Shown here: piece after piece, positions 1-56,633 of the stretch
Layout: each line of letters opens with the position of its first letter
How positions within the stretch are numbered: position 1 is the stretch's first letter
From: Desulfobacterales bacterium
GTDB taxonomy: Bacteria > Desulfobacterota > Desulfobacteria > Desulfobacterales > JAHDSC01
Direction: 5' to 3'
Assembly (NCBI GenBank): GCA_016931455.1
Contig: JAFGES010000074.1
Span: 1 to 56,633, forward strand
Length of the DNA stretch: 56,633 bases
The notes under the pieces: model-generated
The model's database searches: none
Told to the model about the DNA's origin: nothing
What the model saw: only the letters and a program-made list of their open reading frames with translations
Made by a program: the position numbers and the translations under genes

Positions 1-134
1 ATCGTTTTCAATTGGTGTATCATATCTCTCACTATCAAGCCCTAGTTTATTCCTTTGGTTAATTTGCGAAGCAATCTATGTGCTCCTATTTGATTGATGA
101 TTCTTGAAAGGCATATTAAAAGTCGATTATCACA

Positions 135-1427
135 TTAATCTATCTCAAAAGCTCTTTCCCCATGCAGGGAGCTGTCGAGACCTTCAATTTCATTTTCCTG
201 ATCCACTCTAAGTCCATGGGTTAAAAACCCGGTCAGATAAACCACAATCAGGGTTCCGACTGCTGAGAAAAGGATGGTGGCAATAATAGATAGGATTTGG
301 ATCAATAGCTGTTTGGGATTACCATAGAGCAAGCCCGTCCCACCACCATTTACGGCCGGATTTGCAAATATGCCGGTTGCTATCGCACCCCATAGGCCGC
401 ACATACCATGGACGCCGAAAGCGTCTAATGAATCATCATAACCTATTTTATGTTTTAATTTTGAAACACAATAGAAACCCAGGATACCGGCTACAAACCC
501 GATAATCAAGGATGCCGGCATGTCTACAAAACCAGCGGCAGGTGTAATTGCAACCAATCCGGCCACAATACCGGAAGCCAGCCCCAGAACGGTGGGTTTT
601 TTACTGACCAGCCATTCGGCAAACATCCATGAAAGCGCTGCCGTGGCAGCCGAAGTATTTGTAACCAGAAATGCCGATGCGGCAATTCCGTCTGCTGCCA
701 GCTGACTGCCGGCGTTGAATCCGAACCAGCCGAACCATAAAAGCGCTGCGCCTAAAGCCGTCAAGGTAATACTTGATGGAAACATTGCTTCTTTGCCGTA
801 TCCGATGCGTTTTCCGAGCACCAGGGCCAGAACCAGGCCGGAGACGCCTGCATTGATATGAACGACATTTCCACCGGCAAAATCAAGTGCACCCATCTTT
901 CCAAGCCAGCCGCCGCCCCATACCCAGTGGGCGACCGGGCAATAAATAAAAGTGATCCATAAAATCGTAAAGACGATCCAAGCGGAAAATTTCATTCTGT
1001 CGACAATTGAACCCAGAACAAGGGCAACTGTAATGCCTGCGAATGTCATCTGAAAAATAATAAATACGTAGGTGGGTATCGTCCCCGATAAACTATCGAT
1101 ACCTATTCCACTTAAGAACAGGTTTTCAAATCCGCCGATGATCCCCGCTTTATCGGGCCCGAATGAAAGCGTATAACCCCAGATGACCCAAATGACACTT
1201 GCGAGACAGTAAGAGATAAAAGTCATGGCCAATGTGTTGAGAAGATTTTTATACCGCGACATTCCCCCATAAAAAAGCGCCAAACCGGCGGGGGTCATCA
1301 TCATGACCAGTGCCGTGGAAACGATCATCCAAGCGGTATCGCCGGAATTTAGCGTGTCGGCTGCAAAAGCCTTAGAAAATGGTATCAGCAGGGCTGCAGC
1401 TGATATAATCAAACTTCTTAATTTCAT
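135..1427 (-). CDS. amtB: AmtB-family ammonium transporter
   Basis: Ammonia/ammonium channel of the inner membrane, about 430 residues with eleven or so hydrophobic segments. The twin channel histidines are visible in the VVHINAG segment and in DAFGVHGMCG. I chose the ATG at 1427 because an AGGAG sits about 9 bases upstream and the protein then opens with a clear signal peptide (MKLRSLIISAAALL...AFA); upstream in-frame ATGs at 1457 and 1487 would add a charged leader. It lies 97 bases downstream of glnD on the same strand and may share its transcript; the gap contains a weak GTCGG/CCGAC hairpin (1479-1496). AmtB is usually partnered with a PII protein (GlnK), but no glnK/glnB is encoded next to it or elsewhere in this window. 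Confidence 0.95.
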   Translation of the reverse strand: MKLRSLIISAAALLIPFSKAFAADTLNSGDTAWMIVSTALVMMMTPAGLALFYGGMSRYKNLLNTLAMTFISYCLASVIWVIWGYTLSFGPDKAGIIGGFENLFLSGIGIDSLSGTIPTYVFIIFQMTFAGITVALVLGSIVDRMKFSAWIVFTILWITFIYCPVAHWVWGGGWLGKMGALDFAGGNVVHINAGVSGLVLALVLGKRIGYGKEAMFPSSITLTALGAALLWFGWFGFNAGSQLAADGIAASAFLVTNTSAATAALSWMFAEWLVSKKPTVLGLASGIVAGLVAITPAAGFVDMPASLIIGFVAGILGFYCVSKLKHKIGYDDSLDAFGVHGMCGLWGAIATGIFANPAVNGGGTGLLYGNPKQLLIQILSIIATILFSAVGTLIVVYLTGFLTHGLRVDQENEIEGLDSSLHGERAFEID

Positions 1428-1524
1428 TTTTGTGTTCTCCTTTTTTAATTTATTCATTTTTTCTCTACTTTCCGGCTCGTCGGACACACAACCGACAAAC
1501 CATAAACGCTGATTCGAAAATGGA

Positions 1525-4161
1525 TTAGGTTATCGGCCTTGAAATCACTTTAAATATAGCTGCTTCTATAGCGGCGATACTTTCCGGTGCATCCACTTTT
1601 TGACCGTCGAAATCTCTGACATAAAAAACATCGACGACCTGCTCGACTTTTGTGGCAATTTTTGCGATCCAGATATCCAGTCCGCAGCTAAAAAGTGCAT
1701 CCGTAATCCCAAAAAGCAGTCCGGGAAAGTCATATGCAAAAACCTCGATGATTGTAAAAAAGCTGGAGCTTTTATTGTCTACAACAACCCGGCAAGGTCT
1801 TTCCGGTGCAAGTATTTTTAAGGACTTCGATGCAGTGATCTTCTTGTTGAGCGCAACGGTAAGATCGAGTTCGCCTGCCAGGGCGGATGAAAGGTCCGAC
1901 GCCGTCTGTTCCCATCTTTTATCTTCAAATATTTGATCCGGTGGAGGGGTAACTTCGAGAATATCCAGTGCGATATTATTTCGCCAAGTGTAAACTTGGG
2001 CTTCGAGAATATCGAGACCATTTAAGGTGAAGACACCTGCAATCTTGGAAAATAATCCGGGATGATCCTTAGCACAAATCTTGACGGTCCTGGTATTTGA
2101 ATTCGGATTCTTCGTTATCGTCCAGGTAAAGTCCTTTCCGGATAGGTTTTTATAAAGACTGATATGTTCAAGTATCTCAACCGTTGGCGTGTAAAGAATG
2201 TAGCGTGGCGACATGAGATTAAAAAGTGCTTCCAAGTCATTTTTATTTTGTGAGGCAGCGGTTGAAGATAGAATTTGATTTTTTTTATTCTCTATAATCA
2301 CTACGGCTTCATTTGTCGCAAGTTCACCATTTTCCAGGATGCTCAGGGTCTTGAGAAAAAGATCTCTTAAAAGCGCCGACGTCCATTCGTTCCAAGCTTT
2401 CGGTCCGGTTGACAGAGAATCTGCAACGGTTAAAAGGTATAGCATTTTGAGTAATCCAATATTTTTTATTTTTCTGGCACAAAAAATCGCGGTTTCTTCA
2501 TCATTGATATCTCGACGAGATGCTGTTTTTATCAGCAGTAGGTGCTCTTTGATCAAAAAAGAAACTGTCTCAGCATCCTCGGACTTGTAGCCCAATTTTA
2601 TCATTATTGCGTAGGCGATTTCAGCTCCGATCCGAGAATGATTTTTGCGGGTTCCACCTTTTCCGATATCATGCAGCAGCGCTGCCCATAAGAGTAATTT
2701 GGGATTTTTAAGTTCTTGATAAAGATTGTAACATAGAGCCTCTTTTTCAGCGTTGTCGGCGGTATTGAAATTTTTTATGCTTTGGACGGTGTGCAAAAGG
2801 TGTTTATCGACAGGATAAAGATGATACTCATCATACTGGATTCGATTGATAATCATTTTAAATTCCGGAATTAAGCTTGTCAGCAATCCTAAGTTCAATA
2901 TTTCATCCAAAACATCGATATTTGAAACCGGTGCCGATAAAATTTTTTCAAAGGATTGAAGAACAGCTGCTGAAGTCCTGATTTTTTCATCGATTAGGTA
3001 GGCGTATTCTTTTACAATGCTTCTTGCTTCCGGGCTTAGAGCAATTTTGAGTCGGGCGCTTTCTTCAAATATTCGGATTAATAGATTCGGAGAATTAAGC
3101 ACCGATTGGACGGCAGTGAAGCATAGCCTTTCATTCTTAATTTCAAGTCCGATTATTGATGACTGCTGATTTGAAGTTTTTTTGTTGAGGTTAACATTTC
3201 TTGGATGTCTCAGATCATGTAAAAATATACGGTGAAGTTGCTTTATAAATTCCATTTGACCATGAAGCACGCCCAAAAATTTTTCTACCGGCTGTTGATC
3301 GTTTTCCGGATTAAATTTTAGAGCCTCAGCTAATTTTACCTGATATTCGAAATAAAGTTGATCACATTTCCTTCCGGTTAAATGATGTAATCGGTTGCGA
3401 ACATTCCATATAAATACAAGCGCATGATTAAGGCTTTGAAAATCATTTTGTGAGAAAAATTCGTTAAGTTCCAAATCACCGGCCTGTTGAAGATTAAATT
3501 TTATACGTGCAATCCACAACATGGTGTGATAATCTCTTAAACCACCTTGGCCGTCCTTGATATTGGGTTCGAGGAGATAAGTGGAATCTCCGAAGTGCTT
3601 ATGACGTTCCTGGTTGCTTTCAACGAGCCAGTCAATTATTTTTTGGGACTGTTTGAAAATGACTTCCCATCGAATCTGTTCCATCAGTCGAAAATATAAT
3701 GGTGACATTCCACAGATGAAACGAGCATCCAGCAAAGGGGTCAGCACATTGAAATCTTGGCGTGAAAGGCTAATGCATTCCTTCAATGAACGCATGGCGT
3801 AACCGACGTCAAGGCCGATGTCCCAGAGGGGGTAGACAACCTCACGGATCAGATTTTCAGCGATTTTGGGGACTTTTTTGTCAAAAAGAAAGAGGAAGTC
3901 TACGTCGGAGTGAATGCATTGTTCTTTCCGCCCGTAGCCTCCCAGGGCGCTGATTACATATGGATTCCGATCGATACCCATCTTGAAACCGGCCGAGCTT
4001 TTTTCAAAGCTTTCGCGAAAATAATCGTCTAAGATTCCGGTATATCGTTCCATAAAGTTCGGTTCTTTTCCCTTAAGAAAATTTCCGATTAACTTTTTTC
4101 TTTTTTGCTGAAGCCTTATTGAAGCGGATTCATATAGATTTTTTTGAAGTTTTTTTGTCAA
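1525..4161 (-). CDS. glnD: GlnD, PII uridylyltransferase/uridylyl-removing enzyme
   Basis: Bifunctional nitrogen sensor that adds UMP to PII when glutamine is low and removes it when glutamine is high. Domain order is typical: nucleotidyltransferase with GGYGRKEQ...SDVDFLFLF near residues 75-95, a GlnD-specific helical region, an HD hydrolase domain with LLHDIGKGG near residue 495, and two C-terminal ACT domains (about 690-770 and 800-878) for glutamine binding. At 878 residues it is full length. The start appears to be TTG at 4161, since the family N-terminus is encoded before the first internal ATG, and an AAAGG lies about 9 bases upstream. It is divergent from glnA. Its usual target, PII, is not in this window. 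Confidence 0.95.
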   Translation of the reverse strand: MTKKLQKNLYESASIRLQQKRKKLIGNFLKGKEPNFMERYTGILDDYFRESFEKSSAGFKMGIDRNPYVISALGGYGRKEQCIHSDVDFLFLFDKKVPKIAENLIREVVYPLWDIGLDVGYAMRSLKECISLSRQDFNVLTPLLDARFICGMSPLYFRLMEQIRWEVIFKQSQKIIDWLVESNQERHKHFGDSTYLLEPNIKDGQGGLRDYHTMLWIARIKFNLQQAGDLELNEFFSQNDFQSLNHALVFIWNVRNRLHHLTGRKCDQLYFEYQVKLAEALKFNPENDQQPVEKFLGVLHGQMEFIKQLHRIFLHDLRHPRNVNLNKKTSNQQSSIIGLEIKNERLCFTAVQSVLNSPNLLIRIFEESARLKIALSPEARSIVKEYAYLIDEKIRTSAAVLQSFEKILSAPVSNIDVLDEILNLGLLTSLIPEFKMIINRIQYDEYHLYPVDKHLLHTVQSIKNFNTADNAEKEALCYNLYQELKNPKLLLWAALLHDIGKGGTRKNHSRIGAEIAYAIMIKLGYKSEDAETVSFLIKEHLLLIKTASRRDINDEETAIFCARKIKNIGLLKMLYLLTVADSLSTGPKAWNEWTSALLRDLFLKTLSILENGELATNEAVVIIENKKNQILSSTAASQNKNDLEALFNLMSPRYILYTPTVEILEHISLYKNLSGKDFTWTITKNPNSNTRTVKICAKDHPGLFSKIAGVFTLNGLDILEAQVYTWRNNIALDILEVTPPPDQIFEDKRWEQTASDLSSALAGELDLTVALNKKITASKSLKILAPERPCRVVVDNKSSSFFTIIEVFAYDFPGLLFGITDALFSCGLDIWIAKIATKVEQVVDVFYVRDFDGQKVDAPESIAAIEAAIFKVISRPIT

Positions 4162-4370
4162 TTTAATTGGCCTTTGACTTTTTATAGTTCATTAAAAATG
4201 CTACAATTCAGAATACAGCAAATATAATGCCATAAAAATATATATAATATAACAATTTGAAATAATATAAATAAATAAATATAAACAGCGCATAATGCCA
4301 ATGATTAAATAATACTTAATGGTATTTCAAATTATAATAAATTACAAAAATGTATTATATAATCTTTCAT

Positions 4371-4401
4371 AATCTCATTGGAAAATCCGCTGAATGAGAT
4401 T
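4371..4401. repeat. 9-bp perfect inverted repeat
   Basis: The arms AATCTCATT (4371-4379) and AATGAGATT (4393-4401) are exact complements around a 13-base loop. There is no T-run after it in either direction, so it is more likely a protein site or an untranslated hairpin than a terminator. It lies about 170 bases upstream of the sigma-54 -24 element. Confidence 0.6.
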
Positions 4402-4436
4402 TAAATGAAATTGCACGGAGTCGTAGCTATGTTTTT

Positions 4437-4462
4437 ATAAAGTTACATATATGTAGCTTTAT
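4437..4462. promoter_or_regulatory. 26-bp near-perfect palindrome, candidate enhancer site for the glnA sigma-54 promoter
   Basis: The core TACATATATGTA (4444-4455) is a perfect 12-bp palindrome. It is flanked by ATAAAG on the left and CTTTAT on the right, with a single T/G mismatch between core and flank. Its centre is about 147 bases upstream of the predicted transcription start, the distance normally used by sigma-54 activator sites. It does not resemble the NtrC consensus (TGCAC...GTGCA), so if it is an enhancer the activator is probably not a classical NtrC. The role is inferred from symmetry and position only. Confidence 0.5.
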
Positions 4463-4570
4463 TTCGGGTAGTTCAATTGGAGAAAATACTTATTTAAAAT
4501 TTAATAAAATATTAATATGTAAATATATCAATAGCTTGATTTCTATTATCAGATCGTGACAGGCTTATTT

Positions 4571-4586
4571 TGGCACAAATGTTGCT
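4571..4586 (+). promoter_or_regulatory. Sigma-54 (RpoN) promoter of the glnA operon
   Basis: TGGCAC, five bases, then TTGCT matches the -24/-12 consensus TGGCAC-N5-TTGC at every defined position and with correct spacing. The start of transcription would fall near 4597, giving a leader of about 170 bases before glnA. It is the only sigma-54 match I found in the interval and would put glnA through hisF under nitrogen or other enhancer-protein control. Confidence 0.88.
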
Positions 4587-4600
4587 TAAAACTTTCGACA

Positions 4601-4623
4601 AACAACGTTGTTGACCGATCGGT
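4601..4623. promoter_or_regulatory. Two adjacent perfect palindromes at the predicted glnA transcription start
   Basis: AACAACGTTGTT (4601-4612) and ACCGATCGGT (4614-4623) are perfect palindromes of 12 and 10 bp separated by one base. They start about four bases after the predicted +1 of the sigma-54 promoter. They could be repressor operators or form a structured 5' end of the mRNA. No known operator is recognised. Confidence 0.45.
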
Positions 4624-4645
4624 TACTATTGTTGCCGGGGGGTTT

Positions 4646-4701
4646 GGTTATTGGTTATTGGTTATTAGTTATTAGTTATTAGTTATTAGTTATTAGTTAA
4701 T
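4646..4701 (+). repeat. Heptanucleotide tandem repeat in the glnA leader
   Basis: Eight contiguous 7-base units: three GGTTATT, four AGTTATT and a final AGTTAAT. It lies between the sigma-54 start and the glnA ribosome-binding site (GAGGT, about 4758-4762). Such short tandem arrays change copy number by slippage, so leader length may vary between strains. It is not a CRISPR: units are contiguous and only 7 bp. Confidence 0.9.
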
Positions 4702-4768
4702 GGTATTATAGAAGTGCCGAATTAATTTAGCAAAATAAATTTAAAATTTAAGAATTCGAGGTGTAAAA

Positions 4769-6103
4769 ATGGCAAAAAAAGACAAAGATTATGTGCTTAA
4801 ACAAGTGAAAGACCGGAATGTGAGATTTATTCGTCTTTGGTTTACGGATGTGCTGGGTTTTTTGAAAAGCTTTGCGATCTCGCCCGCTGAATTGGAACTT
4901 GCATTTGAAGAAGGCATGGGTTTCGACGGCTCGTCGATAGAAGGTTTTGCAAGGATTGAAGAAAGTGATATGGTTGCCAAACCGGACCCGGCTACGTTTA
5001 CGATTCTCCCCTGGCGAGCTAGTGAAAATATGAATGTGGCTCGAATGTTTTGCGACATTCTCAATCCGGATGGAACCCCGTATGAGGGTGATCCTCGCTA
5101 TGCGTTGAAACGTAATCTGAAAAAGGCTGCGGATATGGGTTTCCAGTTATATGTGGGACCGGAACTGGAGTTCTTTTATTTTAAAGATTCTTCGCCTAAA
5201 CCGCAAATATTGGATCATGGCGGCTACTTTGATTTAACCCCATTGGATGTTGCCAGTGATTTGAGAAAAGATACGATCTTGGCCCTGGAGGCTATGGGGA
5301 TTCAGGTAGAGTATAGTCACCACGAAGTGGCACCCAGCCAGCATGAAATCGATCTGCGTTACACGGATGCGCTTGCTATGGCGGATGCGGCAATGACTTA
5401 TCGCTTGACGGTCAAAGAAATTGCGATGAAGCATGGCGTCTATGCCACGTTTATGCCCAAACCCATTTTCGGTCAGAACGGTAGCGGCATGCATGTCCAT
5501 CAGTCTCTTTTCAAAGGCAGCGAAAACGCTTTTTTTGATTCAAATGATAAATATTATCTGAGTGAAACCGGAAAAAGCTATATCGCCGGGCTTTTGAAGC
5601 ACTCTAAAGAGATAGCATCGGTTGTCGCCCAGTGGGTTAATTCATATAAGCGGCTGGTACCGGGTTATGAAGCACCGGTTTACATTTCATGGGCGCGCAG
5701 GAACCGATCGGCTCTCATCCGTGTTCCTATGTATAAGCCGGGCAAAGCAAACGCCACCCGTATGGAATTTCGCTGCCCGGATCCGGCGTGCAACCCTTAT
5801 CTGGCCTTTGCAGTCATGCTGGCAGCCGGTCTGAAGGGAATTGAAGAAAAATATCAGCTCTCCAATCCGATTGAAGAAGATATTTTTGAGATGAGCGCGG
5901 CTGAGCGCGAGAGCAAGGGGATTGATTCTTTACCCGGCAGTTTGGGTGAAGCCATAGCCTTTACGGAATCCAGTGATCTTGTGCGGGAAGCACTAGGGGA
6001 TCACATCTTTGAAAAGTTTCTGATGAACAAAAAAATCGAGTGGGATAATCATCGAATACAAGTCACTAACTTTGAACTTGAAAAATATCTACCGATCCTT
6101 TAG
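4769..6103 (+). CDS. glnA: Glutamine synthetase, GSI-alpha type
   Basis: Type I glutamine synthetase, 444 residues, forming glutamine from glutamate, ammonia and ATP. Recognisable segments are MGFDGSSIEGFARIEESDM (about 50-68), GPELEFFYF with metal-binding glutamates, and NGSGMHVHQSLF. Length fits the short GSI-alpha form. Arg62, the glutamine feedback-inhibition residue of Bacillus-type enzymes, is at the expected position. The adenylylation-loop Tyr is replaced: the segment reads EEDIFEMS with Phe373, so control by GlnE-type adenylylation is not expected. An AGGT-like RBS lies before the ATG. First gene of the sigma-54-driven operon; the next gene starts 4 bases after the stop. Confidence 0.97.
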   Translation: MAKKDKDYVLKQVKDRNVRFIRLWFTDVLGFLKSFAISPAELELAFEEGMGFDGSSIEGFARIEESDMVAKPDPATFTILPWRASENMNVARMFCDILNPDGTPYEGDPRYALKRNLKKAADMGFQLYVGPELEFFYFKDSSPKPQILDHGGYFDLTPLDVASDLRKDTILALEAMGIQVEYSHHEVAPSQHEIDLRYTDALAMADAAMTYRLTVKEIAMKHGVYATFMPKPIFGQNGSGMHVHQSLFKGSENAFFDSNDKYYLSETGKSYIAGLLKHSKEIASVVAQWVNSYKRLVPGYEAPVYISWARRNRSALIRVPMYKPGKANATRMEFRCPDPACNPYLAFAVMLAAGLKGIEEKYQLSNPIEEDIFEMSAAERESKGIDSLPGSLGEAIAFTESSDLVREALGDHIFEKFLMNKKIEWDNHRIQVTNFELEKYLPIL

Positions 6104-6107
6104 TGAA

Positions 6108-6824
6108 ATGAAAAAGGCACTCATCATAACCCATGATGAATCGGAAGGACCCGGTACATTGGGAGATTTTCTAAACGGTTTTGGTTTATCCGTGCGAACC
6201 GTAAGGCTTTACAATGGTGAAAGTCTCCCCGGTAATGTTGCCGGCTATGATGCCATTGTAACAATGGGGGGGGCGATGAGCGTCAATGAAGAATATCTTT
6301 ATCCCTTTTTGGCTAAAGAAAGAGTGTTTTTAAAAGAAGCAATCGATGGTAACATTCCTGTTTTGGGTATCTGCTTAGGTGCCCAGATGATTGCAAAGGC
6401 TTGTTACGCTTCGGTAGGCCGGGCCCCTGAAAAAGAATTGGGCTGGAGAAATGTCTCCCAGACGGAATTAGGCCAAAGAGATATTCTCTTTCAGGGGCTT
6501 CCGGCTAACTTGCAGGTATTTCAGTGGCATAATGAAAGTTTCGAGGTTCCTCAAGGAGGATCACTTCTTGCCACTTCAGCAAAGTGTCCGAATCAGGCGT
6601 TTAGATATCGAAATGCATATGGCCTTCAGTTTCATATTGAGGTAACGCGTGACATGCTGATCGAATGGTTGGACACGGAGCCTGAATGCGAAGCCTGCAT
6701 TCAATTTTTTGAAGAAATAGAACATGATTTTTATACCCAGGCCAGAATGATATACGCAAATTTTTTGTGGTTCATTGATATTTGCAAGTCTTATGGGAGT
6801 AAAATGTGCGGCAAAGATCTTTAG
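6108..6824 (+). CDS. Class I glutamine amidotransferase (GATase1) protein
   Basis: A 238-residue stand-alone glutaminase-fold protein of the GMP-synthase-amidotransferase-like group. The nucleophile elbow GICLGAQMIAK places the catalytic Cys at about residue 89, and LQFHIEVT supplies His and Glu of the triad. The ATG at 6108 begins a typical MKKALIITHD strand; a longer in-frame form from 6072 would overlap glnA and has no support. Only four bases separate it from the glnA stop, so translational coupling is likely. It is commonly annotated as a 'GMP synthase-like' protein, but no synthetase domain is present. It may supply ammonia to a partner or hydrolyse a gamma-glutamyl compound; the substrate is unknown. 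Confidence 0.85.
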   Translation: MKKALIITHDESEGPGTLGDFLNGFGLSVRTVRLYNGESLPGNVAGYDAIVTMGGAMSVNEEYLYPFLAKERVFLKEAIDGNIPVLGICLGAQMIAKACYASVGRAPEKELGWRNVSQTELGQRDILFQGLPANLQVFQWHNESFEVPQGGSLLATSAKCPNQAFRYRNAYGLQFHIEVTRDMLIEWLDTEPECEACIQFFEEIEHDFYTQARMIYANFLWFIDICKSYGSKMCGKDL

Positions 6825-6856
6825 CCGTCCGGAATTAAGATAAGAAGGAGTCTTTG

Positions 6857-7948
6857 ATGTGTGGTATCGTTGGAATTATCAACACCGATAGAAAGCTCAT
6901 TGATGGAAATTATATTCGAGAGGCCATACGGATTCAGAGAGAAAGAGGAAATGGCTTGGGGGGTGGTTTCGCCGTATATGGCGCCTACCCTGAGAATAAA
7001 GATAAATACGCCTTTCACATTATGTATGAAGGGAGTCAAAACAATCCTTATATTTCGATGGTTGAAGATTACATCCGAAGTCGGATGGTTATTTACCATT
7101 CGGAACAAATTCCGGTTTATCCGAATGATCGGATTCCAAGAGGTCCTTATTTCAAAAGGTACTTTCTTAAGCCGCTTGCCGAGTTTTTAGCACCTGAGCA
7201 AACCGAAGAGGATTATATTGTCGAAGTTGTGATGGCTATTAATAAAATGGAAGGCGCTTTTGTTGTATCCTCGGGGAAAAACATGGGGGTATTTAAAGGA
7301 ATGGGATATCCTGAAGATATTGCAGATTATTTCAGGATTGAGGATTACCGGGGATATATGTGGATTGCTCATAACCGGTTTCCGACCAACACTCCGGGAT
7401 GGTGGGGCGGTGCTCATCCCTTTACCATTCTTGATAAAGCCGTTGTTCATAATGGTGAAATCACTAGTTATGGAACCAATAAAAGATGGCTTGAAATGTA
7501 TGGTTATTATTGCATGTTGCAAACCGATACGGAAGTAATTTCATATATTTACGACAAGCTCACAAGAGGTGATAAACTGCCGCCCAAAGATGCGTGCTAT
7601 GTTATGGCGCCATCCTTGTGGGAAGATATTGATCGCACAGGGGATGAAAAAAAGAAAAATTTGAGGCAGATTTACGGTCCTGCAATTGTAAATGGACCTT
7701 TCGGGATCGTTTTATCACATTCCAATGGAGCCATTGTGTTAAATGATAGAAACAAACTTCGTCCGGTTGTCTGCGCCAAAGCGGGAAATACCTTTTATGC
7801 GTCGTCGGAAGAGTGCAGTATCCGCTTGCTGTCTCCCGATGTAGACAATCTTTGGTCACCCCGAGGGGGAGAACCGGTAATCATTGATTTTTCCGTAGAG
7901 GATACTCAAGAACTGAGAGGAAGGAAAGCACAATGGTCTCTATGGTGA
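6857..7948 (+). CDS. Glutamate synthase glutaminase domain (split GltB, GATase II)
   Basis: A 363-residue class II amidotransferase corresponding to the N-terminal domain of large glutamate synthase, here as a separate polypeptide as in archaeal-type enzymes. The protein starts MCGIVGII, so the catalytic Cys follows the initiator Met; an AAGGAG lies 6 bases before this ATG. Other family landmarks are HNRFPTNTPGWWGGAHPF and VVHNGEITSYG. It releases ammonia from glutamine for the FMN subunit encoded next. The stop is TGA, but the domain is complete and an in-frame stop follows shortly, so this is not a selenocysteine codon. Confidence 0.9.
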   Translation: MCGIVGIINTDRKLIDGNYIREAIRIQRERGNGLGGGFAVYGAYPENKDKYAFHIMYEGSQNNPYISMVEDYIRSRMVIYHSEQIPVYPNDRIPRGPYFKRYFLKPLAEFLAPEQTEEDYIVEVVMAINKMEGAFVVSSGKNMGVFKGMGYPEDIADYFRIEDYRGYMWIAHNRFPTNTPGWWGGAHPFTILDKAVVHNGEITSYGTNKRWLEMYGYYCMLQTDTEVISYIYDKLTRGDKLPPKDACYVMAPSLWEDIDRTGDEKKKNLRQIYGPAIVNGPFGIVLSHSNGAIVLNDRNKLRPVVCAKAGNTFYASSEECSIRLLSPDVDNLWSPRGGEPVIIDFSVEDTQELRGRKAQWSLW

Positions 7949-7988
7949 TCGCGGCATTATTTGCAGAGCATGTTCAAGGAGTAGCTGA

Positions 7989-9512
7989 ATGGATGATATG
8001 AAAAACAACTGGAAGATCATTCCGCCGTTTCATCCGGAATTTGACCTCGAAAGATGCGATTACAAAAACGGTTGTAAAATATGCGTTACAGAGTGTTCTT
8101 TCGGAGAGATATCCCTAAAACCTGAAAAAGGAAAAGATGGGGAGATTCAATATAGACCCTGGTCAAATATGAGTGCGTGCAATGCCTGCCAGCGATGTGT
8201 AAAAATGTGTCCGCAAAATGCGATTCATATTGCATTTAAACCGATGCACACTTCGCATGGATACTGGACTTCCGATTATGTCGGCAATCTCTGGCGGCAA
8301 ACGGGAAAATCGGGTGGGGTTTTGCTGGTGGGTACCGGTGCGACCGGTCCTCAAAAGAGATATTTTGATTATATGATGTTTGATGCTTGTCAGGTCACAA
8401 ATCCTTCCATAGATCCTTTGCGGGAGCCGATGGAGATAAGAAGATATCTCGGCAGTAAGCCGGAACGTTACGGCGAGAAGATCGGACCTCAGCTCAAACT
8501 GGAAGTTCCGATAATGTTTGCAGCCATGAGTTTTGGTGCGGTTAATATCAGAGTCCATGAAGCTGAGGCAAGGGCAAGTCAAATCGTCGGTACTTACTGG
8601 AATACGGGAGAAGGTGGATTTCATAAGAATTTGAGGCAGTATGGTGGAAATACGATTGTGCAAGTCGCATCCGGTCGGTTCGGGGTCAGTGAGGACTATC
8701 TGAAATCCGCTGCGGCTGTAGAAATAAAAATCGGTCAGGGCGCTAAACCCGGTATCGGCGGGCATTTACCGGGTGAAAAGGTTTCAAAACCGATTTCAGA
8801 GACCCGGATGATTCCTGAAGGAACCGATGCATTGTCACCGGCGCCGCATCATGATATTTATTCGATAGAAGATCTCAGACAACTTATTTTTGCGATCAAA
8901 GAAGCAACGGAATATAAGATTCCCGTTGCGGTGAAAATTGCAGCGGTACATAATGTGGCTCCGATTGCAAGCGGCATTGCCAGAGCGGGTGCGGATATAA
9001 TTGTGATTGATGGATTTAGAGGCGGTACCGGTGCGACACCCTTTCAGATTAGGCAAAACACGGGTATTCCGATTGAACTGGCACTATCGGCGGCGGATCG
9101 GCGCTTGAGTGAGGAAGGTATTCGAAATAGGGTAAGTTTAGTTGCATCCGGCGGCATTCAGTGTTCATCTGATGTATTGAAACTGATTTGCCTCGGCGCG
9201 GATGCGGTTTATATAGGAACGCCGGTACTGATTGCACTCGGCTGTGGTGTTTGTCAAAGATGTTTTACCGGAAAGTGCCCTTATGGTATTACGACGAATA
9301 GGCCGGGACTGGCGGAGCGGATTGATGTGGAATCGGCAACCACGGCGCTTGTTAGGCTTCTGATGTCATGGTCTGAAGAAATTAAAGAGTTGATGGGATC
9401 AATGGGAATCAGCGCAATCGAGGCGCTGAGAGGCAATCGCGACAGGCTGAGAGGCGTTGGTCTGAATGAAGAAGAATTAAAGATTCTCGGAATTAAACAT
9501 GCTGGAACCTAA
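7989..9512 (+). CDS. Glutamate synthase FMN/Fe-S catalytic subunit (split GltB)
   Basis: A 507-residue protein with an N-terminal ferredoxin region (CKICVTEC and CNACQRCVKMCP, about residues 30-75) followed by the FMN-binding glutamate-synthase barrel (about 130-500). Typical segments are MSFGAVN, GEGG, GQGAKPGIGGHLPG, DGFRGGTGATP and GGIQCSSDVLKLICLGAD. A Cys cluster near the C-terminal part (CGVCQRCFTGKCPYGI) is the usual Fe-S site. It condenses 2-oxoglutarate with ammonia to glutamate. AAGGAG at 7976-7981 supports the ATG at 7989. It overlaps the next gene by 14 bases. Confidence 0.93.
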   Translation: MDDMKNNWKIIPPFHPEFDLERCDYKNGCKICVTECSFGEISLKPEKGKDGEIQYRPWSNMSACNACQRCVKMCPQNAIHIAFKPMHTSHGYWTSDYVGNLWRQTGKSGGVLLVGTGATGPQKRYFDYMMFDACQVTNPSIDPLREPMEIRRYLGSKPERYGEKIGPQLKLEVPIMFAAMSFGAVNIRVHEAEARASQIVGTYWNTGEGGFHKNLRQYGGNTIVQVASGRFGVSEDYLKSAAAVEIKIGQGAKPGIGGHLPGEKVSKPISETRMIPEGTDALSPAPHHDIYSIEDLRQLIFAIKEATEYKIPVAVKIAAVHNVAPIASGIARAGADIIVIDGFRGGTGATPFQIRQNTGIPIELALSAADRRLSEEGIRNRVSLVASGGIQCSSDVLKLICLGADAVYIGTPVLIALGCGVCQRCFTGKCPYGITTNRPGLAERIDVESATTALVRLLMSWSEEIKELMGSMGISAIEALRGNRDRLRGVGLNEEELKILGIKHAGT

Positions 9513-11709
9513 GATGCAGATTATTGATGCAAAAAGTTTATACTACAAAACATTAAACAGGCAGATCAGAGAGCTTCTATCTGAGGGAAATAAAGAGATT
9601 CGCCTGAAAAACATAATCGGACAAAGGTACATCGGCGCCGGCATAAACGCCAAAGTAAGATTGAACATTTACGGCATACCCGGGCAAGACCTCGGCGCTT
9701 TTATGAATGGTCCCGAGATCGTTGTTTATGGAAACGCTCAAGATGGTGTCGGCAACACGATGAATGCGGGTAAGATCGTCATTCATGGGAAAGCAGGTGA
9801 AATTCCCGGTCATTCCATGAGAGGTGGTAAGATTTTCATTCAAGGAGACGTGGAGTATCGAGCCGGAATACATATGAAGGCCTATCTGGATCAAATCCCT
9901 TGGTTGATTATCGGCGGTACGGCAAAGGATTACTGCGGCGAATATATGGCGGGTGGCCGAGTGATTGTTTTAAATTTAAATGATACAAAAGGCTCTCCCG
10001 TCGGTTTCAGCGTGGGTACGGGTATTCATGGCGGATCGATTTATATTCGGGGCCGTGTTGAAAACTATCAGATGGGAATCGGCGCTATATTTGCCGAGAT
10101 GGATGATGAAGATCAAAAATTCATTGATGAGGCTCTGGAAGAATATGCCAGGGATCTTGGACTCGATCTGAGCGGAATTTCAAGCAATGATTTTGTAAAA
10201 ATTACAAGAAAGGGACACCGACCCTTTGCAAATCTTTATACCCCGGGGATGAATATCAAGTCACAAGCTCCGATTCATTTCAACCTTCTTCCACCTTGTG
10301 CCTATAACTGTCCAACGGGTATTCCAACCCCGGTTTTTTTTAATCTCATCAAGGACGGCAAGGTTGAACAAGCACAACTTTTAATGGATGAATATACTCC
10401 TTTTCGATTTTCCGTGTGTGGAACCGTCTGTCCTGCACCTTGCATGGATGCATGTAACCGCGGTTTAATTGACGGACCGATTCAGGTCCAACAGTTGGCA
10501 AGGGAGTATTATCCGAATTTCAATCCAAAGATCCCGGAAAAAAAGCGCAAAGAAATCATATCGATTATCGGCGCCGGGCCGGCGGGACTATCAACTGCTT
10601 GGCAGCTTGTACGCCGGGGATATTCCGTCAGGGTTTACGATTCCATGGATGATCTTGGGGGGAAATTGAGAAAAGCGATTCCCAGGGAAAGGCTGTCGGA
10701 TGAAATTTTAAACAAAGATATTCAAAGGATCAAAGCGCTTCCAATTCAATTTTGTTTGGGTAAAACAATTGACGTAGCGGCGTTCAAAGAAATTTATAAT
10801 CATAGCGACATCGTTTTGACGGCAACCGGAGCCCATATCTCCAAAAAGATCAAAATTGACGGCGGTGATAGAATTATGGGCGGTCTAAAGTTTTTGACGG
10901 ATATCAATGATGGACATCCCATGGATCTTTCCGGAAAAGAGATTGTTATTATTGGTGCCGGCAATGTCGGTATGGATATTGCATGTGAATCATGGAGATT
11001 GGGAGCGGCCGAAGTAACTGCCGTTGATATTCAAAAGCCGCTTGCTTTTGGAAAGGAACTCGAGCTGGCAACTCAACTCGGAACTCATATACTATGGCCG
11101 AAAACGATAGAAAGATTAGATGAAAATAAAATTTATTTTAACGATAGAACCGAAATTCAGGCAGATGTAGTTATTTTCAGTATCGGTGAAATACCGGATA
11201 CATCTTTTTTGCCGGAGTCCGTATTATGCAATGAGAGTGGTTATATGGTCACTTCGGAAAAATCGTTCCGCAGCAGTGATCCCAAAGTCTACGGGGCCGG
11301 AGATATTATTCATCCGGGTCTGATTACCGATGCGATCGGTTCGGGAAGGCTGGCTGCGATGGAGATCCATGCGGTCTTAAATGGTCAGGAATTTATTTAT
11401 CCCACCAAGGAGCTTGTTCCGAGAAGAAAAATTCAAACCATCTATTTTGGTGGCGAGACGCAGGAAATTGACCGATGCATGAGCTGCGGAACCTGTATTT
11501 TTTGTGATAAATGTGTGGAGGCGTGTCCTCAAGAAGCCCTATCTCGCAATGGCGAGGTGTTTACAATTGATCCGTTAAAGTGTACCTTATGTTATAGCTG
11601 TGTCAATGTCTGCCCGCGAGGCGCTATTCAGGCCGACTTTATGGCGGAGTTAGTTACAAAAGAGGTTTCTGATGGTCATAAAAATTCGAAGTTTGCTCAA
11701 ACAAATTAG
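9499..11709 (+). CDS. Glutamate synthase GXGXG domain fused to GltD-like oxidoreductase and 2x[4Fe-4S]
   Basis: A 736-residue fusion. Residues about 20-240 form the GXGXG beta-helix that is the C-terminal domain of large GltB. Residues about 260-640 are a GltD-like module with an N-terminal Cys-rich Fe-S segment (CAYNCPTGIPTP, CGTVCPAPCMDAC) and two dinucleotide-binding motifs (IIGAGPAGLS and IIGAGNVGMD). The C-terminus carries two ferredoxin motifs (CMSCGTCIFCDKC and CTLCYSCVNVCP). With the two genes before it, this completes a three-polypeptide glutamate synthase using NAD(P)H and/or ferredoxin. Two start codons are possible, ATG 9499 or ATG 9514. The 3' end overlaps the next gene by 38 bases. 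Confidence 0.92.
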   Translation: MLEPKMQIIDAKSLYYKTLNRQIRELLSEGNKEIRLKNIIGQRYIGAGINAKVRLNIYGIPGQDLGAFMNGPEIVVYGNAQDGVGNTMNAGKIVIHGKAGEIPGHSMRGGKIFIQGDVEYRAGIHMKAYLDQIPWLIIGGTAKDYCGEYMAGGRVIVLNLNDTKGSPVGFSVGTGIHGGSIYIRGRVENYQMGIGAIFAEMDDEDQKFIDEALEEYARDLGLDLSGISSNDFVKITRKGHRPFANLYTPGMNIKSQAPIHFNLLPPCAYNCPTGIPTPVFFNLIKDGKVEQAQLLMDEYTPFRFSVCGTVCPAPCMDACNRGLIDGPIQVQQLAREYYPNFNPKIPEKKRKEIISIIGAGPAGLSTAWQLVRRGYSVRVYDSMDDLGGKLRKAIPRERLSDEILNKDIQRIKALPIQFCLGKTIDVAAFKEIYNHSDIVLTATGAHISKKIKIDGGDRIMGGLKFLTDINDGHPMDLSGKEIVIIGAGNVGMDIACESWRLGAAEVTAVDIQKPLAFGKELELATQLGTHILWPKTIERLDENKIYFNDRTEIQADVVIFSIGEIPDTSFLPESVLCNESGYMVTSEKSFRSSDPKVYGAGDIIHPGLITDAIGSGRLAAMEIHAVLNGQEFIYPTKELVPRRKIQTIYFGGETQEIDRCMSCGTCIFCDKCVEACPQEALSRNGEVFTIDPLKCTLCYSCVNVCPRGAIQADFMAELVTKEVSDGHKNSKFAQTN

Positions 11710-14700
11710 GAGTTGGTTTTACAGGAAATGCTTTGTTGCAATCAATTGGCGTATCCGTTTTGGCTGTAATCCGAATTGCCTGTCATCAAATACGATTGTT
11801 TTTTTTCCGGTAATTCCCAATACCCTTTGCTGTGGTTTGGCGGGTATTCTGACGATCGTAAGAAAAGACCCAACAACAGGTAGCGAGATTTTCAGAAACT
11901 TATCAGCCGGTTTCAAAGAGATTCGAGCTTATGGGATGCATGAATTTTTAAGCCGATCGATTTCCGCAGAAAATTATCTCGGCGGCTCAAAAAAACAAAA
12001 CGATTTTGAAAACTTTGTCTTTGGTTTAAAACAAGATGCGGTGCTTGAAATTCTCTTTTTCCAAAAGGAAGCTTGCGAACATCTAAGCAATTTATCCAAT
12101 GCGATCAATTCTTTTTTGCTCAAGGAAGAAGATCTCATAGAAAAAAATGCGAATAAATTTTCTACTGTTGAGATGGAATATGTCAACAACGCTCTTACCC
12201 GCGTGAAGGATGTGGCTTGGGCTCTGGATCGAGATCTTCTTTCCAATTTAGAAAAGATAAATTATTTAAGTGGGTTAAATGAAAAAGAGAAAATATCCAA
12301 CGAATGTTTCCGAAAATATAGAAAAATCAACCTGCTTCTAAACGCTGTTGACAGAATTGAGGTTCGAGGGAGAGATTCTGCCGGAATACAGATTGCATTC
12401 ACCCTCGAGGACCGGATCGTTTTAGATGATGTCATCAAAAAACTGAAAAATCTGAATCTTTATGAAGATTTTATAAAACGACTTGATCCGGGTGATCTGT
12501 CGGACGGCTGTATCCATTTATCGGATCAACATTCGGGATGTTTTGCCGTTCATGTAACTTTTACATATAAGAAAGCTTCCGTTACCGGAGAACTCGGAGA
12601 AAATACACGGTATCTGCGAGATCGAATTCGATCGGACCGAATACTGCAGATATTTGCCGTTGAGCCGATTGCATTCGATACTTATATGGCGCATACCCGT
12701 TGGGCCTCCGTCGGTTCGATTACAGAAGAAAACTGTCATCCCATTAACAATTTTGTTCTTAATGAAAACCTGAATTCCGATTCCCGGCGATCTTTTCAAT
12801 TAAAGGAATATCCTTACTATGGCAGAGGAAATTGGTCGATTGATGTCGCATTAAACGGTGATATCGATAACTACGGTGTACTCAGGAGTGCCGTAAATCC
12901 TAAAAGGGCGACCGAAATTATTGCTAAAAGTGTAACTACGGATACAAAAATTATTCCCCTTCAGATTGAGCAGTATCTTTTTAAAGGATATGATCTGAAA
13001 GAAGCTTTTCGTTCGGCACTGAATGACTTCGAAGGTTCGCATGCGATTTCCATGCAGAGTAACCTTGAGCCGGGTAAAGTATTTCTTGCGCTCAAAGGAA
13101 GCGGCCAGTCTCTGTATATCGGAATGTGCGATGATCAGTATATGTATTCTTCTGAAGTTTATGGTCTTGTTGAGCTTACACCGCATTTTATGAAACTGGA
13201 TGGTGAGAATGAGCGAATTCCGGGAAACTCCAAGACAAAGGGGCAAATTGTTGTTTTGAATAGCCGTGCCGAAAATTCTTTAGAAGGAGTTTGTGGCTTT
13301 TATTACGATGGTCATCCGTTAAAAATTACTGCGAAGAATATTAAGAGAGCCGACATTACAACACGCGATATCGATCGAAAAAATTATCCCCATTTTCTCT
13401 TAAAAGAAATTGAGGAAGCTCCGCTATCGGTCAAAAAGACCCTGAGAGGAAAATATTTTATCGAACCCGGTCCTAACGGGCAGGTCCGGGTGAACTTTAA
13501 TTTAGGAAGAGATATCATTACCCAAAGGTTGCAGGAGAATTTGGCAAACGGGAGTATTGATAATATTTTTGTGATTGGACAAGGTACGGCGGCTGTTGCG
13601 GGGGCAGCGATTGCCGACGCAATCGCCGGTTATTTGTCGGGTTCAAAGATTAAAGTCCAAGCGATTAAAGCTTCGGAGTTAAGCGGTTTTTATCTTTCAG
13701 AAAACTTAAATAACACGCTTGTAATCGCCGTGACCCAATCGGGCACGACAACCGATACCAACCGGGCCGTAGCGATGGCAAAAGAGCGTGGTGCCCACCT
13801 GATGGCAATCGTCAATCGGCGACAATCCGACATCACGCATAATTCGGAAGGGGTTTTTTATACTAGCGATGGTAGAGACATTGAAATGTCGGTTGCCTCA
13901 ACCAAGGCATTTTACTCTCAGATTATTGCCGGCTATATTCTGGCACTAAATTTTGCGCAGATGCTTGGAACGATGTCTGATGAGGCTATTGCTAAAACAC
14001 TTGCCGCCATGGAAAAGGCTCCGCATTTAATGCATAATGTTCTTAGTTCGCAAGAGGGAGTCAAAAAATCTGCCTGGGACATTGTTAAGAGAAAGAAGTA
14101 CTGGGCGGTTGTAGGGAGCGGGCCGAATAAAGTTGCCGCCGATGAAATTCGAATAAAACTCAGTGAGCTGTGCTATAAAACGATATCTTCGGATATTGTC
14201 GAAGATAAAAAACATATTGATCTATCTTCCGAGCCTCTTATTCTTGTCTGTACGGCCGGGAATCCAAAATCGGTTCTTGACGATATTGTCAAGGATGTGG
14301 CCATATTCAAATCACATGCGGCCGATGCAATCGTTATTGCCGATCAGGGGGAAACCGGATTTGATACGATTGCCGATTCCGTCATATCCGTCCCTAGAGC
14401 CGATTTTCCGACATCCGTAATCTTAAATACACTCGTAGGACATTTATGGGGCTACTACGCGGCTTGTAGTATCAATGAAGAATCAAATTTTTTTCGAAAC
14501 TTCAGGACTGAGTTATCGCTAAAAATCAGCGAACAGAACAAAACCATCGATACAATTTTCGAAAAAATTGCCGATACGAGTTTGCATAAAATTATCGAAA
14601 GATTTTCAGCAGAATTTCATACCCGCAAAAATAGAGATTTTTTTGCTACCATCAGCGTCGGTCTGGCTACCGATATTGTACTTCTTTTAAAATATGCAAT

Positions 14701-15463
14701 CGGAAAGCTGCCCTTGGAAGATTTCTGGGAAGATTTTAAAGAGAAAAGAACTTCCTCATCGCCGTTGGATCTGCTCGATATTTGTCTGGGCAGAGCCGTG
14801 GATGAACTTTCAAGGCCTATTGATGCCATTCGTCATCAAGCCAAGACGGTCACGGTAGGCACCAGTCGAAAGGTTGAGATGTTGCAGGGCGTTTTGTTCG
14901 ATCTTTTAAAAAGACTTAATTTTTCGCTTGAAAATTTAACGACCAAAGATGGAATGACAGCCAGAAGACTTCAAACGGCCATATCGGAAATTAAAGGACA
15001 TACGCTTTATGCAATTGGGAATCTGAATGAAAATGGAAAACCCACGGATAAATCAACAATCGCGATAGCCCAAAAAGGCGGCGTTGCGCTACAAATGAAA
15101 TCGCGAGTGGAACAATCCGGCTTGTTGCGAGGTACCAAAAAGACCATTGTAAATACCGGCGATATTTATGCGGGATTGGGAAAAACGGATCGGGCTTCAA
15201 TCATTATCATTCCGTTGCTTGGGGAAGGTTCGCGTATAACCCATTTGCTTCTGGCGCATGTGGCGTTCAATCAAGAGCTTTCGGTCAAAGATAAAAAAGA
15301 GGTACTTGGAGATAAAACAAATAAAATAGTCGATCTCGTCAATGAATACAACCTTACCTGGAATGACGATTATTTTGAAAAATTACCGATAGAATTTCTA
15401 TTGGATCAAGAGGTTGGTGTGATTGCATCTAAGATCATAACGTCTTTGAGAGGAACATCATAA
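11672..15463 (+). CDS. Giant GlmS-like protein: class II amidotransferase, two SIS domains and a C-terminal extension
   Basis: A 1263-residue protein about twice the length of GlmS. Landmarks are CCGLAGIL (Cys54 aligns with the GlmS nucleophile), RGRDSAG near 231, HTRWASVGS near 340 and LNGDIDNYG near 390. A first SIS domain follows around 625-790 (GQGTAAVAG, TQSGTTTDTNRAV) and a second around 805-960, then about 300 residues with no recognised family. It probably uses glutamine-derived ammonia on a sugar phosphate, but activity on fructose-6-phosphate is not proven. The start is unsettled: ATG 11672 has a good AGAGG RBS but puts 53 basic, aromatic-rich residues before Cys54, which would need propeptide cleavage. 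No ATG/GTG start lies closer. Confidence 0.8.
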   Translation: MVIKIRSLLKQIRSWFYRKCFVAINWRIRFGCNPNCLSSNTIVFFPVIPNTLCCGLAGILTIVRKDPTTGSEIFRNLSAGFKEIRAYGMHEFLSRSISAENYLGGSKKQNDFENFVFGLKQDAVLEILFFQKEACEHLSNLSNAINSFLLKEEDLIEKNANKFSTVEMEYVNNALTRVKDVAWALDRDLLSNLEKINYLSGLNEKEKISNECFRKYRKINLLLNAVDRIEVRGRDSAGIQIAFTLEDRIVLDDVIKKLKNLNLYEDFIKRLDPGDLSDGCIHLSDQHSGCFAVHVTFTYKKASVTGELGENTRYLRDRIRSDRILQIFAVEPIAFDTYMAHTRWASVGSITEENCHPINNFVLNENLNSDSRRSFQLKEYPYYGRGNWSIDVALNGDIDNYGVLRSAVNPKRATEIIAKSVTTDTKIIPLQIEQYLFKGYDLKEAFRSALNDFEGSHAISMQSNLEPGKVFLALKGSGQSLYIGMCDDQYMYSSEVYGLVELTPHFMKLDGENERIPGNSKTKGQIVVLNSRAENSLEGVCGFYYDGHPLKITAKNIKRADITTRDIDRKNYPHFLLKEIEEAPLSVKKTLRGKYFIEPGPNGQVRVNFNLGRDIITQRLQENLANGSIDNIFVIGQGTAAVAGAAIADAIAGYLSGSKIKVQAIKASELSGFYLSENLNNTLVIAVTQSGTTTDTNRAVAMAKERGAHLMAIVNRRQSDITHNSEGVFYTSDGRDIEMSVASTKAFYSQIIAGYILALNFAQMLGTMSDEAIAKTLAAMEKAPHLMHNVLSSQEGVKKSAWDIVKRKKYWAVVGSGPNKVAADEIRIKLSELCYKTISSDIVEDKKHIDLSSEPLILVCTAGNPKSVLDDIVKDVAIFKSHAADAIVIADQGETGFDTIADSVISVPRADFPTSVILNTLVGHLWGYYAACSINEESNFFRNFRTELSLKISEQNKTIDTIFEKIADTSLHKIIERFSAEFHTRKNRDFFATISVGLATDIVLLLKYAIGKLPLEDFWEDFKEKRTSSSPLDLLDICLGRAVDELSRPIDAIRHQAKTVTVGTSRKVEMLQGVLFDLLKRLNFSLENLTTKDGMTARRLQTAISEIKGHTLYAIGNLNENGKPTDKSTIAIAQKGGVALQMKSRVEQSGLLRGTKKTIVNTGDIYAGLGKTDRASIIIIPLLGEGSRITHLLLAHVAFNQELSVKDKKEVLGDKTNKIVDLVNEYNLTWNDDYFEKLPIEFLLDQEVGVIASKIITSLRGTS

Positions 15464-15470
15464 ACCGGAG

Positions 15471-16082
15471 ATGATTTCAATAATTGATTATCAAGCAGGC
15501 AATCTAACTTCTGTGGAGAGAGCTTTAAAATACCTGGGGTTATCTGCCGCAATCACCGCAAACCCTAAAGAGATTTTATCGGCTGACCGAGTCATTTTTC
15601 CCGGAGTTGGAGCTGCCGGCAAGGCCATGGAAACGATCAGCGCACAAAAGCTCGATGAGGTAATCCATCAAGTCATTGAACGCAAAATACCTTTTATGGG
15701 AATTTGCCTGGGAACTGCGATTATTCTAGATAAAAGTGAAGAAAACAATGCCGACTGTCTCGGTATAATTGCCGGCACTGCCAAAAAGTTTCCGGATATG
15801 GGTATCAAGATACCTCATATGGGATGGAATAATATTAATAAAATAATTAATCACCCTATTCTTGACGGAATTGATAAAGAGGCGCAATTTTATTTTGTTC
15901 ATTCTTACTATCCCGCACCTGAAAATCAGGAGGATGTCATTGCAACAACCGACTATGGCGTAACGTTTGCATCGGTCATTGGACGTGATAATGTCGTCGC
16001 CACCCAATTCCACCCGGAAAAAAGCGGGCGAAACGGGCTTCGGATTTTGAAAAATTTTAGTCGATGGGATGGTAAGGTCTAA
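15471..16082 (+). CDS. hisH: Imidazole glycerol phosphate synthase glutaminase subunit HisH
   Basis: A 203-residue class I glutaminase that supplies ammonia to HisF. It opens with MISIIDYQAGNLTSVERAL, has the nucleophile elbow GICLGT, the PHMGWN segment and the QFHPEKSG His-Glu pair. The oxyanion neighbourhood reads GICLGTAII rather than the common GICLGMQLL, a modest deviation. The stop of the GlmS-like gene is 8 bases upstream and the GGAG just before the ATG is too close to act as a normal RBS, so translation may rely on coupling. No other histidine gene is nearby. Confidence 0.93.
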   Translation: MISIIDYQAGNLTSVERALKYLGLSAAITANPKEILSADRVIFPGVGAAGKAMETISAQKLDEVIHQVIERKIPFMGICLGTAIILDKSEENNADCLGIIAGTAKKFPDMGIKIPHMGWNNINKIINHPILDGIDKEAQFYFVHSYYPAPENQEDVIATTDYGVTFASVIGRDNVVATQFHPEKSGRNGLRILKNFSRWDGKV

Positions 16083-16085
16083 AAA

Positions 16086-16865
16086 ATGCTAAGCAAAAGA
16101 ATCATTATCTGTTTAGATGTCAGAGAAGGTAAGACCACCAAGGGGATCAAATTTGAAGGAAATATCGATATCGGCGACCCTGTGGCAATGGCTAAGGAAT
16201 ATTATGAACAGGGCGTGGATGAACTTGTCTTTTACGATATTACCGCTTCATCGGATAAACGCGATATTATCATCGAAGTCGTTGAAAATGTGGCCAAAAA
16301 CATATTTATTCCATTTTCCGTCGGTGGGGGCATTCGCAGCCTCGATGATATGTATAACGTCTTAAATGCGGGTGCCGAGAAAATCAGCATTAACAGTGCT
16401 GCAGTTTTGAATTCGGAACTTATTTCACAAGGAGCTAAATTTTTTGGAAGTCAGTGTATTGTTTTGGGGATGGATGCAAAAAAAGTAAAACCGAGTTTCA
16501 GGATTCCTTCCGGTTACGAGGTATGGATCAACGGCGGTCGAACCCCGATGAATATGGATGCCGTTCAATGGGCACAAAAAGCCAGGGATTTAGGCGCCGG
16601 GGAAATTTGTCTCAACTCAATTGATGCAGACGGCACAAATACAGGCTATGAGCTTAATCTGACATCCATGGTGTCAAGTGCGGTTTCCATACCGGTCATT
16701 GCATCCGGTGGGGCAGGTAAGCCCGAACATTTAAGAGATGTATTTTTGAAATCCAATGCAGATGCAGCTTTAATTGCTTCTATGGTTCACTATAAACAAT
16801 ATACCGTCAGTCAGATAAAATCCTACCTCTCAAAAGAGGGCATTGCCGTCCGAGAACGGATTTGA
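16086..16865 (+). CDS. hisF: Imidazole glycerol phosphate synthase cyclase subunit HisF
   Basis: A 259-residue (beta/alpha)8 barrel forming imidazole glycerol phosphate and AICAR from PRFAR and ammonia. The catalytic aspartates are retained: CLDVREGK near residue 11 and LGMDAKKV near 130. Phosphate-binding loops (VGGGIRS and [10 protein letters not shown]) and the [10 protein letters not shown] segment are intact, so it looks like a true HisF and not a decayed paralogue. It starts 4 bases after hisH with AAGGT as RBS. It is the last gene of the run that begins at glnA. I see no strong terminator in the 26 bases before the convergent gene. Confidence 0.94.
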
Positions 16866-16891
16866 AGGACAAATACACATAAAGGCCGCAA

Positions 16892-17713
16892 TTAATTACG
16901 TGCCCTATAATTGGGTCCTACAATAATAAAATTATTTAAAATTTCAGATTGCATCTTTTCCATTTTGCTGCCGAAGATAAAATCACGGATCAGCCCGTGA
17001 CCATATGCGCCCAATATCACGAGTGCATCATGTGGAATTTCATAAAGGTTATGCTCGAAGCGTCCTTGATCGAATATATGCCATTGAGTTACATACTGAT
17101 CCATTTCTTTTCCAATCCCTTCCGCTTTGATAACGGCATCGTAAAAATCTCGAGATTCTTTTTCAGACTGCGTAAAAACTTCAAGCGGCAGGTTGGATAA
17201 TCGTTTCAGACGAAATCCGAGTCTGAGTGCATTTAATGCATTACTGGAGCCGCCGAATAAGACCGCAATACTATGCCACGGTTTATAGGCCGGGCTTGTA
17301 ATTAATACCGGAAAGTGTGCCGACTTGACAATTCGTCTAACTCTCGGTCCGATGTAGCCGAGTCCGATCTTGCAGGAAAGATCACTAATACTGCGAGGAC
17401 AGCACATAAAATCAAAATTTGTGGGAACATCCGGCAGCGTGGCCGCCGTGAAATTTTTAGGATTAAAAAATTTTGGTTTTTCCCCCGTCTCTTCGAGCAA
17501 TTGGTCGGCATGCTTTAACGCAGTGTCGGGATTTGCCAAATAAGATGGATCAAGATCAATTTGAACCACGTCATTTTCAAAATACATTAAAAATTTTAAA
17601 AACTTAGGGATATAAACAATGGGAGAGGCCCCGATTTTATTACAGAAATATATGGATTGCAGTAATGTTTCACGTCCAAGCGGTGTATTCCTAAATATAT
17701 GAAATAGCTGCAT
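16892..17713 (-). CDS. Universal stress protein (two-domain UspA-like)
   Basis: A 273-residue cytoplasmic protein with two USP-like halves. The C-terminal half carries the nucleotide-binding pattern G-x2-G-x9-G-S in GAYGHGLIRDFIFGS; the N-terminal half is degenerate. A perfect AGGAGGT lies just upstream of the ATG at 17713. It is downstream of the ClC channel gene on the same strand (84-base gap) and could be the last gene of a three-gene set. The function is a general stress or nucleotide-sensing role by family; nothing in the sequence shows a specific partner. Confidence 0.8.
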   Translation of the reverse strand: MQLFHIFRNTPLGRETLLQSIYFCNKIGASPIVYIPKFLKFLMYFENDVVQIDLDPSYLANPDTALKHADQLLEETGEKPKFFNPKNFTAATLPDVPTNFDFMCCPRSISDLSCKIGLGYIGPRVRRIVKSAHFPVLITSPAYKPWHSIAVLFGGSSNALNALRLGFRLKRLSNLPLEVFTQSEKESRDFYDAVIKAEGIGKEMDQYVTQWHIFDQGRFEHNLYEIPHDALVILGAYGHGLIRDFIFGSKMEKMQSEILNNFIIVGPNYRARN

Positions 17714-17797
17714 ATTAAATTTACCTCCTGCTATTTTGATGACCTATAAAAATGCAAACAACCTAATTCTTAGAGCTCAATGAATGCATGTAAAACA

Positions 17798-19540
17798 TTA
17801 GAAACATCGATGGGTCGTTTGCACAATAAGCTCTTTTCTGTATTTATCTAGAAGGGTTGCCTTTGAAATCATACCGAGGAATCTATTATTTTGGACCACC
17901 GGTATGCTGAAAAGTTGATTTTTATCCATTTTGCGTAAAACGTCAAATAAATCGTCATCGGTATATGCGACTTCAACCTCGGAATCCATAATTTGTTCCA
18001 AAAGGATTGCATCGTACATGATTGGGTCGAAAATATATGGGCGAATATCATCTAAATATACCATACCCAGAAAATGTCCCGTCTCTTGATCCTCTACAGG
18101 GAAATAATTTCTATGTGATTTTTTAACAATATTGATAAAATCCCGTAGCAGCATATTTTGTTTTACGGAAATGCAATCTGTTTCCAGAAGTTCCAGAACA
18201 CTCAAGTCCGTCAATACCTTCGCATCCGTACCCGGCCGTAGCAGTTGTCCACGTTCAACCAGATCTTTTAGGTAAAAAGAAGCAGGTTCAAAATAATGGC
18301 AAATGGTTGTGGCAAGTGCCGAGACGATAATCAGCGGTAGAATAACTTCATAGCCGCCGGTAATTTCAACGATTAGAAAGATTCCCGTCAGAGGTGCCTG
18401 TAGCATACCGCTGATTAATCCGGCCATTCCCAGTAATGCAAAGCAGCCCTCATTAACCCATGAGACTGTCGGCCATAGCAAAACAAGACCCCGATGATAA
18501 AATAACCCGGCCAAACTTCCTATAACCAGACAGGGTGCAAATATTCCCCCCGAACCTCCCGAACCTAAAGTCAAGGACGTTGCGAAAATTTTGGCCAGTG
18601 TTGCCAAAGCAGCGATCATTAGGCCTTGCTCAAATAACCCCTCAATCGTCAGCTGAATGCAATGATAGCCTTCGCCGAGTGTAACCGGTAGATATAAACC
18701 GATGATTCCCACAGCCGCACCGCCGGTCGCAGCCCGTAACCATATAGGAGACGGCAACTGACCGGATAATTGCCGCATTGACTTTAATAACCGAGTCAGA
18801 AGAATGGAGGCTGCAGCTGCAAAGACCGCTAATCCAATGGAAGCCATAATATCGGTAAAATCTATATTGAATTTATGATGCGAGAAGGCAATCTGATTTC
18901 CTTGAAGTAAGCGGCTGATTTCAGTGCCGGCAACTGAGGCAATTGCAATCGGAATAATATTGACCGCCGACCATTCACCCAGAATCACTTCTATCGTGAA
19001 AACCATTCCGGCGATAGGTGCGTTAAAGATTGAAGATATAGCCCCGGCAGCTCCACAACCAACCAGTGTGATTCTCTGGCGGTCATTTAAGAAAAAAAAT
19101 TTTGCAATATTGGAGCCGATTGCCGCCCCGCTCATCACAACGGGTGCTTCAGGACCTGCCGAACCTCCGCTACCAATGGTCAGGCAGCTTGAGATAAGAC
19201 GGGAATAACTGGAGCGTAATCGCAGCAGGCCTCCCCGCCGTGAAACACTATAAACGACTTCAGGAACCCCATGCCCTGCGCCTTCATTTATAATTTTTTC
19301 AAGAAAAAGAGATGAAAGGGCTGCACCGACTGCTGGAAAAAGAAATGTCCACCAGTAATGATATACGCTATAAAGCAGATCAAACAACGTAAAAATGGAG
19401 CGGTTAAGCACTACAGCGGCTATCCCGCTGCAAATTCCGACAATGATTCCGATAAATATCAGTAAGAGGCGGTCGTCGCTTCGGAAAATAGAAAAGTTTG
19501 CAAGATGCCGCCACCTTTTTAAATCACTTTTACCATCCAT
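17798..19540 (-). CDS. ClC-family chloride channel/antiporter with C-terminal CBS pair
   Basis: A 580-residue integral membrane protein. The ClC selectivity motifs are visible: GSGGSAGPEAP (GSG followed by a GxExP in which the Glu aligns with the external gating glutamate) and GSGGSGGIFAP. Two CBS domains occupy about residues 450-570, giving possible nucleotide control. The gating Glu suggests proton-coupled exchange is possible, but channel and antiporter forms cannot be separated by eye. The ATG at 19540 immediately follows the stop of the upstream HTH-EIIA gene, so the two are almost certainly cotranscribed. Confidence 0.93.
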   Translation of the reverse strand: MDGKSDLKRWRHLANFSIFRSDDRLLLIFIGIIVGICSGIAAVVLNRSIFTLFDLLYSVYHYWWTFLFPAVGAALSSLFLEKIINEGAGHGVPEVVYSVSRRGGLLRLRSSYSRLISSCLTIGSGGSAGPEAPVVMSGAAIGSNIAKFFFLNDRQRITLVGCGAAGAISSIFNAPIAGMVFTIEVILGEWSAVNIIPIAIASVAGTEISRLLQGNQIAFSHHKFNIDFTDIMASIGLAVFAAAASILLTRLLKSMRQLSGQLPSPIWLRAATGGAAVGIIGLYLPVTLGEGYHCIQLTIEGLFEQGLMIAALATLAKIFATSLTLGSGGSGGIFAPCLVIGSLAGLFYHRGLVLLWPTVSWVNEGCFALLGMAGLISGMLQAPLTGIFLIVEITGGYEVILPLIIVSALATTICHYFEPASFYLKDLVERGQLLRPGTDAKVLTDLSVLELLETDCISVKQNMLLRDFINIVKKSHRNYFPVEDQETGHFLGMVYLDDIRPYIFDPIMYDAILLEQIMDSEVEVAYTDDDLFDVLRKMDKNQLFSIPVVQNNRFLGMISKATLLDKYRKELIVQTTHRCF

Positions 19541-20227
19541 TTAGAAACTGTTTGATTTCTCGAATTGTTTTTCAAAATCTGCAATTATAGTAAGGAGCTG
19601 ATCTTCAGATGGGCAATTTTTTAAAAATTCCACAAATGAAACATCACGTAAACAAAAAGATAGTCTTGATAACAGTTGAAGATGAGTTTTTACCGTTGGG
19701 CTCAATAGAATGAATAGCACGAATACGGGTTCATTGTCCACGGCGGCGAAATCAATCGGTTTTTTAAGAAAACAGGTCGTTATGAGAGATTCTTTGATGC
19801 TTGAGAGACAAATGCGAGGATGAGGAATAGCGATTCCTTTACCGATACCTGTTGAGGTTAGTTTTTCCCTTTCAACCAGCTTCTCATAAATTTTCTGCTT
19901 CACATTTGATTTTAAATCCGGTATGAGGAATGCGGCAGCTTGAAGTATAGTTCCGACATCCGTGCCATCCGGATTGTAAAAGACTCTGCCCCGTTTCATT
20001 GCCGCCAGGAGGTTTTCCACTGGATATTTTAGCTCGTTTCCAGTATTTTCCACAGTCATTTCAAAAGGCATATGATGATTTTCAGCCCATTTTTCCAATA
20101 TCGATTGGTTGAATATACAGCTATTGTTTCGGCGTTGAATAGGAATTTTTCCTTGGCGTATCCAGCGCTCAACCGTATTTGAAGACAAACCGAAGCATTT
20201 CGCGATTTCCGGTATTGTAAGGACCAT
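19541..20227 (-). CDS. Helix-turn-helix protein fused to PTS EIIA(Ntr) domain
   Basis: A 228-residue protein. Residues 1-50 are an excisionase/MerR-like DNA-binding helix-turn-helix (IPEIAKCFGLSSNTVERWIRQGKIP). Residues about 75-220 are a PtsN-type EIIA domain with the phospho-acceptor His136 in GIAIPHPR. By family it takes phosphate from the PTS-Ntr chain headed by PtsP, encoded divergently 2 kb away, and controls targets by its phosphorylation state. Coupling of the domain to a DNA-binding head suggests it may regulate transcription, perhaps of this divergent region. It directly precedes the ClC channel gene. Confidence 0.88.
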   Translation of the reverse strand: MVLTIPEIAKCFGLSSNTVERWIRQGKIPIQRRNNSCIFNQSILEKWAENHHMPFEMTVENTGNELKYPVENLLAAMKRGRVFYNPDGTDVGTILQAAAFLIPDLKSNVKQKIYEKLVEREKLTSTGIGKGIAIPHPRICLSSIKESLITTCFLKKPIDFAAVDNEPVFVLFILLSPTVKTHLQLLSRLSFCLRDVSFVEFLKNCPSEDQLLTIIADFEKQFEKSNSF

Positions 20228-20263
20228 AACAGCACCTGCATTTACGTAGAAAATATTAAAATA

Positions 20264-20280
20264 AACGATAGGTTATCGTT
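20264..20280. promoter_or_regulatory. 7-bp inverted repeat in the ptsN-like/nadE divergent spacer
   Basis: AACGATA (20264-20270), three bases GGT, then TATCGTT (20274-20280), a perfect inverted repeat of operator size in the 194-base spacer between the HTH-EIIA gene and nadE. It is a natural candidate site for a dimeric regulator, possibly the HTH-EIIA protein itself. This is inferred from position only. Confidence 0.4.
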
Positions 20281-20421
20281 AAAATAAAACGCAAAATTTA
20301 CACCTTTAAGTTAATGAAATCAAGAGAATTTCTTTTTTATTGCGTAAATTGATTTTTTTTTAGTATCTTTTAAAAGCTTTTAAAAAAATTGGCAAAAATT
20401 TTCAAAAGAAATAGGAAGCAA

Positions 20422-22506
20422 ATGGATGCGGAAATAATTGTGACGATGGATAAAAAAAAATTTTTTAATTTTTACAATCATGGATTCATAAAGGTTGCCG
20501 TCTGCTCCCCGGAAGTCAGAGTTGCCGATCCGGATTTCAATGTTGAAAATACCATTACATTGGCACGAGAAGCGTTACAAAATAACGCCGTTTTTGCGAT
20601 TTTTCCGGAACTTGGGCTTTCAGCTTACTCAAACGAGGACCTGTTTCATCAGGATGCACTGTTGCAAGGCGTACTTGATGCATTAGAATATTTTCTTGAG
20701 ACCACGAAGGATTTTAATCTTATTATGGTCATCGGAGCCCCGCTGCAGATTGACACCTTTCTTTTCAACTGCGCCATTGCTATTTATCGGGGAAAGATAT
20801 TAGGCGTAGCGATAAAATCTTATCTTCCCAACTATAGAGAGTTCTATGAAGTACGACAGTTTAGTCAGGCCGAAGAAACTTGTTCAACGACGATCGATCT
20901 TTGTGGGCAGACCCATATTCCCTTCGGGGCCGACCTGATATTTGACGTCAAAAATATAAAAAACTTCAAATTTTTTATTGAAATTTGTGAAGACGTCTGG
21001 GTTCCGATACCTCCATCGAGTTTTGCCTCACTGGCAGGTGCAACGGTTATGGTTAACCTTTCGGCTTCCAATGTCACCGTGGCAAAATTTGAATATCGAC
21101 ATAATCTGGTATTAAATCAATCAGCGCGATGTATATCGGCTTATCTTTATACTGCCGCAGGTTTAGGTGAATCTACGACCGATCTTGCCTGGGATTCGCA
21201 TGCGATGGTTTATGAAAACGGCAATTTACTGGCGGAGTCGAAAAGATTTTCACAAAGCTCTCAAATTATTTATGCCGAAATCGATTTAGATCGACTCGCC
21301 CAGGACCGAATGCGCATGCGCAGTTTTGGGCAGAATGCTCGAACCCATAAACAGATGCTCAAGCAGTTTCGAAAGATTCCTTTTTTAATCGATATTCCTG
21401 AAAAACGACTTTTACTTAAAAGAGAATATCCACGTTACCCCTATATTCCCGCCGACCCGGCCAAGCGGGATCAGAGGTGTTACGAAATATTTAATATTCA
21501 GGTCAATGCGTTGATCAAAAGGCTGCAGGCTTCAGGAATTGAAAAAGTCGTCATTGGTGTATCCGGCGGCCTCGATTCGACGCATGCGCTTATTGTCGCA
21601 GCATATACCATGGATCGGTTGAAGCTGCCCAGAGCCTGTATCAAAGCCTACACTATGCCGGGATTTGCGACCAGTGACCAGACTTATACCAATGCAATCA
21701 AATTGATGGAATCATTGGGCGTTGAGCTCAATGAGATTGATATCAAACCCAGTTGCATGCAGATGTTTAGAGATATCGGACATCCCTTTGCAGAGGGAAA
21801 ACAGATTTATGATGTGACGTTTGAAAACGTACAGGCCGGCGAACGAACATCGCATTTGTTTCGGATTGCAAATTTAAGCGATGCATTGGTTATGGGTACC
21901 GGCGATCTCAGCGAATTGGCGCTTGGCTGGTGTACTTATGGTGTGGGGGATCATATGTCCCATTATAATGTCAATGCCGGTTTGCCCAAAACCCTAATCC
22001 AGCATGTGATTCGTTGGGTCGCCGGAAAGAATCAACTGAGCCCGAAAGCATCGGAAATTCTTCTCGATATCGTTGAAACCGAAATCAGCCCCGAACTCAT
22101 TCCAGGTGCCGACACGCAGCGACCCGCGCAAAAGACCGAATCAAAAATCGGTCCTTATGAACTCCAGGATTTTAATAATTTTTACACGACCCGATTTGGA
22201 TATTTACCTACAAAAATTGCATTCATGGCCTATTGCACTTGGAAAAATCGAGAAAAAGGGACCTGGCCCGACGTCCCCGAACATAAAAGGAACCAATATA
22301 CGCTGGCGGAAATCAGGCACTGGTTGCATGTCTATCTATATCGATTTTTCAAAATCACGCAGTACAAGCGGTCCTGCCTGCCTAATGGTCCGAAAATCGG
22401 ATCCGGCGGCTCCCTTTCACCGCGAGGTGATTATCGAGCGCCGAGTGACAGTGAAGCGACGGTTTGGCTGGAAAACGCAAAAAAAATACCGGAAAGCGAA
22501 GATTAA
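20422..22506 (+). CDS. nadE: Glutamine-dependent NAD+ synthetase
   Basis: A 694-residue, two-domain enzyme that amidates deamido-NAD using glutamine. The N-terminal nitrilase-fold glutaminase shows the Glu in FPELGLSAYS, the Lys region in SYLPNYREFYE, and the nucleophile Cys in EICEDVWVP. The C-terminal synthetase has the ATP pyrophosphatase loop GVSGGLDSTHALI. The ATG at 20422 is preceded by AGGA; a TTG at 20389 would add 11 residues but lacks an RBS. Five bases separate its stop from ptsP, so the pair is an operon. A glutamine-consuming enzyme fits the nitrogen theme of the region. Confidence 0.95.
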   Translation: MDAEIIVTMDKKKFFNFYNHGFIKVAVCSPEVRVADPDFNVENTITLAREALQNNAVFAIFPELGLSAYSNEDLFHQDALLQGVLDALEYFLETTKDFNLIMVIGAPLQIDTFLFNCAIAIYRGKILGVAIKSYLPNYREFYEVRQFSQAEETCSTTIDLCGQTHIPFGADLIFDVKNIKNFKFFIEICEDVWVPIPPSSFASLAGATVMVNLSASNVTVAKFEYRHNLVLNQSARCISAYLYTAAGLGESTTDLAWDSHAMVYENGNLLAESKRFSQSSQIIYAEIDLDRLAQDRMRMRSFGQNARTHKQMLKQFRKIPFLIDIPEKRLLLKREYPRYPYIPADPAKRDQRCYEIFNIQVNALIKRLQASGIEKVVIGVSGGLDSTHALIVAAYTMDRLKLPRACIKAYTMPGFATSDQTYTNAIKLMESLGVELNEIDIKPSCMQMFRDIGHPFAEGKQIYDVTFENVQAGERTSHLFRIANLSDALVMGTGDLSELALGWCTYGVGDHMSHYNVNAGLPKTLIQHVIRWVAGKNQLSPKASEILLDIVETEISPELIPGADTQRPAQKTESKIGPYELQDFNNFYTTRFGYLPTKIAFMAYCTWKNREKGTWPDVPEHKRNQYTLAEIRHWLHVYLYRFFKITQYKRSCLPNGPKIGSGGSLSPRGDYRAPSDSEATVWLENAKKIPESED

Positions 22507-22511
22507 AAATT

Positions 22512-24785
22512 ATGGATAAAAAAGATCGTTATCATCTCAATTTGCTCGTAGATCTCAGTGATCTGGCGGTTCTGCTGACCGGGAGCGAAAATATAAAAAT
22601 TTTTCTCCAGCGTACCGTTGGATTGATTGCCCATCATTTAGAGGCCGATGTCTGTTCGATTTATCTTTACGATGAAAAATCAAAAGAGCTGATTTTAAAA
22701 TCAACGATCGGATTAAATCCTAAAGCTGTCGGTCGAATTCGAATGCGACTCGGAGAAGGTTTGGTCGGCACTACCTTAGAGAAACTAAAACCTATTCGAG
22801 AAGCCTGTGCCAGTCGTAATCCGAATTTTAAGTATTTTGAGGAGGCGGATGAGGAACGGTTTGAATCCTTTCTTTCCGTACCCATTCAAAGGGGCGTTGA
22901 AAAGATCGGGGTTCTTGTCGTCCAACATGAACGACGCGATTTTTTTGATGAAATTGACGTGATGACGCTTCGAGCGGTTGCCTCCCAGCTGGCCGGTGCA
23001 ATTGAGAACGCCCGCCTTCTAATGGATCTAAACCGTTTGGGCGTTGAACCGTCAACTTCCAATGCTTTGGAAAGCCTTCGCTTTATCAAAGGTGAGGCTG
23101 CTTCCGGAGGATATGCATTTGCCACTGCAATTATGTTCGAGAGAGGCCACGGTTCCTTGTTTACGTTCGATGTGGATTCAGCCCCTGAACTAAGCCTTAA
23201 GGATTTTTATCAAGCGATTGAGACCACATCCGACCAGTTGAAAGATTTACAGGCCCGATTCGCCGATCGCCTGCCCGAAAGCGCATCGTTGATTTTCACA
23301 GCTCACTTTATGATTCTCAAGGACGCACGATTTGTCAGTGAAATGGTGCAGCATATCCAGGCGGGCATGCCGCCGATGGAAGCAGTCCAAGCGGTCGCAA
23401 AACACTATATTTCCATTTTTTCTGCAAGTCCTCATGTTTATATACGTGAAAAAGTAAATGATATCGAAGACCTGGCAATTCGAATGCTTAAAAATCTTTA
23501 TCATCCGACGACGGAAAAACCGGGTCTCTATGAGGATCAGATTATCATTGCTAGAGAGTTGTATCCTTCGGAAATACTAAAATTTGCATCTGAAAACGTT
23601 AAGGGAATTATTATCGTCAGCGGAGGGGTCACGTCTCATCTGTCAATCCTCGCTCGATCCATGCAGATTCCTCTGATCATTGCCCATCGCCCGGAGTTGC
23701 TGAGCTTGCCGGAAGGAACACCCGTACTCATGGACGCAGAGATTGGAAACGTTTATGTTAATCCTGCAAACCGAATTATTCAACAGTTTGAAGCCCAAAA
23801 CAAAGCCCGTTTAACAGCGGCTCCAAAAACCAATGAGATGTTGTCTACCACCCAAACACTGGACGGTGAACGCGTCCATCTTTATGCGAATATAAACCTG
23901 CTCAGCGAACTTTGTGTTGCGCGGGATTTAAAGGCTGAAGGTATTGGGCTGTATCGGACGGAATTTCCTTTTCTTATTCGCCCGACGTTTCCATCTGAAG
24001 AAGAACAATACTTAATTTATAAGCGTTTGTTTGATGTAATGATTGGAAAACCGATTGTGTTTCGGACACTGGATATCGGAGGAGATAAAGTGCTTTCCTA
24101 CTCAGATTCGACCGGAGAACCGAATCCGGAGTTGGGACTTCGATCCATCCGCTTTTCTTTGCGTCACAGGGATATTTTTGAACAACAGCTGCGGGCAATT
24201 TTACGGGCGGCTGCAGAAGCTGAGAATGTCCGTATCATGTTTCCGATGATTTCATCACTGGATGAATTCAGGCAAGCGCGTCAGGTCGTATTAAAATGTT
24301 TATCAACCCTTGCGCAGGAAAATTTACCGCATCATTTGCGTCCGGCAATCGGAATGATGATCGAACTACCCGCAGTAATTGAAATTATTGATGAGATTGT
24401 ACGTGAAGCGGATTTCCTATCCATTGGAACTAACGATTTTATCCAGTATATGCTTGCCGCTGATCGAACAAATGAGAAGGTTGCCGATTATTACAAACCC
24501 TATCATCCATCCGTGTTAAGAGGTCTTGCCAAAATTGTGAAAGCCGCACTTAGGGAGAACAAGGATATCTCCATTTGCGGTGAGATGGCGCATGACTTGA
24601 AATATATTCCGTTTTTACTAGGGATCGGCATTCGCAGCCTTAGCCTGGATCCTCAATTTCTGCCGACAGTACAGAAAAGTATTCATAAACTTCGTTTGGT
24701 TGATGCACAAAAATATGCCGCCGAGTTGTTATCCAAGGCAACTTTAAAAGAAATTTGTTACATCCTTAACAGAAAGTCTCTTTAG
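22512..24785 (+). CDS. ptsP: PtsP, nitrogen-PTS enzyme I with GAF domain
   Basis: A 757-residue phosphoenolpyruvate-protein phosphotransferase. An N-terminal GAF sensor (about 15-165) is followed by the EI N-terminal/swivelling domain with phospho-His376 in SGGVTSHLSILAR. The PEP-binding barrel follows, with GIGLYRTEFPF, RTLDIGGDK and the catalytic Cys in ICGEMAHD. The ATG at 22512 is preferred; a TTG at 22464 would overlap nadE. In E. coli the PtsP GAF domain responds to nitrogen status. The EIIA-like acceptor is encoded divergently at 19541-20227, but no NPr/HPr gene is in this window. Confidence 0.93.
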   Translation: MDKKDRYHLNLLVDLSDLAVLLTGSENIKIFLQRTVGLIAHHLEADVCSIYLYDEKSKELILKSTIGLNPKAVGRIRMRLGEGLVGTTLEKLKPIREACASRNPNFKYFEEADEERFESFLSVPIQRGVEKIGVLVVQHERRDFFDEIDVMTLRAVASQLAGAIENARLLMDLNRLGVEPSTSNALESLRFIKGEAASGGYAFATAIMFERGHGSLFTFDVDSAPELSLKDFYQAIETTSDQLKDLQARFADRLPESASLIFTAHFMILKDARFVSEMVQHIQAGMPPMEAVQAVAKHYISIFSASPHVYIREKVNDIEDLAIRMLKNLYHPTTEKPGLYEDQIIIARELYPSEILKFASENVKGIIIVSGGVTSHLSILARSMQIPLIIAHRPELLSLPEGTPVLMDAEIGNVYVNPANRIIQQFEAQNKARLTAAPKTNEMLSTTQTLDGERVHLYANINLLSELCVARDLKAEGIGLYRTEFPFLIRPTFPSEEEQYLIYKRLFDVMIGKPIVFRTLDIGGDKVLSYSDSTGEPNPELGLRSIRFSLRHRDIFEQQLRAILRAAAEAENVRIMFPMISSLDEFRQARQVVLKCLSTLAQENLPHHLRPAIGMMIELPAVIEIIDEIVREADFLSIGTNDFIQYMLAADRTNEKVADYYKPYHPSVLRGLAKIVKAALRENKDISICGEMAHDLKYIPFLLGIGIRSLSLDPQFLPTVQKSIHKLRLVDAQKYAAELLSKATLKEICYILNRKSL

Positions 24786-24892
24786 ATTTTAAATTATTTG
24801 TTTGATCCCGGATCTTCATTTCGAAGTGTGGCATGATATTTACCGATACCTACCCTTTATCCGGCTGTTTTATGGATTGACTCAAGTTTGCT

Positions 24893-25795
24893 TTATTCTA
24901 TTGCGAAAACTTTGTTACGTCCTAAGCGTTTGGCTTCATAAAGGGCATGGTCGGCTTTTTTTAACAGGTCGTCGGCTGAGGTAATTTTTTCAGTCCGTTC
25001 AGAGACTCCCTGACTGATTGTTATCTTCATTTGTTTTCCATCGAAGTTAAAAATTTCCTTTTCAACCCTTTTTCTAAATTTTTCCGCTACTTTTGTTGCC
25101 GATAAAAGACATGTTTCAGGCAGTACACAACAAAATTCTTCGCCACCGTATCGAGCAAAGATATCAATCTTTCGCATTACGGAAGAAATCAGAGTTGAAA
25201 AAGTTTTTAATACGTAATCTCCACACTGATGTCCATAGATGTCATTGATTTTTTTGAAAAAATCAATATCTATCATAATGAGGCTAAGCGGCCTTGAATA
25301 TCTTTTAGCTCTCTTAATTTCGTCTTTAAGACGAACTTCAAGATACCTTCGATTATAAATTCCGGTCAGACCGTCTTTAACATTCATTTCGATTAATTTT
25401 TGTTCATATGCAGCTATTTCCGTAACATCTTGCACCGTTATGAAAATATATTCAATTTGATTATTTTTATCGCGTAATGGTCCCATGGTACAACTTTGTT
25501 GCATATACTCAAAATTTAAACCCAGTATATTGACAGCCTTAAAAGGAAAACAGTAGCGATGCAATTTTTGAGAAAAAAACAAAAAATTTCCAAAACTAAA
25601 TACAGACTTGAAACTACGCAAAAACCAGGCGGTATTAAGGTCGGGGAAAAAAGTAAAAAGAGATGCACCGACAATCTGATCAGCAGAGATTTTGCTATGG
25701 ATTTCCATCCACTTGTTCCATTTGTAAACCTTAAGATCTTTATCGAGGATTACAATGCCTGTATTGATCATTTCGAATATTTGAGCAAAAATCAT
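24893..25795 (-). CDS. PAS-GGDEF diguanylate cyclase
   Basis: A 300-residue soluble protein with an N-terminal PAS domain (about 1-125) and a GGDEF domain (about 135-300). The active site reads YGGEEF, and an RKID lies five residues before it, matching the product-inhibition I-site RxxD. It should therefore make cyclic di-GMP from two GTP and be inhibited by product. Its ATG overlaps the cheC stop by 4 bases (ATGA), so it is the third gene of a cheY-cheC-dgc transcript. Confidence 0.92.
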   Translation of the reverse strand: MIFAQIFEMINTGIVILDKDLKVYKWNKWMEIHSKISADQIVGASLFTFFPDLNTAWFLRSFKSVFSFGNFLFFSQKLHRYCFPFKAVNILGLNFEYMQQSCTMGPLRDKNNQIEYIFITVQDVTEIAAYEQKLIEMNVKDGLTGIYNRRYLEVRLKDEIKRAKRYSRPLSLIMIDIDFFKKINDIYGHQCGDYVLKTFSTLISSVMRKIDIFARYGGEEFCCVLPETCLLSATKVAEKFRKRVEKEIFNFDGKQMKITISQGVSERTEKITSADDLLKKADHALYEAKRLGRNKVFAIE

Positions 25796-26439
25796 TGATA
25801 TGAATCTAAGAAACGGTGTAAATTTTTTTGCAGCCAGCCGATGGATTCCTGATTGGTGATAATCAGCAATAATCCGTCAATATTTTTTTGCTTAAATTTA
25901 AAAATGGTTTTCATTATAATTGCTGTTTGAAACGGATCAAAAGACTGAGGAAAAGAGCCATATCCGTCACTGTTTTCATCGAATACCAGGGGTGGAGAAT
26001 ATGTGACGAAAGTATTCAGCAGTTCAGCAATTTTTCCGACACAAGCACCAATAAGAATGTTGCCGATCTCCAGAAAAATTTCTTTTTCAAGAGTTACCAA
26101 GGAATTGATTTCAAAATTTTTATAGCTTCTATCTTCAAGAATGGTTATCAGATCTCTTCCCGCGCTGTTCTGAAACAATAGTATTCCGGATCCGTTAAAA
26201 TCTCCCCAAAATTTTTGGTCGACGATGCTGACTTCTTTGTAAGCACTGATCGTATTTTTTATATAGTCCGGCAAACTTCCCATACCTATTATTTTGATAT
26301 CAGGGACACTGAGCAGCACATAAATATCGATCAGCTCAGCTAGATCGGCACTTGCCTTACCAAAGGCAATATTCATAATTTCCTGAAGAATATCTTTTTC
26401 CAAGTCGGAAAAGTTATTATTTATCTTCTCTTTTGTCAT
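25792..26439 (-). CDS. cheC: CheC-family CheY-P phosphatase
   Basis: A 215-residue CheC/CheX/FliY-family protein. Both phosphatase half-sites are kept: E-x2-N followed by 22 residues and Pro in LQEIMN...SVP, and again in FLEIGN...YSPP. It should remove phosphate from CheY-P and terminate signalling. It overlaps cheY by 4 bases upstream and the diguanylate cyclase gene by 4 bases downstream, so the three are translationally coupled. No CheD partner is seen in the window. Confidence 0.85.
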   Translation of the reverse strand: MTKEKINNNFSDLEKDILQEIMNIAFGKASADLAELIDIYVLLSVPDIKIIGMGSLPDYIKNTISAYKEVSIVDQKFWGDFNGSGILLFQNSAGRDLITILEDRSYKNFEINSLVTLEKEIFLEIGNILIGACVGKIAELLNTFVTYSPPLVFDENSDGYGSFPQSFDPFQTAIIMKTIFKFKQKNIDGLLLIITNQESIGWLQKNLHRFLDSYQ

Positions 26440-26825
26440 GCAGCACCCGACACTTTTTCTAGTTTAATATCGGCTTTTGCCAGTGCAACTTGTATAGAGG
26501 ATGATTTCGGAGGCTTTTCAATAACCATAAATGCTCCGAATTTCTTTATGGTGGATATGGAATTGGGTTGAATATCGGCAGTCGATACAATAATGATCGC
26601 TTCATTATTCATGTTGATGATCTGAGACGTTGCTTCATAGCCGTCCAGAACCGGCATGGTCAAATCCATAAAGACTACATCCGGTACCAAATGTTTATAT
26701 TTTTCCACACCGTCTTTTCCATTTTCCGCCTCATATATATCGTAACTTTTGTTTTTAGGGATGCAAGATTTCAACATCATCCGAGCTACCGGTGAATCAT
26801 CTACAATCAATATTTTTTTTATCAT
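26436..26825 (-). CDS. CheY-like single-domain response regulator
   Basis: A 129-residue receiver with the acidic pair DD at 9-10, phospho-acceptor Asp54 in VFMDLTMP, Thr/Ser in STAD and the conserved Lys in VIEKPP. There is no output domain. Its coupling to cheC suggests it is the motor-binding or adaptor receiver of the chemotaxis cluster across the divergent promoter region. The usual cheY tag is plausible, but target specificity cannot be read from the sequence. Confidence 0.88.
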   Translation of the reverse strand: MIKKILIVDDSPVARMMLKSCIPKNKSYDIYEAENGKDGVEKYKHLVPDVVFMDLTMPVLDGYEATSQIINMNNEAIIIVSTADIQPNSISTIKKFGAFMVIEKPPKSSSIQVALAKADIKLEKVSGAA

Positions 26826-26914
26826 ATGAATTGCCTCTTATTTGATTGGACTATGTTTTCGATTTCGTTTTTATATTTTATCGAATATTTATTGGAAAAC
26901 TTAATTTTTAAAAT

Positions 26915-26941
26915 TAAAATTCTAACTTTATTAACCGATAA
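26915..26941 (+). promoter_or_regulatory. Sigma-28 (FliA)-like promoter
   Basis: TAAAATTC, 11 bases, then ACCGATAA resembles the flagellar sigma-28 consensus TAAAGTTT-N11-GCCGATAA with the right spacing (6/8 and 7/8 matches). It lies about 95 bases upstream of the RsbU-like gene, which opens the chemotaxis-signalling block. FliA control of a motility-linked operon is the expected logic. Confidence 0.5.
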
Positions 26942-27037
26942 ATAAGTCATAACTCTTTAAGAAAGGTTTGTTTCCATCAACTCCAATGCATCCTGTACAC
27001 ACCAACATTGTTTTTAATCGTTTTGTGGTCGGAACTG

Positions 27038-28153
27038 ATGAATAAAAACCCAACGATTCTCATTATAGATGACCATCCGTTAAATCTGAAATTGCTGGAG
27101 TCCGCATTAAAGAAAAATGGTTATTGCATTATCACGGCCTCCAACGGTCCTCTATCTCGTAAATTGGCTCGTACGGATCTACCCGATTTAATCTTGTTGG
27201 ATATCATGATGCCGGGTGAAAATGGTTTTGAAGTTATTCGGCATCTTAAGAGAGATGCTCGAACTTCATTTATTCCGGTCATTTTTCTAACTGCAAGAGA
27301 TGACTTGGAAGCTAAAATCAAAGGATTTGACCTGGGTGCGGTAGATTATATCTCCAAGCCGTTTCATACAAAAGAAGTTCTGGCAAGAATCGGTCTTCAT
27401 ATGAAATTGTCTTTGGCAACCAACTCGCTAGTAGCCTGTCAGGCGGAAAAATTGAAGCAAATTAAATGGGCACAAAATTCATTGTTGATAACACCGTGCG
27501 ATCTTCCCAAAGCCCATTTTGGAATTGATTATACGTCGTTGCAGGAGGCTGGAGGGGATTTTTATGATGTTTTACAAATTTCAGACGATATATTCGGCTA
27601 TTTTGTCGGCGACATAGCCGGGCATGATATTGCTACGAGTTATCTTACTGCTGCTCTAAAAGCATTGCTGCGACAAAACTGTATTCCTATTTACGAACCG
27701 ATTGAAAGCATGAAAATTATAAATGATGTTCTTTTACAGATTTTGCCTGATGAAAAATATCTAACGGCTTGTTATGCCCGACTGAACCGCAAAAAAAATA
27801 TTATGACGATCGTAAACGGAGGGCATCCTCCAGCCTTGTATCTTCCCCGAAATGGTAAAGGGGTTTTAATGAATATACCCGGCGATATCCTGGGAATTTT
27901 CAAAGAGGTTTGTTTATGCAGCAAAGATATAAAAGTAAATCCGGGGGACCGATTTTTCATATTTACAGATGGTTTGATCGAAAAATCCGGAAAAAGGAAG
28001 GTCTGGACAGCAAGTTTGTCAAAATTGCTGCGGCTTTGCTGTGAACTCGATAAAATTCCTATTCAGGAATCGGTGAACAAATTAAAAGAGTTGGTGCTGG
28101 ACGACACGCATATGCCCGAGGATGATGTCATTATCATGGGAATCGAAGTATAA
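27038..28153 (+). CDS. Response regulator with PP2C (RsbU/SpoIIE-type) phosphatase output
   Basis: A 371-residue protein with an N-terminal receiver (Asp55 in LILLDIMMPG, Lys in ISKPF) and a C-terminal PP2C-type Ser/Thr phosphatase (about 165-371; GGDFYDV, DIAGHDI, NGGHPP, DGLIE, DDVIIMG). By family it dephosphorylates a STAS anti-anti-sigma protein such as the one encoded at 28741. The ATG at 27038 gives a standard receiver start; a TTG at 27008 would add ten residues without reason. It begins a partner-switch set with the next two genes. Confidence 0.92.
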   Translation: MNKNPTILIIDDHPLNLKLLESALKKNGYCIITASNGPLSRKLARTDLPDLILLDIMMPGENGFEVIRHLKRDARTSFIPVIFLTARDDLEAKIKGFDLGAVDYISKPFHTKEVLARIGLHMKLSLATNSLVACQAEKLKQIKWAQNSLLITPCDLPKAHFGIDYTSLQEAGGDFYDVLQISDDIFGYFVGDIAGHDIATSYLTAALKALLRQNCIPIYEPIESMKIINDVLLQILPDEKYLTACYARLNRKKNIMTIVNGGHPPALYLPRNGKGVLMNIPGDILGIFKEVCLCSKDIKVNPGDRFFIFTDGLIEKSGKRKVWTASLSKLLRLCCELDKIPIQESVNKLKELVLDDTHMPEDDVIIMGIEV

Positions 28154-28171
28154 AGGGAAGTAATCAGACGG

Positions 28172-28600
28172 ATGACCTTTCAAGTTTCTCGCAGATCAAA
28201 CTTTTTATCGATAAAATTTTCCGCTTGTTTTCAGCATATTGACCAAGCTGTTGAAGAAATCAAAAGATTTCTGACGGAAAATGGACTGGAGTACAAATCT
28301 TTCGGTATTGTTTTGAGCTTGCGGGAGGCTCTTTTAAATGCTGTTATTCATGGAAGTAATCAAAATCCTTATAAAATGATCCAATTTAAACTTCACTTAA
28401 ATGTTACCGGTTTGATAATTGAAATTGAAGATCAAGGGCCTGGATTTGACTGGAAAACCTTTTTGAATCGGAAATGGCAATCGACAATGGAGTCTAAACG
28501 AGGTTTGGCAATTATGAAGTTTTATTTTTCAAATATCACTTATAATAACAAAGGCAACAAAATTCTGCTTAAAAAGCAACTCCTACCTCATAATCAATAG
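28172..28600 (+). CDS. RsbW-like serine kinase/anti-sigma ATPase
   Basis: A 142-residue GHKL ATPase. The N-box reads LREALLNAVIHGS and the G-box region EIEDQGPGFDWK, with a later KRGLAIM loop. By family it phosphorylates the STAS antagonist and sequesters a sigma factor or another partner. It starts 18 bases after the RsbU-like gene. No sigma factor gene is adjacent, so the switch may act on another output. Confidence 0.88.
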   Translation: MTFQVSRRSNFLSIKFSACFQHIDQAVEEIKRFLTENGLEYKSFGIVLSLREALLNAVIHGSNQNPYKMIQFKLHLNVTGLIIEIEDQGPGFDWKTFLNRKWQSTMESKRGLAIMKFYFSNITYNNKGNKILLKKQLLPHNQ

Positions 28601-28740
28601 AGAATAGCGGGCTCTTAAGTCCCTCATCCAATCTGCCGATGATTTAATTCAATGGAAATGTTTTTCAAATATAGTCCATCCATAGATGAACTCTAACCCA
28701 AAATTAGAATATTTAAAATATTATTACTGAAGGAATCTTT

Positions 28741-29058
28741 ATGTTTGACGTTATCCGAGACGGAAGCCGAGTCATTTTTAATCCAGGGCAGGATGTCGTG
28801 GCCTCGGTTGTACCGAATTTAAAGAAGCATCTGCATTCGCTCCTGCAAGAAGGCATTCGGGAATTGGTAATCGATTTTGCCGATGTGGAGATGATTGACT
28901 CTGTCGGACTGGGTATTCTGATTTCGGCTCACAATTCTTTGAACAACTGCGGTGGTAAGTTGAAAATAGTCAACGTTTCAAAGGATATTTTGACTCTTTT
29001 AAAGGCCATGCGACTGGATAAACATTTTGAGGTGAAAGAAAAAGAAAGATCACTTTAG
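28741..29058 (+). CDS. STAS-domain anti-sigma factor antagonist (RsbV/SpoIIAA-like)
   Basis: A 105-residue STAS protein with the family motif VEMIDSVGLGIL; Ser54 is at or next to the usual phospho-site. It would alternate between binding the RsbW-like kinase when unphosphorylated and release when phosphorylated, with the RsbU-like phosphatase resetting it. AAGGA lies 6-7 bases upstream of the ATG. The 140-base gap after the RsbW-like gene has no clear terminator, only an AT-rich palindrome (AATATTT/AAATATT) before the RBS. Confidence 0.9.
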   Translation: MFDVIRDGSRVIFNPGQDVVASVVPNLKKHLHSLLQEGIRELVIDFADVEMIDSVGLGILISAHNSLNNCGGKLKIVNVSKDILTLLKAMRLDKHFEVKEKERSL

Positions 29059-29075
29059 CGATTGAAAGGGGAGAA

Positions 29076-29399
29076 ATGAAAGAATTTATAAGCCTTATTA
29101 TCTTGCTTTTATTTCTATGCATCAGCGTTCAAAGTCATACATCTTACGCTTTTGATGGAGAAGCACTTTTTAAGACCAAATGTGCCGGATGTCACGCAAA
29201 CGGCAGCGGGGTAGCGCAATCTTTCGCTCCCGTTAAATACGCATCCAGCCAGTGGGAACGATTTTTCGAAAGAAATAAACATGAAAGAAAAAAAGATATC
29301 AGTAAAGAAATATTACCTGAAGAAATCAAGTTGATTAAAAATTATCTTATTAATCATGCTGCAGATTCGGATCGACCGATCGCAGCGGGTTTGAAATAG
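29076..29399 (+). CDS. Small exported c-type cytochrome
   Basis: A 107-residue precursor with a signal peptide (about 1-25) and one haem-binding motif CAGCH at residues 36-40, leaving a mature protein near 80 residues. Met residues for axial ligation are not obvious after the motif; the mature sequence contains none, so His or other ligation should be considered. GGGGAG precedes the ATG. It sits between the STAS gene and an outer-membrane protein gene in the middle of signalling genes, which is unusual for a cytochrome. The redox partner is unknown. Confidence 0.85.
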   Translation: MKEFISLIILLLFLCISVQSHTSYAFDGEALFKTKCAGCHANGSGVAQSFAPVKYASSQWERFFERNKHERKKDISKEILPEEIKLIKNYLINHAADSDRPIAAGLK

Positions 29400-29417
29400 T
29401 TGCAAGGAGAAATGACC

Positions 29418-30953
29418 ATGGGAAAAAAACAGTTAGCCTCAGCATTGATAATGTTATTTCTTTTAACCTGGACTTACCAAGTAGCAGCAGAAAATATCAC
29501 GGTTGATAAAAAAGTTTTTGAAAAAATATTAAATCACCAGAAAACCCTTGAAAATGAAATTGAGCAGCTAAAGCAGCATTTGAAGGAAAACCCGGCATCC
29601 CTTACGGTCCCCGCTGAGCAATCGCAAACAGAAGATGTCCAGTATTTAAAAGAAGATGTCGAGGAGATATCCAAGCGATTGGATAAAGTTGAGACACGAA
29701 GCATTCTGGATAAAATTCAACTTGGCGGTGAACTAAAAACCCAACTGGAAAGCTTTCGTTATAAGAATATTGAACTCAATGGTGTAAAAACGGACCAAAA
29801 TACGGATGAAATTTGGTCTAACCGCCTGCGTATCAGTCTTCGTTCGGAAATTAGCGATAATATCATATTCAACGGCAGACTGGGCTATTTTAAACTCTGG
29901 GGTGATACGGATTTCGGTAAAGGGAGCAGCGACTGGAACCATCCCAGTGTTCCCGATCCGGAAGGCAATCTTCATATTGAAAGAGCATACATTGATTATT
30001 TTGTCGGGCAAACGCCGTTATCTTTGACTTTTGGACGTCTTCCAACAACCGAAGGACCTCCCAGCGAGTTTAGAAATTATTCTTCAAGGAAGGCAACTTG
30101 GCCCAAATTAATGCTAGATGCTGAAACAGACGGCATTATCGCCAATTTATCATTCGACCAGTGGACGGGTTTAAAAAATTCCATGTTTCGAGCCGGTTAC
30201 TCGAAACTGAAACAAAATTTTTTAGAATATCAAGGGGTTGAACTGGAAGATTTAAATGGTTGGGCGATTGCTTTTGAAACGGAAATTCCCGGAATTAAAA
30301 ACTCTTTTTTATGGCTCAGCTATATTCTTTGTAATAATGTTTTTGCATTAACCGATGTTCCTGAATCCGCACCTTTTCAGATTTCCGAGTACCCGGATTC
30401 TGAAAGCGTTGGTGATTTAGGGATTTATACGCTTCATCTACAGTTTTCCAATATAAAAAATAGCGGTTTGGATTGGTTTGGTTCTTTGGCTTATATAGAT
30501 ATTGACGCTGATTCGGAGGGTTCCGTCCTTACGGTTAATATACCGGGCGTAGGGGAAGTCTTCTATAATGAAGTCGGCCTTTTCGGTGATCGATTAAACG
30601 GCGATCTTGGACATGATCGAAACGGTTATCATTTTTACACCGGAATAAGTTATCGACTCCCCTTTAAATGTTTGAAGTATCCCAAACTGGGTTTTGAATA
30701 CAATCACGGATCCAAATATTGGATCGGTGAAGTTTCATCCGGAAGCGGGGATCTGATCAATAAGCTAGGGATTAACGGTGACGCTTATGAATTCTATTAT
30801 ATTCAGCCCATCGATGAAAAACATATGTTCTGTAGAATAGGTGCCCTTTATTTAGATTATGACTATTACAATCCATTAAATATTTATGGTAACCAGGTTA
30901 AAAGCGATATGGCTTTGACCAGTTTTTATCTGCTGACGGATATCAAATTTTAA
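29418..30953 (+). CDS. DUF3373-like outer-membrane beta-barrel protein
   Basis: A 511-residue exported protein with a signal peptide (about 1-24), a short coiled-coil segment (about 30-90) and a long region of alternating aromatic/polar strands ending in Phe (DIKF), typical of an outer-membrane barrel. The pattern near residue 100 (LGGELKTQLESF, then RLRISLRSEI) resembles DUF3373/porin-like proteins common in Desulfobacterota; family assignment is from memory. AAGGAG at 29403-29408 suits the ATG at 29418 better than the one at 29412. It follows the cytochrome gene closely, and the two may form a redox or transport pair. Confidence 0.7.
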   Translation: MGKKQLASALIMLFLLTWTYQVAAENITVDKKVFEKILNHQKTLENEIEQLKQHLKENPASLTVPAEQSQTEDVQYLKEDVEEISKRLDKVETRSILDKIQLGGELKTQLESFRYKNIELNGVKTDQNTDEIWSNRLRISLRSEISDNIIFNGRLGYFKLWGDTDFGKGSSDWNHPSVPDPEGNLHIERAYIDYFVGQTPLSLTFGRLPTTEGPPSEFRNYSSRKATWPKLMLDAETDGIIANLSFDQWTGLKNSMFRAGYSKLKQNFLEYQGVELEDLNGWAIAFETEIPGIKNSFLWLSYILCNNVFALTDVPESAPFQISEYPDSESVGDLGIYTLHLQFSNIKNSGLDWFGSLAYIDIDADSEGSVLTVNIPGVGEVFYNEVGLFGDRLNGDLGHDRNGYHFYTGISYRLPFKCLKYPKLGFEYNHGSKYWIGEVSSGSGDLINKLGINGDAYEFYYIQPIDEKHMFCRIGALYLDYDYYNPLNIYGNQVKSDMALTSFYLLTDIKF

Positions 30954-31076
30954 TCCCATTTTAACGAGCAGGATTACCTATTTTCCATTGACCGGATACC
31001 GTATCATGGGGCATTCATTTTGTGTTCGATGTGAATCGGAAAGAATATGAACCATTAACCCTACCGGATAAACCGA

Positions 31077-33032
31077 ATGGTCAAAATAAGCTTAAAAAAG
31101 AAAAACATAGTCGGTTATCTTATATTGGTTCTTCTAATTCTTATAGTCGGCGTTCTGTCGATTTTTCAAATGAAAGCGATAGAGATTAAAGCCGGTTATC
31201 TAACCAAAGAAGTGGCGACTAAGGTCCGATTAGCAGAAGAAATAGAATCTTCAATATTATTTCTAAAAGTTTCTGTAGAAAAGTTTATTTATTTGAATAA
31301 GAAAGAAGATAATGTTGCAGCTGAAAAAAGTATATCTGAAATTGAAAAGCTTTTAAGCCGATCTGAAAAAGAAATAAAGGCTAAAAAAGAGGCGGATATA
31401 TTAAAGCAAATAAAGGTTCTGATTGAAAAATATACGGAGAAATACCGAAATGTAGCCATTCGCTATGAGGCAAGGAATAATGCTAAGCAGTCTCTTTTTG
31501 TGTTAGGAGAAAAAATACAAAATAATTTAGAACTATTATACCGAGAAAAAAATATTAATTCGGATAAAGGGCTTAATATTTACCCGATTTTAAAGGATTT
31601 TATGGCTGCCGGATTGGAAATAGCAAGATATCTGGTGGAATACGATATTCTATATGCGGAAAGGGCCCAAAAAAAGTTATCTCAGATTATCAAGGCATTC
31701 GATGCTTTTCATGTCCAGGAGTTAGAGCCCATAAAACTTTCAGTCGAAGATTATTCGGATGATTTTGAAGGCTTGATTTTAACAACTAAGAAGATCGATG
31801 AGGAAGTTGAAAAAACTCTTTTGCCGTATGCACCTAAGATTATTGATTTGACAATGAAAATTTATGGTTCCGGCTGGAAAGAGATGGATCATGCTCAACT
31901 GGAGATTGAGAAAAAGGTCGTTTCAACTAAAAAAATATTAATTGTCATCATATGCTTTGCCGTTTTGCTCGGAATTACAGCAGGCTTGATATTAACAATT
32001 CAAGTCATTAAACCGATCTCCAGCATGATTAGAGGTATTATGTGTGTGGCCGGTGGAGATCTTACCACCCGGCTAACGATAAAAACCAAGGATGAGCTGG
32101 GCAATCTGACAGAGACATTTAATTCATTTACAGCAAAACTTCAGACAATTATCAAGGATTTTGCAGGAAATGCAAAAACATTAAATGTATCATCAGTTAA
32201 TCTTTCTAGTATTTCTAAGAATATGTCATCCAGTCTCAGGGATATGGTCGAGAAATTTAACCGGGTATCTACCTCATCTGATGAGATGAATGCCAGCATG
32301 AACTCTGTCGCTGTCGCTATGGAACAGACATCGGCTAATGTAGGCAATGTGGCGGTTGCAGCGGAACAGATGACCGGTATGATCAACAATATTGCCCAAA
32401 ATTCCGAAAAAGCGCGTAAAATCACTGAAGAAGCGGTTGCTCAGGTCAAAAATGCATCCGATGGAATTAACCAGCAGGGGTTATCTGCTAAGGATATCGG
32501 CAATGTCACCGAGACCATTACGGAGATATCCGAAAAGACCAATCTTTTAGCGTTAAATGCAACCATTGAGGCGGCTCGCGCCGGAGAGGCCGGCAGAGGA
32601 TTTGCCGTTGTTGCCAATGAAATCAAAGAGCTGGCCCGACAGACGAAGGAGGCGACTCAAGAAATCAAGCGGAAAATAGAAGGGATTCAGACTTCAACAT
32701 CGAGAACGACGAGTGAAATTGAAAAAATTACCCTTGTTATTCATGATGTCAATAAAATCGTCTCCAATATTGCGATAGCTGTGGATGACCAGTCCGTAAC
32801 GACGCGTGATATCGCCAGTAATATTTCCCAAGTTTCAGGGGCCGTACAAGATGTCAACCAACATATAGCTCAAAGCTCAAACGTTTTTTCTGAAATCGCA
32901 AAAGAGATTGGCGATGTTCTCAGAACAGCCCAATCTATGTCCCAAAGCAGCTCTCAGGTAAGCATCAATGCAGAAGAACTCTTTCAACTTTCGGATCAAT
33001 TAAAAGAAAAAGTTAAAAAATTTAAATTGTAG
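31077..33032 (+). CDS. Methyl-accepting chemotaxis protein (large periplasmic sensor)
   Basis: A 651-residue chemoreceptor. TM1 is at about 12-31, then a helical periplasmic domain of about 250 residues with no recognised ligand fold by eye, TM2 at about 286-308 and HAMP. The cytoplasmic hairpin has the conserved tip [28 protein letters not shown]. There is no C-terminal CheR-tethering pentapeptide (it ends KKFKL). It lies directly upstream of cheA (21-base gap). The RBS is weak. Confidence 0.95.
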
Positions 33033-33053
33033 TACTCGTTATGTGGAGATCCT

Positions 33054-35825
33054 ATGATAAACGAAGATGATGAACTTATCCAAACTTATGTAGAAGAATC
33101 GCGAGATCATCTGTCTGATATCGAAAATGATCTTTTAACTATCGAGAAAATGGGAGCTCATCTAGATGAAGAGTTGATTAATAAAGTCTTTCGAGCGGCG
33201 CATTCCATCAAAGGAAGCGCCGGATTTTTAGGACTTCGGAATATTAAGGATCTATCCCATAAAATCGAAAATGTGCTGGGAATGATTCGCAACCATGAGA
33301 TGATTCCCGATCCTGAAATTATCAATATTTTGCTTCATGCTTTCGATCAGCTGAAAAAGCTGATTAACAATATTGATCAAAGCGATCAAATTGATATCGC
33401 AAAGTATGTTGCCTCCCTGACCCGTTTGACTACTATTGTTCTATCATCGGAAAACAAAGAAATTTTCTCCAATATGGTTGATATTTGTTTGCCTGATGGA
33501 AATGCTGTCTTCCGTTTATCCGAATTTGATCTTTCTCAGTCTAAAAAAGGTGCAAGACATCTCTACTTAGTTGAATGTGACCTGATTCATGATGTCCAAA
33601 AGAAAGGGAAAACACCTTTAACGATTTTATCCGACATACAAGATATCGGAATCATCTTGGAAAGTAAAGTCGATATTGCCCGTGTAGGTACCCTCGAAGA
33701 TGAGGCGTTGCCGAACGGAATTCCATTTATCATTCTTTTCGCTACTATTATCGAACCCGATCAAATCACAACTCTTTTTGAAATCCATATGGATAAAATT
33801 CATCATGTCACAGAGGATATGATGATAAAGTCATTGCCCAAAAACGAGGCCTGTCAATCGAAGAAAGCGACGGATCAAACGGACCTTGCTCCAGAAAAAC
33901 AAAAGTCGGTCCCTACATTTGAACCTTGTGAGCAGAGATTGAAAATTGGCGATGAACATTTACAGGTTTCAAAGAAAGAAACCTCTCTGAGGGTTAATGT
34001 AGGTCTTTTGGATTCACTCATGGTTATGGCCGGGGAGTTGGTATTAAGCCGAAATCAACTTCTTCAAGCGATTTCATCCGGGGATCGGCAAGCTTCCAAA
34101 GCCGTTGGCCAGCGAATCGATCTAATTACCACCGAATTGCAAGAAGCGATCATGATGACTCGGATGCAATCGATTGGAAACATTTTTAATAAATTTCCGC
34201 GTCTTGTTCGGGATCTTTCTAGAGATCTCGGCAAAGAGATTGAATTGATCTTGGAGGGAGAAGAGGTTGAGCTAGATAAAACCATTATTGAAGGACTTAG
34301 TGATCCCCTAACACATTTGGTCCGCAATGCCATTGATCATGGTATTGAAGCCCCCGATGCGCGCCGAAAAGCCGGCAAAAAGATAAACGGCAAAATTTTT
34401 CTTAAAGCCTATCATGAAGCCGGACAAGTCAACATCGAGATAAGCGATGACGGTAAAGGTATAGATGGTGATTGCTTGGCTTCAAAAGCGGTTTTAAAAG
34501 GGGCGATTTCTAAAGAACAATCCATCGTAATGTCGGATCGAGAAAGATTGAATTTGATATTTCTACCGGGGTTTTCCACAGCTGAAAACGTAACCGAAAT
34601 TTCCGGCCGTGGGGTTGGAATGGATGTTGTCCAAAATAACCTCGATAAACTGGGAGGACAAATTGAAATTGATTCCAAACCGGGCCAAGGAACAAAGATC
34701 CGAATCAAATTGCCTCTTACATTGGCCATTATTCCTAGTTTATTGGTTACGGTTGGGGATGAAAATTTTGCGATTCCTCAGATAAATGTCGATGAACTAC
34801 TCAGAATTCCTTATACGCAGGTAAAAGATCGAATTGAAGTCGTCGGAAATACTGCAGTCGTCAGGCTGCGAGAAGAGTTGTTGCCTCTGATAAGGACGGC
34901 TGATGTTCTTGGCATTGATTGCAGATATATTGATCCGGCTGATCAAATTAAAAAGCCGAATAAGCGACATAGCATTGCTGATAGAAGAAGCAAAAAAAGT
35001 CCGCTGATCAAACTTCACTATCTGCCGATCACTGAATCCTTGGAACCTTTAAATCAATCAGAACGACGAACTCAAATGGATCGCAGGAGTCGATCGAACA
35101 GTGCCCTCAACATCGTTGTTGTTTCCACCGGTGTTTTTAAATATGGTCTGGTGGTTGATGCGTTGCACGATTCAGAGGAAATTGTCGTCAAGCCGTTGGG
35201 CCGGCATTTAAAGAATTGCAAGGGGTACGCAGGGGCTACGATTTTGGGCAATGGTCATGTCGCTCTGATTCTTGATGTGACCCGTTTTGCTCAAATGGCC
35301 GGACTCACCTCCTTATCCGGTAAGAATAGGGAAGCCCAGGGCATCGGAGCCCGTGAGGGGCAAAATATACAGGAAATTCAAACTCTTTTAAGTTTTCGAA
35401 ATGCATTAAGCGAACATTTTGCGGTTCCTTTGAATCTGGTGCAACGGGTTGAGAAGGTCAAAGCTTCGGATATCGAAAGGATAGGAGAAAAAAGGGTAAT
35501 TCAATATCGGGATGCAAGTCTTCCTGTCATATTTATAGAAGAAGTCGCCGAAGTATCCCCAATGGTACCTGGAGAAGATGTTCTAATCATTGTATTCAGC
35601 GTTGCCGGTAGGCGGCTCGGCTTATTTGCCGCTCCACCGATCGATATCGTTGAAGTTCCCTTGATTATCGACGACACTACACTTAAGCAGACCGGGATTA
35701 TGGGCTCTATTGTGATCGGAAATCGTACCACGCTTTTTGTAGACATTTATGAGATCGTAGAAAAATTATATCCGGCCTGGTTTGAAAAATTAAATCAAAA
35801 TTATGCACATCGATTATCAGATTAA
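33054..35825 (+). CDS. cheA: CheA histidine kinase with two CheW-like domains
   Basis: A 923-residue chemotaxis kinase. P1 carries the phospho-acceptor His50 in RAAHSIKGSAG. A long linker/P2-like region leads to P3 dimerisation (about 320-380), then the P4 ATPase with HLVRNAIDHGIE, DDGKGID and GRGVGMDVV. The C-terminus is unusual: one CheW-like P5 domain (about 560-760) is interrupted by a basic, Arg/Ser-rich insert of roughly 50 residues. A second complete CheW-like domain follows (about 770-920). Expected role: autophosphorylation controlled by the flanking receptors, and phosphotransfer to CheY and CheB. Confidence 0.95.
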   Translation: MINEDDELIQTYVEESRDHLSDIENDLLTIEKMGAHLDEELINKVFRAAHSIKGSAGFLGLRNIKDLSHKIENVLGMIRNHEMIPDPEIINILLHAFDQLKKLINNIDQSDQIDIAKYVASLTRLTTIVLSSENKEIFSNMVDICLPDGNAVFRLSEFDLSQSKKGARHLYLVECDLIHDVQKKGKTPLTILSDIQDIGIILESKVDIARVGTLEDEALPNGIPFIILFATIIEPDQITTLFEIHMDKIHHVTEDMMIKSLPKNEACQSKKATDQTDLAPEKQKSVPTFEPCEQRLKIGDEHLQVSKKETSLRVNVGLLDSLMVMAGELVLSRNQLLQAISSGDRQASKAVGQRIDLITTELQEAIMMTRMQSIGNIFNKFPRLVRDLSRDLGKEIELILEGEEVELDKTIIEGLSDPLTHLVRNAIDHGIEAPDARRKAGKKINGKIFLKAYHEAGQVNIEISDDGKGIDGDCLASKAVLKGAISKEQSIVMSDRERLNLIFLPGFSTAENVTEISGRGVGMDVVQNNLDKLGGQIEIDSKPGQGTKIRIKLPLTLAIIPSLLVTVGDENFAIPQINVDELLRIPYTQVKDRIEVVGNTAVVRLREELLPLIRTADVLGIDCRYIDPADQIKKPNKRHSIADRRSKKSPLIKLHYLPITESLEPLNQSERRTQMDRRSRSNSALNIVVVSTGVFKYGLVVDALHDSEEIVVKPLGRHLKNCKGYAGATILGNGHVALILDVTRFAQMAGLTSLSGKNREAQGIGAREGQNIQEIQTLLSFRNALSEHFAVPLNLVQRVEKVKASDIERIGEKRVIQYRDASLPVIFIEEVAEVSPMVPGEDVLIIVFSVAGRRLGLFAAPPIDIVEVPLIIDDTTLKQTGIMGSIVIGNRTTLFVDIYEIVEKLYPAWFEKLNQNYAHRLSD

Positions 35826-35938
35826 ACCGGGTAAGGAAAATCTAATACAAATTATATATCTAAGCATATAAAAAAGTAAGATAATCAAACGATCATAAAT
35901 GGGTGTAAAATACGGATAATATGGATTAGAGGTAAAGC

Positions 35939-37507
35939 ATGTTAAAAAGTAAAGGATATTCAATAAAGACAAAAATACTCTTGTCTCTTTTTCTTACCAT
36001 TGTAACCGTCCAATTTTTATCCGGAATATATGCCTTCCGGACGGAAAAAAAAAGATTGTATGCTTCATTAAATAATCAACTTTCTGAAATGATGAACGAA
36101 TTTTTGATTTCTGCAACGGATTTTATTTGGAATTACAATGTTGAGAAAATAGAAAAGATTATTGACTTAAAACTAAAAAATAAAATCGTAAAAGGCATTA
36201 TTATCTATAAAAGTGACGGTAAAGAGATTTTAATCGGGCGTATTAAAAAAGAGAATAAAATCATATCAATCAAAGAAGGTGTTCAACAGGATCAGTGGGA
36301 GATAAGAAAACAGGAAATTTTAAAAGACCGGCAAAAATTGGGTATTGTAGAATTTTGGTTTAATTCTAAAACGATCGGACAAGAAATTAAAAACCGCATG
36401 TATCAATTGATTCTTTCCAGCTCGATTTTGGCGATTTTGCTGATATTTATTATTGATTTGATGATAAATCGACTCATTGTAAAAAATGTTCTTAAAATTA
36501 CCGAAGTTACAAAAAATATTGCCCAAGGTGATTTAACTGGGCGCCTTGAAGTTAAAAAGAACGATGAAATTAACGAACTGGCGGAAAACCTAAATAGCAT
36601 GAGCTCGCAGCTATGCAAGATTTTTAAAAAACTTGAAAACGGAGTTAAAACTTTGGCCGTTTCATCCACTGAACTTTACGGTATTTCTCACCAGATGACA
36701 GCCGGGGCTGATCAGACTTTGGGTAAATCAAATACAGTGGCGGCCGCATCTGAAGAAATGAGTGCCAATATGGGAACTGTAGCCGGTACCATGGAACAAG
36801 CCTCCTCTAATGTCGGCATGATTGCCGATGCATCTGAACAAATGATAGCAACCATCAATGAAATCGCCCAAAATACCGATAAAGCAAGATCCATCACGAA
36901 TGAGGCGGTTTCTAAGGCTCAAGAAGCTTCAGATCGTATGGACGAATTGGGAAAGGCGGCTGAGGAAATCGGCAAAGTAACCGAGACGATCACTGAAATA
37001 TCGGAACAAACAAACCTTTTAGCATTAAATGCGACTATCGAAGCCGCTCGAGCCGGAGAAGCAGGCAAAGGCTTTGCGGTTGTCGCCAACGAGATAAAAG
37101 AGTTGGCACAGCAAACCGCTTCAGCCACAGAGGAAATTAAAAAGAAAATCGAGGGGATTCAAAACTCATCCGGCCGAACCATCGGCGAAATAGAAAATAT
37201 TTCAAAAGTTATCAATGATGTGAATGAAATTGTTACAATTATTGCTACCGCTATAGAAGAGCAATCGGTAACGACCAAGGAAATTGCCAAAAATGTTCTT
37301 GAAACATCAGAAGGCATTCAAGAGGTTACTAAAAAGGTCTCCAACAATAGCAACGTAATCAATGAAATCGCTAAAGATATCTCCGAAGTCAATCAGGCCG
37401 CTGCCGATATGTCAAACAGCAGTTCACAGGTGAATCTGAGTGCTCAGGAGCTTTCCACCTTGGCTGAGGATTTAACGGGTATGGTTGCGAAGTTTAAAAT
37501 CGAATAA
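35939..37507 (+). CDS. Methyl-accepting chemotaxis protein (short periplasmic sensor)
   Basis: A 522-residue chemoreceptor with TM1 at about 12-30, a compact periplasmic domain of roughly 120 residues, TM2 at about 155-177, HAMP, and a signalling hairpin with the tip [28 protein letters not shown]. The cytoplasmic part closely parallels that of the receptor at 31077, but the sensor domain differs, so the two probably read different inputs for the same CheA. It lacks a CheR-binding pentapeptide (ends AKFKIE). The 113-base gap after cheA is AT-rich with no clear promoter. Confidence 0.95.
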
Positions 37508-37542
37508 TTTTTTGTAAAAGAAAGATTTAACAGATATTTTAT

Positions 37543-38013
37543 ATGAGTTTATCGTTTACAGTGAATAATTCTCAACTATCCAAGACCACGGAGCTGGCCA
37601 CTTTTTATATCGGAGAAGCACTTTGCGGCATCGATATCTTAAAAGTGCAGGAAATAAACAAGGTTACCAATCTGACCAGGGTTCCCCAAGCGCCGGAATA
37701 TGTATCAGGAATATTAAACTTACGCGGTAGCATTGTCACGATTATTGATATCGGCAGGAAGATGGGCCTTGAACCCTTGGAAGATATTGAACAAAGTCGA
37801 ATCATTATTGTCAAATTTGAAAATGAGTATGTCGGTTTGCTGGTAGATCGTATTGCCGATATCGAAGTTGCTGAAGCAGATAAAATATCTCCGACGCCTT
37901 CTTCCGTCAAAGGCGTAGATGAAAAATTTTTCAAAGGAGTACTGCGAACCGAAAGAGATCTGATTTTAATATTGGATGTTAAAGAAGTTCTAAAAGTCGA
38001 TGAATCTGATTAA
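37543..38013 (+). CDS. cheW: CheW adaptor protein
   Basis: A 156-residue CheW that links receptors to CheA. Typical segments are FYIGEALCGIDILKVQEI, VPQAPEYVSGILNLRGSIVTIIDI and LLVDRIADI. It is a single domain of normal length, in addition to the two CheW-like domains within CheA. It lies 35 bases after the second receptor and 61 bases before cheB. Confidence 0.95.
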   Translation: MSLSFTVNNSQLSKTTELATFYIGEALCGIDILKVQEINKVTNLTRVPQAPEYVSGILNLRGSIVTIIDIGRKMGLEPLEDIEQSRIIIVKFENEYVGLLVDRIADIEVAEADKISPTPSSVKGVDEKFFKGVLRTERDLILILDVKEVLKVDESD

Positions 38014-38074
38014 TGGTTTGGGATGAATTTAAATCTTAAAGCATAGTTAACCCATACAATCAGTTGATAATCTA

Positions 38075-39190
38075 ATGGTCCAAGACGCAAAACTCAGAGT
38101 TCTAGTGGTTGACGATACGGTGATATATAGAAAAATTCTCAGTGAGATTCTGACCGATATGCCTGGTGTGGAGGTTGTCGGCACGGCGTGTAACGGTAGG
38201 CTTGCTCTGTCTAAAATGATTTCTGTTAAAGTGGATCTTGTCACGATTGATATTGACATGCCTGAAATGAACGGGCTGGAATTTTTAAAATGTATGAAAA
38301 CTCAGTGGCCGGAGATAGGTGCTGTGATGGTTAGTTCACTTACCCGCAAAGGGGGTGAGATGACCATGAAGGCTCTTGAATTAGGTGCTTTTGATTTTAT
38401 TGCCAAGCCACAGCAAGCAACTCCGGAAGAAAACAGAATTTTTCTGAAAAACAGCTTTGTTACGCTCCTAAAAGCATTTGCCAGACAAAGGGAAGTCAAA
38501 TTGCTGCTGAAAGGTACATCTATTCATGCGAATTTCAGAAAATTCGATGATAAGCAAAGTAATCCGACTGAGTCTGCTTACGGTATTGAAAAAGTTCGCC
38601 GACCTAGAAGGATGAGGTCTGAAATTGTGGGTATCGGTATTTCCACCGGCGGTCCCAAAGCCTTGACGAGGATGTTGCCCCGCCTTCCGTCGACTTTAAA
38701 TGTTCCGATAGTAATTGTTCAACACATGCCGCCTGTTTTTACCCAAACACTTGCAAAGTATCTAAATGAGAGATGCTCTCTGGAAGTAAAAGAAGCAGTT
38801 GACGGCCAAAAATTATTGCCGAATATGGTGCTGATTGCCCCAGGTGGAAAGCAAATGAAGATTGAATCTGAAAAAAAGAATAACCGAATCGTTCGAATCA
38901 TGGACGATCCACCTGAAAATAACTGCAAACCCTCAGTCGATTATTTGTTTCGATCCATAGCTCATTATTACCCGGGACGGGCAACAGGCGTGATTATGAC
39001 CGGGATGGGATCCGACGGTGTGGCGGGCTTAAAATTGATGAAGCGTACCGGATGTAGAATTATTGCTCAAGATAAGGCAAGCAGCGTTGTTTATGGGATG
39101 CCTTGTGAAGCTGTTCAGGCAGGTATTGTTGATATCGTTTCACCTCTGGATCTAATTGCGAAAGAAATTTTAAGAACCGTTAACGATTAG
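38075..39190 (+). CDS. cheB: CheB protein-glutamate methylesterase
   Basis: A 371-residue CheB. The receiver domain (about 1-125) has Asp59 in TIDIDMPEMNG. After a linker, the methylesterase domain (about 180-371) keeps the catalytic Ser in GISTGGP, His in QHMPPVF and Asp in GMGSDGV. It demethylates or deamidates receptor glutamates when phosphorylated by CheA. It is followed 68 bases later by cheR, the opposing enzyme. Confidence 0.96.
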   Translation: MVQDAKLRVLVVDDTVIYRKILSEILTDMPGVEVVGTACNGRLALSKMISVKVDLVTIDIDMPEMNGLEFLKCMKTQWPEIGAVMVSSLTRKGGEMTMKALELGAFDFIAKPQQATPEENRIFLKNSFVTLLKAFARQREVKLLLKGTSIHANFRKFDDKQSNPTESAYGIEKVRRPRRMRSEIVGIGISTGGPKALTRMLPRLPSTLNVPIVIVQHMPPVFTQTLAKYLNERCSLEVKEAVDGQKLLPNMVLIAPGGKQMKIESEKKNNRIVRIMDDPPENNCKPSVDYLFRSIAHYYPGRATGVIMTGMGSDGVAGLKLMKRTGCRIIAQDKASSVVYGMPCEAVQAGIVDIVSPLDLIAKEILRTVND

Positions 39191-39258
39191 TTGATTTTTA
39201 TCTCGCAACTTTGAGGCGATATAATAAAAACAGTTAAATCCTTTGAAGATAATCAAGA

Positions 39259-40101
39259 ATGAAAAAAATAACTACCGATGAAATAAATCTTATCTCTAAA
39301 TACATTTATGATATCTCAGGGATTTACATCGATCAAAAAAAAACATATTTAATCGAAAGCAGACTCAGCAGCATCGCCGAAGCGCTTAATTGCACATCTT
39401 ACATTGAGTTTTATTGTAAGGCCAAGTCTGATCCGACCCTTCGAATCAAGAATATGATTATCAATGCCATAACCACTCACGAAACTTTTTTTTTTAGAGA
39501 CAGCCAGCTCTTTGAAATGATGGCTGATAAAATTTTGCCTGATTTGATCGATAGAAAAGCTGCTGATAGTTCAAAATTTCTGCCTTTAAACATTCGTATC
39601 TGGAGCGCCGCATGTTCTACGGGGCAGGAAGTTTACAGCATTGCCATTGTTTTAAAGGAGGTTGTGTCCAATATAAACAAATTCAACATCCGAATTCTTG
39701 GTACCGACATATCCGACAAAGCCATTGTGCAAGCGAGTGCTGGAGAATATAATAAATTTGAAATCGAACGGGGTCTTTCCGATAGGAGGTTGAACCGATA
39801 TTTTAATTTCAACGGCCAAGTATGGAAAATCGAAGATGAAATTCGATCCATGGTAACCTTCAAAAAACATAATCTCTTGGACCCCTTTGATAAAATGGAT
39901 AAGTTTGACATTGTATTTTGTCGAAATGCAGCCATCTATTTCAACATGAAGGATCGGATAAGTCTATTTAATAAGATCGCTGATATACTGGAACCCGGGG
40001 GTTATTTGATTATTGGTTCTTCTGAGCATTTGATCGGTATCGGTTCACGATTTGAATCCAAAAAATATTTGAAGTCGGTATGTTATCAATTAAGAGTTTG
40101 A
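39259..40101 (+). CDS. cheR: CheR chemotaxis methyltransferase
   Basis: A 280-residue SAM-dependent methyltransferase for receptor glutamates. N-terminal helices (about 1-75) are followed by a Rossmann domain with TTHETFFFRD, WSAACSTGQEVYS and LGTDIS. The motif usually written CRNVLIYF reads CRNAAIYFN here. It is the last gene of the chemotaxis run. No TPR or other extension is present. Confidence 0.95.
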   Translation: MKKITTDEINLISKYIYDISGIYIDQKKTYLIESRLSSIAEALNCTSYIEFYCKAKSDPTLRIKNMIINAITTHETFFFRDSQLFEMMADKILPDLIDRKAADSSKFLPLNIRIWSAACSTGQEVYSIAIVLKEVVSNINKFNIRILGTDISDKAIVQASAGEYNKFEIERGLSDRRLNRYFNFNGQVWKIEDEIRSMVTFKKHNLLDPFDKMDKFDIVFCRNAAIYFNMKDRISLFNKIADILEPGGYLIIGSSEHLIGIGSRFESKKYLKSVCYQLRV

Positions 40102-40555
40102 AATTTAATAAATTTTTCCTCTAATCGCCAATCTGATTCTTTTCGCATAAAACCTCACAAAAGCAATATTTAAAAGATGTTCCAAAAATTAACCGGGCCG
40201 ATTATAATGAACACCGGTGCTAAAAAAATCGTAAACAGCTCACATGTTGCAGGATAATTTAATTTGAACCTAACAACGTGGCGCCACATATTTAACAGTA
40301 TCTAATAATTATATTAAAAATGGAAATTTAACAGATAATTGTGCAAAGTAAAAAAATATTTTATTGAGCAAAAATTATACTAAATTGAAATTGAAAATAT
40401 AAAATAAAAGAAACCATATGAAAAAATAGATTAGTTTCCTAATGTTAGAATAACATAATGAAATAATACATCTTGACATGCTTAAAAATAAATATATAAT
40501 GATGAAAAATTAACATTAAATATATCAGCATTTGTCTTAAGAAACGGAAGGGGTT
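40102..40555. other. AT-rich non-coding spacer between cheR and korD
   Basis: A 454-base stretch without a credible gene; short reading frames here lack RBS and family features. It contains two short palindromes, CACCGGTG (40212-40219) and GTGGCGCCAC (40278-40287). An ATTAG/CTAAT inverted repeat (40430-40443) lies about 30 bases upstream of the kor promoter, where an operator could sit. I see no convincing rho-independent terminator after cheR. Confidence 0.6.
40473..40500 (+). promoter_or_regulatory. Consensus sigma-70 promoter of the kor-hdr operon
   Basis: TTGACA (40473-40478), a 16-base spacer and TATAAT (40495-40500): both hexamers match consensus exactly, with a spacer one base short of optimal. 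Transcription would start near 40507, 49 bases before korD. This predicts strong, largely constitutive expression unless a repressor acts, for example at the inverted repeat 40430-40443. Confidence 0.75.
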
Positions 40556-40897
40556 ATGGAATTTTGGCGGGTTCCACTGGATGTGGATGAAATACAAATT
40601 ACACGGGGTATTGTGTATATTATAGAAAATCGCTGCAAAGGTTGCGGATATTGTATTCAGTTCTGTCCACGACAAATTTTGGAATTTTCACCCAAGTTTA
40701 ATCAGAAGGGTTATCATCCGCCGGTGGTGAAAAATTCCGATGATTGTGTAAACTGCCATTACTGTGAAATTATATGCCCGGAATTTGCTATATATTCCGT
40801 TGAAGTCTCTGATGAACTCTCTGACTCGTATAATGAGATAGGGGATGATAATGAATTCAATGAGGAAGTGAATGGAAAAAGCAATCCTCACAGGTAA
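40556..40897 (+). CDS. korD: 2-oxoglutarate:ferredoxin oxidoreductase delta (ferredoxin) subunit
   Basis: A 113-residue 2x[4Fe-4S] ferredoxin. The motifs are CKGCGYCIQFCP and CVNCHYCEIICP, followed by an acidic C-terminal tail. GGAAGGGG precedes the ATG. It overlaps korA by 26 bases. In this enzyme family it carries electrons between the thiamine subunit cluster and external ferredoxin; here the downstream Hdr proteins are possible partners. Confidence 0.9.
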   Translation: MEFWRVPLDVDEIQITRGIVYIIENRCKGCGYCIQFCPRQILEFSPKFNQKGYHPPVVKNSDDCVNCHYCEIICPEFAIYSVEVSDELSDSYNEIGDDNEFNEEVNGKSNPHR

Positions 40898-42017
40898 ATA
40901 CTATATGACAGGTGACGTTGCTTGCGCTGAAGGAGCACTGGCGGCGGGTTGCCGTTTTTTCGGCGGATATCCTATAACTCCGGCCACTGAGATTGCCGAA
41001 CGCATGGCGGTAAGGCTCCCGGAAGTCGGTGGAACTTTCATTCAAATGGAAGACGAAATCGCTGCGATGGCCACTGTGCTAGGTGCCTCTTGGGCGGGTG
41101 TCAAGAGTATGACGGCTACCTCCGGCCCGGGTTTTAGCCTGATGATGGAAAATATCGGATTGGGGATCTGTACGGAAACTCCGTGCGTTGTGGTAAACGT
41201 GCAGCGCGGTGGTCCTTCCACGGGCCTGCCGACACAAAGTGCTCAGGGGGATATGATGCAAGCACGGTGGGGTTCACATGGCCATTATGAGATCATTGCG
41301 CTTGCCCCTTCCTCTCCTCAGGAAATTTTTTATCAGACGATCACCGCCTTTAATCTGAGCGAAACTTACCGTCTGCCGGTTTTGATAATGAGTGACGAAA
41401 TTATCGGTCATATGAGTGAACGGGTGGTTATCCCGGATAAAAAGGACATTAAAACATTGTGTAGACCCAAGCCCAAGGGTAGGAAAGATCGATTTAAGCT
41501 TTATGAACCCGGGCCCAATGGAGTAGCTGCCATGCCTGCGGCCGGTGAAGGCTATAACGTGCATGTCACCGGTCTTACCCATGATGAAAAAGGTTATCCG
41601 ATTTTGACGGTAGAAACACAGATGGAAATGATCACCCGTCTGACAGCCAAAATTTCTAAGAATTTAAACGATATTATCCAAACGGAACCTTATTTTCTGG
41701 ATGATGCCGAAATGGTCCTCATATCTTACGGCGTTTCCGCTCGAACAAGCCTGGCTGCCGTTGACATCGCCCGCAAGCAGGGAATTAAAGTAGGACTTTT
41801 GCGTTTGATTACCGTTTGGCCTTTTCCGGAGGAGCAGATTTGTGAATTGGCGGAAAGGGTTAAAAGATTTATAACCGTGGAAATTAACATGGGGCAAATC
41901 CATCGCGAAGTTCAGCGTTGTGTTGGTGGAAAAGCACCGGTTTCCTTGGTCGGACACCCGGGTGGTACAATTATTCCTCCGGATCGAGTTGTCGAAAAGT
42001 TAAAGGAGGCCTTTTGA
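40872..42017 (+). CDS. korA: 2-oxoglutarate:ferredoxin oxidoreductase alpha subunit
   Basis: A 381-residue subunit of the pyruvate/2-oxoacid:ferredoxin oxidoreductase family. It has the N-terminal pyrimidine-binding domain (GYPITPATEIAE near 40, QMEDEIAAMATVLGAS near 60) and the transketolase-C-like domain (about 265-381). The order D-A-B-C with a fused alpha subunit fits 2-oxoglutarate or branched-chain 2-oxoacid specificity; KorA is the closest family, but substrate is not proven by sequence. It ends 3 bases before korB. Confidence 0.9.
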   Translation: MEKAILTGKYYMTGDVACAEGALAAGCRFFGGYPITPATEIAERMAVRLPEVGGTFIQMEDEIAAMATVLGASWAGVKSMTATSGPGFSLMMENIGLGICTETPCVVVNVQRGGPSTGLPTQSAQGDMMQARWGSHGHYEIIALAPSSPQEIFYQTITAFNLSETYRLPVLIMSDEIIGHMSERVVIPDKKDIKTLCRPKPKGRKDRFKLYEPGPNGVAAMPAAGEGYNVHVTGLTHDEKGYPILTVETQMEMITRLTAKISKNLNDIIQTEPYFLDDAEMVLISYGVSARTSLAAVDIARKQGIKVGLLRLITVWPFPEEQICELAERVKRFITVEINMGQIHREVQRCVGGKAPVSLVGHPGGTIIPPDRVVEKLKEAF

Positions 42018-42020
42018 ATC

Positions 42021-42869
42021 ATGGCGGATAAATTGCGTGCAGCCAAGAAACAACCCGACCATCCATTGGATGATCTTCTGCGCAGAGATCGAATCCCTCA
42101 TATCTGGTGTCCGGGATGCGGAATTGGAACCGCTTTTTCTTCATGCTTGAATGCAATCAAAAGCAGCGGTCTTGAACGTAAAAATGTAGTGATGGTTTCG
42201 GGAATCGGTTGCTCGGGGCGTGCTGCCGGCTATGTCAATCTGGATTCATTTCATACTACCCACGGTCGGGCTATTCCATTTGCTACCGGGTTGAAACTGG
42301 GTAACCCGGATCTTAACGTCATCGTGTTCAGCGGTGACGGCGATTTATTTGCTATCGGTGGAAACCATTTGATTCATGCCGCCAGGCGCAATATGGACAT
42401 GACGGTAATTTGTGTGAATAATCTCAATTACGGCATGACCGGTGGGCAGGTGGCAGCCACAACCCCGAACATGGCCAAGACAACCACAACGCCGCGGGGA
42501 AATCCGGAGACACCTTTTAATCTCCCCCATATTGCCTATGCAGCCGGAGCGACTTTTGTGGCCAGATGGACGATATTAAACACCCGTGAGATTACTAAAT
42601 CAATAGAAGAAGCCTTGTTAAAAAAAGGATTTTCCTTCATCGAAGTCCTTTCTCCTTGTCCCATAAATTATGGGCGGCGCAACAAGGAATCATCTCAGGA
42701 TACGCTGAAATTATATCAGGAGAAGACGATTATCAAAAATGGTGCCCATCCATCCGAAATCGATATTGATCCGGAAAAAGGCATTATTTTGGGCAAATTT
42801 GTCGATTTGCAGCAGCCGACATATATTGAAAAGTATGATAAAATTTGCCGAAGTCTGATGAATCATTAA
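42021..42869 (+). CDS. korB: 2-oxoglutarate:ferredoxin oxidoreductase beta (TPP) subunit
   Basis: A 282-residue thiamine diphosphate subunit with a proximal [4Fe-4S] cluster. The TPP motif starts at GDGDLFAIG and ends at the NN of CVNNLNYG. The cluster Cys pair is visible in WCPGCGIGTA. It catalyses oxidative decarboxylation of the 2-oxoacid to acyl-CoA, or the reverse carboxylation, depending on metabolism. Confidence 0.93.
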   Translation: MADKLRAAKKQPDHPLDDLLRRDRIPHIWCPGCGIGTAFSSCLNAIKSSGLERKNVVMVSGIGCSGRAAGYVNLDSFHTTHGRAIPFATGLKLGNPDLNVIVFSGDGDLFAIGGNHLIHAARRNMDMTVICVNNLNYGMTGGQVAATTPNMAKTTTTPRGNPETPFNLPHIAYAAGATFVARWTILNTREITKSIEEALLKKGFSFIEVLSPCPINYGRRNKESSQDTLKLYQEKTIIKNGAHPSEIDIDPEKGIILGKFVDLQQPTYIEKYDKICRSLMNH

Positions 42870-42897
42870 CACAGGCTGTTAAATTAGGTTTAAATAT

Positions 42898-43503
42898 ATG
42901 ATCAATGCGCAAGATGAACATCGTAGAACAAAAGAAATTATCCTGACGGGTTTTGGTGGACAGGGAATTATTCTGGCCGGACGGATCCTTGGAGAGGCAG
43001 CTGCTTTAGGTGATCACCGCGAAAGTACGTTTATCCAGTCCTATGGCCCGGAATCCCGCGGGGGTGCGTGCAGTGCTCAGGTCATTGTTTCAGATGATAT
43101 TATCCATTACCCCTATGTCAAACACCCGGATATTCTGATATGCATGTCTCAGGTAGGGTATGAAAAGTTTATCGGGACAATGAAACCCAACGGAATTCTG
43201 CTGATTGATCAGGATCTGGTTCACCCGCGAAGTAAGAAACAAGATTTTTTTTCAATCCCGGCTACGCGAATGGCCGAAGAATTAGGGCATAAAATGATGG
43301 CCAATATTATTATGCTCGGCTTTTTAACCGCCGTTACGAAAGTGGTGTCCTTGAGTGCAGCCCAAAAAGCGGTTTCAAAATCAGTACCGGAAGGTACAAA
43401 AGAAATCAACATTCATGCTTTTAATAGAGGATGTGATTATGGTCAGGCGAAGCTCAAGGGACGGGCAAAAAAAGCGATCGGTCAAACAGGAGCCATTTTA
43501 TGA
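42898..43503 (+). CDS. korC: 2-oxoglutarate:ferredoxin oxidoreductase gamma subunit
   Basis: A 201-residue gamma-domain subunit. Family features are TGFGGQGIILAGRILGEAA near residue 17 and the segment QSYGPESRGGACSAQVI near 45. It is the last Kor subunit. Its stop overlaps the start of the following HdrA/GltD gene by 4 bases (ATGA), which ties the Kor and Hdr parts into one translational unit. Confidence 0.92.
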   Translation: MINAQDEHRRTKEIILTGFGGQGIILAGRILGEAAALGDHRESTFIQSYGPESRGGACSAQVIVSDDIIHYPYVKHPDILICMSQVGYEKFIGTMKPNGILLIDQDLVHPRSKKQDFFSIPATRMAEELGHKMMANIIMLGFLTAVTKVVSLSAAQKAVSKSVPEGTKEINIHAFNRGCDYGQAKLKGRAKKAIGQTGAIL

Positions 43504-46500
43504 AACATCCGAAAGATCGGCTTCATAAAGTTATTGTCATTGGTGCAACACCTGCGGGAATTACGGCGACCAATAAGCTGGGGGAACTCGGCATTCCCGT
43601 CACCCTTATAGATTCCGATACGGATTTGGACTGGAAACTTTCGCAAAGCGATTGGAAATTAAAATCGGGTGTGCCCTTTAATCATGCACATCGACCAGGG
43701 CTTTTAAGAATCATGCGTAACCCTGGAATCCAATGCGTTATGCCGGCTGAAATTACCTCTATCAAGCATACGCCTCAGGGATTTAGAGTCGGTCTGAATA
43801 AGCTGCAGACATTTGTTGATTCAGAGCGTTGTACCCTTTGCGGCCGTTGTGTCGAAATCTGTCCGGTATCAATCAATGAATTAGAAAAAGCGGTTAAAAT
43901 TAATAGTCGACGAAGTCTACCCGGACGTCCTTTTATTGATAAACGGAAGCAACCCCTTTGCCAGGCCGATTGTCCACTCGGTGTGAACGTACAGGGTTAT
44001 ATTGCGCTAGCAAAAGCGGGTCGATTTAAAGAAGCTTTGGAGCTGATACGCAAAGATAACGTTTTGCCTGGAATATGCGGTCGCGTTTGTACGCATCCGT
44101 GTGAGAATGCATGCCGCAGGGGCGAACTCGATGAAACGGTTGCCATCAGAGATATCAAGCGGTTTGTTGCCGATTATGAACTTTCACACCCGGAAGAGTC
44201 CAAACTGCCGAATATTGATCGGAAGACGAAAAAGATTGCCGTCATCGGCTCCGGGCCTGCCGGTTTAGCGGCTGCAGCAGACCTGGCCAAGCACGGCTAC
44301 CGGGTAACTGTTTTTGAAAAGGAAAGCATGATCGGTGGGTTGCTTCGTTATGGTATCGGTCCCTATCGGCTTCCCAGAAATATTCTCGATGTTGAAATCG
44401 AATATATATCCAAATTAGGAGTGAAATTTATTACCTCACGGTTTGTCGATCTGTCCAAAGACATTTCCGAACTTAAAAAAGATTTTGATGCCGTCATTCT
44501 GACTGCCGGAACATGGGCTGACGGTATGCTGGGTGCTCCGGGAGAAAAATTGTCGGCGGTTGAAGGCTGTCTATCTTTTTTACGCAGATTTTATCGTGAT
44601 GAAATCAAGGAATTAAACGGGAAGACAGCAGTGATCGGCGGGGGTGATTCCGCCATTGATGCCGCTCGTTGCCTGGTTCGATTAGGTGTGACCCCAACGA
44701 TTTTATACCGTCGGCGCCTGCAGGATATGCCGGCTGATTTTACTGAAATCAGGGCGGCGCAAGAAGAGGGTATTGAGATCAAAGACTGTACTCAGGTCGT
44801 CGGGTTTATAGAAAAAGACGGCAAACTGGATCGGTTGCAATGTATGCCCACCCAACCGGGTAAACCGGATGCACGGGGAATCCCTTCGCCGGTTATATTG
44901 CCCGGCAGCATACCCTTTGATCTTCAGTTTGAACGGGCGATTGTCGCAATCGGTCAGACCGGAGCGTTTAAGAATATTTGTCCCGAATATGAATTAAACA
45001 TCACTGATCAAGGCCTTATCGCGGTGGATGAATGTATGCGCACCCATATGCCGGCAGTCTATGCGGCAGGGGATGCGGTTTCAGGCCCGTCTACCGTGGT
45101 TGAAGCCATGGCCTCCGGTAGAGCCGTTGCATGCCGGGTTCATAAGGATCTTCATCCGGCGCAGGAATGGAATCTGCCAACCGTAAGACCGATGGATAAA
45201 GAATTTCCTGAAATTCCAAAAGACATCCCATCGCTGGCGCGGCCGACCATGCCCGAAATGCAGCCGACGGTTCGGCGAAATAATTTTTCGGAAGTCGCCT
45301 TAGGATTTACTGAAACCCAGGTAATTTCCGAAGCCGAACGCTGCCTGCAATGCGGCGTTTGTTCCGAATGCCTTCAGTGCGTTGAAGTTTGTGAGGCAAT
45401 CGGCGCAATAAACCATCGGCAATCGGTTGAGAGCAGCATTGAACATGCAGGAGCGATTATTATCGCAGACCCGGACATAGCACTTCCGATCAAGGGGGAG
45501 GATGTTATCCGGGCCTACGGTCCTAAAGCCGCCAAATCAGATCTTAACGCTATGATTCTGAGGGGTTTTGCTGCAGCGGCAAAGGCCATGACTTTGTTGG
45601 GAGAAACATCACAACGCCTAAAAGGGCACGGAATTTCTTTTTCCCCTCCTGATCCGGGACTTTCGCCTGAAATTAGACTCGGAGTTTTTGTTTGCCGATG
45701 CAATGATTCGGTCGGTTGGCTTGAACGTATGAGTGAATATGCAGAGAATCTGAAGTCACGCGTGGATGTCGTTCATGCTCAAACCTTATCCGCAGCTTGT
45801 TTACCTGAAAGTTCGGCCGGAATTTTGAGAATCATTCGTGAAAAAGGGATCACCCGGGTCGTCCTTGCCGCTTGTGTATGTTGTCCGTTGAATTTCGTCT
45901 GCAGTGCCTGCACGCAGCAGCGAAGTCGACTCAAAGATGCCCTGTTTACCGGTACGGGAATCAGTCGTTCGATGGTCGAAACATGCAATATAAGGGGTGA
46001 AGCCCTAAGAATTATCAAGCAGGATGCCGGCAGAGCATTTAGTAGATTTACCGGTATGATGGAGCGTTCGATCTCAAGGGCTAAAAAATTAAAACCGCTG
46101 CCTTCACCGGCACGAAATTATAATTTTGCCACAGCGGTTATCGGTGCGTCTGAAGCGGCAATTCACAGCGCTGTGACCCTGGCGGAATCGGGTTTTGAAG
46201 TTTTTGTTTTCGATGCCTCCGACCCGTCATTATCGCAAGTACCTGATCATCCGAATATTCACAACTTTCAGGGTACCACGGTTAAGGAGTTAAGCGGTAC
46301 GTTGGGTGATTTTCAGGTTGTTGTTGAATCGAGCGATTTTAAGCAGGCGATACCGGTCGGCGCCGTTATTTTAAGCGAAAAATCAAGAAAAAATATTCAG
46401 TACATCCATCAGGAAGAACTTCCCGGCCACTTTATAAAATCTTCGCTCCAGAAAGAAGGGGTCACGGGTATTCCCTTCTTTTATCCCGGGTCTACGGCCA

Positions 46501-46868
46501 TTGCCGGTCTTTATCTGGCGGATCCGCCCGGTATCAGCGTTTCTAAAAAACAGAAAGGCGCTGCGGCTGCCGTCCTGACCGCGACGGTTATGCCCCGTGG
46601 ACCGCGGCAGAGTAAGGGTTTTACGGTTGTAGTAGATGCAACGTTATGCCGCGGATGTGGACGCTGTATTCAAGTCTGCCCATATCAGGCGGTTACTTTG
46701 AAGCGCAATGAGATCGGCGGATGGAATGCTTCTGTGGATGAAGCCTTGTGCAAGGGATGTGGTAATTGTATTTCCGTCTGTCCTTCAAATGCAGCGGACA
46801 GCCCTTATCGTAATCAGGCGTTTCTTGAGCAGATGCTTGAGGAAGTTTTAGAAGGAAAAAATGAATAA
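43500..46868 (+). CDS. Composite HdrA-like/GltD-like iron-sulfur flavoprotein
   Basis: A 1122-residue protein of unusual architecture. Residues 1-100 are a dinucleotide fold (VIVIGATPAGITA). A ferredoxin motif (CTLCGRCVEICP) follows, then a GltD/NfnB-like module (about 145-560) with its Cys-rich Fe-S segment (CQADCPLGVNVQ, CGRVCTHPCENAC) and two dinucleotide motifs (VIGSGPAGLAAA, VIGGGDSAIDAA). Next is a Cys cluster (CLQCGVCSECLQCVEVC). Beyond about residue 720 it resembles an HdrA N-terminal domain plus a second, degenerate flavin fold. Two ferredoxin motifs (CRGCGRCIQVCP, CKGCGNCISVCP) close it. Likely role: NAD(P)H-linked electron branching within a Kor-Hdr complex. It overlaps korC by 4 and the next gene by 8 bases. 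Confidence 0.8.
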   Translation: MKHPKDRLHKVIVIGATPAGITATNKLGELGIPVTLIDSDTDLDWKLSQSDWKLKSGVPFNHAHRPGLLRIMRNPGIQCVMPAEITSIKHTPQGFRVGLNKLQTFVDSERCTLCGRCVEICPVSINELEKAVKINSRRSLPGRPFIDKRKQPLCQADCPLGVNVQGYIALAKAGRFKEALELIRKDNVLPGICGRVCTHPCENACRRGELDETVAIRDIKRFVADYELSHPEESKLPNIDRKTKKIAVIGSGPAGLAAAADLAKHGYRVTVFEKESMIGGLLRYGIGPYRLPRNILDVEIEYISKLGVKFITSRFVDLSKDISELKKDFDAVILTAGTWADGMLGAPGEKLSAVEGCLSFLRRFYRDEIKELNGKTAVIGGGDSAIDAARCLVRLGVTPTILYRRRLQDMPADFTEIRAAQEEGIEIKDCTQVVGFIEKDGKLDRLQCMPTQPGKPDARGIPSPVILPGSIPFDLQFERAIVAIGQTGAFKNICPEYELNITDQGLIAVDECMRTHMPAVYAAGDAVSGPSTVVEAMASGRAVACRVHKDLHPAQEWNLPTVRPMDKEFPEIPKDIPSLARPTMPEMQPTVRRNNFSEVALGFTETQVISEAERCLQCGVCSECLQCVEVCEAIGAINHRQSVESSIEHAGAIIIADPDIALPIKGEDVIRAYGPKAAKSDLNAMILRGFAAAAKAMTLLGETSQRLKGHGISFSPPDPGLSPEIRLGVFVCRCNDSVGWLERMSEYAENLKSRVDVVHAQTLSAACLPESSAGILRIIREKGITRVVLAACVCCPLNFVCSACTQQRSRLKDALFTGTGISRSMVETCNIRGEALRIIKQDAGRAFSRFTGMMERSISRAKKLKPLPSPARNYNFATAVIGASEAAIHSAVTLAESGFEVFVFDASDPSLSQVPDHPNIHNFQGTTVKELSGTLGDFQVVVESSDFKQAIPVGAVILSEKSRKNIQYIHQEELPGHFIKSSLQKEGVTGIPFFYPGSTAIAGLYLADPPGISVSKKQKGAAAAVLTATVMPRGPRQSKGFTVVVDATLCRGCGRCIQVCPYQAVTLKRNEIGGWNASVDEALCKGCGNCISVCPSNAADSPYRNQAFLEQMLEEVLEGKNE

Positions 46869-48462
46869 TTTTAACATCATTTTGTTCGCATGTAACTGGG
46901 GCCCGCATACGGCCTTTCAAACCTTACAGGACAATGGGGCTGAAATTCCCCCTGAAGTAAAAATGGTTCGAATTCCCTGCACGGGAAGAATCAGCAAAGC
47001 CCTTTTGTTTAAAGCCTTTGAAATGGGGGCCGATGGGGTTGTGCTTGCCGGATGCCGCCCCGGAGCCTGCCGTTACGGTAGCGGTACGGACATCGCCGAG
47101 AAAAATACCGAGGATACGCGCGAGATTCTCGAACTTCTTGATCTAAAAAAAGAGCGTTTGCGGTTTGCAACTTTTTTTCCGGATGATTCAGATGCCTTAT
47201 TAAAATTTCTAAATGATTTTTGTAATGAAATCAGGTTGTTGGGTCCGAGCCCGGTAGTTGCCACCCGAAAGTCTGATCTTAAGAACTCAAACAAGAAGCA
47301 GGGATTAAACAAAAAAGAGGTTGCGGAAGTTATTTCCATTCATGACATCTATGCATGTCAGGATTGCGGCAAATGTACATCCGCTTGTCCGCTGGCATTG
47401 ATGGGAAAACCTTTTTCTCCGCGTATGATCGCTAGTTCAATTATCGCCGGAGACATTGATTCACCCTCCGTCAAGGAAAATATTTGGGCTTGCCTGACCT
47501 GCGGTCTTTGTTATGATCGTTGTCCTTCGGCAGTAAACTTTCCTGAATTTATTCGTGATATTCGCCGGCTTTTGAGAAAAAGCCATTTAGAGGGGCATGA
47601 AACCCATGGGGGATTTTTTCAGTCTCTCATGCGAACACTGACTTCCCCGAAACTCAAAACCAAACATTGGGAATGGCTGCCGGCAGATATTCGATGGGAC
47701 CCACAAAGCAAGGTTCTTTTTTTCGGCGGTTGTGCGCCGTATTTTGATATATTTTTCAGGAATCATCTGGGGGTTCAGACCTCTAATGCGCTTAGCGATA
47801 GTTTGCGCCTGCTTAATTTTTTTGATATTAAACCGGCTATTTTGCAAGACGAACGATGCTGCGGTCATGATCTTCTCTGGTCGGGTGATCAGGAGAACTT
47901 CTTGAAGCTTGCCAAATTGAACGTCAGTGCAATTCATCGCCGTGGCATTGAAGAGGTGATTACCACATGCCCTGAATGTTACCGGACGCTGAAACACGAT
48001 TATGCTCGCTATGGCGTTGAAATTAATTTTAAGGTTACCCATATCTATGAATTGCTTGAAAGAGAAATCGACAAAGGGGCTGTGGGTTTTAAAAAGATTG
48101 ATAAAAAACTGACGTTTCAGGACTCATGCCGCTTGAGCCGTCTTGAACAACAGGCGGATTGGCCCCGAAATTTGATCAGCCGCCTGAAACCGGATCAATT
48201 TCGAGAAATGCAGGACAGCGGCAGTGCGGCGATTTGTTGCGGTAATTGCGCCTGGACCGGATGTGACTCTTTCAGCAAGGCTCTGCAGGTAAAGCGCCTG
48301 AGGCAAGCCCATGATACGGAAAGTGATATTTTGGTCACTTCCTGTCCTAAATGTCAAATTCATCTGCGTTGTGCTATGGAAGATCCTTTTTTGGGTGAAG
48401 AACTCAACATAACGATGATGGACTTAACGAGCATTATTGCGAAAACCATTTGCTGGGAATAA
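46861..48462 (+). CDS. MvhD-HdrC-HdrB fusion protein
   Basis: A 533-residue fusion. Residues 1-140 are MvhD-like (ILFACNWGPHTA, VRIPCTGR, GCRPGACRYG). Residues about 160-240 are HdrC-like with two [4Fe-4S] motifs (CQDCGKCTSACP and CLTCGLCYDRCP). Residues about 285-530 are HdrB-like with two CCG domains (DERCCGHD...CPECYRTL and ICCGNCAWTGC...CPKCQIHL), the ligands of the noncubane clusters at which disulfides are reduced. In the MvhD part the second Cys of the usual CNWC is Gly, so its [2Fe-2S] cluster may be altered or absent. All three modules are normally separate subunits. Confidence 0.85.
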   Translation: MNNFNIILFACNWGPHTAFQTLQDNGAEIPPEVKMVRIPCTGRISKALLFKAFEMGADGVVLAGCRPGACRYGSGTDIAEKNTEDTREILELLDLKKERLRFATFFPDDSDALLKFLNDFCNEIRLLGPSPVVATRKSDLKNSNKKQGLNKKEVAEVISIHDIYACQDCGKCTSACPLALMGKPFSPRMIASSIIAGDIDSPSVKENIWACLTCGLCYDRCPSAVNFPEFIRDIRRLLRKSHLEGHETHGGFFQSLMRTLTSPKLKTKHWEWLPADIRWDPQSKVLFFGGCAPYFDIFFRNHLGVQTSNALSDSLRLLNFFDIKPAILQDERCCGHDLLWSGDQENFLKLAKLNVSAIHRRGIEEVITTCPECYRTLKHDYARYGVEINFKVTHIYELLEREIDKGAVGFKKIDKKLTFQDSCRLSRLEQQADWPRNLISRLKPDQFREMQDSGSAAICCGNCAWTGCDSFSKALQVKRLRQAHDTESDILVTSCPKCQIHLRCAMEDPFLGEELNITMMDLTSIIAKTICWE

Positions 48463-48507
48463 GTGTCGCGGTGAGTTGAGGCGGATTAACATTTATTAGG
48501 AAGTAAA

Positions 48508-50943
48508 ATGAAGAATAATATTCTTACAACAACATCTATAGATGCGAAACAGCAAGCGCGAATCGGCGTATATATCTGCCACTGCGGCCTGAATATCGCA
48601 CAGACGGTCGATTGCCCTCAAGTGGCGGAAAAAGCCTCCGGTTTGGATAATGTGGTTGTTTCCAAAGACATTACCTATGCTTGTTCGGAACCCGGGCAGC
48701 AGGAAATCAAAGATGATATTTTAGAACACGGATTGAACCGAATTGTGGTGGCCTCTTGTTCACCACGGTTGCATGAGCCTACTTTTCGTCAGATGCTCCA
48801 GTCCGTCGGGCTCAATCCTTACCTTCTTGAAATGGCCAATCTTCGAGAACAATGCAGCTGGGTGCATATGCATGAGCCGGCTGCCGCTACGCAAAAGGCT
48901 ATCGATTTAGTAAAGATGGCGGTTTCGCGGGCCCAATTGCTTGGGCCGCTTTATGAGGAAACGCTTCCGCTTACAAAACGAACCCTTATCATCGGAGCCG
49001 GGGTTGCCGGCATACAGGCGGCCCTAGATCTTGCCGATAACGGCTATGATGTTGTTTTGGTGGAGAAACAACCATCGATCGGCGGTATGATGGCACAGTT
49101 GGATAAAACCTTCCCCACCATGGACTGCTCCATCTGAATTCTCGGTCCGAAGATGACGGATGTCGGTCGACATCCCCGAATAACCCTTCACACGCTAAGT
49201 GAAGTTGTCGGTATTAAAGGCTATGTGGGTAATTTTGACGTCAGAATCGTAAAAAAAGCGCGCTACGTAGATGAAAAAGAATGCACGGCTTGTGGTGAAT
49301 GTGCCAAGGTATGTCCGGTGGTCCGTCCGGATGAATTCAACGTGGGACTTTCATCACGCAAAGCGATTTATTCGCCGTTTCCGCAAGCCGTCCCTTCTGC
49401 TTATGTAATTAATATCAAAGAGTGTCTCGGTCATAATCCTTCGGTATGTTCCAAGTGTATTGAGGCCTGCGATAAGGGTTGTATCAATTTTGACATGTCG
49501 GATGAAGAATTTGTGGAAAGGGTCGGTTCCATTATTGTAGCTACCGGCTTGGAAGCATATGATCCTACTGAACTGGACGAATATGGATATACACGGTTTG
49601 AAAATGTAGTGACCAGTCTTGAATTTGAGCGTCTCGTTAATGCCGGCGGGCCTTCAAAGGGAGAATTGATTCGCCTGACGGACAGAAAACATCCCAAATC
49701 CATTGGTTTTATTCAGTGTGTCGGTTCGCGTTCGGCGCGTAAAGGCAGTGAGTATTGTTCCAATATCTGTTGCATGAACACCGTCAAAAGCACATTGCTG
49801 ATCAAGGAACATTATCCTGAAACCGATATCAAGGTTTTCTATATTGATATTCGTGCGTTTGGAAAAGGATTCGAAGAACTCTACAAGCGCAGCCGGCGAT
49901 TGGGCGTTCATTACTTGAGGGGATTGCCCGGAAAAATTGAAGAACTTCCTGATAAAAGCCTACGGGTTGCGGTCGAAAATGCTTCTACAGGGAAATTGGA
50001 ATTTCATGATCTGGACATGCTGGTTTTGGCTGTGGGTATCAAACCGGCAAAAAGCACCCAGCGACTTCAGGAGATGTTGGGACTGCAGTTGACATCCGAT
50101 GGATTTTTTCTGGAAGCTCATCCCAAGCTCCAACCGGTGGATGCCGCTACTCGTGGTATTTTTTATGCCGGGTGCGCTGAGAGCCCCAAAGATATTAAAG
50201 ACAGCGTTACGCAGGCCTCGGCGGCATCGGCACGCGCCATTCGACTGATGCATAAAGGGGAAATCAGCTCCGAACCCATAACCTCCGAGGTGATTGCCGA
50301 TCAATGTAAATCATGCGGTAAATGTGTCGATGTTTGCCCCTACAATGCCATCAGTGTGGATACCAAGAAAAAAACACCGGCTGTGATCAATACCGCCGCT
50401 TGTGCCGGTTGCGGCAACTGTGCGGCCGAGTGCCCCTTTGGCGCTATCACCATGAACCATTTCACCGATGACCAGATTATCAATCAGATCGATGCCATGC
50501 TCAGTGAAAAACCTTCGGAAAAGGTATTGGCATTTGCCTGCAACTGGTGTTCTTATGCCGGGGCGGATTATGCAGGGGTATCCCGCCTACAATATCCGGC
50601 CAGCGTGCGTTTGATTCGAACCATGTGTTCCGCTCGAGTGGATGAAAGCTTTATCTGGCATGGATTCATGAAGGGGGCGCCGGTTGTGCTGGTCAGCGGT
50701 TGTCATATCGGCGATTGTCACTATATCAATGCCAACCACTGGACGGAGAAAAGAGTGAATAAGGTTCGGAAAAAAATGGAGAAACTGGGCCTGCGACCGG
50801 AACGACTTCAGCTGGAATGGATCAGTGCGGCGGAGGGGATTCGATTTGCCGAAGTGATGCGTCGGATGGAAAAACTTCGTCGGGAAGTGTCGAAAGAGGA
50901 AATTGAAAAGACGATCAGTATTCTTCAAAATCGAAGAAAGTAG
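48508..50943 (+). CDS. hdrA: Selenocysteine-containing HdrA with C-terminal MvhD domain
   Basis: An 811-residue HdrA read through an in-frame UGA at 49135-49137 (Sec210). The N-terminal Cys-containing domain (IGVYICHCGLN) leads to the FAD fold (IIGAGVAGIQA), then TMDCSI-Sec-ILGPKM. The family normally has Cys at this place, and coding continues in the same frame with normal HdrA sequence (TDVGRHPRI). Ferredoxin motifs follow at CTACGECAKVCP, CKSCGKCVDVCP and CAGCGNCAAECP. Residues about 670-811 form an MvhD domain with intact CNWC, MCS and GCHIGDCHY. HdrA carries the bifurcating FAD. The RBS is AGGAAG. If UGA were a stop, only a 209-residue stub would be made. Confidence 0.92.
49142..49179 (+). 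promoter_or_regulatory. Bacterial SECIS-like element for HdrA
   Basis: Directly after the UGA, GGATGTC (49158-49164) and GACATCC (49169-49175) form a perfect 7-bp stem around the loop GGTC. TCGG (49142-49145) and CCGA (49176-49179) can extend it below an internal loop. The apical loop holds the GGU found in the loop of the E. coli fdhF SECIS and lies 27 bases after the UGA, within the usual bacterial range. The element is inside the coding sequence, as expected for SelB-dependent recoding. Confidence 0.85.
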
Positions 50944-50994
50944 AAGGTGTCGTCGATCTTGAAATTTAATCGAATCAGGTAAGAGAAATAATCC

Positions 50995-52851
50995 ATGCAA
51001 CTTTCAGAGGTCCAAAAAAAAGCGGTTGAACATATCGGGACTCCTGCGCTGGTCTGTGCCGGCGCCGGTTCGGGAAAAACAAGGACACTCGTTGCTAAGA
51101 TCCAATACTTATTGGAAAAGGGGTATCAGCCCGAACGTATTTTGGCTATTACCTTCACCAATAAAGCGGCCCAGGAAATGAAAACCCGGCTCAAACAACT
51201 TACGGGCCTCGGCCTAGATCGGTTTCAGTGGGTGCGTACTTATCACTCCGCCTGCTATAAGATTCTTAAGAGCCATTGCCATTTATTGGGGTATACGCCT
51301 CCGATTCAAATTTTTGCCGAATATCAGCAAACCAAAGTATTAAAAGATATCATTGTCGTCAAATTAAATTTCGACAAAAAATATGTTAATACGGTGCGAG
51401 CCGCCCTATCGAATGCCAAAAACTCCGGAAATCCCATGGGTTACTTTGATACCAGGCCTTATGTTTCGCATATCAAACTGATTAACGTCTTCAATCTCTA
51501 CCAAAAAGAGTTGTTTTCTAAAAACGCGCTTGATTTTGATGACATTTTGCTGTTGACCCGTAATTTACTGCGAGATCACAAAGAGGTCCGAGAATTTTAT
51601 CAGAATCAATTTGATTATATGCTTGTCGATGAATATCAGGACAACAATGATCTGCAGGCCGAGCTGTCTGATTTATTGCTTAAAAACGGTAATTTTTTTG
51701 CCGTGGGAGATGATTGGCAAAGCGTTTATTCATTTCGAATGAGTAATGTCGACCATTTTCTGTCTTTTAAGAAAAAATATCCGAATGCTGAAATTTTCAA
51801 CTTGGAGCAAAACTATCGATCGACAGATGAAATCGTTCAGCTCGGTAACCACTTGATTTCAAACAATGAATACCGCATGGAGAAAACGTGCTTTTCGGAA
51901 AAGCAAGGTGGCCGAATCGAGCTGCAAGATTTTTACGATGAACGCGAAGAAGCGGATTGGGTTGCCGGTAAGATCAATGTTTTGCGAAACGGCGGAGTTC
52001 CTTATGAAAAAATGGCGGTTTTGTATCGAACAAAGTTTTCAAGCCTTGCCTTTGAACAGAAATTTAGAGCCGCGGGGATTCCATACCGATTGGTAGGCTC
52101 CAAAGGATTCTTTGACCGAAAAGAGATTTTGGATTTGAATTGTTATTTAACCGCTGCTTGTTTTAATCAGGACGACGCAGCCTTTGAGCGCATCATCAAC
52201 ACGCCCAAGCGTGGGATCGGACCTGGTATCCTCAAAAAAATCAACGCATTGCGAACTGATGAGATTTCGCTTCAGCAAGCTGCCCGCAAAGCTTTGAAAG
52301 AGAAGATTTTTACCCCAAAGTTGTATAGCTCACTGAATTCTTTAATTGATTTGCTCGACAGCATCAGAAACATGAAGCCTAACAAGGCCATTGAAAAAGT
52401 CATCGATACGGTCGGGTATATGCCTTATCTTGAAAAATATTCAGCCGCTCAGTCTTCCGACTTTATTTCAAAAAAGGAAAATATTGAACAGCTTATTTTT
52501 TCAGCCTCACAAAAAGATAATATCGTCGATTACTTAGAAGAAGCCGCGCTTATTAAAGAGGATAAGGAAGATGATCAAGACAAACAGGCCGGTGTCAATC
52601 TCATGACGGTTCATGCCGCCAAAGGGCTTGAATTTCTTGCCGTATGGAGCATTGGATTGGAAGAAGGTTTGTTTCCTCATAGTCGAAGTATGGATACTGA
52701 AAAAGACTTAGAAGAGGAACGGCGTCTTTGCTACGTTTCGTGGACCAGAGCCGAGCGCTATCTTTTTTTAAGTCACGCTGATTTCAGAAGAGGTCGGTAT
52801 GCGCAAAGAAGCCGGTTTATTGATGAAGTCGCGGAGTATCTGGAGGAATAG
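50995..52851 (+). CDS. UvrD/Rep/PcrA-family DNA helicase
   Basis: A 618-residue superfamily 1A 3'-5' helicase. Motif I is AGAGSGKTRTL, motif II VDEYQDNN, motif III GDDWQSVYSFR, motif IV LEQNYRST, motif V NLMTVHAAKGLEF, and motif VI EERRLCYVSWTRAE. It is shorter than typical PcrA (about 720) because it lacks a long C-terminal extension and is nearer Rep in length. It starts 51 bases after hdrA with no visible terminator between, so read-through from the kor-hdr operon is possible although the function is unrelated. Confidence 0.94.
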   Translation: MQLSEVQKKAVEHIGTPALVCAGAGSGKTRTLVAKIQYLLEKGYQPERILAITFTNKAAQEMKTRLKQLTGLGLDRFQWVRTYHSACYKILKSHCHLLGYTPPIQIFAEYQQTKVLKDIIVVKLNFDKKYVNTVRAALSNAKNSGNPMGYFDTRPYVSHIKLINVFNLYQKELFSKNALDFDDILLLTRNLLRDHKEVREFYQNQFDYMLVDEYQDNNDLQAELSDLLLKNGNFFAVGDDWQSVYSFRMSNVDHFLSFKKKYPNAEIFNLEQNYRSTDEIVQLGNHLISNNEYRMEKTCFSEKQGGRIELQDFYDEREEADWVAGKINVLRNGGVPYEKMAVLYRTKFSSLAFEQKFRAAGIPYRLVGSKGFFDRKEILDLNCYLTAACFNQDDAAFERIINTPKRGIGPGILKKINALRTDEISLQQAARKALKEKIFTPKLYSSLNSLIDLLDSIRNMKPNKAIEKVIDTVGYMPYLEKYSAAQSSDFISKKENIEQLIFSASQKDNIVDYLEEAALIKEDKEDDQDKQAGVNLMTVHAAKGLEFLAVWSIGLEEGLFPHSRSMDTEKDLEEERRLCYVSWTRAERYLFLSHADFRRGRYAQRSRFIDEVAEYLEE

Positions 52852-52878
52852 GTGGGTAAGGAAAATGCCTCTCTCACC
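52851..52878. terminator. Possible bidirectional hairpin terminator
   Basis: GGTGGGTAAGG (52851-52861) and CCTCTCTCACC (52868-52878) pair at 9 of 11 positions (one a G-T pair) around a six-base loop, between two convergent genes. A short T-run follows on the plus strand. The hairpin is imperfect and overlaps the end of the minus-strand gene. Confidence 0.35.
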
Positions 52879-53392
52879 AAAATTTTGAAAGCAAAGACCT
52901 CAAAAGCTCAAGAACTTCTTTATCTTTGACCCTTGTGGTCCACAAATGCTCACCCCATCCCATCTGAGCCAATACGTACTTACCGATTCCAAGCTGTCCA
53001 ATTGCAATGAAACCGGATACGAGCTGTCCAAAACCGAATAAAATCCCGATTGCAAGTTGCCCGATGGCGGCCAAACCGGTTGAGGCTTGACCCAAGCCGA
53101 ACAATATGCCGATCGCTAATTGCCCGATTGCGATAAGACCGACGGAGGCATGACCGATGGCGATCACGCCGGCTGCTTTGCGCCCGATCGCAATAAAACC
53201 TTTAGCTGTAACTCGGCGTCCGGTTTCCGGACAAATTCCGAACGTATAATGGAGCAAAGGCATACCCCAAATCGTCCTTTTGGACCGATATTCTTCGAAT
53301 CTGCGACCATTTTCCCAAACAAATCGGCGCCACGTACCGTTGGGAGTTTCTTCGGTTTTATATTCAATATCTTCCAATAAGATATTACGCAT
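52874..53392 (-). CDS. Gly-rich decapeptide-repeat hydrophobic protein
   Basis: A 172-residue protein of unknown function. Residues 1-60 are a polar domain with WRRFVWENGRRF and WGMPLLHYTFG, followed by about seven repeats of 10-11 residues with the pattern G-hydrophobic-IAIG-x-x-A-x (for example GLIAIGQLAI, then GILFGLGQAS), and a short helical C-terminus. Similar IAIG-repeat proteins occur widely in bacteria, but I know no defined role. The repeat could make a beta-solenoid-like stack or membrane-packing helices. It overlaps the upstream methyltransferase gene by 8 bases, so the two are cotranscribed. Confidence 0.75.
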   Translation of the reverse strand: MRNILLEDIEYKTEETPNGTWRRFVWENGRRFEEYRSKRTIWGMPLLHYTFGICPETGRRVTAKGFIAIGRKAAGVIAIGHASVGLIAIGQLAIGILFGLGQASTGLAAIGQLAIGILFGFGQLVSGFIAIGQLGIGKYVLAQMGWGEHLWTTRVKDKEVLELLRSLLSKFW

Positions 53393-53981
53393 GAATTATC
53401 CCCCCATTTAATTCGGATGCCGATCCGTTTTTTGCCAACAGGGCTGCATGGCTACTATAGATCCGAGGCCTGCTGATGATTTTAAAACCATTTTGTTCGG
53501 ATTCTGAAAGGGTTTTTCCGAAAGCTTTTCTTGAAACATGCAATTTGGGTTCTGCCACTAAAAATTTACCCGATGGTTTCATGGTGTGATAGACTTGAGA
53601 GAAAAAATCAGAAGGATCGTGGACTTCATGAATAACCGCAAAGGCAAGCCCGAAATCGATTTTTCCTTTAAGGTCATCGATTTCCAGAGAATTGCGGCGG
53701 CATAAACGGGTTTCAATTCTATCGGACAGGCCGGCTTTTCGAGCCCGTTTTTCAAGTGACGGAAACATTTTTTCCTGTAAATCGACACAGAAAACCTTCC
53801 CCTTTGATCCAACCATCTGTGCAAGAGGTAAACTGAAAAAGCCCATGGCACAGCCGATATCCAGAACCTTCATTCCCTCATCCACATGGGGGCCGAGTAT
53901 CTTCATTGGATTTTGAATCCATTTTCTTAATGGGTTTGCAAGAAGGTAGCCGACCCAGACCGGACATAATAGGTTAGCCAT
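53385..53981 (-). CDS. Class I SAM-dependent methyltransferase
   Basis: A 198-residue methyltransferase of the Methyltransf_11/25 type. The SAM motif I is VLDIGCAMGFFSLPLA (about 39-54), with the acidic residue of motif II in VFCVDL and a motif near GLAFAVIHEV. The substrate is not recognisable. It lies 11 bases downstream of the LUD-domain gene and overlaps the repeat-protein gene, giving a three-gene minus-strand set. Confidence 0.85.
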   Translation of the reverse strand: MANLLCPVWVGYLLANPLRKWIQNPMKILGPHVDEGMKVLDIGCAMGFFSLPLAQMVGSKGKVFCVDLQEKMFPSLEKRARKAGLSDRIETRLCRRNSLEIDDLKGKIDFGLAFAVIHEVHDPSDFFSQVYHTMKPSGKFLVAEPKLHVSRKAFGKTLSESEQNGFKIISRPRIYSSHAALLAKNGSASELNGGIIHA

Positions 53982-53992
53982 TTAACCAATCC

Positions 53993-54646
53993 CTATAATC
54001 CCAAACTTTCATTGATCAAAATAACCTTTATCCTGCCTCTTGGAAAGGATTTTTCAGTGATGGTCCAGCTGTTACAAATACGATCCGGGCTCTTGCATTC
54101 TTCACAGTAGGAGGTTTGAACGCAAGGTGTTTTTTTATCCAGTCGCATCGCATTGATCGGTGCCGTATAATCTTTAATGCGAAACATGGCTTCTTCCAGA
54201 TCGGCAACGATTTTATTGCGGCCGACCAAAACAACGACGTATTTAGGGCCGAAGGTCAAGGCGGCCACACGATTGCCGATCATATCCAGGTTGACCAGAT
54301 GTCCGTTTTCAGTGACCGCATTGGTGCCGGTAATAAATAGATCAACCAGCAGTGCCTGCCGACGACGTTGCATCAATTCTTCATGGGGTGCATTTTTATC
54401 AAATGTATCCACCACATTGATATCAGTCCGATTCTTAAGGCCGGCGTAAAGGCCGGATTCGGTGAAGGTCATGGAGCCACCCCAAGAGACACTTTTAGCT
54501 TCGGTCTTGGGTAAAATTTCTTCCAGCACGATTTTTTTAGCTTCAGCAGCTGATTCCGCTAAAAAAGGTTCAAAATTATTTGCCTGTAAAGCTTTTTGAA
54601 GATTAGTCAGTCTGATTTGCCAATAACTTTTCAACTTTTTTTCCAT
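53993..54646 (-). CDS. LUD-domain protein (LutC/YkgG-like)
   Basis: A 217-residue LUD-domain protein. Characteristic segments are SWGGSMTFTESGL near residue 55 and ITGTNAVTENGHLVNLD near 105. A C-terminal Cys group (CEECKSPDRIC) may bind metal. LUD proteins act in lactate utilisation with LutA/LutB, but neither is encoded here; stand-alone members are common in anaerobes and their role is unclear. GGAGGG lies 6-7 bases before the ATG. Confidence 0.85.
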   Translation of the reverse strand: MEKKLKSYWQIRLTNLQKALQANNFEPFLAESAAEAKKIVLEEILPKTEAKSVSWGGSMTFTESGLYAGLKNRTDINVVDTFDKNAPHEELMQRRRQALLVDLFITGTNAVTENGHLVNLDMIGNRVAALTFGPKYVVVLVGRNKIVADLEEAMFRIKDYTAPINAMRLDKKTPCVQTSYCEECKSPDRICNSWTITEKSFPRGRIKVILINESLGL

Positions 54647-54713
54647 TTTATGCCCTCCGGTTTTTAATTTGTCTCTCGCTAATCTTGCATTGATTTAAAA
54701 AATTATTATTGTA

Positions 54714-55316
54714 TTACTTAAAAAGACGACCGATAAACCCAAATACTTTTTTAACACCTCGCCAAACTTTGGGCAGCAGCCAGATCATAAAAAGGATGAA
54801 AAGAATGAATAGAACAATAAAAATCCATGGATGGTTGATGGCGGTCCAGAGTCCGGCGATCACCGTCAAATCCTCGACAATGGAAGCCACCCAGTTGCTG
54901 AAAGGTTCAGGAGAAGCATTGATCAGAACTCGGGTTCCTGATTTGGTTGCATGCGTACCGGCGGCTATGCCGCCGCCGATAATTGCCGCGGCAAGCGCGA
55001 CCGCCGGATTAATTTCACCGACTACGCCCGCGGCCAGTAATGCGCCGGCCGGTATGCGTATAAAAGTATGAAGGGTATCCCATCCCGTGTCAACCCCCGG
55101 CATTTTATCGGCAATAAACTCTACCATATACATGGCCGCTGCAGCAAAAATTACGATTGGGTTTGCCAGGACTTCTAAATCCGGCGGCAGGGTCATGTTG
55201 CCGGTGATGCTGAGGATTCCTAGTATAAGAATTGTAGCATAGAGATTGATACCTCCGGCCCACGCCACACCCATGGTCAGAGCGATCGTAGCGGCTATCT
55301 GGTCAAGTGGTTGCAT
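54714..55316 (-). CDS. DUF4126 membrane protein
   Basis: A 200-residue integral membrane protein with about five hydrophobic segments. The family signature EFIADKMPGVDTGWDTLHTFIRIPAGALLAA is visible in parts from about residue 65, followed by HATKSGTRVLINASPEP. It ends in a basic tail (KVWRGVKKVFGFIGRLFK). The function of DUF4126 is unknown. A GGAGG lies about 12 bases before the ATG. It lies 67 bases upstream of the LUD gene. Confidence 0.85.
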   Translation of the reverse strand: MQPLDQIAATIALTMGVAWAGGINLYATILILGILSITGNMTLPPDLEVLANPIVIFAAAAMYMVEFIADKMPGVDTGWDTLHTFIRIPAGALLAAGVVGEINPAVALAAAIIGGGIAAGTHATKSGTRVLINASPEPFSNWVASIVEDLTVIAGLWTAINHPWIFIVLFILFILFMIWLLPKVWRGVKKVFGFIGRLFK

Positions 55317-55611
55317 ATTTAAATGAAACCTCCGTAATAAAACTTTCTTTCCGTTTTAACCAGAATGATAAGCAAATCATTTGGTAAAATATAATCTTGA
55401 TTTTATTATATAATTTTGTCAATGATTAAAATCGTAAAATTCGAAAACCCTAAGCCTCAAATATGCTGTAAATATACTGTTGGATTGACTTAGATGCAAG
55501 AACTGCGTAAAAAATATGAATTTGCGCCTCGGAATTTTTTATTACCATTGTAGATATTTCTTGTGGACATTGCTTTGACTATAAAACATACTTAACATAC
55601 TTATTTTTAAT
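55317..55611. other. Divergent spacer between the DUF4126 gene and the PhnD-like gene
   Basis: A 295-base AT-rich stretch with no credible gene. It must hold promoters for both flanking genes. Candidate -35 boxes are seen (TTGACT near 55574 on plus, TTGACA on minus), but none has a well-spaced -10, so I do not call a promoter. Confidence 0.5.
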
Positions 55612-56607
55612 ATGATTCGATTATTTTTCACATTAGTATTTGGGATCTTTTTTTTTGCAGACTTCGGCTGTATTGCTTCGGCCCAGGTACCGGAAGTAAA
55701 GATCGGCGTTTTGGCGAAAAGAGGCAGCAAACGATGCCTGCAGGAATGGTCACCTACTGCTCATTATCTGGCTGATCGAATTCCAGGTAAATGTTTTGAT
55801 ATTGTCCCCATAAGTTATGAGGAAATATTTTCCTTTGTTGAAAATAACAAGGTGGATTTTATTTTAACCAATTCATCGATCTATATTGAATTGGAATCCC
55901 GGTATGGCGCCAATCGAATTGTTACGATTAAAAACCGTCGATTCGACGGTATTTATACAACCTATGGCGGCTCAATTTTTTGGCGATCCGATCGCAAAGA
56001 TATCCGTGACTTGAGGGATCTTAAGAATAAAAAATTTATGGCGGTTCATCAAAATTCACTTGGTGGATGGCTGATGGCTTGGCGAGAATTAAAAGCCTTG
56101 GGGATCGATCCTTACCATGACTTTCAAGAACTCCGATTCGATACCTATCAGGATTCAGTGGTCTATGCGGTTTTGCAGGGTAAAGTAGATGCCGGTACCG
56201 TGAGAACCAGCATATTGGAGCAAATGGTTGTCGAGAAAAAAATAAACCTACAAGATTTCCATTTGGTTCATAAACAAGGCAGCGGCCCAGCAGCTTTGCC
56301 TCTGCCTTGCTCAACACGCGAATATCCTGAATGGCCCATTGCAAAGCTTAAACATACCGCCGATGAGTTGGCTGAAAAGGTAGCCATCGCATTAATTCAA
56401 ATGCCTTCAGACTCTTCGGCGGCCATTGCGGCCGGGTGTGCCGGCTGGACCATTCCTTTAAATTATCAATCGGTGCACGAATGCCTGAAGGAACTCAAGG
56501 TAGGACCCTACAAGAATTTGGATATGATTACCTTTGCTGATGTTTTTAATAACCCCCATGCCCGGCAGGGCACAACAAAAAATGAAACACGCTGGAGTGT
56601 AATATAA
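55612..56607 (+). CDS. PhnD/TtrS-like periplasmic substrate-binding protein
   Basis: A 331-residue exported protein with a signal peptide (about 1-24, MIRLFFTLVFGIFFF...ASA). It has the phosphate/phosphonate-type periplasmic binding fold: VKIGVLAKRG near 29, DFILTNSSIYIEL near 84, and a C-terminal GWTIPLNYQSVHECLKELKVGPY. That last segment is typical of binding proteins in which this domain is the sensor half of TtrS-like histidine kinases. Here the protein stops without a transmembrane helix or kinase domain. No ABC transporter genes precede it; the downstream context is cut off by the window end. Confidence 0.8.
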   Translation: MIRLFFTLVFGIFFFADFGCIASAQVPEVKIGVLAKRGSKRCLQEWSPTAHYLADRIPGKCFDIVPISYEEIFSFVENNKVDFILTNSSIYIELESRYGANRIVTIKNRRFDGIYTTYGGSIFWRSDRKDIRDLRDLKNKKFMAVHQNSLGGWLMAWRELKALGIDPYHDFQELRFDTYQDSVVYAVLQGKVDAGTVRTSILEQMVVEKKINLQDFHLVHKQGSGPAALPLPCSTREYPEWPIAKLKHTADELAEKVAIALIQMPSDSSAAIAAGCAGWTIPLNYQSVHECLKELKVGPYKNLDMITFADVFNNPHARQGTTKNETRWSVI

Positions 56608-56633
56608 AAAAAGTCATAGCCTTCTGCCAAACA

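Follow-up and report, generated by a model that had tools for sequence, protein, structure and literature searches.

The Kor-HdrL-HdrCB-HdrA unit is a real and widely conserved gene cassette that contains no hydrogenase or formate dehydrogenase gene. With a probability of about one half, it encodes one soluble HdrA-based electron-coupling machine in which KorDABC fills the position held in other HdrA complexes by formate dehydrogenase or the MvhAG hydrogenase; that the subunits assemble, in which direction they work and which acceptor and nucleotide they use is what we infer from the sequences.

Layout of the locus

In the window, by which we mean the whole analysed stretch of 56,633 nucleotides, seven open reading frames lie on the same (+) strand between positions 40556 and 50943, at exactly the place first described:

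40556..40897, + strand: korD, 113 aa; ferredoxin-like subunit with two [4Fe-4S] motifs; Pfam Fer4
40872..42017, + strand: korA, 381 aa; 2-oxoacid oxidoreductase alpha subunit; Pfam POR_N and PFOR_II
42021..42869, + strand: korB, 282 aa; TPP-binding beta subunit; Pfam TPP_enzyme_C
42898..43503, + strand: korC, 201 aa; gamma subunit; Pfam POR
43500..46868, + strand: hdrL-type HdrA/GltD composite, 1122 aa; Pfam Fer4_20 and Pyr_redox_2
46861..48462, + strand: mvhD-hdrC-hdrB fusion, 533 aa; Pfam FlpD (MvhD), Fer4_8 and two CCG
48508..50943, + strand: hdrA-mvhD fusion with Sec at residue 210, 811 aa; Pfam FlpD and Fer4
49135..49137, + strand: in-frame UGA read as selenocysteine, codon 210 of the 48508 frame

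Open reading frames and Pfam matches agree with the earlier note, which had read this run as korDABC followed by an HdrA/GltD composite, an MvhD-HdrC-HdrB fusion and a selenocysteine-containing HdrA-MvhD. The genes of korD and korA overlap by 26 nt, those of korC and hdrL by 4 nt, and hdrL overlaps the mvhD-hdrC-hdrB gene by 8 nt. The accompanying claim that the run lacks a hydrogenase or formate dehydrogenase gene also holds, since Pfam detected no catalytic subunit of either enzyme among the seven cassette proteins. Likewise, no Flx-type gene was found among the Pfam and NCBIfam matches of the seven genes, and a search of the whole window with Rfam gave no match above gathering thresholds.

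Conservation of the cassette

Gene neighbourhoods were surveyed within one phylum, Desulfobacterota, and close orthologue loci (type-1) were distinguished from distant cassette loci (type-2). Seven-gene synteny was observed in 40 type-1 and 13 type-2 genomes wherever contigs were not cut, and this sameness of order in orthologous loci exceeds chance. Among named organisms, Desulforhabdus sp. TSK and a Desulfatibacillum MAG carry the cassette. The hdrL gene lies directly 3′ of korC in all 38 testable type-1 loci, with spacings, calculated from gene starts picked by script, of −4 to 7 nt and an overlap in 29 loci. The outcome that would have spoken against a functional unit, the Hdr set occurring mostly away from kor, is thereby contradicted for the close set. 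At the junction between the MvhD-HdrCB and HdrA-MvhD genes, 36 clean pairs showed no overlap (L089 was left out as an artefact). One locus, L056, may differ, since its contig continues for 833 nt past hdrL, more than the largest spacing elsewhere (484 nt), and no match to the following gene was found there.

Clustering of flanking open reading frames revealed no conserved neighbour common to more than four of the 54 loci; four larger clusters (14, 14, 10 and 9 loci) were judged, from printed sequences and coordinates, to be cassette parts or antisense frames over the cassette. The neighbourhood search for Kor beside HdrA-MvhD returned the recurring seven-gene order. More broadly, 69 of the 75 testable genomes have a KorB relative next to an HdrA-type gene; the arrangements vary and include HdrA-MvhD without HdrL. 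The latter figure is a hand tally of 78 genomes minus three cut by contig ends (G059, G175 and G106); L127 and L131 (contig-end cuts) were classed by hand as type 3 and L149 as type 4. When 25 genomes, mostly picked as cassette carriers, were searched for full-length HdrA-MvhD matches of at least 58% identity, 20 of 22 were located in kor cassettes, and the remaining two, with Cys instead of Sec, in other Hdr loci. No such match was present in G071, G020 and G053, which have no known cassette.

The survey bears on an explanation that we consider rather improbable, namely that Kor is an ordinary 2-oxoglutarate:ferredoxin oxidoreductase and Hdr/HdrL a separate ferredoxin-dependent enzyme, and that the two form no complex but are co-transcribed because they draw on a common ferredoxin pool. 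Consistent with it, the stretch fetched around kor had no Hdr match in six of the 75 genomes (G304, G261, G282, G124, G068 and G141), the genome of the window has a second korABC without Hdr, no Kor-Hdr gene fusion occurs in the 90 fetched loci, and HdrA2B2C2, in the accessible part of the report, works with free ferredoxin (PMC5296606). However, in all 38 testable loci the gene order is fixed and the distance from korC to hdrL hardly varies, which argues against separate enzymes, as does the cassette's own KorD, which is encoded in every locus not cut ahead of korD.

Domains of the Hdr proteins

HdrL joins parts of two HdrA-like units in one chain, with an Nfn/GltD-type FAD/NAD(P) module inserted. 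In its AlphaFold model (mean pLDDT 84.4), residues 148 to ~630 match the bifurcating transhydrogenases NfnABC and StnABC (9bov, 9n5u, 8oh5) with Z of 45-48, which suggests a common fold. Unlike in these enzymes, the module is embedded in an HdrA-like scaffold, and the nucleotide motif is altered in most relatives: the NADPH-type YRR is found in HdrL of the window, L053 and L057, and SWF in 22 of 25 aligned type-1 rows. The canonical GGG[DN].A.D.AR pattern is retained by only 3 of 37 type-1 HdrL proteins, and both HdrA-like Rossmann motifs are degenerate, the strict N-terminal one being matched in 0 of 37.

The predicted model of MvhD-HdrC-HdrB (pLDDT 87.3) matches MvhD chains with Z ~22 and HdrB with Z 20.5. 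Its two HdrB-type CCG cysteine patterns are strictly matched in the window, in 33 of 37 type-1 proteins (those of L081-L084 are missed) and in 11 of 11 type-2 proteins of at least 350 aa. HdrA-MvhD scored 1204.8 bits with the HdrA2 model NF040770, above the curated cut-off of 1100. The HdrA FAD motif, the inserted-ferredoxin cysteines and the MvhD motif are each present in 35 of 35 type-1 HdrA-MvhD proteins of at least 780 aa; the strict pattern written for their paired C-terminal ferredoxin clusters is matched by the window protein but by only 22 of the 35.

Selenocysteine in HdrA

The HdrA-MvhD frame contains a single in-frame UGA, at residue 210 in the motif ...MDCSIUILGPKM..., and this residue aligns with position 197 of 5odc_A, the Cys197 ligand position. 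A UGA is present at the same motif in all readable loci (36/36 type-1 and 12/12 type-2), a count that leaves out L056, L088, L089 and L090 (type-1) and L100 (type-2), where that part of the gene is missing from the contig. SelB is encoded in the genome of the window (395.5 bits, cut-off 242). The sole match to the tRNA-Sec model over the cut-off (49.8 bits versus 47) lies at the end of a contig and spans positions 12-82 of the 91 in the model; ARAGORN called no tRNA at this site. A putative SECIS hairpin folded no better than shuffled sequences (z ~0.1). UAG or UAA recoding in HdrA paralogues of three genomes was considered and rejected: G187 has Cys and no stop, and the stops of G131 and G422 are elsewhere.

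Kor subunits and their substrate

All four KorDABC subunits are present with TPP and Fe-S motifs. The GDGD...N motif of KorB was found in 38 of 38 type-1 and 11 of 12 type-2 proteins, and the two-cluster motif of KorD in each of the 37 type-1 proteins of at least 70 aa. KorA scored 575.7 bits with NCBIfam PRK08659, a generic 2-oxoacid alpha-subunit model with a cut-off of 411; its nearest solved chains are 1yd7 and then 8ys5, the latter named 2-oxoglutarate synthase. The best NCBIfam models for the beta and delta subunits are 2-oxoglutarate ones, both below cut-off (OGOR_delta gave KorD 68.2 bits against a cut-off of 125). The substrate is probably 2-oxoglutarate.

That Kor acts on another 2-oxoacid, e.g., from amino-acid breakdown, and that the machine serves that catabolism, strikes us as very unlikely. 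Such a substrate would agree with the finding that no 2-oxoglutarate-specific NCBIfam model reached its cut-off for KorA, KorB, KorC or KorD. It is countered by the identity of the best beta and delta models, by the rank of 8ys5 among solved alpha chains and by gene neighbours: three of the 54 loci have an isocitrate dehydrogenase-type gene in their vicinity (L083 and L084, which come from a single genus, and L093, whose protein exceeds the model cut-off), and in L138 a related kor set is followed downstream by a SucC-type gene.

Proposed machine

In the reading that we prefer, an asymmetric HdrA:HdrL pair would be the centre of a complex of all the subunits. Of the two MvhD domains, the HdrA fusion carries one and the other is attached to HdrCB; together they may match the two HdrA-like proteins. 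Kor with KorD would exchange low-potential electrons with the HdrA FAD, the Nfn-type FAD of HdrL would exchange hydride with a pyridine nucleotide, and the electron-exchange partner of HdrCB would be a disulfide or comparable acceptor. Since NAD did not replace F420 in HdrA2B2C2, according to the part of the report available (PMC5296606), a module dedicated to NAD(P)H is reasonable. The likely net reaction, which would be reversible, is

2-oxoglutarate + CoA + dithiol + two NAD(P)+ <-> succinyl-CoA + CO2 + disulfide + two NAD(P)H

The suggestion that 2-oxoglutarate oxidoreductase together with the NAD(P)H-type module is the electron source or sink gains from the conserved Kor-Hdr cassette and is weakened by the sub-threshold 2-oxoglutarate models and by the prevalence of SWF in HdrL.

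More tentatively, and at less than even odds, the cassette may represent a class of HdrA machines that use 2-oxoglutarate oxidoreductase as a plug-in redox module instead of hydrogenase or formate dehydrogenase, and in which two flavin coupling sites, the HdrA FAD and the Nfn-type FAD of HdrL, work in one complex that links 2-oxoglutarate/succinyl-CoA, pyridine nucleotide and disulfide, so that a TCA-cycle step would itself be electron-confurcating or -bifurcating in many Desulfobacterota. If true, many sulfate reducers and related anaerobes would have a core step of carbon metabolism wired directly into flavin-based electron coupling, their energy balance would have to be recalculated, energy-poor microbes would have a new energy-saving route, and one of the many HdrA/HdrL paralogues would acquire a concrete role. 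The organism of the window is useful here: the cassette contains the sole HdrA match of its genome at E ≤1e-100 and two of its three CCG-domain matches.

Host genomes and direction

In the organism of the window the oxidative (confurcating) direction is slightly favoured. The opposite, carboxylating direction, in which HdrA/HdrL would split the electrons of NAD(P)H between Kor and, through HdrCB, a disulfide and so drive the conversion of succinyl-CoA and CO2 into 2-oxoglutarate for a reductive TCA cycle or glutamate synthesis, appears unlikely. It was proposed for OGOR-Flx-Hdr of tubeworm symbionts, as far as the accessible text of the reports goes (PMC6315080, PMC11636981). In line with it are a fumarate-reductase-like FAD_binding_2 protein in the related kor cluster of L123 and the SucC-type gene of L138; related kor-Hdr clusters are also similar to rTCA clusters in the literature, and for those relatives this would speak for the reductive direction. 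On the other hand, 36 of 39 type-1 genomes have citrate synthase and 38 of 39 have members of the Iso_dh family (G059 was left out of both counts), so that most of them probably possess an oxidative route to 2-oxoglutarate and the cassette is probably not their sole one. The window's genome also had no match at E ≤1e-60 to CdhC, the sole autotrophy marker examined, this limit being near the values of true members, so that a cut CdhC gene could be missed. The Wood-Ljungdahl pathway is thus probably not required for the cassette.

A dsrA match at E ≤2.6e-167 was detected in 27 of 29 type-1 genomes of a 395-genome sample. The genome of the window (97% complete) had no such match, its best E being 8.9e-11, and neither had G059 (66% complete). 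Among type-2 genomes, 8 of 12 had dsrA, and four that are 90-100% complete (G160, G188, G245 and G342) lacked both a DsrC match and a dsrA above the cut-off. Sulfate reduction was therefore rejected as the defining context. The window's genome encodes DsrC with a CX10C tail, which we take to be the redox type; as a general partner of HdrB it was nevertheless rejected, since the four distant-cassette genomes without DsrC mean that it cannot be the universal disulfide partner.

Comparison with known systems

MvhADG-HdrABC and Fdh-HdrABC of methanogens (5odc, 7bkb) share HdrA-, HdrB-, HdrC- and MvhD-type domains with the cassette, which differs from them in having Kor for the hydrogenase or formate dehydrogenase, an extra HdrL, Sec at the Cys197 position and fused MvhD. 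HdrA2B2C2 of Methanosarcina acetivorans passes electrons between ferredoxin and a disulfide and has the same HdrA-MvhD fusion, in keeping with the HdrA2 score of the cassette protein; in contrast to the cassette, it is archaeal and F420-dependent, and the accessible part of the report describes no Kor or HdrL partner (PMC5296606). HdrA joined with a glutamate-synthase/NfnB-like module, as in the cassette HdrL, is known from Desulfobacterium autotrophicum HdrL (PMC2702500) and from ANME-1 HdrA9-11 with an NfnB insertion (PMC9012536). Published HdrL adjoins mvhD, fdh or dsr genes, however, and the available portions of both papers describe no kor partner.

The closest precedent in linkage is the cluster of tubeworm symbionts and Thioflavicoccus, in which korABCD is interspersed with flxABCD-hdrABC and tfrAB. 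From this gene order an OGOR-Hdr complex with NADH entering via Flx was proposed for tubeworm symbionts, and co-expression supported an operon in Endoriftia (accessible parts of PMC6315080 and PMC11636981). As in the cassette, Kor is directly linked with HdrABC; here, by contrast, the partners are an HdrA/Nfn composite, an MvhD-HdrCB fusion and Sec-HdrA-MvhD, without flx, tfr or acl. The candidate new bifurcating complex of the earlier note is accordingly not new as an OGOR-Hdr linkage, which had been proposed with Flx in place of HdrL; as to its HdrL-containing form, we found no description in the literature searched, part of which was available as partial text. Among the loci fetched, L140 resembles the published tubeworm-symbiont cluster type.

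Gene content and conservation of the cassette

Seven genes form a compact run on the + strand, in which neighbours overlap or are separated by short gaps:

40556-50943, + strand, seven-gene cassette, in the order:
korD
korA
korB
korC
hdrL, HdrA/GltD composite (1122 aa; the name HdrL comes from PMC2702500)
MvhD-HdrC-HdrB fusion (533 aa)
HdrA-MvhD fusion (811 aa)

The gene names are supported by both Pfam and NCBIfam, and the ORFs together with these assignments bear out the earlier note, which had read the run as korDABC, an HdrA/GltD composite, MvhD-HdrC-HdrB and a selenocysteine-containing HdrA-MvhD. Chemotaxis genes lie upstream and a UvrD/Rep-like helicase ORF 51 nt downstream (both named by reading ORFs). 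Since no genuine neighbour recurred in more than four of 54 loci (338 flanking ORFs, judged by reading), the conserved unit is the seven genes.

HdrL was searched in 58 relatives and in 395 genomes of the phylum, both sets including the window's own genome. Close (type-1) orthologues, of at least 53% identity, were found in 40 genomes (15/58 and 29/395, four shared), and distant (type-2) orthologues, of 35-38% identity, in 13 (12/395 plus G016). Up to ca. 8 kb on either side of hdrL were fetched and searched with the seven cassette proteins. Within the close group, all 38 testable loci have korC immediately ahead of hdrL, with a spacing of -4 to 7 nt and an overlap in 29; G018 and G059, whose contigs start just before or inside hdrL, were left out. 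For the close set, this contradicts the refuting case named in the earlier note, an Hdr set lying mostly away from kor. The MvhD-HdrCB gene follows hdrL in 37 of 40 measured loci, a set in which G403 counts as two loci and G018 is absent; in the other three (L056, L088 and L090) the contigs end 833, 294 and 0 nt past hdrL, L090 ending inside the gene. An HdrA-MvhD match comes next in 37/37 (in L089 the contig stops within it). Gene order is the same in the distant group, where MvhD and HdrCB often match separately. The contigs of loci L094 and L100 are cut before a complete korA, that of L100 also after HdrCB. The coupling cassette is real and conserved, and we put the probability that it is a functional unit at about 0.9.

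Kor and Hdr genes inside and outside the cassette

The window's KorB finds 78 of the 395 genomes at E ≤1e-85. The close cassettes account for 29 of these and the distant ones for 12; the remaining loci were fetched and read. Five genomes pair kor with a shorter, split or contig-truncated HdrL match. In 13, korDABC is followed by HdrA-MvhD without HdrL, with an HdrC match in all 11 uncut ones; HdrB was confirmed by Pfam in L130, the one such locus checked. HdrA without an MvhD part lies upstream of korDABC in 11 (one cut before HdrA), and in one related cluster, L123, HdrC- and HdrB-type genes precede HdrA. A single locus, L140 (G251), interleaves kor, hdr and Flx-like genes, resembling the published Flx type; one of its genes matches sulfhydrogenase beta models below their cut-offs. 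Six genomes have kor alone, and one further locus is cut. In a manual tally, kor thus has an HdrA-type neighbour in 69 of 75 loci (three cut loci left out). In the KorA+KorB tree, the pairs from kor-alone loci are spread over three positions: one adjoining the type-1 clade (support 0.85), one within the type-2 loci (0.74) and one adjacent to locus L129 (1.0). This scatter is consistent with loss of Hdr genes. In contrast to the cassette, a second korABC (KorA 50% identical) and a Vor-type set in the window's genome have no Hdr neighbour; selB is located near the former (L161:8804-10714 and 4522-7102, contig C109).

HdrA is a large family, of which distant copies away from kor are expected. Such distant genes were common in the Hdr-side sample of 25 genomes, hand-chosen mostly for carrying cassettes. 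Full-length HdrA-MvhD at ≥58% identity gave 22 matches there, 20 of them in kor cassettes. The other two are close paralogues among other Hdr genes, in which Cys replaces Sec (L197:6939-9371 of G049, 75%; L198:8974-11406 of G187, 67%); no kor match was found near them in the 18-19.5 kb fetched. No match at ≥58% was found in G071, G020 and G053, which have no known cassette, or in G074 and G130, which carry the type-4 Kor-Hdr arrangement.

Domain structure of the Hdr proteins

HdrA-MvhD passes the HdrA2 model's cut-off of 1100 bits with a score of 1204.8, and over residues 15-666 it aligns with the HdrA chain of 5odc, a solved Mvh-Hdr complex (E 7.5e-239). The gene holds one in-frame UGA, and the resulting selenocysteine 210 aligns with position 197 of 5odc HdrA. 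According to PMC9012536, one ligand of the N-terminal HdrA cluster is supplied by the other protomer, and loss of Cys197 is mentioned for HdrA paralogues. The UGA is kept in 36/36 readable type-1 and 12/12 readable type-2 loci. The window's genome encodes SelB; evidence for tRNA-Sec and SECIS there is weak.

BLAST against HdrA-MvhD revealed two partial HdrA-like units in HdrL. Residues 10-145 correspond to the beginning of the part with thioredoxin reductase and inserted ferredoxin (E 3e-14); the N-terminal domain, second Rossmann part and C-terminal ferredoxin are matched by residues 724-940 and ~992-1098 (E 2e-15 and 4e-12). In this alignment, the Cys197 position is occupied by neither Cys nor Sec in either copy. 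Both copies also lack the strict FAD Rossmann motif, which at the N-terminal copy is found in 0/37 type-1 proteins. Between the two units sits an Nfn/GltD-type module (best solved sequences 9bov, 9n5u and 8oh5). In the AlphaFold model (mean pLDDT 84.4, 34 rows), residues 148 to ~630 match NfnABC and StnABC with Z 45-48; Foldseek likewise points to an Nfn/Stn-like fold. The FAD motif of the module is intact in the window, and its strict form fits 26/37 type-1 proteins. The earlier note had called the module NAD(P)H-type. The fold and, in the window, a YRR motif, whose arginines we take to be of the NADPH type, agree with this; among the aligned type-1 rows YRR is shared by L053 and L057, and the remaining 22 of 25 carry SWF. 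Type-2 rows have YRR in 5/9 and an acidic motif in 4/9. The nucleotide partner therefore probably varies or changes within the HdrL family.

For the MvhD-HdrC-HdrB model (pLDDT 87.3, 25 rows), EtfD and a LutA model give higher Z (26.5 and 23.0) than the matching MvhD chains (about 22) or the matching HdrB from Elp-Hdr (20.5). The window's protein has both CCG patterns in canonical form, as do 33/37 type-1 proteins by a strict pattern. The sole other CCG-domain match of the window's genome is at a 689-aa protein (L163:8823-10892, contig C48), part of which is TfrB/HdrCB-like but scores under the TfrB cut-off; the protein lies beside ETF-like genes (named by reading).

Proposed mechanism

Potentials are about -0.52 V for 2-oxoglutarate and about -0.32 V for NAD(P)H; those of thiol pairs are higher. 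With these values, low-potential electrons from Kor and high-potential ones from thiols could converge on NAD(P), or the flow could run the opposite way. MvhD of known HdrA complexes carries electrons between a partner enzyme and HdrA (PMC9012536); the partner encoded in this operon would be Kor. Among the forms examined, MvhD domains are as many as HdrA-like proteins: forms with HdrL have two, and type 3, which lacks HdrL, has one. HdrA and HdrL may therefore pair asymmetrically, each with its own MvhD, and the second MvhD would be tethered to HdrCB. Judged from sequence, the proteins probably form a physical complex, and the full three-way mechanism is a tentative proposal, somewhat more doubtful than not.

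The closest precedent is the OGOR-Flx-Hdr complex proposed in PMC6315080, with co-expression for that type in PMC11636981. No description of the present cassette was found in the literature searched, which largely excluded subscription journals, nor in the accessible parts of PMC5109826, PMC10553843, PMC12142623, PMC9012536, PMC5296606, PMC12137691, PMC8691401, PMC7382037, PMC4914600, PMC3267732 and PMC12542636. The cassette is so far little-described, and it extends the HdrA family of machines instead of founding a separate kind.

Metabolic context and direction

Among the 29 close-cassette genomes of the 395-genome sample, 27 have dsrA, so that most carriers appear to reduce sulfate or sulfite. 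In the window's genome, neither dsrA above the cut-off nor a CdhC match at E ≤1e-60 was found; the cassette does not require dsrA. This genome encodes citrate synthase, three Iso_dh family members and a DsrC-family protein with a redox CX10C tail (L162:5348-5665, contig C117). Citrate synthase is present in 36/39 close-cassette genomes and Iso_dh matches in 38/39, the latter only suggestive of isocitrate dehydrogenase because the family mixes isocitrate and isopropylmalate dehydrogenases. Together, these context genes slightly favour 2-oxoglutarate oxidation. Extra genes in two related clusters, a fumarate-reductase-like protein in L123 and a SucC-type protein in L138 (G191), may point to the opposite, reductive direction for those relatives; two Pyr_redox proteins also lie downstream in L138. 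Elsewhere in the window's genome, a 696-aa RnfB-like protein fused to a GltD/NfnB-type module (L164:7204-9294, contig C98) follows a run of rnf-like genes (named by reading) and may give Rnf an NAD(P)H module of its own.
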